NCBI GenBank assembly: GCA_031178585.1
Contig: JAPSIT010000009.1
Location: 1-36,553, forward strand
Reading direction: 5' to 3'
DNA length: 36,553 bases
Source: Arthrobacter sp.
GTDB lineage: Bacteria; Actinomycetota; Actinomycetes; Actinomycetales; Micrococcaceae
This document shows positions 1-36,553 of the stretch, piece by piece. The translations under genes were made by a program, and so were the position numbers. The notes beneath the pieces were generated by a model. That model was not told the origin of the DNA. It worked only from the letters and a program-made list of their open reading frames with translations, and ran no database searches. Numbering within the stretch: position 1 is the stretch's first letter; each line of letters opens with the position of its first letter.

Positions 1-102
1 GAGGCCGCCGGCCTGGTGTACCGCCTCCACGAAGCGGACAGTTGATGTTCCTCCGGCCATCGGGGCGGCAATCACCCTGGTGCCAAAAAAGCCATTGGAC
101 AT
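1..102 (-). CDS. Nitronate monooxygenase (2-nitropropane dioxygenase-like), N-terminal fragment
   Basis: Only the first 34 codons lie in the window; the gene runs off the left edge. The minus-strand reading begins MSNGFFGTRVIAAPMAGGTS and continues to VHQAGGL. The segment IAAPMAGG followed by an AGGL turn is the FMN/phosphate-binding start of the nitronate monooxygenase TIM barrel, which oxidises alkyl nitronates with FMN and oxygen. The ATG at 102 is preceded on the minus strand by AAGGAGA with 6-7 nt spacing, a good ribosome binding site. The gene diverges from the kinase-like gene starting at 139, leaving 36 bases for both upstream regions. The family is fairly clear from the motif, but IMP dehydrogenase-like barrels share it and the body of the protein is unseen. 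Confidence 0.7.
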   Translation of the reverse strand, partial: MSNGFFGTRVIAAPMAGGTSTVRFVEAVHQAGGL

Positions 103-138
103 TGCTCTCTCCTTGGGACGCTTCAGTAGGCTGTTCGA

Positions 139-1146
139 GTGACTGACTCTGACAACGTAGCCGATCTCCCCTCTGCTCCAGCAAGCGGCGCCGGCTCCTC
201 GGCGGCATCCCTGGCGCCGCGGGAGACACTTCCTGCCCAACCTTCCTCGGGAGCAGGCCACGGTGGCGGCACGGTGATCGGCTTGGACATCGGAGGCACG
301 AAGACGAGGGGAGTCCGTTTCGAGAACGGGCAGCCTGTGGCCGATGAGATCGTCGGCAGCTCCAACGTCCAGAACGTCAGCCGCGACGAGGCAGCCGCGC
401 ACCTGGCGGAGCTGTTCGCCATGATCGGCAATGGTCCTGTTGCCCACGTCTACGCTGGCGCAGGGGGGATCGACACGGAGGAGGACGCCGCCGCGCTGGC
501 AGCCCTGATCGAACCCCACGTTCCAGGGGCAAGGATCACCGTCGTCCACGATTCGCGGCTGCTGCTCGCGGCGGGCGGGGCCAGCAGCGGCGTGGCTGTC
601 ATCGCGGGTACCGGCTCGGCAGCCTGGGGAAGGAACGGACAGGGGGAGGAAGCCCGGGCCGGCGGCTGGGGCTACCTGCTGGGCGATGAGGGCAGCGGCT
701 ACTGGCTGGGGCGGGAAGCTGTCCGGTACAGCCTGCGCCGCATGAACCAGGGATTCGAAGCGGACGAACTGACCCGGGCATTGCTGGACGCGTGCGGGAT
801 AGACCACCCCAACAAGCTCATTGCCCTGTTTCATTCCGCTGACACGGGGCGCCGTTACTGGGCGCAGCAGGCACGGCTTGTGGTGGAAGCCGCCGAAGCA
901 GGACACCGCGCCAGCCAGGAACTCATTGATCAGGCCGGCAAGGACCTGGCTGACATGGCAGCCCAGGTGCTGCGGCAACTCCGGCTGGACGGCCCGGTCA
1001 TCCTGGGAAGCGGTCTCGGCATGAACGTTGTCCGGCTACAGGAATCATTCCGGATCCACCTCGCGGCGGCCGGTGTCACAGACGTGCGGGTGCTGGAGCA
1101 GGAGCCGGTTTTCGGAGTCCTGCAGCTCGTCGGAGAGCAGCGCTGA
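139..1146 (+). CDS. BadF/BadG/BcrA/BcrD-type ATPase, N-acetylglucosamine kinase-like
   Basis: The 335-residue product has the ASKHA (actin/hexokinase) fold signatures. The phosphate-1 loop GLDIGGTKTRGV lies near residues 48-59, the phosphate-2 loop AGTGSAAWGRN near 155-165, and the GGWGYLLGDEGSGYWLG segment follows. This last segment is typical of N-acetylglucosamine kinases and related BadF-family sugar kinases. The expected role is ATP-dependent phosphorylation of an amino sugar in the cytoplasm, possibly cell-wall or chitin-derived GlcNAc; the substrate is inferred. The GTG at 139 is used with a weak TAGG upstream. About 45 Ala/Ser/Pro-rich residues precede the conserved domain, so a GTG at 274 (just before IGLDIGG) is an alternative start, although it has no clear ribosome binding site. 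The gene diverges from the nitronate monooxygenase gene and is followed 29 bases later by a Nudix gene. Confidence 0.8.
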   Translation: MTDSDNVADLPSAPASGAGSSAASLAPRETLPAQPSSGAGHGGGTVIGLDIGGTKTRGVRFENGQPVADEIVGSSNVQNVSRDEAAAHLAELFAMIGNGPVAHVYAGAGGIDTEEDAAALAALIEPHVPGARITVVHDSRLLLAAGGASSGVAVIAGTGSAAWGRNGQGEEARAGGWGYLLGDEGSGYWLGREAVRYSLRRMNQGFEADELTRALLDACGIDHPNKLIALFHSADTGRRYWAQQARLVVEAAEAGHRASQELIDQAGKDLADMAAQVLRQLRLDGPVILGSGLGMNVVRLQESFRIHLAAAGVTDVRVLEQEPVFGVLQLVGEQR

Positions 1147-1163
1147 CAGTGCAGACTCCCAGC

Positions 1164-1169
1164 TAGGCT
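1164..1169 (+). promoter_or_regulatory. -10 box candidate for a leaderless Nudix transcript
   Basis: TAGGCT ends 6 nt before the ATG at 1176, so transcription would start at or next to the A of the start codon. No Shine-Dalgarno sequence is visible. CTGACA at 1143-1148 is a possible but short-spaced (15 bp) -35 element. Confidence 0.35.
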
Positions 1170-1175
1170 TGCTTC

Positions 1176-1628
1176 ATGACCGTTCTTTTCGACACCCGCC
1201 CGGCCGCCTACGCTGTCATCATCCAAGACGGGGCCATCCTGCTGGCGTATTGGAAGCAGGACGGCAAAGAGGGCTGGACGCTCCCCGGAGGGGGCCTGGA
1301 CCTGGCGGAGCACCCGGTGGACGGGTGCATCCGTGAGATCTTCGAGGAGACGGGCTACCACGCGGAGATCGGCAGCATGCTCGGCATCGACGTGGGCCAT
1401 TGGCCCGCGGGAACGCGGCTGGACGGTGTGGACCGCGAGTTCCAGGCCCTCCGGCTTGTCTATGAGGCACGCGTGACCGGCGGGGAACTCACGCACGAGG
1501 TGAACGGCAGCACCACGCACGCTGCATGGGTCCCGCTGGATGAGGTCGAATCGTTGAACAGAGTCTCGCTCGTGGATGCGGCGCTTCGGCTGTTCAAGGA
1601 ACGCCCGGCCAGCGGCAAGCTGGACTAA
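1176..1628 (+). CDS. Nudix hydrolase
   Basis: The 150-residue protein carries a complete Nudix box: a glycine in the GGGLDLAE segment, then E, then seven residues to REIFEETGY (about residues 36-58), matching G-x5-E-x7-RE-hydrophobic-x-EE-x-G-hydrophobic. These glutamates bind the divalent metal for pyrophosphate hydrolysis of nucleoside diphosphates linked to another moiety. The exact substrate (oxidised nucleotides, ADP-ribose or others) cannot be read from the sequence. Length and architecture are those of a single-domain cytoplasmic enzyme. The ATG at 1176 has no obvious Shine-Dalgarno but sits 6 nt after a TAGGCT -10-like box, fitting a leaderless mRNA. It could also be co-transcribed with the kinase-like gene 29 bases upstream. 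Confidence 0.88.
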   Translation: MTVLFDTRPAAYAVIIQDGAILLAYWKQDGKEGWTLPGGGLDLAEHPVDGCIREIFEETGYHAEIGSMLGIDVGHWPAGTRLDGVDREFQALRLVYEARVTGGELTHEVNGSTTHAAWVPLDEVESLNRVSLVDAALRLFKERPASGKLD

Positions 1629-1745
1629 GCCCTTCCCGCTCCAGTAACCCCGCTGATAAATCACCTAGCCAAGGCTTTGCCTGCTGGCTATTCTGTTGGA
1701 AGCGTCCGGATACAGTTCGGACCGGAAGAACGGGAGGTGGACCTG

Positions 1746-1826
1746 ATGATTGCAGAACTCCTGTGCGCAGCGCGCAATGGCAAAAGTTCCTTCATTAATC
1801 CAGCCCCGCTCGAGGGCACTGCCTAA
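1746..1826 (+). CDS. Possible 26-codon leader ORF upstream of rsgA
   Basis: An ATG at 1746 is preceded by GGGAGGTGG, one of the stronger ribosome binding sites in the window. It opens a 26-codon ORF starting MIAELLCAARNGK and ending at TAA 1824-1826. The ORF is in the same frame as rsgA, whose GTG lies 69 nt after this stop with no other in-frame stop between. It may be a translated leader peptide, a remnant of an older longer N-terminus, or chance. No function is recognised. Confidence 0.3.
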   Translation: MIAELLCAARNGKSSFINPAPLEGTA

Positions 1827-1895
1827 CACCAGAATTCGCCTGCAGCCAGCCGCAGCAGGACGGCACAGTGCCCGGGGCCCATCCAGAGGTCCACA

Positions 1896-3077
1896 GTGCA
1901 CAATTCATCTGGCCGGTCAACGGCCGCTATTCATCATCAAAGCCGGGAGCTTTCCGGCAACAACCATGAACTGTCCTGCCACAACGGGCAGCTGCCCGGC
2001 AACAATCAGCAACTGCGGGGGCCAGCGGAATACGGTTTCACCGACCGCGCCGCCGCCCACTTTGCGGACCATCCGGCCGCTGGCGGACAGTTGCCTGCCC
2101 GGGTGGTCCGGGTAGATCGCAACCGCGTCCGTGTCGCCACCGCGGACGGCCTGCTCGGAGTGCCCTACCCGGCAGCACCGCCCCTGCCCGCGAGCGGTGA
2201 CTGGGTCTGGCTCGGGCCAAACCCAGCCGGTGATCCAGGCATCGTCGCGGTGCTTCCCCGCACGTCCGAACTCAGCCGCAAACGGGCGTTTGAAGACTCC
2301 TCGGAGGCTCAAATCCTGGCTGCCAACATCGACGTGGTCGGGGTCGTGGTCCCCGTGGACCGGCCCCTGACCCACAACAGGCTGGAACGCACCCTTGTGG
2401 CCGCATGGGACTCCGGCGCCGTTCCGCTGGTCATCATCACGAAAGCCGACCTTGCCAACATCGCCGATGACGTCGTCGGGAAGGTGGTGCTCCAGGCCGC
2501 AGGAGCCGACGTGGTGACCACGTCCGCCGAGCAGGGGGATGGCCTGGACGAACTGCTTGCCCGGGTACCGGCGGGCGCGACGCTCGTCCTGCTCGGTCCT
2601 TCCGGTGCAGGCAAATCCACGCTCATCAACGCACTCGTCGGGCGGAAGGTGCAGTCGACAGGAGAAGTAAGGGCGGCGGATGGCAGGGGGCGGCACACCA
2701 CCACATCACGGGAGCTGGTTCCGCTGCCCGGAGGTGCGGTACTCATGGACACGCCGGGGGTGCGTGGCTTTGGCCTTTTCGACGCCGACGACGGCATGGG
2801 TGAAATGTTCGGAGACCTCGAGGAGCTGTTCGGGCAATGCCGGTTTGCGGACTGTGCCCATGACAGCGAACCGGGTTGCGCCGTGCAGGCTGCTCTAGCC
2901 GACGAAAGGCTCGATACCAGGCGGTGGGCGAGCTACCTGAAACTGCAGCGCGAACTTGCCGCCCTGAACCGGCGCTCCGATGCTGCGGCCCGGCGCGCCT
3001 ACCAGAGGGAGTGGCACCAGAAGGTGGTTGCCGCGGGCAGGAGCCAGCGGGCGGCCGAGCGCTACCGCAACACCTGA
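1896..3077 (+). CDS. rsgA: Ribosome small-subunit-dependent GTPase A (RsgA)
   Basis: The 393-residue protein has the circularly permuted GTPase order typical of RsgA (YjeQ/YloQ). An OB-fold region (about residues 62-115) is followed by the G4 motif ITKAD, then the G1 P-loop GPSGAGKST at 234-242, then G3 DTPG near 285. The C-terminal zinc knuckle is Cys315-x4-Cys320-x-His322-x5-Cys328. RsgA is a late-acting 30S maturation factor whose GTPase is stimulated by the small subunit. The GTG at 1896 has AGAGGT at 1885-1890 with 5-nt spacing and no alternative start lies before the conserved EYGFTDR segment. This leaves an unusual N-terminal tail of about 45 residues containing a seven-residue repeat. 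The family assignment is firm; the exact start is less so. Confidence 0.9.
   Translation: MHNSSGRSTAAIHHQSRELSGNNHELSCHNGQLPGNNQQLRGPAEYGFTDRAAAHFADHPAAGGQLPARVVRVDRNRVRVATADGLLGVPYPAAPPLPASGDWVWLGPNPAGDPGIVAVLPRTSELSRKRAFEDSSEAQILAANIDVVGVVVPVDRPLTHNRLERTLVAAWDSGAVPLVIITKADLANIADDVVGKVVLQAAGADVVTTSAEQGDGLDELLARVPAGATLVLLGPSGAGKSTLINALVGRKVQSTGEVRAADGRGRHTTTSRELVPLPGGAVLMDTPGVRGFGLFDADDGMGEMFGDLEELFGQCRFADCAHDSEPGCAVQAALADERLDTRRWASYLKLQRELAALNRRSDAAARRAYQREWHQKVVAAGRSQRAAERYRNT
1947..2021 (+). repeat. Degenerate 21-nt tandem repeat in the rsgA N-terminal region
   Basis: Three 21-nt units (1947-1967, 1968-1988, 1989-2009) plus a partial fourth to 2021 encode ELSGNNH, ELSCHNG, QLPGNNQ and QLRG. 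The period is exact and in frame, while the bases have diverged. It lies in the non-conserved N-terminal tail of RsgA. Confidence 0.6.
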
Positions 3078-3122
3078 AACTGTAGAGGAGGAAGGCAGCA
3101 CCTGCCCATCGGCGCCGGGACC

Positions 3123-3154
3123 GTCTCCGAATGACAGAGGGCTGTCTCCGAATG
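3123..3154 (+). repeat. Direct repeat GTCTCCGAATG upstream of the osmoprotectant operon
   Basis: GTCTCCGAATG occurs at 3123-3133 and again at 3144-3154, exactly 21 bp apart, about two turns of the helix. The pair lies 65-96 bp upstream of the promoter candidate at 3219-3248. The phase and position suggest a two-site activator or repressor binding region; the regulator is not identified. Confidence 0.45.
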
Positions 3155-3218
3155 GTTACGGTATCCGCGCCTGCAGTTACATTCCGGCATGCACTGGTTA
3201 CTCTTTGTCAAGACGAGC

Positions 3219-3248
3219 TTTACACCCAAAAATCAGCGTGCTTATGAT
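3219..3248 (+). promoter_or_regulatory. Promoter candidate for the osmoprotectant ABC operon
   Basis: TTTACA at 3219-3224 and TATGAT at 3243-3248 are separated by 18 bp. Each has one mismatch to the housekeeping sigma consensus (TTGACA, TATAAT). Transcription would begin near 3255, giving a leader of about 40-55 nt before the first gene. It is the only well-formed promoter seen between rsgA and the operon. Confidence 0.55.
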
Positions 3249-3296
3249 CGGCTCGCTTCACAGTCCGATGGTGCCAACAGTTAGGTAAGCCCGGGA

Positions 3297-4397
3297 ATGG
3301 CCGAAGCCATGATTGAGTTTCAGAGCGTCACCAAGCGGTACCAGGGCGGACAGCCGGCGGTGGATAACCTCAGCATGTCCATCGACAAAGGCTGCATCAC
3401 GGTGTTCGTGGGACCGTCGGGCTGCGGCAAAACCACCTCGCTCCGCATGATCAACAGGATGGTGGAGCCGACGTCCGGAACCATCACGGTCGCAGGCAAG
3501 GACGTTACCTCTGTTCCTGCTGCGGAGCTCCGGCGGTCCATGGGCTACGTCATGCAGTCCTCCGGACTCATGCCCCACCGCTCGGTGCTGGACAACATTG
3601 CCACGGTGCCGCGCCTGAACGGTGTTCCCAAGGGGCAGGCCCGGAAGCGCGCCGCGGAACTGCTTGACGTCGTCGGGCTGGATCCGTCCCTGGGAAAGCG
3701 GTACCCCTCCCAGCTCTCCGGGGGCCAGCAGCAGCGCGTCGGTGTGGCCCGGGCGCTGGCCGCGGATCCTCCGGTGCTGCTCATGGACGAGCCCTTCAGC
3801 GCCGTTGACCCCGTGGTCCGCGATGAACTCCAGCAGGAGCTCCTCCGGCTGCAGCGGGACTTGGCCAAGACCATCGTTTTCGTTACCCACGACATTGACG
3901 AGGCCACCGTGCTGGGGGACAAGGTGGCCGTCTTCGCCGTGGGCGGCAAGCTGGCGCAGTACGCCACACCCGAAGAAATCCTGCGGGCTCCGGCGAATGA
4001 GTTCGTGGCATCCTTTGTGGGCCGCGACCGCGGGTTCCGCCACCTCGGGTTCACCGCGGCCGACGGCGTGACCATCCATTCCGTCCAGACGGTCACCAGG
4101 GGCAGCGCAACGGACGCCGGCATGTCCGATCATGGCGACGGCTGGCGCCTCGTTGTGGACGGGGAGTCGCGGCCGCTGGGATGGGAGGCCCCGGGGCCTG
4201 ATTCCGGACTTGTTCCCGGCGGTTCGCTGTTTCGGCCAGGGGACACCCTGCGGCGTGCCCTTGACTCAGCGCTGTCCTCCCCGTCAGGGCTGGGGGTCGC
4301 GGTGGACAGTGACGGCAAGGTGGTCGGTGTGGTGCAGGCAGCGGAAGTGCTTGCCGTCATCGAATCGGCCCGCCGGGTGCGGCAGGCTGCCCTCTGA
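3297..4397 (+). CDS. Glycine betaine/proline-type ABC transporter ATPase (OpuCA/ProV-like)
   Basis: This is the 366-residue ATPase of an osmoprotectant importer. Walker A GPSGCGKTT is at residues 39-47, the signature LSGGQQQR starts at 140, and Walker B VLLMDEP is at 160-166, followed by the FVTHDIDEA switch region. After the ABC domain the C-terminus has a CBS-like segment (LGVAVDSDGKVVGVVQAAEVLA, about 338-360, in pieces). In OpuA/OpuC relatives CBS domains sense ionic strength; here only one is evident. The ATG at 3297 is used, but an ATG at 3309 (MIEFQSV) is equally close to the conserved start and neither has a strong ribosome binding site. It overlaps the next permease gene by one base, so the genes are probably translationally coupled. 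The substrate (betaine, choline, proline or carnitine) is inferred from the family. Confidence 0.9.
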   Translation: MAEAMIEFQSVTKRYQGGQPAVDNLSMSIDKGCITVFVGPSGCGKTTSLRMINRMVEPTSGTITVAGKDVTSVPAAELRRSMGYVMQSSGLMPHRSVLDNIATVPRLNGVPKGQARKRAAELLDVVGLDPSLGKRYPSQLSGGQQQRVGVARALAADPPVLLMDEPFSAVDPVVRDELQQELLRLQRDLAKTIVFVTHDIDEATVLGDKVAVFAVGGKLAQYATPEEILRAPANEFVASFVGRDRGFRHLGFTAADGVTIHSVQTVTRGSATDAGMSDHGDGWRLVVDGESRPLGWEAPGPDSGLVPGGSLFRPGDTLRRALDSALSSPSGLGVAVDSDGKVVGVVQAAEVLAVIESARRVRQAAL

Positions 4398-5110
4398 TGG
4401 ACTGGTTCCTGGCCAACATCGGCATGGTTGCCGGGCTCGCGGCGCAGCACATGGTGCTCGCGCTGATCCCGATGATCCTGGGACTGCTGATCTCCATCCC
4501 GCTGGCGCAGGCCTCCCGCCGCCACCCCGCGCTGAGGTCCCTCGTTGCCACCGTCAGTTCCTTGCTCTACACCATCCCATCACTGGCGCTCTTCATCATC
4601 CTGCCTCCCTTGCTCGGGACCCGGATCCTCGACCCGCTGAACGTCATCGTCGCACTGACCATCTATGCTGTGGCGCTGCTGGTGCGGGCGGCGATGGACG
4701 CCTTTGACTCGGTGGACGACGACCTCCGGCAGGCGGCCGTCGCGATGGGCTACAAACCTGCGGCACGCTTTTGGCACATCGACCTGCCCCTTTCCCTGCC
4801 GGTCCTGTTCGCCGGCTTGCGCGTGGTGTCCGTCAGCAACATCTCGCTGGTGAGCGTCGCGGCGCTGCTCGGCGTGGGTAACCTGGGGATCCTTTTCACC
4901 GACGGGCTGCAGCGGACCTTCGTCACAGAGGTGGTGGTGGGAATCCTCGCGATCCTGCTGCTCGCACTGCTAATGGACGGCGTGCTCGTCCTCCTGGAGC
5001 GGCTGTTCACGCCGTGGACCCGGGCGACCGCCGCATCAACCCGTTCCGAGTCGGTAACGGGCGCGGCATACATCGCCGACACCCACGTCCATGCGGGGGC
5101 ACGGCCATGA
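4397..5110 (+). CDS. Osmoprotectant ABC transporter permease 1 (OpuCB/ProW-like)
   Basis: The 237-residue membrane protein is highly hydrophobic, with about five or six membrane segments. It carries the ABC permease EAA-type loop AAVAMGYKPAARFWHIDLP (about residues 113-131), which docks on the ATPase. SIPLAQASRRHP and VSSLLYTIPSLALF near the N-terminus are typical of the betaine/choline permease family. The ATG overlaps the stop codon of the ATPase gene (ATGG within TGATGG), and its own stop overlaps the ATG of the next permease. The two permeases should form the heterodimeric membrane channel. The C-terminal tail after the last membrane segment is hydrophilic and about 30 residues long. Confidence 0.9.
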   Translation: MDWFLANIGMVAGLAAQHMVLALIPMILGLLISIPLAQASRRHPALRSLVATVSSLLYTIPSLALFIILPPLLGTRILDPLNVIVALTIYAVALLVRAAMDAFDSVDDDLRQAAVAMGYKPAARFWHIDLPLSLPVLFAGLRVVSVSNISLVSVAALLGVGNLGILFTDGLQRTFVTEVVVGILAILLLALLMDGVLVLLERLFTPWTRATAASTRSESVTGAAYIADTHVHAGARP

Positions 5111-5850
5111 ATCTCTTCATCGAAACATTCGCCTGGCTCGCTGACCCGGCCCACTGGCGGGGGAGTTCGGGCATCGCCGCCCGGTTGCTCGAGCACCTGC
5201 AGTACAGCGGACTGGTCCTGCTGATTGCCGCCGCGCTCGCCGTGCCGGTTGGGCTCTATATCGGACACACCGGGCGGGGGAGGGTTGCGGCAGTGGCCGT
5301 GGCGGGCGCCCTGCGCGCGCTCCCCACGCTGGGCCTGCTGGTGCTCTTCGCGCTGATCGCGGGCAGCGGGCTCATGCCGCCGGTGTGGGCACTGGTGATC
5401 CTCACGGTGCCGCCGCTGCTGGCCGGAACGTATGCGGGCATTTCCAGCGTGAACGAAACGGTCGTTGATGCCGCGCGGGCCATGGGCATGAAGGAACTGC
5501 AGATCCTGTTCCGTGTGGAGCTTCCCAACGGCCTTCAGGTGATGTTCGGCGGCCTGCGCACCGCCGTGCTGCAGGTGATCGCCACCGTGTCCGTGGTGGC
5601 CTATCTTCCGCTGGGGGGTTTGGGCCGCTATCTCTTCGACGGGCTGGTCCTGCAGGACTTCCCCCGCATGCTGGCAGGCTCGCTGCTCATCGCCGGCCTG
5701 GCGATCGGCGTCGACCTCGTCCTTGCGGCCGCGCAGCGGCTGCTCGTTTCCCCCGGGTTAACCACCGGTCCCAGAGGCGGCCGCAAGGCCGCCACCGATC
5801 TCCCGGCTGCCGCACCCGCGGCGGCCGCTGTTCAAGGAGGCACCTCATGA
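5107..5850 (+). CDS. Osmoprotectant ABC transporter permease 2 (OpuCD-like)
   Basis: The second permease has 247 residues when started at ATG 5107, which overlaps the upstream stop in ATGA. A longer reading from 5014 is possible but would run antiparallel in function to the conserved end of permease 1, so it is not preferred. The protein has about six membrane segments and the EAA-type loop AARAMGMKELQILFRVELP (about residues 127-145), followed by the family-typical NGLQVMFGGLRTAVLQVIA. A Ala/Pro-rich hydrophilic tail follows the last membrane segment. It pairs with permease 1 and the ATPase in the inner membrane complex. The stop overlaps the ATG of the substrate-binding protein gene, completing a chain of four overlapping genes. 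Confidence 0.9.
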   Translation: MNLFIETFAWLADPAHWRGSSGIAARLLEHLQYSGLVLLIAAALAVPVGLYIGHTGRGRVAAVAVAGALRALPTLGLLVLFALIAGSGLMPPVWALVILTVPPLLAGTYAGISSVNETVVDAARAMGMKELQILFRVELPNGLQVMFGGLRTAVLQVIATVSVVAYLPLGGLGRYLFDGLVLQDFPRMLAGSLLIAGLAIGVDLVLAAAQRLLVSPGLTTGPRGGRKAATDLPAAAPAAAAVQGGTS

Positions 5851-6806
5851 AGCATCCCATCCACTCGACTGTCACCCGCCGCAGCCTCGGCGGCCTCGCC
5901 GCGGGTGTCGGCATCGCCTTGGCGCTTTCCGCATGTGGCGGCGGCGGCGACCCCCTCTCGGGCCCGACCACCAGCGCGGAAAGCCCGGCTGCCGGGGGTT
6001 CCCTGGTTGTCGGTTCGGCGGACTTCCCCGAGAGCCAGACGATTGCCGAGATCTATGCCGGTGCCCTCAACGCGGCGGGCATCACGGCGACCACCAAGCC
6101 GAACATCGGCTCCCGCGAGATCTACTTCAAAGCCGTGCAGGACGGTTCCGTGGACGTTGTCCCCGACTACTCGGGCAACCTCCTGTCCCACATTGCTCCG
6201 GAGGCTCCGGAGGTCACTGCTGAGGATGTCTACAAGGCGCTGCCGGACAAGCTTCCGGAGGGCCTCGGCGTGCTGGAGCCGTCCAAGGCGGAGAACAAGG
6301 ACGCCATGGTGGTTACCAAGGCCACAGCGGAGAAGCACCAGCTCAAGTCCATTGAGGACCTTGCCAAGGTGTGCAAGAACTTCACCATGGCAGCTCCCGC
6401 CACCTTCGAAACGCGCCCCTACGGCTTCCCCGGCCTTAAGAGCAATTACGGCTGCGAGCTCAAGGGACTCAAGCCATTCAGCGACGGCGGTGGCAACCTG
6501 ACCCTGCAGGCGCTCCTGAAGGATGAGGTGCAGGTTGCCGACATCTACACGACCACCCCGTCCATCGCGGACAACGACCTCGTCGTGCTGGAAGACCCCA
6601 AGAACAACTTCAAGGCACAGCAGGTGCTGCCCCTCTACAACAGCGCCAAGATGACCGACAAGGCCAAGGAGGCACTGAACAACGTGTCGAGGACCCTGAC
6701 AACAGAGGACCTCATCAACCTCAACCGGGCCGTCAGCGGCGACCAGAAGCAGAGCGCGAAGGACGCGGCAGCCGGATGGCTCAAGGAAAAGGGCATCGTT
6801 AAGTAA
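5847..6806 (+). CDS. Glycine betaine/choline-type substrate-binding lipoprotein (OpuCC/OsmF-like)
   Basis: The 319-residue protein starts with a lipoprotein signal: twin arginine (RR at 11-12), a hydrophobic core and the lipobox LSAC with the lipidated cysteine at residue 30. The mature part begins with VVGSADFPESQTIAEIYAGAL and has IGSREIYFKAVQDGSVDVVPDYSGNLL, both hallmarks of the OpuAC/ProX-like domain. This protein binds the osmoprotectant outside the membrane and delivers it to the two permeases. GGAGG lies 8 nt before the ATG at 5847, and the start overlaps the preceding stop. It is the last gene of the operon; a strong hairpin follows at 6875. The exact ligand cannot be decided from the sequence alone. 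Confidence 0.92.
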   Translation: MKHPIHSTVTRRSLGGLAAGVGIALALSACGGGGDPLSGPTTSAESPAAGGSLVVGSADFPESQTIAEIYAGALNAAGITATTKPNIGSREIYFKAVQDGSVDVVPDYSGNLLSHIAPEAPEVTAEDVYKALPDKLPEGLGVLEPSKAENKDAMVVTKATAEKHQLKSIEDLAKVCKNFTMAAPATFETRPYGFPGLKSNYGCELKGLKPFSDGGGNLTLQALLKDEVQVADIYTTTPSIADNDLVVLEDPKNNFKAQQVLPLYNSAKMTDKAKEALNNVSRTLTTEDLINLNRAVSGDQKQSAKDAAAGWLKEKGIVK

Positions 6807-6874
6807 GGCCCGTAAAGTTAGGCCCGCTGGGCAGGGCATCCGCCGAGCGTTTCCCGAGCACGGCTCCCAAGCAC

Positions 6875-6919
6875 GACGGCGGCTGCCGGACTTCCACGTG
6901 AAGGCCGGCAGCCGCCGTC
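6875..6919. terminator. Strong hairpin terminator after the osmoprotectant operon
   Basis: A perfect 15-bp stem pairs 6875-6889 with 6905-6919 (GACGGCGGCTGCCGG with its complement). After one mismatch the stem continues for four more pairs (CTTC/GAAG) around a 5-nt loop. No T-run follows, as is common for actinobacterial terminators. It sits 68 nt after the last operon gene. Confidence 0.8.
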
Positions 6920-7015
6920 GGCCGTTAACCCGGTCCCTAATCCGGGCGCGCGGACCGCTGCCGGGCCGCAGTGCGGTGTGAGGCACGTCTCCCCGGCAGA
7001 ACATCCCGCATATGG

Positions 7016-7021
7016 CATATT
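7016..7021 (+). promoter_or_regulatory. -10 box candidate for a leaderless alaA transcript
   Basis: CATATT ends 6 nt before the ATG at 7028. There is no Shine-Dalgarno sequence in the preceding 15 bases. The arrangement fits transcription starting at the initiation codon. Confidence 0.3.
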
Positions 7022-7027
7022 TGATGG

Positions 7028-8248
7028 ATGGCAGAATTCAAGCAGTCCACCAAGCTTCATAATGTCCTTTACGACATCCGTGGACCGATTCTTCAGGCCG
7101 CCCAGCAGATGGAGGCGGAGGGTCACCGGATCCTCAAACTGAACATCGGCAACCCCGCACCTTTCGGTTTTGAAGCGCCGGACGCGATTTTGGTGGACAT
7201 GATCCGCCACCTGCCCCATGCCCAGGGATACAGCGACTCCAGGGGCATCTTCTCGGCCCGCACTGCCGTATCGCAGTACTACCAGACCCGCGGCATCCAG
7301 AACATCCACGTGGATGACATCTACCTCGGCAACGGGGTCAGTGAACTCATCACGATGTCGCTGATGGCGCTGCTGGAGGACGGGGACGAAATCCTGATCC
7401 CCACCCCCGACTACCCGCTATGGACGGCTTCCGTTGCCCTGGCCGGTGGACGGCCCGTTCACTACCTGTGCGATGAGGAGTCGGGCTGGCAGCCGGACCT
7501 GGAAGACCTCGAAGCCAAGATCACGCCGCGCACCAAGGGCATCGTGGTCATCAACCCGAACAATCCCACCGGAGCCGTCTATCCGGAAAGCACCCTGCGC
7601 AAGATCGTGGCGCTGGCCGAGAAGCACGGGCTGGTGCTGTTCGCCGATGAGATCTACGAGAAGATCCTGTACGAGGACGCAGTGCATGTGAACATGGCCG
7701 GCCTCACCGGGGATGATGTCCTGTGCCTGACCTTCAGCGGACTGTCCAAGGCCTACCGGGTCTGCGGCTACCGCGCCGGGTGGATGACCATCTCCGGCCC
7801 GAAGAAGGAAGCCTCGGACTACCTCGAAGGCATCAACCTGCTGGCGAACATGCGGCTGTGCGCGAACGTTCCCGCCCAGCATGCCATCCAGACCGCGCTG
7901 GGAGGCTACCAAAGCATCAACGACCTCATCCTGCCCGGCGGACGCCTGCTCGAGCAGCGGAACAAGGCCTACGACATGCTCAATGCCATCCCCGGCGTGA
8001 GCACCCAGCAGGCCAGGGGAGCCCTGTATCTGTTCCCCAGGCTGGACCCCGAGGTCTACCACATCCGTGATGACGAGAAGTTTGTCCTGGACCTGCTTAA
8101 GGAACAGAAGATCCTCGTGTCACACGGCAGGGCGTTCAACTGGGTGCGGCCCGACCACTTCCGGATGGTGACGCTGCCAAACGTCAAGGACATCGAAGAA
8201 GCGGTCGGCCGCATGGGAGACTTCCTCAGCAGGTATCAGGGGAACTAG
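7028..8248 (+). CDS. alaA: Alanine-synthesising aminotransferase (AlaA-type, class I PLP)
   Basis: The 406-residue enzyme matches the AlaA branch of class I/II aminotransferases. The N-terminus LHNVLYDIRGPILQAA and LKLNIGNPAPFGFEAPD are characteristic, as are INPNNPTGAVYP and FADEIYEKILYED. The PLP-binding lysine is in FSGLSKAYRVCGYRAGW (about residues 236-252). The reaction is transfer of an amino group from glutamate to pyruvate in the cytoplasm. The length is normal and the reading frame is intact. The ATG at 7028 lacks a ribosome binding site but lies 6 nt after a CATATT -10-like box. It is a single-gene unit between the terminator at 6875 and a hairpin before ppk2. Confidence 0.92.
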   Translation: MAEFKQSTKLHNVLYDIRGPILQAAQQMEAEGHRILKLNIGNPAPFGFEAPDAILVDMIRHLPHAQGYSDSRGIFSARTAVSQYYQTRGIQNIHVDDIYLGNGVSELITMSLMALLEDGDEILIPTPDYPLWTASVALAGGRPVHYLCDEESGWQPDLEDLEAKITPRTKGIVVINPNNPTGAVYPESTLRKIVALAEKHGLVLFADEIYEKILYEDAVHVNMAGLTGDDVLCLTFSGLSKAYRVCGYRAGWMTISGPKKEASDYLEGINLLANMRLCANVPAQHAIQTALGGYQSINDLILPGGRLLEQRNKAYDMLNAIPGVSTQQARGALYLFPRLDPEVYHIRDDEKFVLDLLKEQKILVSHGRAFNWVRPDHFRMVTLPNVKDIEEAVGRMGDFLSRYQGN

Positions 8249-8252
8249 CCTG

Positions 8253-8274
8253 TTCCCACATACAACTGTGGGAA
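8253..8274 (+). promoter_or_regulatory. Hairpin abutting the ppk2 ribosome binding site
   Basis: TTCCCACA (8253-8260) pairs perfectly with TGTGGGAA (8267-8274) around a 6-nt loop. The right arm overlaps the start of the ppk2 ribosome binding site AAAGAGG (8273-8279). It begins 4 nt after the alaA stop, so it may act as a terminator, a translation control, or both. Confidence 0.45.
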
Positions 8275-8284
8275 AGAGGTCATC

Positions 8285-9139
8285 ATGACCGATGTCATGG
8301 ATTTCGTGGAGTCTCCGGCCATGGCCCTGCGGGTTGACGACGGATTCCAGCTTGCATCCGTCGACCCTGACGCGACGCCCGGTTACACGGGAAACAAAGC
8401 CGGGGGCGAAGCGCTCCTTGCTCATCAGGACGGCAAGCTGGCGGAGCTGCAGGAGAAGCTGTTCGCGGAGGCCAGGTTCGGCGGCACCAAACGGGTGCTG
8501 CTGATCCTGCAGGCCATGGATACGGCCGGCAAAGGCGGCATTGTCCGCCATGTCATGGGCGCCATGGATCCTCAAGGCGTCCAGCTCAAGGCCTTCAAGG
8601 CGCCCACCGATGAGGAGAAGTCATACGACTTTCTGTGGCGGATTGAAAAGGAAGTGCCTGCCGCCGGCATGATGGGCGTTTTTGACCGGTCACAGTACGA
8701 GGACGTGCTGATTCACCGCGTCCACGCCTGGGCGCCGCCCGAGGAGATCAAGCGCCGCTACGCCGCCATCAATGAGTTCGAAGAACGGCTGACGGACGCC
8801 GGGACGAAGGTCGTCAAGGTGATGCTGCACATCAGCCGGGACGAACAGAAGAAGAGGCTGCTGGCTCGCCTTGATAACCCTGAGAAGCACTGGAAGTACA
8901 GCACCGGGGATTTGAAGCAGCGCGCGTTCTGGGAAGACTACATGGCCGCCTACCAGGCTGCCTTCGATATAACCAGCACCGAACTGGCCCCCTGGTACGT
9001 GGTCCCGGCGAACAAGAAATGGTACGCACGGATCGCCGTGCAGGAACTGCTGCTCTCCGCCTTGGAGGGGCTGAATCTCGAGTGGCCGAAGGCCGACTTC
9101 GATGTGGAAGCAGAACGGCGGCTGGTCGAACGGTCCTGA
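8285..9139 (+). CDS. ppk2: Polyphosphate kinase 2 family phosphotransferase
   Basis: The 284-residue single-domain PPK2 has the Walker A-like loop QAMDTAGKGG (about residues 78-87) and the Walker B-like FDRSQYEDVL (about 138-147). The lid segment HISRDEQKKRLLARLDNPEKHWK follows near 179. The C-terminus WYVVPANKKWYARIAV is also typical. Such enzymes transfer phosphate between polyphosphate and nucleotides. The one-domain form with this PPK2 signature resembles polyphosphate:AMP/ADP phosphotransferases, so the likely direction is nucleotide phosphorylation; this is inference. The ATG at 8285 has AAAGAGG with 5-nt spacing, partly within a hairpin. It converges with xseB, whose stop lies 27 bases downstream. 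Confidence 0.9.
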   Translation: MTDVMDFVESPAMALRVDDGFQLASVDPDATPGYTGNKAGGEALLAHQDGKLAELQEKLFAEARFGGTKRVLLILQAMDTAGKGGIVRHVMGAMDPQGVQLKAFKAPTDEEKSYDFLWRIEKEVPAAGMMGVFDRSQYEDVLIHRVHAWAPPEEIKRRYAAINEFEERLTDAGTKVVKVMLHISRDEQKKRLLARLDNPEKHWKYSTGDLKQRAFWEDYMAAYQAAFDITSTELAPWYVVPANKKWYARIAVQELLLSALEGLNLEWPKADFDVEAERRLVERS

Positions 9140-9166
9140 CCGGGCTGTAAGGTCCCGACCCGCTTC

Positions 9167-9415
9167 TCAGCCGTCCTGGCGGGCGGCGGCGAGCCTCTTC
9201 CGGGCTCCCTCCAGCCATTCTTCACAACGCCGGGCCAGGGCCTCGCCCCGTTCCCAGAGGGCGAGGGAATCCTCGAGGCTTGTCCCGCCGGCTTCGAGTT
9301 TGGAGACGACGCCTATCAGCTGTTCGCGTGCCTCCTCGTAGCTCAATGCCTCGATGTCTGCGGGGATGGGAGTCGCCGGTGATGCCGCGTTTGCCTCGGC
9401 GGGGTTGTCAGTCAT
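9167..9415 (-). CDS. xseB: Exodeoxyribonuclease VII small subunit
   Basis: The 82-residue acidic protein contains the XseB core LSYEEAREQLIGVVSKLEAGGTS followed by LEDSLALWERGEALARRCEEWL. This is the small helical hairpin that binds several-fold to the XseA subunit. The holoenzyme degrades single-stranded DNA from both ends. The start chosen is ATG at 9415 (MTDNPAEAN), directly before the family's variable N-terminus. A longer in-frame reading to 9757 is only read-through of the xseA region. GGTGAAA lies just before the start on the minus strand. It is 49 bases downstream of xseA, so the two subunits are surely co-transcribed. Confidence 0.93.
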   Translation of the reverse strand: MTDNPAEANAASPATPIPADIEALSYEEAREQLIGVVSKLEAGGTSLEDSLALWERGEALARRCEEWLEGARKRLAAARQDG

Positions 9416-9464
9416 GGGTTTCACCTGTCGTGTCGGTTTTGGTTGGTTGATCCGCTGCGGCGGC

Positions 9465-10775
9465 TCAGGTGCCGGCGGGCCGGCGGGCGCCTGCCGGTTG
9501 CGGGGCGCCGGTGGACGTCGCACCGAACTTGCCGCCCGCGACCCGGATTGAGAGGTCGGTTTCGGCGGGCGCCTCCGAGGGGTGCCGGACGACGGTCCCG
9601 GCGGATGGCCCGCTGCCCGCGGCGAGCTGGACCACGGCATAGCCCCGGTCCAGCGTCTGTTGCGGCGACAGCGCCCGAACCTGGGCCTGCAGATGCCCAA
9701 GCTGGTCCGCCGCCCTCGTGACGGCAGCGCTGATGGCGGCAGTGGACCGGCGCGCAAGCCGCTCCACTTCCTCCTCTCTCACGTTGACCATGACTTCGGG
9801 GGCGGCAAGAACGGGGCGCGATCGCAGGGCAGCGAGGCGGTCGGCTTCCCTGGCGACGAGCTGCGTTACTGAGCGGTGCAGCTGGGCTTCCGCCTGGCGC
9901 ACGCGGGCAAGCTCCTCCGAGACCTCAGGAACGATCCGCTTTGCGGCATCCGTTGGCGTTGACGCGCGCAGGTCGGCAACGTCGTCCAGGATGGGGCGGT
10001 CCGCCTCGTGCCCGATGGCGCTGACAACGGGAGTTACGGCGCCGGCTACGGCCCGGATCAGCTCCTCGTTGCTGAAAGGGAGTAGGTCTTCCAACGCGCC
10101 GCCGCCGCGGGCGACGACAATCACGTCGACATCGGGACGGGCGTCCAGTTCCTTCAGCGCCCGGATGATCTGGGCCACGGCGGTATTTCCCTGGACAGCG
10201 ACTTCCCGGATCTCGAATTCGACGGCGGGCCACCGCAGCGCCGCGTTCCGCAGCACGTCCTTCTTCGCGTCCGAGTCCCGGCCGGTGATGAGGCCGATAC
10301 GGTGCGGCAGCAGGGGGAGCCGCTTCTTTCGCGACTCGGCGAAGAGACCTTCGGCGCCGAGCGCGTGGCGCAGCCTCTCAATCCTGGCCAGGAGATCGCC
10401 CAGGCCCACAGGACGGATGTCCTTGACGGACATGTTGAGGCGTCCGGTCTTGAGCCAGAACTCGGCCTTCAGGAGGGCGACCACCCTGCTGCCGCGTTCC
10501 AGCGGGCTCTCCTGGCGGTCCAGGATCTTGGACCAGACCGAAGCAGGCAGGGAAATCTCGGCGTCCACGTCCCTGAGCGTCAGGAAGGCGTTGGTGCCCC
10601 TGCGATTGAGTTCGATGACCTGGCCCTCGACCCACGCCGCCGGTGCACGCTCGATATGCGCCTTGAGTTTTTGGGACAGCAGCTGCAGCGGCCACGGGTT
10701 GTCCGGGGTTGTCTCGGCGGCGGTGGCGGGCACGGTCGTGGGAGCGGTGCCGGGGACAATGGCATTTTCAGCCAT
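9465..10775 (-). CDS. xseA: Exodeoxyribonuclease VII large subunit
   Basis: The 436-residue protein has an N-terminal OB-fold (WVEGQVIELNRRGTNAFLTLRD, about residues 43-64) for single-stranded DNA binding. The catalytic region follows with IGLITGRDSDAKKDVL and IVVARGGGALEDLLPFSNEELIRAV, then the SAIGHEADRPILDDVADLRASTPTDAA signature. Near the C-terminus the LSPQQTLDRGYAVV segment is also conserved. The length is typical. The initiator is ATG at 10775, with about 30 variable residues before the first conserved strand. It forms an operon with xseB. The 225 bases between this start and the divergent gene at 11001 contain no further gene. Confidence 0.93.
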   Translation of the reverse strand: MAENAIVPGTAPTTVPATAAETTPDNPWPLQLLSQKLKAHIERAPAAWVEGQVIELNRRGTNAFLTLRDVDAEISLPASVWSKILDRQESPLERGSRVVALLKAEFWLKTGRLNMSVKDIRPVGLGDLLARIERLRHALGAEGLFAESRKKRLPLLPHRIGLITGRDSDAKKDVLRNAALRWPAVEFEIREVAVQGNTAVAQIIRALKELDARPDVDVIVVARGGGALEDLLPFSNEELIRAVAGAVTPVVSAIGHEADRPILDDVADLRASTPTDAAKRIVPEVSEELARVRQAEAQLHRSVTQLVAREADRLAALRSRPVLAAPEVMVNVREEEVERLARRSTAAISAAVTRAADQLGHLQAQVRALSPQQTLDRGYAVVQLAAGSGPSAGTVVRHPSEAPAETDLSIRVAGGKFGATSTGAPQPAGARRPAGT

Positions 10776-11000
10776 GCGCGGCCCGGGTGGAGGCGTTCGC
10801 CTGTTGCATGTGCCCGTCCTTTGCCTTGTGTGCTTTCGCGTCTTGCCGTTGCGCTGAGCTTGCTGATGCGCTGTGCCTCTGATGCACTATGCCCGCACGT
10901 GGAGCCTGCACCCCGGCTAATCAACTCTATCCATAGCTTTATCACCCGGTGACGACATTTTTTGCCAGTGGAGCGACCTGCCTAGGATGGCAATGTCCCT

Positions 11001-11885
11001 ATGACCTGCCAGGAACCCCAACCAGCTAGGAATCCCTTGCGTTCTATTGTTTCGGCCTTGGCCGTAGTCATTGGCCTGTTGCTGTCCGCCGTTGCCGTCC
11101 CGGCCGTGTGGGTGGACCGCAACATCGTTCAGGAAGACGGCTTCGTTGCGCTGGCCGCTCCCTTGGGAAAGGATCCCGCTTTTCAGCAGAGGCTCGCGGC
11201 CGCCGCCGTGGGCGGGATCGATACCGGGGGAGCGATACCCGAGCCCGCGGCAGGGATTGTCAGGCCCCTGCTGGAATCCGCTGCAGCCTCCCTCGCCGGG
11301 CTGCCGGGCTATCCGGCCGCGTGGGAGGAGACGCTGCGTAAAAGCCATCGGCTGAACTTTGGCGCCGCGGGTTCCGCCCCTTCAGGAACCGGCTCCGCCT
11401 CAACCGTCACGCTGGATGTGGCACCTCTGGTGGGGCTCGTCACAAGCCAGATTGCGGAGCGCGCCGGAGTCGCGATGGAGGCTCCGGACCAGACCCTGCT
11501 GACCGTGGGACAGCCAAACCAGCGGCAGCAGATCGAACAGGTCGCCGCGTACGCGCCACTTGGCTCCATCCTGGCCATTGGGGCGGGAATCGCGTTTCTC
11601 CTGGCGTTTGTGGCGGCCCGCCGGCGATGGACTGTGTTCGCCGGAGCAGGCGTCGGTGCTCTCGGGCTGGCGGGGCTGTGGAGCCTGGGATCGCGCTTTG
11701 CCTCGGAGGCGGCCGCAGGTACGGCGAGTGGCAACGAAGTTGCCGACCTGTTCGTGCAGGAGTTTGTCGCCGCCTCGACCCGGGGCTTTGGGTCATGGAT
11801 CACGACGGCGGCCGTCACCGGCGCCGTGCTGGTGGCCGCCGGTTTTGCCGGGCGTCTGCTCGGCGGCCGGACCCGCAGGGGATGA
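11001..11885 (+). CDS. Conserved membrane protein of unknown function
   Basis: No family function is recognised in this 294-residue protein. One membrane segment lies near residues 15-36 (SALAVVIGLLLSAVAVPAVWV). An extracytoplasmic region of about 150 residues follows, then three more hydrophobic stretches near 189-208, 213-230 and 265-288. The layout, with a single N-terminal anchor and a C-terminal three-helix bundle around a loop rich in Ala and Gly, is common in actinobacterial envelope proteins without known role. Codon use and composition match the neighbours. It diverges from xseA and is followed 122 bases later by ispH. TAGGAT at 10984-10989 is a plausible -10 element, with the ATG 12 nt later. 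Confidence 0.75.
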   Translation: MTCQEPQPARNPLRSIVSALAVVIGLLLSAVAVPAVWVDRNIVQEDGFVALAAPLGKDPAFQQRLAAAAVGGIDTGGAIPEPAAGIVRPLLESAAASLAGLPGYPAAWEETLRKSHRLNFGAAGSAPSGTGSASTVTLDVAPLVGLVTSQIAERAGVAMEAPDQTLLTVGQPNQRQQIEQVAAYAPLGSILAIGAGIAFLLAFVAARRRWTVFAGAGVGALGLAGLWSLGSRFASEAAAGTASGNEVADLFVQEFVAASTRGFGSWITTAAVTGAVLVAAGFAGRLLGGRTRRG

Positions 11886-11995
11886 GTTTCGCCCCGGCTT
11901 TCCGGTGTCCGGATGGAACCAGGAGCGTTGCGGGCCAGGTTCGCGACCAGGTTCGCCCGGGGCATAGTCCCGCCGGGAGGCCATGCCGCACCCGG

Positions 11996-12001
11996 TAGCA
12001 T
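11996..12001 (+). promoter_or_regulatory. -10 box candidate for a leaderless ispH transcript
   Basis: TAGCAT ends 6 nt before the ATG at 12008. The intervening GGAGCA could alternatively act as a closely spaced ribosome binding site for a transcript starting further upstream. Confidence 0.3.
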
Positions 12002-12007
12002 GGAGCA

Positions 12008-13084
12008 ATGACCTCCTCAGCTGTCTCCCTCTCGATGCCAACAGTTCCGCGCCGGCGCCGTTCACCCGAGGAAGTGCAGGCAGCCGCGCCTGTGGCCGGT
12101 CCAAAGAAGGTCTTGCTGGCGGCCCCGCGCGGATACTGCGCCGGCGTTGACCGGGCCGTCATCGCCGTGGAAAAGGCGCTGGAGCACTACGGGCCTCCTG
12201 TTTACGTCCGCAAGCAGATTGTCCACAATGTGCACGTGGTCAGTTCCTTGGAAGAACAGGGAGCCATTTTTGTCGACGAAACGGACGAGGTGCCGGAGGG
12301 TGCGCTGGTGATCTTTTCGGCGCACGGGGTGTCACCTGCCGTGGTCCAGTCCGCGGAGGACCGGGGCCTGCGCACCATCGACGCCACCTGCCCGTTGGTC
12401 ACCAAGGTTCACAAGGAAGCGGTGCGCTTCGCAAAGGACGACTTTGACATCCTGCTGATCGGCCATGACGGCCACGAGGAAGTCGAAGGGACCGCGGGCG
12501 AAGCCCCTGAGCACATCCAGATCATCAACGGCCCGCATGAAGTGGATAAGGTAACGGTACGGAACCCGGAAAAGGTCATCTGGCTTTCCCAGACCACATT
12601 GAGCGTTGACGAAACCATGGAAACGGTCAGGCTCCTTAAAGAGCGGTTCCCCACCCTGCAGGATCCCCCCAGTGACGACATCTGCTACGCGACCACGAAC
12701 CGCCAGGTCGCCATCAAGAAGATCGCTCCACAGGCGGACCTGGTGATTGTGGTCGGTTCCGCGAACTCGTCGAACTCAGTGCGACTGGTTGAGGTTGCCC
12801 TCGAGTACGGAGCCAAGGCCTCGTATCGCGTGGACTTTGCCAACGAGGTGGACGAGGCCTGGTTTGAGGGCGTTTCCACCGTTGGCGTCACGTCCGGCGC
12901 GTCCGTGCCCGAGGTGCTGGTCAAAGACGTGCTCCGCCTGCTGGCCGACTACGGCTACGGTGCCGTCGAGGAAGTCGTCACCGCGGAAGAGGATTTGCTC
13001 TTTTCACTTCCCAAGGAGCTTCGCGCAACCCTGAAGGCAGCGGGCGATGTCTCACGCGCCCTTGGCGGCCGGCGCTCAAACTAG
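12008..13084 (+). CDS. ispH: 4-hydroxy-3-methylbut-2-enyl diphosphate reductase
   Basis: IspH catalyses the last step of the MEP isoprenoid pathway, reducing HMBPP to IPP and DMAPP with a [4Fe-4S] cluster. The three cluster-ligand cysteines are present: Cys44 in [13 protein letters not shown], Cys128 in [11 protein letters not shown] and Cys226 in [10 protein letters not shown]. The conserved [16 protein letters not shown] and [11 protein letters not shown] segments are also seen. The 358-residue length includes about 30 extra N-terminal residues before the conserved start, as in other actinobacteria. ATG at 12008 follows a TAGCAT box at 6 nt. The gene is convergent with rmuC, whose stop lies 15 bases downstream. 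Confidence 0.95.
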
Positions 13085-13099
13085 CGGCCGCCGAAAACC

Positions 13100-14341
13100 C
13101 TAGGCAGCGTCCTCCTCGGACGCCTCGTCCAACTCCCGCACGCTCTGAGCCCGCTCCTGCAGTTCAGGTGCGGAAACGGCGCGGGGAGTGACCTGAACCG
13201 CGGACGGGGCGGCAAGGCCGGCGGCGTCGAGGGCATTGAGTTTCCGCGCGGTTGGCAAGACACGCGCTTCCAGCGTGCCGACCATCGAGTTGTACCGGTC
13301 CACCGACGTTTTCAGGGAGGACCCCAGCTTGCTGACATTCTCACCGAGGGTGCCCATGCGCTCATAGAGCTGCCGGGCCAGCTCGAACAGTTCACGCGCA
13401 CTGTCGGTCAGCACGTCCTGCCGCCACGTGAACGCAACGGACTTCAGCACGGCCAGCAGAGTGCCGGGTGACGCAAGCACTACGTTCTTGGAAAGGGCGT
13501 GGTCCAAGAGCCCCGGATCAGCGGAGAGGGCGGCCGCGAGGATGGACTCGGCCGGCAGGAAGCAGATGACCAGCTCGGGCGAGTTGCCTGAGATGTCCCA
13601 GTACTTCTTATTGCTCAGGGCGTCGACGTGGGACTTGAGTGCTTTGGCATGGGCTGCCAGCAGGGCCTGCTGGGTGGAACGGCTCCCGGCATTGTCGGGG
13701 TCAGTCTGGCCAAGGTCCTGGGCCTCAAGGTAGGAGGACAGCGGCACCTTCGCGTCAACCACCAGCTGCTTGTCCCCTGGCAGCTGGACCACCAGATCCG
13801 GACGGACGGAAGCATCAGTACCCGGGCTGTGCAGCTGTTCGTAGAAGTCCACATGACGGAGCATCCCGGCCGCTTCCACCACCCTGCGTAGCTGGACTTC
13901 GCCCCATTGGCCGCGGGCGCTGTTCGAGCGAAGGGCCGCTTCGAGGGCGTGCGTGGATCTCATGAGCTGCTGGTCAGAGAGCCTGGCCTCCTGCAGTTGC
14001 TGAGCGAGCTGCCCGTACTGTTCCAGCCGGTCGCGTTCCAGGAGGGAAACCTGCTGCTGGACCGCGCTGAGTTTCTCGGCCACCGGAGCCAAAGCACGCA
14101 GAACGCTGCCGTCCTGCTGGCGTGATTCCCCGAGTTCCCGGTTTTGCGCCGCCAGCAGCCTCCGCTCGGCTTCGGCTGCGGCGTATTGCGCGCTGACCTC
14201 CGAGAGCCGTGCCGAGACGCCGTCGAAATCCGCCTCGAGCGCCACATTGCGGCGTCGCATGACCACATACGCGAAGGCCGCCCCCGCCAAGGCGCCGAGC
14301 AGCAGCATCAGGAGGGCCAAAATCAGTGCAAAAGAATCCAT
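13100..14341 (-). CDS. rmuC: DNA recombination protein RmuC homologue
   Basis: The 413-residue protein has an N-terminal membrane anchor (about residues 5-26, ending AYVVMRRR). A long coiled-coil region rich in Ala, Glu and Gln follows (about 35-125). The conserved RmuC core then begins with ARGQWGEVQLRRVVEAAGM and RPDLVVQLPGDKQLVVDAKVPLSSYLEA, the latter being a PD-(D/E)XK-like nuclease motif. ELVICFLPAESILAAAL is also typical. RmuC limits rearrangements at inverted repeats in E. coli; its biochemical activity is not established. The length is normal. The start is ATG at 14341. It diverges from ychF with about 165 bases between them. Confidence 0.92.
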   Translation of the reverse strand: MDSFALILALLMLLLGALAGAAFAYVVMRRRNVALEADFDGVSARLSEVSAQYAAAEAERRLLAAQNRELGESRQQDGSVLRALAPVAEKLSAVQQQVSLLERDRLEQYGQLAQQLQEARLSDQQLMRSTHALEAALRSNSARGQWGEVQLRRVVEAAGMLRHVDFYEQLHSPGTDASVRPDLVVQLPGDKQLVVDAKVPLSSYLEAQDLGQTDPDNAGSRSTQQALLAAHAKALKSHVDALSNKKYWDISGNSPELVICFLPAESILAAALSADPGLLDHALSKNVVLASPGTLLAVLKSVAFTWRQDVLTDSARELFELARQLYERMGTLGENVSKLGSSLKTSVDRYNSMVGTLEARVLPTARKLNALDAAGLAAPSAVQVTPRAVSAPELQERAQSVRELDEASEEDAA

Positions 14342-14494
14342 GCCTTCACTGTGGCACGCAGGTACGACATTTCTGCCGAAGACGCTGCCAGCCCCGCTCC
14401 CACTTGCCGGTGTGCTGGCGGTGTGCTGGCCCTGACTCGCCTCTCGAACCTGTCACCTCCTCTGCCCCTGCCTTTATGGCATCGCCGTAACAGG

Positions 14495-14500
14495 TAGAAT
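14495..14500 (+). promoter_or_regulatory. -10 box candidate immediately before ychF
   Basis: TAGAAT ends 8 nt before the GTG start codon at 14509. No Shine-Dalgarno sequence is present. A leaderless or near-leaderless ychF mRNA would result. No convincing -35 element was found. Confidence 0.4.
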
Positions 14501-14508
14501 TGTTGTCC

Positions 14509-15594
14509 GTGGCTCTTACTATTGGCATCGTCGGACTGCCCAACGTCGGCAAATCAACCCTTTTCAACGCACTGACCCGGAACCAGGTGCTGGCGGCGAA
14601 CTATCCGTTCGCCACCATCGAACCGAATGTCGGCGTCGTCAACCTGCCCGACTCCAGGCTTCAGGAGCTGGCCGGAATCTTCGGATCGCAGCGGGTGCTT
14701 CCGGCAGCTGTGTCGTTCGTGGACATCGCTGGCATCGTCAAGGGCGCGTCCGAAGGAGAAGGGCTGGGTAACCAGTTCCTCGCCAACATCCGTGAAGCGG
14801 AAGCCATCGCCGAAGTGGTGCGCGTCTTCGACGATCCCGACGTTATCCACGTGGACGGCAAGGTTGATCCCCGCTCGGACATGGAAACCATCAACACCGA
14901 GTTGATCCTCGCCGATCTGCAGACCATCGAGAAGGCAATTCCCCGGATCGAAAAAGAAGTCAAGATCAAGAAGCGGGAAGCCGCGGAACTCGCAGCCATC
15001 AAGGCAGCGCAGGCCGTGCTGGAACGCGGGGACACCATCTACTCCTCCATCAAGAGCGACAAGCTGGAGATGGAGCACCTGAAGGAACTCAGCCTCCTGA
15101 CCGCCAAGCCCTTCATCTATGTCTTTAACGCGGACGAAGGAATTCTCGGCAGCCCCGAGAAGCAGGCCGAGCTGCGAGCCATGGTTGCACCCGCCGACTG
15201 CATCTTCCTCGATGCCAAGCTTGAGGCCGACCTCGTCGAGCTGGATGAGGCCGAGGCCCGCGAGATGCTCGAAATGAACGGTCAGGATGAGTCGGGCCTG
15301 GACCAGCTGGCCCGCGTTGGGTTCCACACGCTAGGGCTGCAGACCTACCTCACGGCCGGCCCCAAGGAAGCCCGGGCCTGGACCATCCGCCAGGGGGACA
15401 CTGCGCCGCAGGCGGCCGGTGTCATCCACTCGGACTTTCAGCGCGGCTTCATCAAGGCCGAGGTGGTTTCCTTCGAAGATCTGGTCGAGGCCGGATCCAT
15501 GGCGGAAGCAAAGTCCCGCGGCAAGGTCCGTATTGAAGGCAAGGAATATGTAATGGCCGACGGCGATGTCGTCGAGTTCCGCTTCAACGTGTGA
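14509..15594 (+). CDS. ychF: Ribosome-associated ATPase/GTPase YchF (Obg family)
   Basis: The product has 361 residues from GTG 14509, exactly the family norm, starting (M)[16 protein letters not shown] with the P-loop at residues 9-17. A TTG at 14500 would add three residues and is not preferred. Further motifs are the [11 protein letters not shown] segment, [21 protein letters not shown] (G3 region), and the ATP-specific NADE in place of NKxD. The C-terminal TGS domain ends in VEFRFNV. YchF binds ribosomes and prefers ATP. The gene is complete, but its last 19 bases are the left copy of a direct repeat found again at 20112-20130. This marks the 3' end as an integration target, with the coding sequence preserved. 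Confidence 0.95.
15576..15594 (+). repeat. attL candidate within the ychF 3' end
   Basis: GTTCCGCTTCAACGTGTGA encodes the end of YchF (FRFNV stop). The first 15 bases and the final TGA recur at 20112-20130. It lies next to the integrase remnant. Confidence 0.8.
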
Positions 15595-15625
15595 GCAGGC
15601 CGTTTTTCCCGCATAAACACTGGGT

Positions 15626-15913
15626 TTAGGCCCCGGCAGTCCGCACAGAGTCCGCAGGAATCCCAAGAGCTTCGTTCATCATCGCTCCGGCTGCGGACCT
15701 TGTGCGGTCTTCTGCTGTCGGCCACAGGTGCGCATAAGTGTTCAGTGTCGTGGTTGCCTTGGAGTGGCCCAGGGCCCGCTGCACGGTCACGACGTCGCAC
15801 CCGGCAGCGATGAGCCCCGAGGCGTAGAAGTGCCTCAAGTCGTGGAGCTTCACGCCCGAGAGGCCGGCGGCCTTGACGGTCTTCCGCCACCAGTGGCCCA
15901 CGGTGTTCTGGTG
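15626..15913 (-). pseudogene. Tyrosine recombinase (integrase), C-terminal remnant
   Basis: About 96 residues of a phage-type tyrosine recombinase remain. The catalytic box II is intact: HDLRHFYAS holds the His and Arg, LGHSKATTTLNTY holds the second His and the nucleophilic Tyr. The box I Arg, the core-binding domain and the arm-binding domain are missing, whereas intact integrases of this type have roughly 350-400 residues. Homology ends near HQNTVGHWW (about 15913). The bases beyond it belong to another decayed gene on the opposite strand, so a deletion removed the 5' half. A 12-codon in-frame extension to ATG 15949 is antisense to that gene. The fragment ends 31 nt from the att core, the typical place for an integrase. 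Confidence 0.85.
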
Positions 15914-16568
15914 GGGAGGCAGGCCGCCATCACCGAGGACACCGCCCAAGCAGCCCAGGCCCTCAAAGACGCGCTAAACCGCAACCTCGCCAGGGCGATG
16001 ACCCGCAGCATTCCCCGGTTTGTCGAGCAGGCAGCGGAAGACCTCGAACCAACCTTTGAGAAGCTCGCAAAGGAATTGGCTACCGCGCGGCCCGGAAGCT
16101 CCCGCCACACGCCCCGCTCGACATGGCAGCGAACGTAGAAGCGGACACCGCAAAGGAATACAAGCAGGCCCGCGGTATCCTCGCCCAGCTCGGCGTCTAC
16201 GCCGCCCTCTACAAGCAGCCCACGCCCAACTGCGAACCGCCCGCACTGCTGTCCATCCTGCCATCGTGTCCCTGCCCGTGGCTGTGGTGGAGCAGACACA
16301 GGGCACACGCAACTACACGCCCATCACCATCAATGAGCGGGAGTTGGCCGGCACACGGGCTATGCGTGCGCTCGGCATCGCAGCCAAGGACGACATTGAC
16401 GCTGCGCTTGTCGCCGTTGCTCGCGGCGACTTCGAAGGCATCACATTGAACCTCGCAACGCCAACAGAACATGTAGAGCGAACAGAACATGTAGAGCGCC
16501 GCAAGCAGGCAGCAGCAGCACACCAGCGCCAGGAAGTCCTAAAAGCAGGCGGAGTCCACGTCCTCTAA
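15914..16568 (+). pseudogene. Frame-broken phage-type gene of unknown function
   Basis: Protein-like sequence runs through three frames in succession. Frame one (to about 16077) reads ITEDTAQAAQALKDALNRN and then FVEQAAEDLEPTFEKLAKEL. Frame two (16078 to about 16250) continues GYRAARKLPPHAPLD and then NVEADTAKEYKQARGILAQL. Frame three (about 16260 to the stop at 16566-16568) reads IVSLPVAVVEQTQGTRNYTP, then NERELAGTRAMRALGIAAKD, and ends GGVHVL. Each part looks like soluble helical protein with smooth joins, so one gene of about 215 codons with at least two frameshifts is likely. No start is visible; the 5' end abuts the integrase deletion point. I do not recognise the family. Confidence 0.6.
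16463..16498 (+). repeat. Perfect 18-bp tandem duplication
   Basis: AACAGAACATGTAGAGCG occurs at 16463-16480 and again at 16481-16498 with no gap and no mismatch. It lies inside the third-frame part of the broken gene and encodes TEHVER twice. The perfect identity points to a recent slippage event in an otherwise decayed gene. Confidence 0.85.
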
Positions 16569-16864
16569 ACAGACAGTAACGGTGATGGCGGGGGTCGGTT
16601 CCACAAGATGGCGACCTGGCTCCGCCGCACCACCAAACGGACGGCTAAGGGGTACGCCCGAAGTCCCTTCCCCCGCCCCCGCTTCGCACCTCCTGCATTG
16701 CGCAATTTGATACCCGGTCCCGAATAACGGGCCCTTGGGTGCCTCTGACTGGCTTATGGCGGCGTTTCTGGGCCTCAGGGGCGGGGTTTGAACGGCGAGT
16801 TAATCGGGCCTATTTCGGGCTTCGTAGATCGGCTCCTGCGGGGGCCTCTTGAAAGGAAGATGTG

Positions 16865-16998
16865 ATGTCAGATAGTGAATCGGCTACGACCCGAGGGGCT
16901 TGAAGGCGGCCGGGCGGAAGCTTTGGGACGCTGGAACGGAAGAGTATGAATGGGCCGACCACGAGTTAGCGATCCTTGAGGAAGCTTGCCGGATATAA
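16865..16998 (+). pseudogene. Small terminase subunit (P27-like) N-terminal remnant
   Basis: An ATG at 16865 preceded by AAAGGAAG opens MSDSESATTRGA and stops at 16901. Shifting frame at the C-run near 16889-16892 restores PRGLKAAGRKLWDAG and then EYEWADHELAILEEACRI before a stop at 16996. The PRGL-x-AAG-x-x-LW start and the DEL/HEL-A-x-LE helix are typical of P27-family phage small terminases. Adding one C to the CCC run gives a continuous reading TTPRGLKAAG, so a single-base deletion explains the break. The reconstructed protein has about 44 residues, under half the usual length; the rest is lost or unrecognisable. The 296 bases before it (16569-16864) hold no gene; G- and C-rich runs there could be an old packaging region, but I see no proof. 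Confidence 0.6.
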
Positions 16999-17083
16999 CT
17001 GAAGAACACGGAGAACGGGCCCGCGGGTCTACATAATTCGTGGTGTCCCAACAAAAGTGCCCCGCTCTTCGTCATAACGGACG

Positions 17084-17116
17084 AGGAGCCCCGCAGGCAG
17101 TGACCGCGGGGCTCCT
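17084..17116. terminator. Hairpin terminator after the nuclease gene
   Basis: AGGAGCCCCGC (17084-17094) pairs perfectly with GCGGGGCTCCT (17106-17116) around an 11-nt loop. It lies 21 nt beyond the stop of the minus-strand nuclease gene and could work in both directions. Confidence 0.75.
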
Positions 17117-17137
17117 AAAGTTGGCGCAGGAGCGTTC

Positions 17138-17866
17138 TTACACCTTGGTGACTGTAAGCGTGACGTTGGGGCAGGCATTAGCCCAACGAGTCAGCGCCGC
17201 CTTTTCCACACTGTCGACCCGCAGGCCCCACCTGATCTTCACGGCAACCCACTCGGCGATGTAAGTGCACCTGAAGGCCTTTGCCGGCGGGAGCCATGCT
17301 TCCGGTCCCTTGGCCTGCTTAGAGGCATTGAGTGCGGAGGTCTGGGCATTGAGCGTGCGTGAGTCTCCCAGGTCGTTGTAGAAGGCAACGCGGCGCGCTT
17401 GGGTCCAAAAGCGCGCTCCCGAGCCCCATGCCTCGGCCACGGGCACTAGGTGGTCGATCTGGACCGTGGTGGGCGATGTGTGCACCCGGTTGTCCCATGT
17501 GGTGACCCATCGTCCTTTGGTGACGGTGCACCCGCGGCTGCTGTACGTTGGCCGCACTTTGGATTCCCAGACCAGTACTTCGTGCCGCGTGTTCTGGCAG
17601 TCCCTGTTGGCATCGTTCCAGACGCCGAAGTAGCGGTTCCGATCGTATCCTGCATTGTTCTCCGCCTGAACCGTTAGGGCTCGCACGGCGGTCCGCAGCG
17701 GTGCCTTGTACACAGTTGCTGCCTCCGCGGGGACGGAGAGTCCTGTCATCAGCAGACCGGCGACAATGCCGGAAGCGGCGGCGGTGCGACCGAGCAGGTG
17801 GGCACTGCGCGGCCTAGTGGTGAGAAGTGCTTTGATGCGGGCGTACCTAGAAGGCTGGGCGTGCAT
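17138..17866 (-). CDS. Secreted HNH-type nuclease (GmrSD C-terminal/DUF1524-like)
   Basis: The 242-residue protein has an N-terminal signal peptide: a basic start, a hydrophobic core near residues 28-45 (ASGIVAGLLMTGLSVP) and a likely cleavage after AEA. The mature domain contains YDRNRYFGVWNDANRDCQNTRHEVL, here cited in part, then QIDHLVPVAEAWGSGA with the HNH-type Asp-His pair. NDLGDSRTLNAQTSALNASK follows with the Asn and the NASKQAKGPEAWLPP end of the ββα-metal motif. This architecture is common in actinobacterial exported nucleases. The substrate is presumably extracellular DNA. GGGGGA precedes the ATG at 17866. It is the longest intact gene within the decayed element, so it may have been retained for its own benefit. 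Confidence 0.85.
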   Translation of the reverse strand: MHAQPSRYARIKALLTTRPRSAHLLGRTAAASGIVAGLLMTGLSVPAEAATVYKAPLRTAVRALTVQAENNAGYDRNRYFGVWNDANRDCQNTRHEVLVWESKVRPTYSSRGCTVTKGRWVTTWDNRVHTSPTTVQIDHLVPVAEAWGSGARFWTQARRVAFYNDLGDSRTLNAQTSALNASKQAKGPEAWLPPAKAFRCTYIAEWVAVKIRWGLRVDSVEKAALTRWANACPNVTLTVTKV

Positions 17867-18042
17867 GGGTCCCCCATATGGGTATAGAAAGTTTCAGCTT
17901 GAGATACGAGCGTCCACGAATTGTCCCATGTCCATTCAACTGACAAAGCAAGTTCGCTGCCCTGTTACGATCCAATGTCTCACCCACCACTTACTGTCCA
18001 CGAGATGGTGAAGATGGACTTGAATTCGGTGGTGCGGCTGCT

Positions 18043-18435
18043 GTGCAGGCAGGGCGAGCGGCGCGGATATATTGGCCCCATGCCCGCCTTTACCCTTGCC
18101 GGCTCTCGTATGACTACCTTGCACCAGAGTTCGAGGGCGTTCGGGACGACGTTCGGTCGTGGGAGTACGGGCAGTGGCCGCGGGTTGAGGCGGCAGTTCC
18201 CCTGGTGGATCGCAGGACCGTGAACGTCTACGGAGAAGCTATGCGCTGGGGGCACGGACTCATTCTTACGCGCTGGCGAGACGACGAAGGCCACATGCAC
18301 TCAGCATGGCTTCCGAAAGAATCCGTTCGCAGGCTCACAGCGTCAGAGTGGGACATCATCGCCTACCACCAGTGCCCGCCCGAACTCCGCTCCATCCAAG
18401 GGGGGAAGCGCCTGCCCGGGTTCCTGCCCGAGTAG
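18043..18435 (+). CDS. Hypothetical protein
   Basis: I do not recognise this 130-residue product. It looks coding: RWRDDEGHMHSAWLPKESV and TASEWDIIAYHQCPPELRSI have balanced composition with many Trp, Tyr and acidic residues, unlike a shadow frame. There are no membrane segments or signal peptide. The GTG at 18043 has no clear ribosome binding site, and the first 15 residues are less convincing, so the true start may be elsewhere or an upstream frameshift may have removed it (the alternative frame reads VRLLCRQGERRGYIG just before). It diverges from the nuclease gene across about 175 bases and ends 4 bases before a hairpin at 18439, a likely terminator. Confidence 0.5.
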   Translation: MQAGRAARIYWPHARLYPCRLSYDYLAPEFEGVRDDVRSWEYGQWPRVEAAVPLVDRRTVNVYGEAMRWGHGLILTRWRDDEGHMHSAWLPKESVRRLTASEWDIIAYHQCPPELRSIQGGKRLPGFLPE

Positions 18436-18438
18436 GGC

Positions 18439-18511
18439 GGTGGCCCGCTCCGAGTTGGGGTTTGGAGCGGGGCACCTACCGAAGCCGCAGAAAGCGTGCG
18501 TCGTTACGGCA
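18439..18511 (+). repeat. Repeated hairpin element, family A copy 1
   Basis: A 13-bp stem with one mismatch pairs 18439-18451 (GGTGGCCCGCTCC) with 18464-18476. It is followed by a conserved tail TACCGAAGCCGCAGAA and on to about 18511. A second, diverged copy lies at 18975. This copy begins 4 nt after the stop of the hypothetical gene, so it could serve as its terminator. Confidence 0.7.
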
Positions 18512-18693
18512 TCGGATGCACCGGAGTATACGTACGGCAAATCAAGAGACTCCTTACAGCAAGTTGGCATTTTAGATGCGCCTGCTTGGGCATTGGGAAG
18601 GAACCACTCCAAGGAGCCCGAGGGTATTCCCAAGGTGGAAGTTATCAGCTTGCAGCAGGTAGAACATCCCCCCAATGGGCTACCGCCGCTAGA

Positions 18694-18729
18694 GTGTCTC
18701 CGCCCTACCCCCCATGAGGGCGGAGACAC
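18694..18729. terminator. Perfect 13-bp hairpin
   Basis: GTGTCTCCGCCCT (18694-18706) pairs with AGGGCGGAGACAC (18717-18729) around a 10-nt loop, followed by TTTCT. No gene ends here, so it must serve an unrecognised transcript or be a structural element. Confidence 0.65.
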
Positions 18730-18743
18730 TTTCTGTCCAACAC

Positions 18744-18783
18744 AAAAGCGCCTTCGGCCCCACATGAGGCCAGGGGCGCTTTT
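18744..18783. terminator. Second hairpin with A-run and T-run flanks
   Basis: AAAAGCGCC (18744-18752) pairs with GGCGCTTTT (18775-18783). The inner loop contains GGCC and GGCC that can extend the structure. The A-rich and T-rich arms make it a candidate bidirectional intrinsic terminator, 14 nt after the previous hairpin. Confidence 0.65.
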
Positions 18784-18820
18784 GGTTCGACACGCAGCAG
18801 GAATCGCCGGATTTGAAAAC

Positions 18821-18833
18821 TAAGCATGCTGAC
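18821..18833. repeat. TAAGCATGCTGAC repeat, copy 1
   Basis: The 13-mer TAAGCATGCTGAC centred on the palindrome GCATGC recurs at 19089-19101. This copy sits in the loop of an AAAACT/AGTTTT inverted repeat (18816-18821 with 18837-18842). It may be an operator-like site. Confidence 0.5.
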
Positions 18834-18887
18834 GATAGTTTTATGCCAGTGTTGCCGCGGCCCCCAATTCGTGTCGGCGCTGACCTA

Positions 18888-18928
18888 GAAGAACCCCTGC
18901 AACGCCAGATTCGTAGCGGGGGTTCTTC
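18888..18928. terminator. Repeated hairpin element, family C copy 1
   Basis: GAAGAACCCCTGC (18888-18900) pairs with GCGGGGGTTCTTC (18916-18928), 13 bp with one G-U pair. Flanking bases GACC before and GCTGTC after are shared with the hairpin at 20275-20310, so the two are related. Confidence 0.7.
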
Positions 18929-18974
18929 GCTGTCTGGTGGGGATGCGCCCCCCGGACCCCTGCCTGGCTAGGCC

Positions 18975-19049
18975 GGTGGCCCGCCCCCCCAATTGCGAGT
19001 AAGAGCGGGCCACCTACCGAAGCCGCAGAAGGCGTGCATCGTTGCGGCA
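18975..19049 (+). repeat. Repeated hairpin element, family A copy 2
   Basis: A perfect 10-bp stem pairs 18975-18984 (GGTGGCCCGC) with 19005-19014. The tail TACCGAAGCCGCAGAA and its extension match copy 1 with few differences, while the loop differs. The rest of 19050-19354 holds no gene I can support. Confidence 0.7.
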
Positions 19050-19088
19050 ACGGTAAACGGATGATACGCGATCGACCCTGTTGATTGA

Positions 19089-19101
19089 TAAGCATGCTGA
19101 C
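19089..19101. repeat. TAAGCATGCTGAC repeat, copy 2
   Basis: Identical 13-mer to 18821-18833, here between TTGAT and TATTAG. It lies about 250 nt upstream of the excisionase remnant. Confidence 0.5.
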
Positions 19102-19354
19102 TATTAGTGTGGGCATAGGCAGGGAACCTTTACTGATGCAGCCCGGACGGGGTTCTCTGTCTGATGTTTGGTCTGGACCGAGGCTGCAATCGAACTTCCA
19201 GGGGCGAGGGGTTTCTTGGTGAGTCTCCCCTTCCCCAGTGCCCGCCCCGTGGCGGGACGGAAGAGCCCCGGACCACTTGGGAGCTCCAGCCCCCGCCTTC
19301 TCGCGTGGAGGAACATAATAGTGCCGGACTGCGGGCGGGAATAGCATCGGCATC

Positions 19355-19586
19355 ATGACTCAGGATGTGACGTACCCCACGCTGACCAAGCCCAAACTTG
19401 CCTACAACTTTGAGGAAGCCGCGGAGACTACCGGGCATAGCACGGATACCCTCCGGCGAGCTATCCGCGCCAACGGCCTGACCGCAAGGTACGCCGAGCA
19501 AGCCAGTGCTTCTCGCGAGCGAACTCGAATCCTGGTTGAATGCGCTCCCAAGCGAACCGCCGGCAGCGCGGCAGCTCGGCCGATGA
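19355..19586 (+). pseudogene. Excisionase-like helix-turn-helix protein, frameshifted
   Basis: The first 46 codons read YPTLTKPKLAYNFEEAAETT and GHSTDTLRRAIRANGLTARY, a MerR-like (HTH_17) DNA-binding domain typical of phage excisionases. The frame then shifts near 19488-19492. In the next frame GTPSKPVLLASELESWLNAL and PSEPPAARQLGR run to a TGA at 19584-19586. The SKPVLLA-x-ELE-x-WL segment is the usual C-terminal strand and helix of this family, so the two parts belong together. Total length is about 76 residues, normal for Xis. An indel is the simple explanation; programmed frameshifting is less likely. A 27-codon ORF in the third frame (19540-19623, ending WWAVLERDPFA) overlaps the end and may be a remnant of a following gene. 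Confidence 0.7.
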
Positions 19587-19664
19587 ATGGTGGGCAGTGC
19601 TCGAGCGGGACCCGTTCGCCTGAATGGCCGCGGGCGCAATCGGGCGAAAGCACGGCCGACCTCC

Positions 19665-19949
19665 TTACTGGTATGGCGCCCAGTCTTGGCGGGAAGACTG
19701 GGTCCGCACGGGAAGCGCGTCGATCTTCACCAGCGCCCGGTGCACGGCCACCACAAGCAGGATGAGCCCGATAAACGAAACCAGGCCGCCGAGAGCTGTC
19801 AGGCCGATGAACGCTCCGCTCATGCCGTTATCCCTCAGTGAAGCAAAGGACCAGGTGCCAAAGGTTGCGCCAATGAGGCTCAGCAGAGGCCCCGCGAACG
19901 TCAGGGTAACGCCGGCCACGAAGACACCGGCTGAACGCTTGAATTGCAT
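19665..19949 (-). CDS. Small two-helix membrane protein of unknown function
   Basis: The 94-residue product has two clear membrane segments, near residues 8-28 (VFVAGVTLTFAGPLLSLIGA) and 47-70 (FIGLTALGGLVSFIGLILLVV). A basic, soluble C-terminus follows. The ATG at 19949 is preceded on the minus strand by GGGGGAAAG, a good ribosome binding site; longer readings to 20069 lack such support. No family is recognised. It lies inside the decayed element between the excisionase remnant and attR and is oriented opposite to the excisionase. Such small membrane proteins are common in actinobacterial prophage regions, where some act in exclusion or lysis, but nothing here shows that. Confidence 0.6.
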   Translation of the reverse strand: MQFKRSAGVFVAGVTLTFAGPLLSLIGATFGTWSFASLRDNGMSGAFIGLTALGGLVSFIGLILLVVAVHRALVKIDALPVRTQSSRQDWAPYQ

Positions 19950-20111
19950 ATCTTTCCCCCGTGAAAGTGCGAACAACTTCGCACAGAGTATCCTGCCCAG
20001 TCCGCGGAAAGTCCGCAAAGTGCCACTTACGGGCAGTCTTGCCCAACACCCCAAACCCCTAGAATTCAAGGCGAACAGAACCAGCCAAGAATGTGCGGGT
20101 TAATAAGGCAC

Positions 20112-20130
20112 GTTCCGCTTCAACGTTTGA
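20112..20130 (+). repeat. attR candidate: displaced ychF 3' end
   Basis: GTTCCGCTTCAACGTTTGA matches the ychF end at 15576-15594 with a single G-to-T change. It still reads FRFNV stop (GTT instead of GTG for Val). The preceding bases are unlike ychF, so it is not a duplicated gene end but a displaced one. Confidence 0.8.
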
Positions 20131-20237
20131 CCAGACGCTTCAGCGCCTATCGGAGAAGCGTCATTCCCGACCTGTCCCTGGCTGCCGGCTGGACGGATTT
20201 GGACCCTAAGCACACTTTCTAATACCTTGGTTCAGGC

Positions 20238-20265
20238 GCCTCCTTGTTCCCCCAATCAAGGAGGC
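20238..20265. terminator. Hairpin downstream of attR
   Basis: GCCTCCTTG (20238-20246) pairs perfectly with CAAGGAGGC (20257-20265). It lies about 110 nt beyond the displaced ychF end, so it could have been part of the original ychF terminator region before the insertion. Confidence 0.55.
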
Positions 20266-20274
20266 TTCGACCAG

Positions 20275-20310
20275 AAGAACCCCCGCGGCCACAAGCCTGC
20301 GGGGGTTCTT
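20275..20310. terminator. Repeated hairpin element, family C copy 2
   Basis: AAGAACCCCCGC (20275-20286) pairs perfectly with GCGGGGGTTCTT (20299-20310), followed by TGCTGTC. It is related in stem and flanks to the hairpin at 18888-18928 and lies just outside attR. Confidence 0.75.
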
Positions 20311-20812
20311 TGCTGTCCGCGCCGACATAGCGGTGAGGCTACGGGCCAGGAAGTCATACGGAGCCGGCCCCAGTTGCCGCAGGAGAGACCGTGGAGCCGA
20401 CCCGTTACGGCAGCGCCCCCCAAGCGAAGACCACGTGCAAGCCTTCCCCCAATGGGATGACGGGCACTCCCACGTCAAGCGTAGGCAGGAGTGATGAACC
20501 CCGGCAACAGGTAAATGCTGCGCAGCCTTCCTTTCCGTTTTAGTGATTGAGGATTAACAAGCAATAGCCCTGGTCCCTTGGCGAGGCGCTTCTGTTGTGA
20601 TTGGTGCCCGCAGCCATGGACCTGTTTTCCCGGGACGCGGCATGCTAGGTTGCATCTCGATAACAACCTTTACTGAGGGGCAACTTTCGGGCCGCAGGCA
20701 CGGCGCGCGGGTCTAGGCTACTTCCCATGTGAGACATGCCACATGCTCACTGGGGGATGTGGCTGTCTGGTCGGCGTCTTCAACGGCGGTCCTTTCCACA
20801 ATAAAGAGACAT
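20311..20812. other. Gene-free stretch upstream of the peptide transporter
   Basis: About 500 bases between the hairpin at 20275 and the ribosome binding site of the peptide-binding protein contain no gene I can support. One notable site is the inverted repeat CATGTG (20726-20731) with CACATG (20740-20745), spaced 8 nt, about 80 nt before the start codon. It could be an operator for the transporter. TAGGTT at 20646 and TAGGCT at 20714 are possible -10 boxes without good -35 partners. Confidence 0.4.
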
Positions 20813-20822
20813 AGGAGGCGGA

Positions 20823-22601
20823 ATGCGATTCAGTCGTATTTCCAAAGCAGTAGGCGTCGCCGCGGCAGCGGCGCTGGCACTCAGCGCCTGCGCAAGCACC
20901 AACACCGGGACAACCCCGACAAGCAACGCGGCCGGCAAGCAGGGCGGCACAGCCACCGTGGTCGAGGTGAATGCGTTCAACACGTTCAACCCCAACACAG
21001 CCGACGGCAACACTGACATCAACTCCAAAATCAGCTACGCAACGCACTCCGGCTTCTACTACATCGACAACCAGCTCAACATCGTCCGGAATGAAAAGTT
21101 CGGCAAGATGGAAAAGACCTCTGACGATCCGCTGACCGTCAAGTACACCATCAATGAAGGCGTGAAGTGGTCGGACGGCACCCCCGTCACGGCGGCTGAC
21201 CTCCTCCTTCAGTGGGCAGCTTTCTCCGGGTACTACAACGACGCCGATGCGGACGGCAAAGCAGGAACGTCGTACTTCTCGTACGCCGGGGACCCGACGG
21301 GCCTCGCACTCACCGACTTCCCGGAGATCGGCGACGACAACCGATCCATGACGCTGAAATACTCCAAGCCGTTCGCCGACTGGGAGATCGCACTCGGCGG
21401 GCCCGGCATCGACATCCCGGCGCACATCCTGGCAAAGAAGGCCGGCATGGCCGACACCCAGGAGTTCATCGACCACCTCAAGAAACTGCCGCGCGGTGAC
21501 GCCAAGTCACCCAAGCCGGCAGACAGCAAGCTCAAGGCCATGTCCGATTTCTGGAACACCGGCTTCGACACCAAGACCCTGCCCAGCGACCCGACCCTCT
21601 TCCTGTCCAACGGCCCGTTCATTGTCAAGAGCGTGAACCAGGACCAGTCCCTGACCATGGTCAGGAACAAGGACTACAACTGGGGCCCCGAACCGAAGCT
21701 CGACGAAATCACCGTCCGCTACATCGGCTCGGCACCGGCACAGGTCCAGGCACTGAAGAACGGCGAAGCGGACATCATCGCTCCGCAGGCCTCCGCCGAC
21801 ACGCTCGAGCAGCTCAAGGCACTCGAGAGCCAGGGCGTCACGGTGGAACAGGGCAACCAGCTGTCCTACGACCACATTGACCTGAACTTTTACGGAGTAT
21901 TCGCCGACAAGAACGTCCGCGAAGCATTCCTGAAGACGGTTCCCCGCAAGGACATCGTGGACAAGATCGTCAAGAAGCTGGATCCGGAAGCCAAGCCGCT
22001 TGATTCGCAGCTGTTCGTTCCGGCCCAGCCCGCCTACGCGGACACCGTGAAGGAAAACGGCTCGGCCGCCTACCAGGATGTTGACATTGACGGAGCCAAG
22101 AAGCTGCTCGCCGGCAAGACTCCGGAAATCCGCATCATGTACAACAAGGACAACCCGAACCGCGTGGATGCCTTCTCCCTGGTCCGTGAATCTGCCACCC
22201 AGGCAGGCTTCAAGATCGTCGACGGCGGCCTCGGCGGCTCCGACTGGGGCAAGGCGCTGGGCAAGGGCGGCTACGACGCCACCATCTTCGGCTGGATCAA
22301 CCCGGGCGTCGGCGTCTCCGGCGTACCGCAGATCTTCCGCACGGGCAACGGGTCCAACTTCAACAAGTTCAGCGATCCTGAGGCCGACAAGCTGATGGAC
22401 GAGCTCATCGTGACGACGGACCGCGGCAAGCAGGACGAGCTCACCAGGCAGATCGACCAGAAGATCTGGGCTTCCTCCTACGGTCTCCCGCTGTTCCAGT
22501 CGATCGGCGTGGATGCCTACAGCGACCGGATCACCGGCGTGAAGTTCATGCCTAACCAGACGGGTGTCTGGTGGAACTTCTGGGAGTGGGCCGAGAAGTA
22601 A
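20823..22601 (+). CDS. Peptide-type ABC transporter substrate-binding lipoprotein (SBP family 5)
   Basis: The 592-residue protein has a lipoprotein signal peptide with lipobox LSAC and Cys23 as the lipidation site. The SBP_bac_5 fold is shown by VKYTINEGVKWSDGTPVTAADL (quoted in part, about residues 103-124), the classic hallmark of Opp/Dpp/nickel binding proteins. Further on are VRYIGSAPAQVQALKNGEAD and the VREAFLKTVPRKDIVDKIV region. It captures oligo- or dipeptides, or another family ligand, outside the membrane. AGGAGGCGGA directly precedes the ATG, an excellent ribosome binding site. A hairpin at 22634-22666 separates it from the permease gene, probably so that the binding protein is made in excess. 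Confidence 0.92.
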   Translation: MRFSRISKAVGVAAAAALALSACASTNTGTTPTSNAAGKQGGTATVVEVNAFNTFNPNTADGNTDINSKISYATHSGFYYIDNQLNIVRNEKFGKMEKTSDDPLTVKYTINEGVKWSDGTPVTAADLLLQWAAFSGYYNDADADGKAGTSYFSYAGDPTGLALTDFPEIGDDNRSMTLKYSKPFADWEIALGGPGIDIPAHILAKKAGMADTQEFIDHLKKLPRGDAKSPKPADSKLKAMSDFWNTGFDTKTLPSDPTLFLSNGPFIVKSVNQDQSLTMVRNKDYNWGPEPKLDEITVRYIGSAPAQVQALKNGEADIIAPQASADTLEQLKALESQGVTVEQGNQLSYDHIDLNFYGVFADKNVREAFLKTVPRKDIVDKIVKKLDPEAKPLDSQLFVPAQPAYADTVKENGSAAYQDVDIDGAKKLLAGKTPEIRIMYNKDNPNRVDAFSLVRESATQAGFKIVDGGLGGSDWGKALGKGGYDATIFGWINPGVGVSGVPQIFRTGNGSNFNKFSDPEADKLMDELIVTTDRGKQDELTRQIDQKIWASSYGLPLFQSIGVDAYSDRITGVKFMPNQTGVWWNFWEWAEK

Positions 22602-22633
22602 GCCGGTGACCACAACTGCAAGAAGCTAACTAA

Positions 22634-22666
22634 GGCGCCGGGATCAAGCACCATGGTCCCGGCGCC
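22634..22666 (+). terminator. Intra-operon hairpin after the binding-protein gene
   Basis: GGCGCCGGGA (22634-22643) pairs perfectly with TCCCGGCGCC (22657-22666) around a 13-nt loop. There is no T-run beyond TTGT. In transporter operons such structures stabilise the upstream mRNA or reduce read-through into the permease genes. Confidence 0.65.
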
Positions 22667-22772
22667 TTGTGGCGGCAACTCCCGCCCCGTGCCGGCACCA
22701 CGAAGGCGGGCACGGCCAAACCTGCGACCGGTCCTGGCAATCCCCGGACCCGAATACTGAGGTTCTTTCACG

Positions 22773-24314
22773 ATGGTGACCTACATTGTCCGGCGGCTCG
22801 TCACCGCTGCACTCATCCTTCTGGGTGCATCTTTCCTGGTGTATCTGCTGACCGCTGCGTCCGGCGATCCGCTCGCCGAGTTCCGGGCCAGCAGCGCCCC
22901 GAACAAACAGCAATTGATGGATTCGCGCTCGGCCCTCCTGGACCTGGACACCCCTGCTCCCATCAGGTACTTCAAATGGCTGGGCGGCGCCGCCCAGTGC
23001 CTCGTTCCCTTTGCCGGGACGTGTGACCTTGGCAAGAACATCGCCGGGCAGCCCATCACCGATGCTCTGGGGCATGCCCTGGTCCAGACCCTCACACTTG
23101 TTACGGCAGCCACCGTGCTGGCGATTCTCATTGGCATCACCCTGGGCATCATCACAGCGCTGCGCCAGTACAGCAGCCTGGACTATGGCGTCACGTTCAT
23201 GGCGTTTCTGTTCTTCTCCCTGCCGATCTTCTGGGTTGCGGTGCTGCTGAAGGAGTTCGGCGCCATCGGGTTCAACAACTTCCTCAGGGACCCTGAGATT
23301 CCACTGCCGGTGGCCGCGGGAATAGGTGCTGTCCTTGGCCTCGTGGCCCTGATAATCGCCGGGGGTGATCTCAAGCGCCGGGTCATGACCGGCGGAATAG
23401 TCTTCGCGGCGGTCACGGCGGTGCTCATCTACTTCTCGGTCACGCTGTGGTTCAAGACCCCCGGACTCGGCCCGGTCGTCATCGCCATTGCGGGTGTGGG
23501 CCTGGCCTTTGCCGTGACGCTGCTGACGGCCGGCCTGAAGAACCGCAAGGCGCTGCGGGCCGCGCTCATTGCCGCAGGGGCGGGCGTGGTTGCCTACTTC
23601 CTCATCCAGCCGCTGCTCAACCAGGCAACATTCCTGATGATCGTGCTCCTTGCGATCGCCACGGTCCTGGTCGGCATGGGCATCGGCTACCTCGTGGGCG
23701 GATACGACCGCGGGCAGTCCATGCGGGCGGCAGCGCTCACCTCTTTCCTTCTCGGTTTCCTCATTGTCCTGGACCGCTACATGCAGGCCTGGCCGGCGTA
23801 CTTCAACAACAGCAGGGTCCGCGGACGCCCCATTGCAACCATCGGCGCCGGCACCCCGAACATTGAGGGCGACTACTGGATCCTGGGGCTCGATTCGTTC
23901 ACCCACCTGATCCTGCCCACCACGGCGCTCATCCTGATTTCCCTGGCCGGGTACACGAGGTTCACCCGTTCGTCCATGCTCGAGATCATGAACATGGACT
24001 ACATCCGGACGGCACGGGCCAAGGGCCTCTCCGAGCGGACCGTGGTCATGCGCCACGCATTCCGGAACGCCCTTATCCCGGTGGCCACGATCGTTGCCTT
24101 CGACATCGGCGGGCTCATCGGCGGCGCCGTCATCACAGAGACGGTGTTCTCCGTCCGCGGCATGGGATTCCTGTTCCTCGACGGCATCCTGCATGTTGAC
24201 CCGAATCCGGTCATGGGCGTCTTCATCTGCGTCGCCATCACGGCCATGGTGTTTAACCTCATCGCGGACCTTGCCTACTCCGCGCTGGATCCACGAGTAA
24301 GGGTAAAAGCATGA
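22773..24314 (+). CDS. Peptide ABC transporter permease (DppB-like) with a membrane insertion
   Basis: The N-terminus MVTYIVRRLVTAALILLGASFLVY and the C-terminal part with YIRTARAKGLSERTVVMRHA (EAA loop) and ALIPVATIVAFDIGGLIGGAV are standard for DppB/OppB permeases. The protein has 513 residues where the family usually has about 310-340. The excess is a block of roughly 155 residues (about 175-330) between PIFWVAVLLKEFG and AGTPNIEGDYWILGLDSFTHLILP. It contains five or six extra hydrophobic stretches. The frame is uninterrupted and codon use looks normal, so this is a real variant. The stop overlaps the ATG of the next permease (ATGA). It forms the channel with that permease. Confidence 0.9.
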   Translation: MVTYIVRRLVTAALILLGASFLVYLLTAASGDPLAEFRASSAPNKQQLMDSRSALLDLDTPAPIRYFKWLGGAAQCLVPFAGTCDLGKNIAGQPITDALGHALVQTLTLVTAATVLAILIGITLGIITALRQYSSLDYGVTFMAFLFFSLPIFWVAVLLKEFGAIGFNNFLRDPEIPLPVAAGIGAVLGLVALIIAGGDLKRRVMTGGIVFAAVTAVLIYFSVTLWFKTPGLGPVVIAIAGVGLAFAVTLLTAGLKNRKALRAALIAAGAGVVAYFLIQPLLNQATFLMIVLLAIATVLVGMGIGYLVGGYDRGQSMRAAALTSFLLGFLIVLDRYMQAWPAYFNNSRVRGRPIATIGAGTPNIEGDYWILGLDSFTHLILPTTALILISLAGYTRFTRSSMLEIMNMDYIRTARAKGLSERTVVMRHAFRNALIPVATIVAFDIGGLIGGAVITETVFSVRGMGFLFLDGILHVDPNPVMGVFICVAITAMVFNLIADLAYSALDPRVRVKA

Positions 24315-25462
24315 GCCAGCCGAGCCAGCAGGACGAAATCGTAGCTGAACAGGCGAGCCTCAAGGCGCACCCGGCGGCCGGGATCGAGCCCGTCACCGAG
24401 GCCAGGGGACTGAGCCAGGGGCAGATTGTCCGCAAGCGGTTCCTCGGGCACTCCGGCGCCATTGCGGGCCTGGTGGTCTTCGCCATCATCTTCGTCACCG
24501 CCTTCACGTCCGTGGGATATGCGGGCATCCCGGGGTGGTGGAAGTACACCCACGAGACCGTCTCACCGCTCGTCAACGACGGCGCGCCCACGGCCTCCTT
24601 CTGGCCGCTCGCCTGGGGGGAACATCCTTTCGGCCAGGACCGGATCGGCCGTGACCTGTTCGCCATGACCATGCGCGGTGCCCAGCAGTCCATCACCATC
24701 ATGGTTGTCATCGGGCTCATTGCAGGCCTGATCGGCGTCACCGTGGGCGCGCTGTCCGGGTACTTCCGGGGCTGGACAGAAGCAATCCTCATGCGCCTCA
24801 CCGACGTCATCATCATCATTCCTGCCCTGCTTTTGGCAGCCGTCATGGCACAGTTTGCGGGCCGGCGGGACGAGGGGAGCTGGTTTGCGTCCTTTGCGAG
24901 CACCAACGGCGTGCTGGCCCTGGGCATCTTCCTTGGGCTGATCAGCTGGGTGGGACTTGCGAGGCTGATGCGGGGTGAGTTCCTGACCCTGCGCGAACGC
25001 GAATTCGTCGACGCCGCGCGCATCTCCGGAGCCAGCAATGCCCGGATCATTTTCAAGCACATCCTGCCCAACGCCGTCGGCGTCCTGATCGTCAACGTCA
25101 CCCTGACCATGTCCGCGGCGATCCTCACCGAAACCGCGCTGAGTTACCTTGGCGTGGGTGTGAAATCCCCGGACACATCACTGGGCCTGCTTATCTCACA
25201 AAACCAGGAGGCCTTCACCACCAGGCCGTGGCTGTTCTGGTTCCCCGGCCTGTTCATCGTCCTCATCTGCCTGAGCATCAACTTTATCGGCGACGGACTG
25301 CGGGACGCCTTTGATCCCCGGCAGAAAAAGTTCAACCCCAAGAAGGCCCGGGAAGGCGGCCCGAAGTCGCCGGAGAAGACTCCCCTCACCGCCTCTGAAG
25401 GCAGCACGGGGGACAGCGCGGACGGGGACGGTGCTGCCTCCGGTCCCGGCAGGGGAGCCTGA
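24311..25462 (+). CDS. Peptide ABC transporter permease (DppC-like)
   Basis: The 383-residue second permease shows the DppC/OppC features. The N-terminal cytoplasmic segment leads to QIVRKRFLGHSGAIAGLVVF, followed by HPFGQDRIGRDLFAMTMRGAQQS (quoted in part). The EAA loop REFVDAARISGASNARIIF is followed by HILPNAVGVLIVNVTLTMS. The end of the core is INFIGDGLRDAFDPRQKK. A charged, low-complexity tail of about 45 residues rich in Lys, Pro, Gly and Ser extends beyond the usual end. Its ATG overlaps the stop of the first permease. After it, an antisense gene and about 70 further bases separate it from the ATPase gene of the same transporter. Confidence 0.93.
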   Translation: MSQPSQQDEIVAEQASLKAHPAAGIEPVTEARGLSQGQIVRKRFLGHSGAIAGLVVFAIIFVTAFTSVGYAGIPGWWKYTHETVSPLVNDGAPTASFWPLAWGEHPFGQDRIGRDLFAMTMRGAQQSITIMVVIGLIAGLIGVTVGALSGYFRGWTEAILMRLTDVIIIIPALLLAAVMAQFAGRRDEGSWFASFASTNGVLALGIFLGLISWVGLARLMRGEFLTLREREFVDAARISGASNARIIFKHILPNAVGVLIVNVTLTMSAAILTETALSYLGVGVKSPDTSLGLLISQNQEAFTTRPWLFWFPGLFIVLICLSINFIGDGLRDAFDPRQKKFNPKKAREGGPKSPEKTPLTASEGSTGDSADGDGAASGPGRGA

Positions 25463-25475
25463 CATGCTGCCCGGC

Positions 25476-26105
25476 CTAGAGCAGGGCCACACCCCAGAGG
25501 CTGAACACCACGAGGGCTGCGGTGATCCCGAGCTCCAGCCACCGGACCCTCACAGTGACGGGCGTGTCAGCAGCGGTACCGGCGTCGAGGGCCCCGGATT
25601 CCACCAGCCGCTGCCAGCGGGCGCGGACGAGCTGTGCCGCCTGGCCCGAGTCGGTGCTTTTCAGATCGCCGGGCCGGACGGACTGGCCGGGGCCGTAGGT
25701 GCTCCCCGGCAGGCCCTGAAGGTCCTCAGGGCGGGCGTTGCGGCCGCCCCAGATTCCTGGTGCAGGCGCTGCCCATGCGCCGTAGCTTCGGGCCGGCGTG
25801 ACCAGTGTCAGTGCATAACGCGTGTCCACCTGCACCAAGGCGGCCCACGGCACCGCAATGCTGCGGAACGGGTTTTCAAGTGTCACGCCGGCGTCGTGGA
25901 CCACAACGGACGGACGCCAGAACAGCACCCAGCCAAGGTATGCAGTCAGCAACAGCGGACCGGTGCCGGACACCGCTTCTGCCTGACCGCCGAGGGCCGT
26001 GCTGACGAGACCGGCACCGGCCAGGACCCAGGCAAGCCCGGCAAACCATTTGTTGGTGCGGGCCTTGAAGATCGCCGCGTTTTCGGCGGACGGCGCAGTG
26101 CTCAT
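25476..26105 (-). CDS. PH-domain-like membrane protein
   Basis: The 209-residue protein (from ATG 26105; an ATG at 26114 would add three residues) has two N-terminal membrane segments (about residues 18-36 and 43-60, ending GWVLFWRPSV). A domain beginning VVVHDAGVTLENPFRSIAVPWAALVQVDTRYALTLV (quoted only in part for orientation: VTLENPFRSIAVPWAALVQV) follows, which resembles the bacterial PH-like (bPH) domain. One C-terminal membrane helix closes it (LGITAALVVFSLWGVALL). Such proteins are widespread in actinobacteria with unknown role. It is encoded antisense between the second permease and the ATPase of the peptide transporter and ends 13 bases from the permease stop, so the two converge tightly. 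Confidence 0.75.
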   Translation of the reverse strand: MSTAPSAENAAIFKARTNKWFAGLAWVLAGAGLVSTALGGQAEAVSGTGPLLLTAYLGWVLFWRPSVVVHDAGVTLENPFRSIAVPWAALVQVDTRYALTLVTPARSYGAWAAPAPGIWGGRNARPEDLQGLPGSTYGPGQSVRPGDLKSTDSGQAAQLVRARWQRLVESGALDAGTAADTPVTVRVRWLELGITAALVVFSLWGVALL

Positions 26106-26184
26106 GCCCCCCATAATTCAGGATTCCGCGCCGCGGCACTAATCCCAGCTGTTCCGCCGGCACGCGTGAAAGGAAAACCCCACA

Positions 26185-28014
26185 ATGACTGACTTCATCA
26201 GCAGCAGCCCCGCCCGGTCCGGCTCGGACGGCAAGGGCGCAGTCGTTCTTGAAGTGCGTGACCTGAGCGTCGACTTCGGCGTGGACAAGGCATGGGTGCC
26301 TGCCGCCGTCGGACTTAACTACGAAGTCCGCGCCGGTGAGGTGCTGGCCATTGTCGGCGAATCAGGTTCGGGCAAGAGCGCCAGTTCCATGGCGCTGCTG
26401 GGGCTGCTGCCCAGCAACAGCCGTGTCTCCGGCAGTGTCAAACTCTCGGGCAAGGAGCTGCTGGGCGCGGACGCCTCAAACATCCGCAGTGTCCGGGGCA
26501 AGGACGTGGCCGTCATTTTCCAGGAGCCCATGACCGCCCTCAACCCCGTCTACACCGTCGGGGCCCAGATTATGGAGACGGTCCGGCTGCACAACGAGGT
26601 GTCCCCGGACCAGGCCCGCCAACGTGCCCTGCAGATGCTGGACCTCGTGGAACTGCCCGACCCGGAAAAGGCCTTCAAGTCCTACCCCCACCAGCTGTCC
26701 GGCGGGCAGCGGCAGCGTGCAATGATCGCACAGTCACTCTCCTGCGACCCCAAACTGCTCATCGCGGACGAACCGACCACTGCCCTGGACGTGACGGTGC
26801 AGGCGGAAATCCTGGACCTCATGAGGAACCTGCGGAACAAGCTGGACAGCGCCATCGTCCTGATCACCCACGACATGGGCGTCGTGGCGGACCTCGCCGA
26901 CCGGATCGCGGTCATGCGGCGCGGAGCCATTGTGGAAACGGGCACCGCTGAAGAGATCTTCCACCACCCGCGGCACCCCTACACGCAGGCCCTCCTGGCA
27001 GCGGTGCCGCACCTCGGGCAGGGCGGCGCGGGCACCGACGCTGACGTGGACGTCACCGCCGCCCTCGCGGCGGCCACGCATGCCGAACTGGAATCCGTAA
27101 ACCACGAGGAGCTGCTCCGCCGGGAGCGGGAGAACGCTGCCGCCCTGGCCGCCGCGGAGTCCGCCCGGCCTGCCGGCGAACCGGTCCTGGAGCTGGAGGA
27201 CGTCGCCATCGAGTACCCCAAGCAGGGGCGCGTGCCGGCATTCCGGGCCGTCGAGGGCGCCAACCTCACGGTCTATCCCGGACAGGTCGTCGGGCTGGTG
27301 GGGGAGTCGGGTTCCGGCAAGACCACCATCGGACGGGCAGCGGTGGGGTTGCTGCCGGTAGCCGCCGGCAGGATGCGGGTTGTAGGCCAGGACATTTCCG
27401 CGGCGAAGAAGAACGGCAGGCAGCTGCATCAGGTCCGGCGGCACATCGGCATGGTGTTCCAGGACCCGTCCTCCTCCCTGAACCCGCGTCTGCCCATCGG
27501 TGAAAGCATCGGCGAGCCGATGTACCTGGCAGGCGTGGCCAAGGGCAGCGACCTGCAGAAACGGATCGAAGCGCTGCTGGACCAGGTGGAGCTGCCGCGC
27601 GGATACCGCAACCGATACCCGCATGAACTCTCGGGAGGGCAAAAACAGCGCGTGGGCATTGCACGCGCCCTGTCACTGAAGCCCAAGCTGATGGTGGCGG
27701 ACGAACCCACCTCGGCGCTGGACGTGTCGGTGCAGGCCAAGGTGCTGGAGCTTTTCCAGAACCTGCAGCGGGAGCTGGGCTTCGCCTGCCTGTTCGTCAC
27801 CCACGACCTGGCCGTCGTCGATGTTCTCGCCGACCGGATCTGCGTCATGCAGCGCGGACGGATCGTGGAGCAGGGTGCCCGCGACCAGATCCTCCGCAAT
27901 CCGCAGGAGCCCTACACGCAGAAGCTGCTGGCCGCTGTGCCCCTGCCCGACCCGGAGCGTCAGCGTGAACGCCGTGAACTGCGCGCCCAGCTGCTGGCGG
28001 CAGGAGCTGAGTAA
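26185..28014 (+). CDS. Fused dual ATP-binding protein of the peptide ABC transporter (DppD-DppF-like)
   Basis: Two complete ABC domains lie in one 609-residue chain. The first has Walker A GESGSGKS at residues 58-65, LSGGQRQR from 171 and Walker B LLIADEP at 191-197. The second has Walker A GESGSGKT at 373-380, LSGGQKQR from 482 and VADEPTSALD soon after. Each domain ends with the Opp/Dpp-specific HPYTQALLAAVP or EPYTQKLLAAVP segment. An Ala/Glu-rich linker (about 285-340) connects them. The single chain replaces the usual DppD/DppF heterodimer and powers peptide import. GAAAGGAAAA precedes the ATG. The antisense gene upstream means it probably has its own promoter or reads through that gene. 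A hairpin follows at 28037. Confidence 0.95.
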   Translation: MTDFISSSPARSGSDGKGAVVLEVRDLSVDFGVDKAWVPAAVGLNYEVRAGEVLAIVGESGSGKSASSMALLGLLPSNSRVSGSVKLSGKELLGADASNIRSVRGKDVAVIFQEPMTALNPVYTVGAQIMETVRLHNEVSPDQARQRALQMLDLVELPDPEKAFKSYPHQLSGGQRQRAMIAQSLSCDPKLLIADEPTTALDVTVQAEILDLMRNLRNKLDSAIVLITHDMGVVADLADRIAVMRRGAIVETGTAEEIFHHPRHPYTQALLAAVPHLGQGGAGTDADVDVTAALAAATHAELESVNHEELLRRERENAAALAAAESARPAGEPVLELEDVAIEYPKQGRVPAFRAVEGANLTVYPGQVVGLVGESGSGKTTIGRAAVGLLPVAAGRMRVVGQDISAAKKNGRQLHQVRRHIGMVFQDPSSSLNPRLPIGESIGEPMYLAGVAKGSDLQKRIEALLDQVELPRGYRNRYPHELSGGQKQRVGIARALSLKPKLMVADEPTSALDVSVQAKVLELFQNLQRELGFACLFVTHDLAVVDVLADRICVMQRGRIVEQGARDQILRNPQEPYTQKLLAAVPLPDPERQRERRELRAQLLAAGAE

Positions 28015-28036
28015 GCCGCCCTGCGCCGTCGGAACC

Positions 28037-28065
28037 GCCCGGTTGCGGCCCAGCCGCACCCGGGC
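28037..28065. terminator. Hairpin between convergent genes
   Basis: GCCCGGTTGCGG (28037-28048) pairs with CCGCACCCGGGC (28054-28065), 12 bp with one mismatch and a 5-nt loop. It sits between the convergent ATPase and SGNH-hydrolase genes and can terminate both. Confidence 0.65.
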
Positions 28066-28078
28066 TTACCGGTCCGGT

Positions 28079-28945
28079 CTAGCGCCCCAAACCGAGAGAG
28101 GCGAGGCGCTCCAGCAGCAGCTCGCCCAGGGCGCGGTGGCCGTCGTCGTTCATGTGGACGGCATCGGCGAGGTGGACCTCCAGGCCGTACCTGGTCAGCC
28201 AGTCCCCGGCGCCGACGAAAGGTATGCCCTGTTCCGCAGCCACGGCGCCCAGGAGCGAGTCCACTTCGGACCGCCTGCCGCCGCCGTGCTGCGCGCCCTT
28301 GGCCAATGTGCCGACCATGGCGAACTTCGCACCGGGATACCGCTGCTTGAGTGTCGTGATCAGCCGCTCGGCGTTGGCCCTGATCTGGTCGTCGCCCGCC
28401 CCCTGCTTCGCGTCATTCCCGCCGCCTTCGATAACTATCAGCGGAGGCTGGCCGTAGGGAAGATGCCAGTCGCCCCACTGCAGGGCATCGACATAGTTGC
28501 CGGTGGCGCCGTTCGAGGCTACAAAGCCGGTGCCGCCCTTTCCGCAGAAAAACACGTTGTAACCCAGTCCCGCCAAGGCGCGGCGCGGCCAGCTGTTGGC
28601 GGGCTCGGACTGCGAGTCACCGATCAGCAGTGCGGTGCGGCTGATGTCCTCCACGATCACCTCGTCCCGGCCGTTGGCGGGGTTCCTGTACAGCGCCCCG
28701 GCGGGGAGGGCGGCGGGGTCTGCACCGGCTGCCAGGTCCTCCACGACCGGAGCGCCGGCGGCCACCGCTTCGCCGGGGCCCGCCACCGGGGCGGCAGCAC
28801 GGGCAGCGCCTTGGGCAGAAACAGGAGCCGGCGTTACGCCGCCGGCGTCGGTTCCCGGACCAACTGTGGCGCTGCAGCCGCTCAAAAGAATGCCGGCGGC
28901 GATCAGCGGACTGATCAGGAGTGCCCTCACTGAGGCTTGAAACAT
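28079..28945 (-). CDS. SGNH/GDSL-family hydrolase lipoprotein
   Basis: The 288-residue protein begins with a lipoprotein signal: hydrophobic core, lipobox LSGC, Cys24. About 70 residues of Ala/Gly/Pro-rich linker follow. The SGNH blocks are then visible: block I IGDSQSE with the serine nucleophile (about residue 110), the block III-like GGGNDA, and block V DAVHMNDDGH with the Asp and His. The fold hydrolyses esters or acetyl groups, often on polysaccharides or lipids. Its anchoring outside the membrane suggests a cell-envelope substrate, which is inference. The start is ATG 28945. It converges with the peptide transporter ATPase and diverges from typA. Confidence 0.85.
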   Translation of the reverse strand: MFQASVRALLISPLIAAGILLSGCSATVGPGTDAGGVTPAPVSAQGAARAAAPVAGPGEAVAAGAPVVEDLAAGADPAALPAGALYRNPANGRDEVIVEDISRTALLIGDSQSEPANSWPRRALAGLGYNVFFCGKGGTGFVASNGATGNYVDALQWGDWHLPYGQPPLIVIEGGGNDAKQGAGDDQIRANAERLITTLKQRYPGAKFAMVGTLAKGAQHGGGRRSEVDSLLGAVAAEQGIPFVGAGDWLTRYGLEVHLADAVHMNDDGHRALGELLLERLASLGLGR

Positions 28946-29216
28946 TCGTGGAACTCCCGGCCTGCTCGTACTGGTTTAGCAATAGTGGTGGATCAGTTCT
29001 CCAAAAGCCAGTGATATTCCTCACGTGACACGGCCCGGCACTCACGATTTGGTAACGGGGCGCCGGGCCAGGACTTACGGGCTTTTAGGCCAATAAAAGG
29101 CAGAGCGTCTAGACTTGGTGTAGGTGCCCTGTGCTAAAGGGTCTTATCGTCGTGCGTTCCGGTTGGAAATGTCGCGATACAACAGCTGACTTCACCACTG
29201 AATCGAGCAATAACGC

Positions 29217-31145
29217 ATGTCTGAAACCACCACCAACACCGCGGTAGCCACTGCATCGCGCAGTGATCTGCGCAACGTCGCGATTGTGGCCCACGTTGAC
29301 CATGGCAAGACCACCCTTGTGGACGCCATGCTCAAGCAGACCAACTCCTTCGCCTCGCACGGGGAGGTTGAAGACCGCGTCATGGACTCCGGTGACCTGG
29401 AGCGCGAAAAGGGCATCACCATCCTGGCGAAGAACACCACCGTTGCCTACAACGGTCCCTCTTCCAACGGTGAAACCATCACCATCAACGTGATCGACAC
29501 CCCCGGCCACGCCGACTTCGGCGGCGAGGTGGAGCGCGGCCTGTCCATGGTTGACGGCGTCGTCCTGCTGGTTGATGCCTCCGAGGGCCCGCTGCCGCAG
29601 ACGCGGTTCGTGCTCCGCAAGGCGCTGGCCGCGCACCTGCCCGTCATCCTGCTGGTGAACAAGACAGACCGTCCTGACGCCCGCATCGATGAGGTTGTCC
29701 ACGAGTCGATGGACCTCCTGCTCGGCCTGGCCTCCGACCTCGCGGACGAAGTGCCTGACCTGGACCTGGATGAGATCCTCAACGTTCCCGTCGTCTACGC
29801 AGCCGCCAAGGTTGGCCGCGCGTCCCTGGAGCAGCCGGCCGACGGCGCCGCCCCGGAGAACGAGGACCTTGAGCCCCTGTTCAAGACCATCATCGAGCAC
29901 ATTCCGGCTCCGACCTACAACCCGGAGGGCGTGCTGCAGGCCCACGTGACCAACCTGGACGCCTCCCCGTTCCTTGGCCGCCTCGCTCTGCTGCGCGTCT
30001 ACAACGGCACCCTGCGCAAGGGCCAGCAGGTCGCCTGGGCACGCCAGAACGGTGAGCTGAAGACCGTCAAGATCACCGAGCTGCTCGCCACCAAGGCGCT
30101 CGAGCGCGTTCCGGCCGAGTCAGCCGGTCCCGGTGAGATTGTTGCCGTCGCCGGCATCGAGGACATCACCATCGGTGAAACCCTCACCGACGTTGAGAAC
30201 CCGCAGCCGCTGCCGCTGATCACCGTGGACGATCCCGCGATCTCCATGACCATCGGTATCAACACCTCGCCGCTCGCCGGCAAGGTCAAGGGCGCGAAGG
30301 TGACCGCCCGCCAGGTGAAGGACCGCCTGGATAAGGAACTGATCGGTAATGTCTCCATCAAGGTGCTGCCCACCGAGCGTCCTGACGCCTGGGAAGTCCA
30401 GGGCCGCGGCGAGCTCGCGCTGGCCATCCTCGTGGAGCAGATGCGCCGTGAAGGCTTTGAGCTCACAGTCGGCAAGCCGCAGGTTGTCACCAAGACCATC
30501 GACGGCAAGATCCACGAGCCGATGGAGCACATGACCATCGACGTGCCCGAAGAGTACCTCGGCGCTGTGACCCAGCTGATGGCTGCCCGCAAGGGCCGCA
30601 TGACCAACATGGCCAACCACGGCACGGGCTGGGTGCGCATGGAGTTCATCGTTCCCGCCCGCGGCCTCATCGGCTTCCGCACGAAGTTCCTCACGGACAC
30701 CCGCGGCGCCGGCATCGCGGCCTCGATCTCGGAAGGCTACGAGCCCTGGGCCGGACCGATCGAATACCGCACCAACGGCTCGATGGTCGCCGACCGCGCC
30801 GGCGTGGTGACTCCGTTCGCCATGATCAACCTGCAGGAACGCGGCTCGTTCTTCGTCAAGCCCACCTCAGAGGTTTACGAAGGCATGATCGTGGGCGAGA
30901 ACTCCCGCGCTGACGACATGGACGTGAACATCACCAAGGAAAAGAAGCTCACCAACATGCGTGCCGCTTCTTCCGACAGCTTCGAGAACCTCACGCCCCC
31001 GCGCGAGCTCACCCTCGAAGAGTGCCTCGAATTCGCCCGCGAAGACGAGTGCGTCGAGGTCACCCCGGAGGACATCCGCATCCGCAAGGTCATCCTCGAC
31101 TCGAACGAGCGTGCCAAGGCCAACCGCGCCCGCGCGAAGGCCTAA
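29217..31145 (+). CDS. typA: Ribosome-binding translational GTPase TypA/BipA
   Basis: The 642-residue protein is a translation-factor GTPase: G1 AHVDHGKT at residues 25-32, G3 DTPGHADF from 94 and G4 NKTD at 148-151. Beyond the EF-Tu-like domain II come the elongation-factor-G-like domains and the TypA-specific C-terminus with FIVPARGLIGFRTKFLTDTR and SFENLTPPRELTLEECLEF. Compared with E. coli BipA (about 607 residues) it has a short extra N-terminus and an insertion near GRASLEQPADGAAPENEDLE, a usual feature in actinobacteria. TypA assists ribosome assembly, notably in cold or stress. ATG 29217 has a weak ribosome binding site. A strong terminator follows at 31210. Confidence 0.95.
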   Translation: MSETTTNTAVATASRSDLRNVAIVAHVDHGKTTLVDAMLKQTNSFASHGEVEDRVMDSGDLEREKGITILAKNTTVAYNGPSSNGETITINVIDTPGHADFGGEVERGLSMVDGVVLLVDASEGPLPQTRFVLRKALAAHLPVILLVNKTDRPDARIDEVVHESMDLLLGLASDLADEVPDLDLDEILNVPVVYAAAKVGRASLEQPADGAAPENEDLEPLFKTIIEHIPAPTYNPEGVLQAHVTNLDASPFLGRLALLRVYNGTLRKGQQVAWARQNGELKTVKITELLATKALERVPAESAGPGEIVAVAGIEDITIGETLTDVENPQPLPLITVDDPAISMTIGINTSPLAGKVKGAKVTARQVKDRLDKELIGNVSIKVLPTERPDAWEVQGRGELALAILVEQMRREGFELTVGKPQVVTKTIDGKIHEPMEHMTIDVPEEYLGAVTQLMAARKGRMTNMANHGTGWVRMEFIVPARGLIGFRTKFLTDTRGAGIAASISEGYEPWAGPIEYRTNGSMVADRAGVVTPFAMINLQERGSFFVKPTSEVYEGMIVGENSRADDMDVNITKEKKLTNMRAASSDSFENLTPPRELTLEECLEFAREDECVEVTPEDIRIRKVILDSNERAKANRARAKA

Positions 31146-31209
31146 CCAGCGCCTTCCATTCCTGCAAATCCCTGAGACGGAGAGCAGCTGGCGGAAGAGT
31201 GTGAACAAG

Positions 31210-31263
31210 AGAGCTGCCGGCACGGCAGGCGGCCTGGCCGCCGCCGGGCCGGCAGCTCTTTTT
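31210..31263. terminator. Intrinsic terminator after typA
   Basis: AGAGCTGCCGGC (31210-31221) pairs perfectly with GCCGGCAGCTCT (31248-31259), and T-residues continue to 31263. The 26-nt loop has further GC-rich pairing. It lies between typA and the convergent ArsR-type gene. Confidence 0.88.
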
Positions 31264-31314
31264 GCAGTCCCTGCAGGTGCCGTACGGCACCGTCAGCAGA
31301 CCCAGCAGACAGGA

Positions 31315-31824
31315 CTAGTCAGCCGTCGGATCCCGGTGGTGGGCGATCATCAGCGAGGTGGCCTCGCCGTCATCGTCGGCCGGCAGGGCCATGTATTCGT
31401 CGAGCACAGCGCGCAGCTTGTCCAGCATTTCCTGCCTCCGGACAGCGTTGAACTTCACGCCCAGGCGCCACACCTCGATGTCTTCCGGCGGCAGGTCCCG
31501 GGTCTCCTGCAGGAAGGTCTCGATGAGGATCGGCGCGACATTGTCCACGGACGTGGCCCAGGACTTTCGGCTGGCAATGTAGGGGACTTCAGCGGCGCCC
31601 CGCCGGCCTTTGCGGCGCTCTTCAGCGAGCAGGAAACCGGTCCGTACCAGGGTGCGCACGTGATGCAGGCTGGAAGCGGGATTGATACCCAACAGCTCGG
31701 CGATTTCCTTGTTGGTTCGGGCCTGGTGCAGGCACAAGCGCAGGATCCGAAGCCTGAGCGGAGAGCTGAGCGCACGGCCCTTCGCCACCAGGTCAGCGTC
31801 GTCGCTTTCCGGCGCGGGTGTCAT
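31315..31824 (-). CDS. ArsR-family winged-helix transcriptional regulator
   Basis: The 169-residue protein has an ArsR-type winged helix in its first half: LSSPLRLRILRLCLHQARTN, KEIAELLGINPASSLHHVRT (recognition helix) and LVRTGFLLAEERRKG (wing). No metal-binding ELCVCDL-type cysteine motif is present, so it is not a classical metal sensor. The C-terminal half (IETFLQETRDLPPEDIEVWR onward) may bind a ligand. It is divergent from an MFS exporter gene with a palindrome between them, which suggests that it represses the exporter and itself. TAGACT lies 6 nt before its ATG on the minus strand, fitting a leaderless mRNA. Confidence 0.85.
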   Translation of the reverse strand: MTPAPESDDADLVAKGRALSSPLRLRILRLCLHQARTNKEIAELLGINPASSLHHVRTLVRTGFLLAEERRKGRRGAAEVPYIASRKSWATSVDNVAPILIETFLQETRDLPPEDIEVWRLGVKFNAVRRQEMLDKLRAVLDEYMALPADDDGEATSLMIAHHRDPTAD

Positions 31825-31830
31825 AGCGCC

Positions 31831-31836
31831 AGTCTA
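31831..31836 (-). promoter_or_regulatory. -10 box candidate for a leaderless regulator transcript
   Basis: On the minus strand TAGACT ends 6 nt before the ATG at 31824. There is no ribosome binding site. The operator-like palindrome at 31850-31867 covers the expected -35 region. Confidence 0.4.
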
Positions 31837-31849
31837 GCCAGCAATAAGT

Positions 31850-31867
31850 GATTGACATATATCAATC
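31850..31867. promoter_or_regulatory. Palindromic operator candidate between regulator and exporter
   Basis: GATTGACATATATCAATC is an 18-bp palindrome with one non-matching pair of positions (GATTGA and TCAATC arms, ATAT centre). It includes a perfect TTGACA (31852-31857) that can serve as the -35 element of the exporter gene, with GAAACT at 31875-31880 as a weak -10 after 17 bp. Binding here would block both divergent promoters. Confidence 0.7.
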
Positions 31868-31886
31868 GCCACTGGAAACTGATGCG

Positions 31887-33167
31887 GTGACAGCCGAACG
31901 GACCGCTGCAGGGGAAGCATCCAAATCGCTGTTACTGGACCGCAACTTCACCACCTTCTGGGCCGGGCAGGCCATGAGCCAGCTCGGTGCACAACTGGGG
32001 CAACTGGCGTTTCCGGTACTGGCAGTGTCCATGCTGCATGCCTCAGAATTCGAGGTGGGCGTGCTCAATGCAGCTGGCCTCGCCGCGTTTCTCATCGTGG
32101 GTCTGCCGGCGGGCGCCTGGGTGGACCGGTGGCTGAAGCGTCCCACCATGATCCATGCCGACCTCACGAGGATGGCGGCGATGGCAGCAGTGCCACTGCT
32201 GTGGTGGGGCGGGCTGCTTGAGATTTGGCACCTCTACGTCATCGCGGCGGTCGTCGGCACGGCCACAGTGTTCTTCGACGTCTCCTACCAGAGCTATGTT
32301 CCCGTCCTGGTCGCGCCCGGGCAGGTCAACCAGGCCAACTCAAAGCTCGAGGCAACAGCCCAAATAGCCAGGATCGGCGGGCCTGCCGCGGGTGGCCTGC
32401 TGCTGGCGGTGGTCACGGCTCCCGTGCTCTTCATCGGCGAGGCCATCGGCTACTTCCTGTCTGCGATCTTCCTGGCCCGCACCCGCGACCGGGAGGTGGC
32501 CCCGCCGCTGGAGGACAGGCGGCCGCTGCGCGCGGAGATCAAGGAAGGGCTCGGGTTTGTCATCCGGCATCCACTCATCAGCCGCATCGCCGCCTGCACG
32601 GCCGCCATGAATTTTTTCGGCATGATCATTTTCACGATGATGCCGGTCTTGGTCCTGCGGACCCTCGACCTGGGCCCGCAGGGGATGGGCCTGGTCATGG
32701 CCGTGGGCGCCGCCGGCGGCCTGCTCGGGGCAGTGGCCGCCCCGAAGCTGGCTGCCCGGGTGGGGGAGGGCACGGTGATACCGCTCTGCGCGGTGGCCAG
32801 CTCCATTTTCCTGATTCCTTTGCCAGTGGCTGCCATGGTCGCCGAACCCGCTGCATCCCTTGTGCTGGTGCTGGTCTCCGAGTTCTGCTTCGGGTTCGTG
32901 GTGCTGATCTACAACATCATGCAGCTCAGCATGCGCCAGCGCGTGTGCCCGCCCCGGCTGCTGGGGAGGATGAACGCGTCGATCCGGTTCGTGGTGTGGG
33001 GAGTCATGCCGCTGGCCGCCCTGGCGTCCGGCCTTCTCGCTCAGCAGCTCGGCCTCATCGCGGTCATTTGGATCGGGACTGCCGGCAGTTTCCTGGCAGC
33101 CGCACCGGTGGTGTTCTCGCCGTTGCTGCGCATGCGCACCCTGCCCAGCCAGGTCGAGGGCAGCTAG
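31887..33167 (+). CDS. MFS transporter (multidrug/siderophore-exporter type)
   Basis: The MFS permease has about 426 residues from GTG 31887. The longest reading starts at GTG 31848, but that start lies inside the divergent promoter and operator, so I prefer 31887. The N-terminus LLLDRNFTTFWAGQAMSQLG and the GLPAGAWVDRWLKRPTMIHADL loop are characteristic of the EntS/DHA3-like group (drug or siderophore export). About 12 membrane segments alternate with short loops. The motif QANSKLEATAQIARIGGPAAGG is also usual in this group. The substrate is unknown. It is divergent from the ArsR-type regulator, its likely controller. Its stop overlaps the 3' end of the minus-strand gene at 33164 by four bases. 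Confidence 0.85.
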   Translation: MTAERTAAGEASKSLLLDRNFTTFWAGQAMSQLGAQLGQLAFPVLAVSMLHASEFEVGVLNAAGLAAFLIVGLPAGAWVDRWLKRPTMIHADLTRMAAMAAVPLLWWGGLLEIWHLYVIAAVVGTATVFFDVSYQSYVPVLVAPGQVNQANSKLEATAQIARIGGPAAGGLLLAVVTAPVLFIGEAIGYFLSAIFLARTRDREVAPPLEDRRPLRAEIKEGLGFVIRHPLISRIAACTAAMNFFGMIIFTMMPVLVLRTLDLGPQGMGLVMAVGAAGGLLGAVAAPKLAARVGEGTVIPLCAVASSIFLIPLPVAAMVAEPAASLVLVLVSEFCFGFVVLIYNIMQLSMRQRVCPPRLLGRMNASIRFVVWGVMPLAALASGLLAQQLGLIAVIWIGTAGSFLAAAPVVFSPLLRMRTLPSQVEGS

Positions 33168-33403
33168 CTCCGCGGACTTCGTCGGGCCGGCGGGGGCGGC
33201 ACGTGCTTGGCGGCCACCACCCGCTCGAGGTGAATGACGACGTCGGCGCTGCGGGTCCGCACGGTGCATTCAGTCGCGCTGCACTCCAGCAGGTCTCCCA
33301 GCGCATCCGTGAACCCGCCGTCGATCCTGTACCTCACCACCACGCGGGTCCCGGGGGAGGCGGCGGCGAGGAAGGCACGGGGTGGGGAGGGCGGCAGGTT
33401 CAC
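33164..33403 (-). CDS. Small SH3-like protein of unknown function
   Basis: The 79-residue protein contains RVVVRYRIDGGFTDALGDLL and HLERVVAAKHVPPPPARR. This strand-rich pattern resembles the short N-terminal domain found before GNAT acetyltransferase domains in many actinobacterial proteins, but here it stands alone. No acetyltransferase domain follows on either side. The Pro- and Arg-rich C-terminus is typical of that domain's end. The ATG at 33403 is used. It is convergent with the MFS exporter gene, with which its stop overlaps. No function is known to me. Confidence 0.65.
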   Translation of the reverse strand: MNLPPSPPRAFLAAASPGTRVVVRYRIDGGFTDALGDLLECSATECTVRTRSADVVIHLERVVAAKHVPPPPARRSPRS

Positions 33404-33572
33404 GCGTTCATCGTATGACGCCTCCGGAGTGTGACGCCTGTGGACTGTGACGCGCCGCTACGTTCGCTATGCGGGGCTGGGAGATAATAGGCTCTGAAGT
33501 CAGAGAGTCCGGCATGCAGGCCGGAAGTACCATCCGGCGCTGGGCCGGTACCAACCTGGAGAGGCAAGGGAC

Positions 33573-33899
33573 GTGACGTACGTAATCGCGCAGCCGTGTG
33601 TAGATGTCAAGGACAAGGCATGCATTGAGGAGTGCCCCGTCGATTGCATCTACGAAGGCGAGCGCTCCCTCTACATCCACCCTGATGAGTGTGTCGACTG
33701 CGGAGCCTGCGAGCCTGTCTGCCCCGTTGAGGCCATCTACTACGAGGATGACACTCCGGAGGAGTGGGCCGACTACTACAAGGCCAACGTCGAGTTCTTC
33801 GATGAGCTGGGGTCTCCGGGCGGCGCGGCCAAGATCGGCAACACCCACACGGACCACCCGATGATTGCAGCGCTTCCGCCGCAGAACCAGGACCACTGA
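33573..33899 (+). CDS. fdxA: 7Fe ferredoxin ([3Fe-4S][4Fe-4S])
   Basis: The 108-residue ferredoxin has cysteines at 9, 17, 21, 25, 40, 43, 46 and 50. This spacing matches Azotobacter FdI-type 7Fe ferredoxins shifted by one: Cys9, 17 and 50 should hold the [3Fe-4S] cluster, and Cys21, 40, 43 and 46 the [4Fe-4S] cluster. The missing second cysteine of the first CxxC motif (D12 region) is what makes it a 3Fe site. The C-terminal extension with EEWADYYKANVEFFDELGSP is typical of the actinobacterial FdxA/FdxC group. It carries electrons to cytoplasmic partners. The GTG at 33573 has GGAGAGG upstream. It lies 9 bases before dapC, the usual actinobacterial pairing. Confidence 0.95.
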   Translation: MTYVIAQPCVDVKDKACIEECPVDCIYEGERSLYIHPDECVDCGACEPVCPVEAIYYEDDTPEEWADYYKANVEFFDELGSPGGAAKIGNTHTDHPMIAALPPQNQDH

Positions 33900-33908
33900 G
33901 GTCCGTAG

Positions 33909-35051
33909 GTGACTACAGCTGTCCGCAGTTTTGGCCTGAGCCTGCCCGACTACCCCTGGGAGGCCATGGCGCCGTACCTCGCTAAAGCGGCCGAACATCC
34001 GGACGGTGTCGTCAACCTGTCCATCGGCACGCCGGTGGACCGCACCCCCCAGGTGATCCAGGAAGCGCTCCGCGCTGCGGCAGACGCCCCCGGCTATCCC
34101 ACGGTGCATGGCACTGCCGCTCTGCGCGGGGCCATCGCCGCCTGGTTTGCACGCCGCCGCGGTGTTGAGGGGCTCGATCCCCGCGACATCATGCCCACGG
34201 TCGGTTCCAAGGAACTCGTGGCCTGGCTGCCGTTCCTGCTGGGGCTGAAGCCGGACGACGTCGTGGTCCGTCCCACTGTCGCCTATCCGACCTATGACAT
34301 CGGAGCCACTTTTGCCGGTGCCACGGCCGTTGCCGCCGACGACCTCGATGAACTCGACGCGGCCACTCGCGCGAAGGTCCGGCTCGTCTGGGTCAATTCA
34401 CCGGGCAACCCCACGGGAAGCGTCCGGGACGCGGATTCCCTGCGCCGAATCGTGGACCAGGCGCGGGAAGTCGGGGCCGTGGTGGCCTCCGACGAGTGCT
34501 ACGCGGAGCTGGGCTGGGGCGAATGGGACCTGCAGCGCGGCGGGGAGGCCGTGCCCAGCATCCTGGACCCCCGCGTCGCCGGCGGCTCCCACGACGGTCT
34601 TCTCGCCGTCTACTCGCTCAGCAAGCAGTCCAACCTCGCAGGCTATCGGGCCGCTTTCGTAGCGGGGGACTCCGCGATCATGGCGAACCTGGTTAACAGC
34701 CGCAAACATGCCGGCATGATTGTTCCTTACCCGGTCCAGGAAGCAATGCGCGTGGCACTCGGGGACGACTCGCACGTGCAGGAGCAGAAAGACCTTTACC
34801 GGGGCCGCCGCGAGCGGATCGTGCCCGCACTTGAAGGCTTTGGACTCACCATTCATGAATCCCATGCGGGGCTTTACCTGTGGTCCACGGCAGGAGAGGC
34901 TACCTGGGACACCATCGGCAGGCTTGCGGAGCGGGGCATTGTTGCAGGACCCGGGGTCTTCTATGGCGAGGCCGGGAATGGGTTTGTGCGCGTGGCACTG
35001 ACCGCATCAGACGAGCGGATCGAGGCCGCGGTAGCCAGGCTGGCCCCGTAA
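33909..35051 (+). CDS. dapC: Succinyldiaminopimelate aminotransferase (DapC)
   Basis: The 380-residue class I PLP aminotransferase starts GLSLPDYPWEAMAPYLAKAAEHPDGVVNLSIGTPVD (only partly needed: VVNLSIGTPVDRTPQVI). The region VWVNSPGNPTGSV is the usual NPTG turn, SDECYAEL holds the cofactor-binding Asp and Tyr, and the PLP lysine is in YSLSKQSNLAGYRAAF (about residue 240). In actinobacteria the DapC of lysine and meso-diaminopimelate synthesis is regularly encoded next to fdxA, which supports this assignment over other aminotransferases. It supplies cell-wall diaminopimelate or lysine. The GTG at 33909 follows the fdxA stop by 9 bases, so the two genes form an operon. Confidence 0.88.
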   Translation: MTTAVRSFGLSLPDYPWEAMAPYLAKAAEHPDGVVNLSIGTPVDRTPQVIQEALRAAADAPGYPTVHGTAALRGAIAAWFARRRGVEGLDPRDIMPTVGSKELVAWLPFLLGLKPDDVVVRPTVAYPTYDIGATFAGATAVAADDLDELDAATRAKVRLVWVNSPGNPTGSVRDADSLRRIVDQAREVGAVVASDECYAELGWGEWDLQRGGEAVPSILDPRVAGGSHDGLLAVYSLSKQSNLAGYRAAFVAGDSAIMANLVNSRKHAGMIVPYPVQEAMRVALGDDSHVQEQKDLYRGRRERIVPALEGFGLTIHESHAGLYLWSTAGEATWDTIGRLAERGIVAGPGVFYGEAGNGFVRVALTASDERIEAAVARLAP

Positions 35052-35252
35052 CAATAGGTGTGACACCGGCCACAACCGGCGCATATTTGCGGTGAACAGG
35101 GCCCCTCGGATTAGTGGCAGGCGAAAAGTGGCGGTAGCTTTTAACTGACTATCAATGGTGGCTTTCTACAAGAAGGCAGCACGGCCGTTGGACGTCCCGC
35201 CGGTGCGGGATCCCCGCGCGGCTCACCCTGATGTTGGATCAAGCTTTCTAGA

Positions 35253-35268
35253 GAGGCCAAGAGGCCTC
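35253..35268 (+). promoter_or_regulatory. Tight stem-loop just before the gltA ribosome binding site
   Basis: GAGGCC (35253-35258) pairs with GGCCTC (35263-35268) around the tetraloop AAGA. It ends 3 nt before the AAGGGG ribosome binding site (35272-35277). The rest of the 231-base dapC-gltA gap holds no gene; TATCAAT near 35148 is a possible -10 element. Confidence 0.45.
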
Positions 35269-35282
35269 ATGAAGGGGACTCC

Positions 35283-36553
35283 ATGACTGAGACCACCAGC
35301 GCACCTGAGACCACCAGCGCGACCCTGCACCACGCAGGCGGCGAACTCGAACTCCCGCGCATCAAGGTTGTAGAGGGAAACGAAGGCTACGACGTTTCCA
35401 AACTTCTGAAGCAGACCGGCGCCGTCGCCTTTGACCCTGGCTTCATGAACACCGCCGCGACCACCTCGGCGATCACCTACATCGACGGCGACGCAGGGAT
35501 CCTGCGTTACCGTGGCTACCCAATCGAGCAGCTCGCGCAGCACTCCAGCTTCCTCGAAGTGTCCTACCTGCTCATCTATGGCAACCTGCCGACTCCCACC
35601 GAGCTGGAGGACTTCGACCAGCGGATCCGCCGCCACACGCTCCTGCACGAGGAGCTCAAGGGCTTCTTCGGCGGCTTCCCGCGCGATGCCCACCCGATGC
35701 CCGTGCTGTCCTCCGCCGTCTCGGCGCTGTCCACCTTCTACCAGGACTCGCTGGACCCGTTCAACGCCGAGCAGGTGGAAGTTTCCACCATCCGCCTCAT
35801 GGCGAAGCTCCCCGTCATCGCCGCCTACGCGCACAAGAAGTCGATCGGGCAGCCGATGCTGTACCCGGACAACTCCATGAACCTGGTGGAGAACTTCCTG
35901 CGACTGAGCTTCGGCCTGCCTGCTGAGCAGTACGAACTGGACCCGGTTGTGGTCAAGGCCCTCGACCTGCTCCTGATCCTGCACGCGGACCACGAGCAGA
36001 ACTGCTCCACCTCGACCGTGCGCCTGGTGGGGTCCTCGAACGCCAACCTGTTCGCCTCCGTTTCCGCGGGAATCAACGCACTGTTCGGCCCGGCCCACGG
36101 CGGAGCCAACGAGGCAGTCCTGAAGATGCTGCGCCAGATCCAGGCCGACGGCACCAAGCCGGAGGACTACATGGAGAAGGTGAAGAACAAGGAAGACGGC
36201 GTCCGCCTCATGGGCTTTGGACACCGCGTCTACAAGAATTACGATCCCCGCGCCAAGATCGTCAAGGCAACGGCCCATGAGATTCTCGGCAAGCTCGGCG
36301 GCAACGACGAGCTGCTGGACATCGCGCTGCGCCTGGAAGAGAAGGCCCTGAACGATGACTACTTCATCCAGCGCAAGCTCTACCCCAATGTGGACTTCTA
36401 CACCGGCCTGATCTACAAGGCCATGGGCTTCCCCGAGAAGATGTTCACTGTGCTGTTCGCGATCGGACGCCTCCCCGGCTGGATTGCGCAGTGGCGCGAA
36501 ATGATCAGCGATCCCACAACGAAGATTGGCCGCCCGCGCCAGCTTTACATTGG
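35283..36553 (+). CDS. gltA: Citrate synthase, 3'-truncated by the window edge
   Basis: 423 codons of a type II (hexameric-type) citrate synthase are present and the frame is open to the edge; the family usually has about 430 residues, so only a few are missing. The enzyme condenses oxaloacetate with acetyl-CoA at the entry of the TCA cycle. The three catalytic residues are in place: His in LLILHADHEQNCSTST, His in GFGHRVYKNYDPRA and Asp in YPNVDFYTGLIY. The N-terminus GELELPRIKVVEGNEGYDVS is typical of actinobacterial GltA. The ATG at 35283 has AAGGGG with 5-nt spacing, just after a small stem-loop. It follows dapC by 231 bases and probably has its own promoter. Confidence 0.96.
   Translation, partial: MTETTSAPETTSATLHHAGGELELPRIKVVEGNEGYDVSKLLKQTGAVAFDPGFMNTAATTSAITYIDGDAGILRYRGYPIEQLAQHSSFLEVSYLLIYGNLPTPTELEDFDQRIRRHTLLHEELKGFFGGFPRDAHPMPVLSSAVSALSTFYQDSLDPFNAEQVEVSTIRLMAKLPVIAAYAHKKSIGQPMLYPDNSMNLVENFLRLSFGLPAEQYELDPVVVKALDLLLILHADHEQNCSTSTVRLVGSSNANLFASVSAGINALFGPAHGGANEAVLKMLRQIQADGTKPEDYMEKVKNKEDGVRLMGFGHRVYKNYDPRAKIVKATAHEILGKLGGNDELLDIALRLEEKALNDDYFIQRKLYPNVDFYTGLIYKAMGFPEKMFTVLFAIGRLPGWIAQWREMISDPTTKIGRPRQLYI

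Follow-up and report, generated by a model that had tools for sequence, protein, structure and literature searches.

Results

Gene content and boundary repeat at the 3′ end of ychF

The window, that is, the whole 36,553-nt stretch of Arthrobacter sp. DNA analysed here (contig JAPSIT010000009.1), carries on its forward strand the target host gene ychF, encoding a redox-regulated ATPase/Obg-family GTPase. The listed frame spans 14500–15594 from a TTG codon; the true start is probably the GTG at 14509. The product has a YchF-GTPase_C domain (E 4.1e-39), and its identity to named YchF proteins of the Arthrobacter group reaches 98%. The last ychF codons lie in the attL core (15576–15598, forward strand; GTTCCGCTTCAACGTGTGA followed by GCAG), and a displaced FRFNV-stop copy forms the attR core (20112–20134, forward strand). 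In a self-comparison of the window, these copies are identical at 21 of 23 positions, 15 of them consecutive, and thereby extend the 19-nt direct repeat (18 of 19 identical) of the initial annotation; reading both copies confirmed its further observation that the FRFNV-stop sense is preserved in each. TTYMGNTTYAAYGTNTRR forms a single pair at 0 mismatches in the whole window. Its third match, at 20533 with 2 mismatches, was rejected as an additional att site because it overlaps ordinary flank.

Short repeats can in general arise by duplication, and we considered whether this one is due to chance or to a segmental duplication that copied the ychF end, with no site-specific recombinase involved. 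None of our results favours this explanation. In 400 Markov-1 simulations of 15599–20900, the best 23-mer match reached 13–17 of 23 positions, and the exact 15-mer occurred in none, as the initial annotation had anticipated in calling a chance match of 15 bases very unlikely. Moreover, the same 18 nt are reused beside related integrases in several genera. We regard such an origin as extremely improbable.

Adjoining attL, at 15626–15949 on the reverse strand, lies a C-terminal fragment of a tyrosine integrase with its C-terminus toward ychF; 97 residues align to a 368-aa relative, and the match to Phage_integrase (E 7.6e-13) covers profile positions 106–168 of 172. This substantiates the integrase remnant of the initial annotation, and its nuclease is likewise present as an open 242-aa frame of the GmrSD_C (HNH-type) family (17138–17866, reverse strand; E 2.4e-8). 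The predicted small-terminase remnant did not hold up: the forward-strand region 15929–16565 consists of decayed, frame-broken coding remnants to which we assign no identity, three pieces of it matched no terminase family in PHROGs, and the outer two of these had no match among 50,697 phage records. As to the predicted excisionase remnant, an HTH-like fragment is present at 19355–19489 (forward strand), and its identity as an excisionase is weak, with a PHROG excisionase match of E 0.011 over 45 aa beside a match to the DNA-binding family phrog_664 of E 5.8e-4 over 76 aa. The remaining features are a 130-aa frame (18043–18435, forward strand) whose relative in Arthrobacter phages is a hypothetical gene, a duplicated segment (18415–19053, forward strand) whose parts 18415–18515 and 18951–19053 (families D1 and D4) lie ~536 nt apart and are 78–82% alike, and a 134-aa frame of no family (19665–20069, reverse strand). 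Region 18005–18460 has matches in 51 phage records, at 67–72% nucleotide identity among the matches listed, and in the one phage looked at the relative of the 130-aa frame lies near HTH and integrase genes. DNA relatives of the nuclease gene occur in genomes of the family and in six Micrococcus plasmids; in two genomes (G004 and G022) they lie on a contig other than that of ychF. Because it combines a phage-related gene with a nuclease that has relatives elsewhere, the content of the element is mosaic.

The distal flank and empty sites

Uninterrupted ychF sites, which the initial annotation had named as support, exist in relatives (L005, L008 and L178–L183). The direct junction of ychF to sequence like that from 20131 onward, which it had named as well, is not seen; compared with these genomes, the conserved host flank restarts ~400 nt later, near 20540 (20539–20822, forward strand), and at empty sites it begins ~18–30 nt past the ychF stop. 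Between attR and this flank thus lie ~400 nt (20135–20538). This stretch is missing from empty-site relatives, and the piece 20131–20560 has no match in phages. It probably stems from a tandem insertion at the ychF end that is older and has decayed further, although no clear copy of a displaced ychF end is visible near the flank start at 20540. One relative (L002) has two further insertions and a decayed FRFNI copy 18 nt ahead of the flank, which is the spacing of the intact ychF end in empty-site genomes.

Related integrases at ychF

Elements with full integrases at the same site, which the initial annotation had proposed to look for, are present in relatives: G287 has an apparently intact 27.4-kb island at ychF with a 368-aa integrase and type I R-M and CBASS-like genes, G300 an 11.6-kb element at the ychF 3′ end with a 369-aa integrase, and Amycolatopsis acididurans a 3.6-kb element at the ychF 3′ end with a 418-aa integrase. 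Near full-length integrases adjoin the ychF site in L113 (G287), L116 (G300), L033, L056 and L061. The integrase fragment of the window is 88.7% identical at the amino acid level to the G287 integrase and 92.5% to a fragment in G346, both at ychF. The G346 integrase is likewise truncated. The distance from the last aligned integrase residue to the att core is 34–36 nt in the window, L113, L115, L033, L116 and L135 (34 nt in the window, L113 and L033; 35 nt in L115). At the DNA level, the element in the window has only the integrase C-terminus and ~130 nt of the distal arm in common with the G287 island, and the remainder of the element has no match there. This attR arm (19999–20112, forward strand; TTAATAAGGCACG / TATATAAGGTACG / TAAATAAGGTACG ahead of the core) is partly found in G346 as well; over 19999–20130 the likeness is 72%.

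In an integrase tree of 49 rows, the window groups with L115, L113 and L091 (98/97). The label ychF type 1 is carried by 14 rows, 29 rows have no such site adjoining, and the label requires 6 changes on the tree, 3 of them forced. These changes, together with close relatives that lack an adjoining ychF site (e.g. L158–L161, 60–65% identical to the G287 integrase), argue against ychF targeting having arisen only once.

We conclude that 15576–20134 is the decayed remnant, ~4.5 kb long, of an integrative island at the 3′ end of ychF (probability roughly 0.9), a reading that we consider well supported. Points that weigh against it are the flank start near 20540 with no clear displaced ychF end, the small extent of DNA likeness to the G287 island, the truncation of the G346 integrase and the mosaic content. 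A decayed prophage in place of an island is an unlikely alternative; the phage-related frame at 18043 and the HTH fragment at 19355–19489 are compatible with it, but structural or packaging families were absent among the window frames selected for scanning, and in the closest full element, that of G287 with its R-M and CBASS-like genes, none of ten proteins tested matched a named structural PHROG. In phages, the G287 integrase does have distant relatives: at 1e-10 it matched 914 records, all at <60% identity and, among the 15 matches listed, at most 31.5%. The integrase of L033 had no phage match at 1e-20, the type 2 integrase from L150 had none at 1e-40, and the G287 integrase matched no plasmid at 1e-30.

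Arrays of FRFNV-stop ends in actinobacteria

At least two FRFNV-stop ends were found in 119 of 295 genomes of the probable family of the window, compared with 6 matches in all in a reversed control, and in 47 of 345 genomes of the class (both hand-counted from tables). In actinobacteria, mobile DNA docks and stacks repeatedly at the 3′ end of ychF. As regards rarity, the initial annotation's view that use of this site is unusual is contradicted by these counts; what is unusual is that a protein gene serves as the stacking site, often for intervals without an integrase. In several loci (e.g. L017, L021, L053 and L070), automatic stop finding put the end of ychF in the wrong place, and copies could be hidden there.

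In the fetched arrays, intervals of 0.5–12 kb follow one another in tandem, mostly in one orientation, and most of them close with a synonymous version of the ychF end, preceded by a common upstream arm. Most copies keep FRFNV-stop coding with mixed third positions, and the genes lie on either strand. Some units are common to several genomes, in differing order. Several of the gene packages resemble anti-virus defence genes. Ordinary metabolic genes are also present (DUF3090, GCV_T and short-chain dehydrogenases among the Pfam matches listed), which speaks against taking every interval as a mobile cassette. For a 1166-nt cassette compared in 21 genome pairs, two pairs in which the ychF genes resemble each other more closely than the cassettes do, and two more in which the likeness is equal within 0.02%, speak against movement apart from its hosts. 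This cassette had no match in plasmids, and no array-type site (exact 32-nt pattern) was found in viral contigs.

A rival reading is that the copy at 20112 ends an integrase-less, array-type (class II) cassette and that the integrase fragment is unrelated debris. In its favour, intervals without an integrase often form arrays in this family, and the integrase of the window is itself broken. We consider this reading very unlikely, as the attR of the window does not have the array arm AGAgGTT.tTcGGcTACGGAACGTGGTgGAG but the arm seen in the G287 and G346 elements, which bear integrases.

The search for an array recombinase

We searched 19 genomes (15 with arrays and 4 without) for tyrosine recombinases (PF00589, E up to 0.001) and assigned array position by coordinates. 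None lay inside an array in the 15 array genomes, nor was an integron integrase found with the arrays of these relatives; the window itself has no array. Only two PF00589 proteins, presumably XerC and XerD, are encoded in five of the 15 (G244, G225, G130, G159 and G008). A search of 13 array genomes for the serine resolvase PF00239 found it absent from two of them (G298 and G305), so it is not an enzyme common to the arrays. By tblastn, related integrases in 20 fetched arrays amounted to a remnant in L091 only. We also scanned 101 array proteins, a non-redundant choice of longer frames, by Pfam and PADLOC; because these scans give the best 25 of 93 and the best 25 of 67 families, respectively, and favour longer frames, they are unable to exclude a recombinase.

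Folding of 45 sites, 8 of them ychF ends (a later arm count keeps ychF ends apart where ychF lies in the fetched stretch), gave a mean DNA folding z of −0.04 over 100 nt against mononucleotide shuffles, with 0 of 45 below −2, and of −0.45 for the core only, with 3 of 45 below −2. These values lend no support to the sites being foldable, attC-like hairpins.

Discussion

For the island at ychF, we envisage that the tyrosine integrase encoded beside attL recombined the attP of the island with the ychF 3′ end. Because the incoming core would have had the same FRFNV-stop sense, the C-terminus of YchF would have been kept, and the old ychF end would have been displaced to the far side as attR. Afterwards, the island would have lost most of its integrase and cargo frames, and 20135–20538 is most likely left over from an earlier insertion into this site. 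As the ychF end would be regenerated at every insertion, elements could stack in tandem.

A broader idea, to which we give slightly less than even odds, is that an integron-like system of actinobacteria has its fixed entry point at the ychF 3′ end, where integrase-less cassettes, often with defence-like cargo, are inserted by a recombinase acting in trans (host XerC/XerD or the integrase of a passing island). Because the recombination site can be read as the YchF C-terminus, each insertion would give the gene a new synonymous ending. The missing recombinase poses a testable question, namely how integrase-less cassettes enter a coding gene without harm.

Gene cassettes of integrons are short, share one orientation and each end in a recombination site. 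The units of the ychF arrays are similarly short, mostly in one orientation and bounded by recombination-site ends, and some of them are reordered between genomes; unlike integrons, the arrays checked have no inner integrase, their sites lack strong folding, and their genes lie on either strand. Accretion of ICE/CIME elements, reportedly described by Pavlovic in 2004, resembles the arrays in that elements insert in tandem at a single att site and integrase modules are lost, whereas the ychF arrays of 15 genomes have no PF00589 match inside.

Rearrangement of pdif modules is reported to depend on host XerC/XerD. The Acinetobacter dif (pdif) modules are described as carrying toxin–antitoxin genes and rearranging between short shared sites (PMC13141974); they are plasmid-borne with C and D module types in that account, while the ychF sites lie on chromosomes and mostly point the same way.

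In Dehalococcoides, genomic islands stand in tandem at the ssrA (tmRNA) 3′ end, each bounded by a copy of that end, and a 15-bp motif absent from the target gene lies upstream of the copies; 16 islands are described with an integration module and 15 without, the latter read as possible cis-mobilizable elements and accretion (PMC3146451). As far as that description goes, stacking downstream of one gene, 3′-end copies, an upstream motif and integrase-less units are common to both systems. There, however, the target is an RNA gene and the enzyme a serine recombinase (PMC3146451), whereas ychF is a protein gene, those of its islands that have an integrase use tyrosine integrases, its copies mostly still encode FRFNV-stop with mixed third positions, and the intervals are as short as 0.5 kb. 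A phage integrase also uses the ychF neighbourhood in Streptococcus pneumoniae, where the prophage attB is reported to lie upstream, within the promoter region of ychF, whose expression changes on integration (PMC6375853, PMC8637289); here, by contrast with those reports, the site is the 3′ end of the coding sequence, which is preserved.

In many actinobacteria, mobile DNA stacks up at the conserved end of one gene. One simple 18-nt pattern is enough to locate these regions, which makes the arrays a reservoir of accessory genes that can be searched directly; several of these genes resemble known defence genes. In genome annotation, an FRFNV end of ychF that is recoded and AT-rich may also flag an insertion.

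A direct repeat at the 3' end of ychF and the content of the element

The element is bracketed by a direct repeat that, as initially annotated, links the ychF end (15576-15598) with a distal copy (20112-20134); 21 of 23 nt are identical, 15 of them consecutive, and both copies keep the FRFNV-stop coding sense. The claim that such a repeat is unlikely to arise by chance held up, in that 400 first-order Markov simulations of the region gave a best 23-mer match of 17/23 and never produced the 15-mer. A search of the window with the degenerate pattern TTYMGNTTYAAYGTNTRR gave two perfect matches; allowing up to two mismatches added one at 20533, where 0.14 matches are expected at this stringency in shuffled sequence. 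ARAGORN found no tRNA in the window.

Beside ychF, the proposed integrase remnant is confirmed as the C-terminal portion of a tyrosine integrase (15626-15949, - strand; Phage_integrase E 7.6e-13, PHROG integrase E 1.2e-18), and the proposed nuclease is an open 242-aa frame (17138-17866; GmrSD_C E 2.4e-8). A DNA search with window positions 15600-20900 against 395 genomes of the family, presumably the Micrococcaceae, gave some match in 236, mostly to the nuclease or to the conserved host sequence that follows ychF in empty-site genomes (the flank). DNA relatives of the nuclease frame occur on six Micrococcus plasmids and in family genomes, two of which (G004 and G022) carry theirs on a contig other than that of ychF. 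Because the frame is open and has relatives on plasmids or away from ychF, the nuclease may be independent cargo. For a 130-aa frame at 18043, relatives turned up among Arthrobacter phage genes (51 records; context of one phage examined). The claimed excisionase remnant is at best an HTH-like piece, and we found no support for a small-terminase remnant. We also observed an ~100-nt segment duplicated at 18415-18515 and 18951-19053 (~536 nt apart, 78-82% alike) with inverted repeats nearby and, at 16460-16495 within a decayed frame, two head-to-tail copies of an 18-nt unit (94% alike).

Empty sites and the host flank

In two empty-site loci (L005 and L008), a conserved stretch leading toward a substrate-binding protein gene begins ~19 nt after the ychF end, and the same flank lies ~18-30 nt past the ychF stop in six relatives (L178-L183) included in the flank alignment; L184, which gave no site, was left out. 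The window rejoins this flank near 20540, and the expectation that uninterrupted strains join ychF directly to sequence like 20131 onward is not supported. Because the empty-site flank resumes near 20540, 20135-20538 is extra sequence. Arthrobacter sp. ISL-28 (L002) has a second copy at 14190 and, at 15276, a decayed FRFNI version 18 nt short of the flank. We propose this pattern for the window too, although alignment with empty-site relatives revealed no recognisable ancestral copy in it.

Relatives with an integrase at ychF

The predicted intact-type element with a full integrase exists in a relative, G287, in which a 368-aa integrase (81% nt identity to the window's integrase stretch) adjoins ychF and the distal arm lies 27.4 kb away (72%). 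Similarly, the integrase stretch adjoins ychF in G346 (82%). The fetched elements of G287, G346 (whose integrase is truncated) and G300 measure 27.4, 4.7 and 11.6 kb, respectively. The attR arm of the G287 element matches that of the window, and the G346 arm does so in part. The G287 element encodes proteins like type I methylase, specificity and restriction subunits, together with cyclase, E1-E2 and JAB/SAVED/TIR proteins resembling those of CBASS.

The core lies 34-36 nt past the last aligned integrase residue in the window and in five loci (L113, L115, L033, L116 and L135). In a tree of 49 integrases (14 ychF type 1, six type 2 and 29 neither), the window grouped with L115, L113 and L091 (support 98/97), each of which adjoins the site. 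Six changes are required to explain the type 1 label on this tree; integrases not adjoining such a site include L117-L126, L128, L130, L131 and L158-L161. Type 2 integrases are distant and lie 132-159 nt before an FRFNV-stop site in six IMG/VR loci on viral contigs (L134, L140, L145, L150, L153 and L157), one of which (L150) shares a 56-kb contig with a ychF-bearing locus (L149).

Literature searches, mostly of papers available without subscription, returned no report of the ychF 3' end as an integration target. They yielded a pneumococcal prophage upstream of ychF (PMC6375853, PMC8637289) and passages that name ychF in a phylogeny or gene list (PMC5726852, PMC8460829, PMC13046425). The Dehalococcoides ssrA islands (PMC3146451) are the closest described counterpart; the word ychF does not occur in the text of PMC12884075.

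Tandem FRFNV-stop copies downstream of ychF

A second copy (at most two mismatches) occurs within the fetched stretch in 10 of 80 ychF loci from genome contigs, weakly in L077. Fourteen whole genomes, nine of them picked because a second copy had already been seen, gave 33 pattern matches and none to the reversed pattern; within each genome, the matches share a single contig and strand and span ~17 kb at most. We extended the survey to the family of Pseudarthrobacter enclensis and the class of Amycolatopsis acididurans, each taken from the named centre genome. Among 295 family genomes, 283 have at least one match, 119 at least two and 28 at least four (reversed control, 6 matches); matches fall on both strands in 8 of the 119. 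Among 345 class genomes, the numbers are 317 with at least one and 47 with at least two (reversed control, 3 matches). Among the multi-match genomes listed, 29 of 32 for the family (exceptions G119, G171 and G111) have every match on a single contig and strand inside a 28-kb span, and 15 of 17 for the class (exceptions G512 and G613) are likewise clustered.

Twenty array regions, chosen among the listed multi-match genomes, yielded 50 intervals of 542-12,316 nt (median ~1.7 kb), with nine sites in 17 kb in Arthrobacter castelli (L013, L081). ychF is directly upstream of the first site in 16 regions; the fetched stretch lacks ychF in the other four (L088, L089, L091 and L092). A search with the upstream arm alone (consensus AGAgGTT.tTcGGcTACGGAACGTGGTgGAG) gave 48 array matches, 11 ychF ends being counted apart. 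An exact FRFNV-stop follows in 38 and a one-codon-shifted one in two more; in eight something else follows, partly unrelated and partly decayed copies. Three opposite-strand matches all lack FRFNV-stop. The 38 exact copies show a nearly even mix of bases at third codon positions (for example, C 19 and T 19 in the first codon). By eye, many intervals in L081-L100 start with a hairpin-like stretch immediately after the stop codon that might terminate transcripts coming from ychF; strong folding of the sites themselves was not seen.

Array proteins match PifA, DrmD, TmtA, PIN domains and Abi_2, with a TIR-NB-ARC-TPR protein in L014; other array genes are ordinary metabolic ones, and many array proteins were assigned to no family. 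In 15 array genomes, no match to the tyrosine recombinase family PF00589 lies inside the array, and five of these genomes have only two PF00589 proteins in total, the two common ones being presumably XerC and XerD. Two of 13 array genomes lack resolvases.

Recurring cassettes and their junctions

A 1166-nt cassette recurs in 7 of the 295 family genomes (96-100%), always at an array site and once in second place. Between genomes whose ychF genes match at 90-98%, the cassette is 94.8-99.9% identical; its identity exceeds that of ychF in 19 of 21 genome pairs, by a margin of <0.02% in two of those. Other intervals also recur at different places, for example between L084 and Janibacter (L100; 77.6% over 2,084 nt). 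Four near-identical copies share a left junction that does not vary from TTTAATGT on and a right junction that does not vary as far as GGAACGTGGT, from which we infer that the exchange point probably lies within the ten positions between them. Separately, a second core-like copy (about TTCCNGTTCAACNTCTGG) stands a few nt past the stop in L024, L081 and L094.
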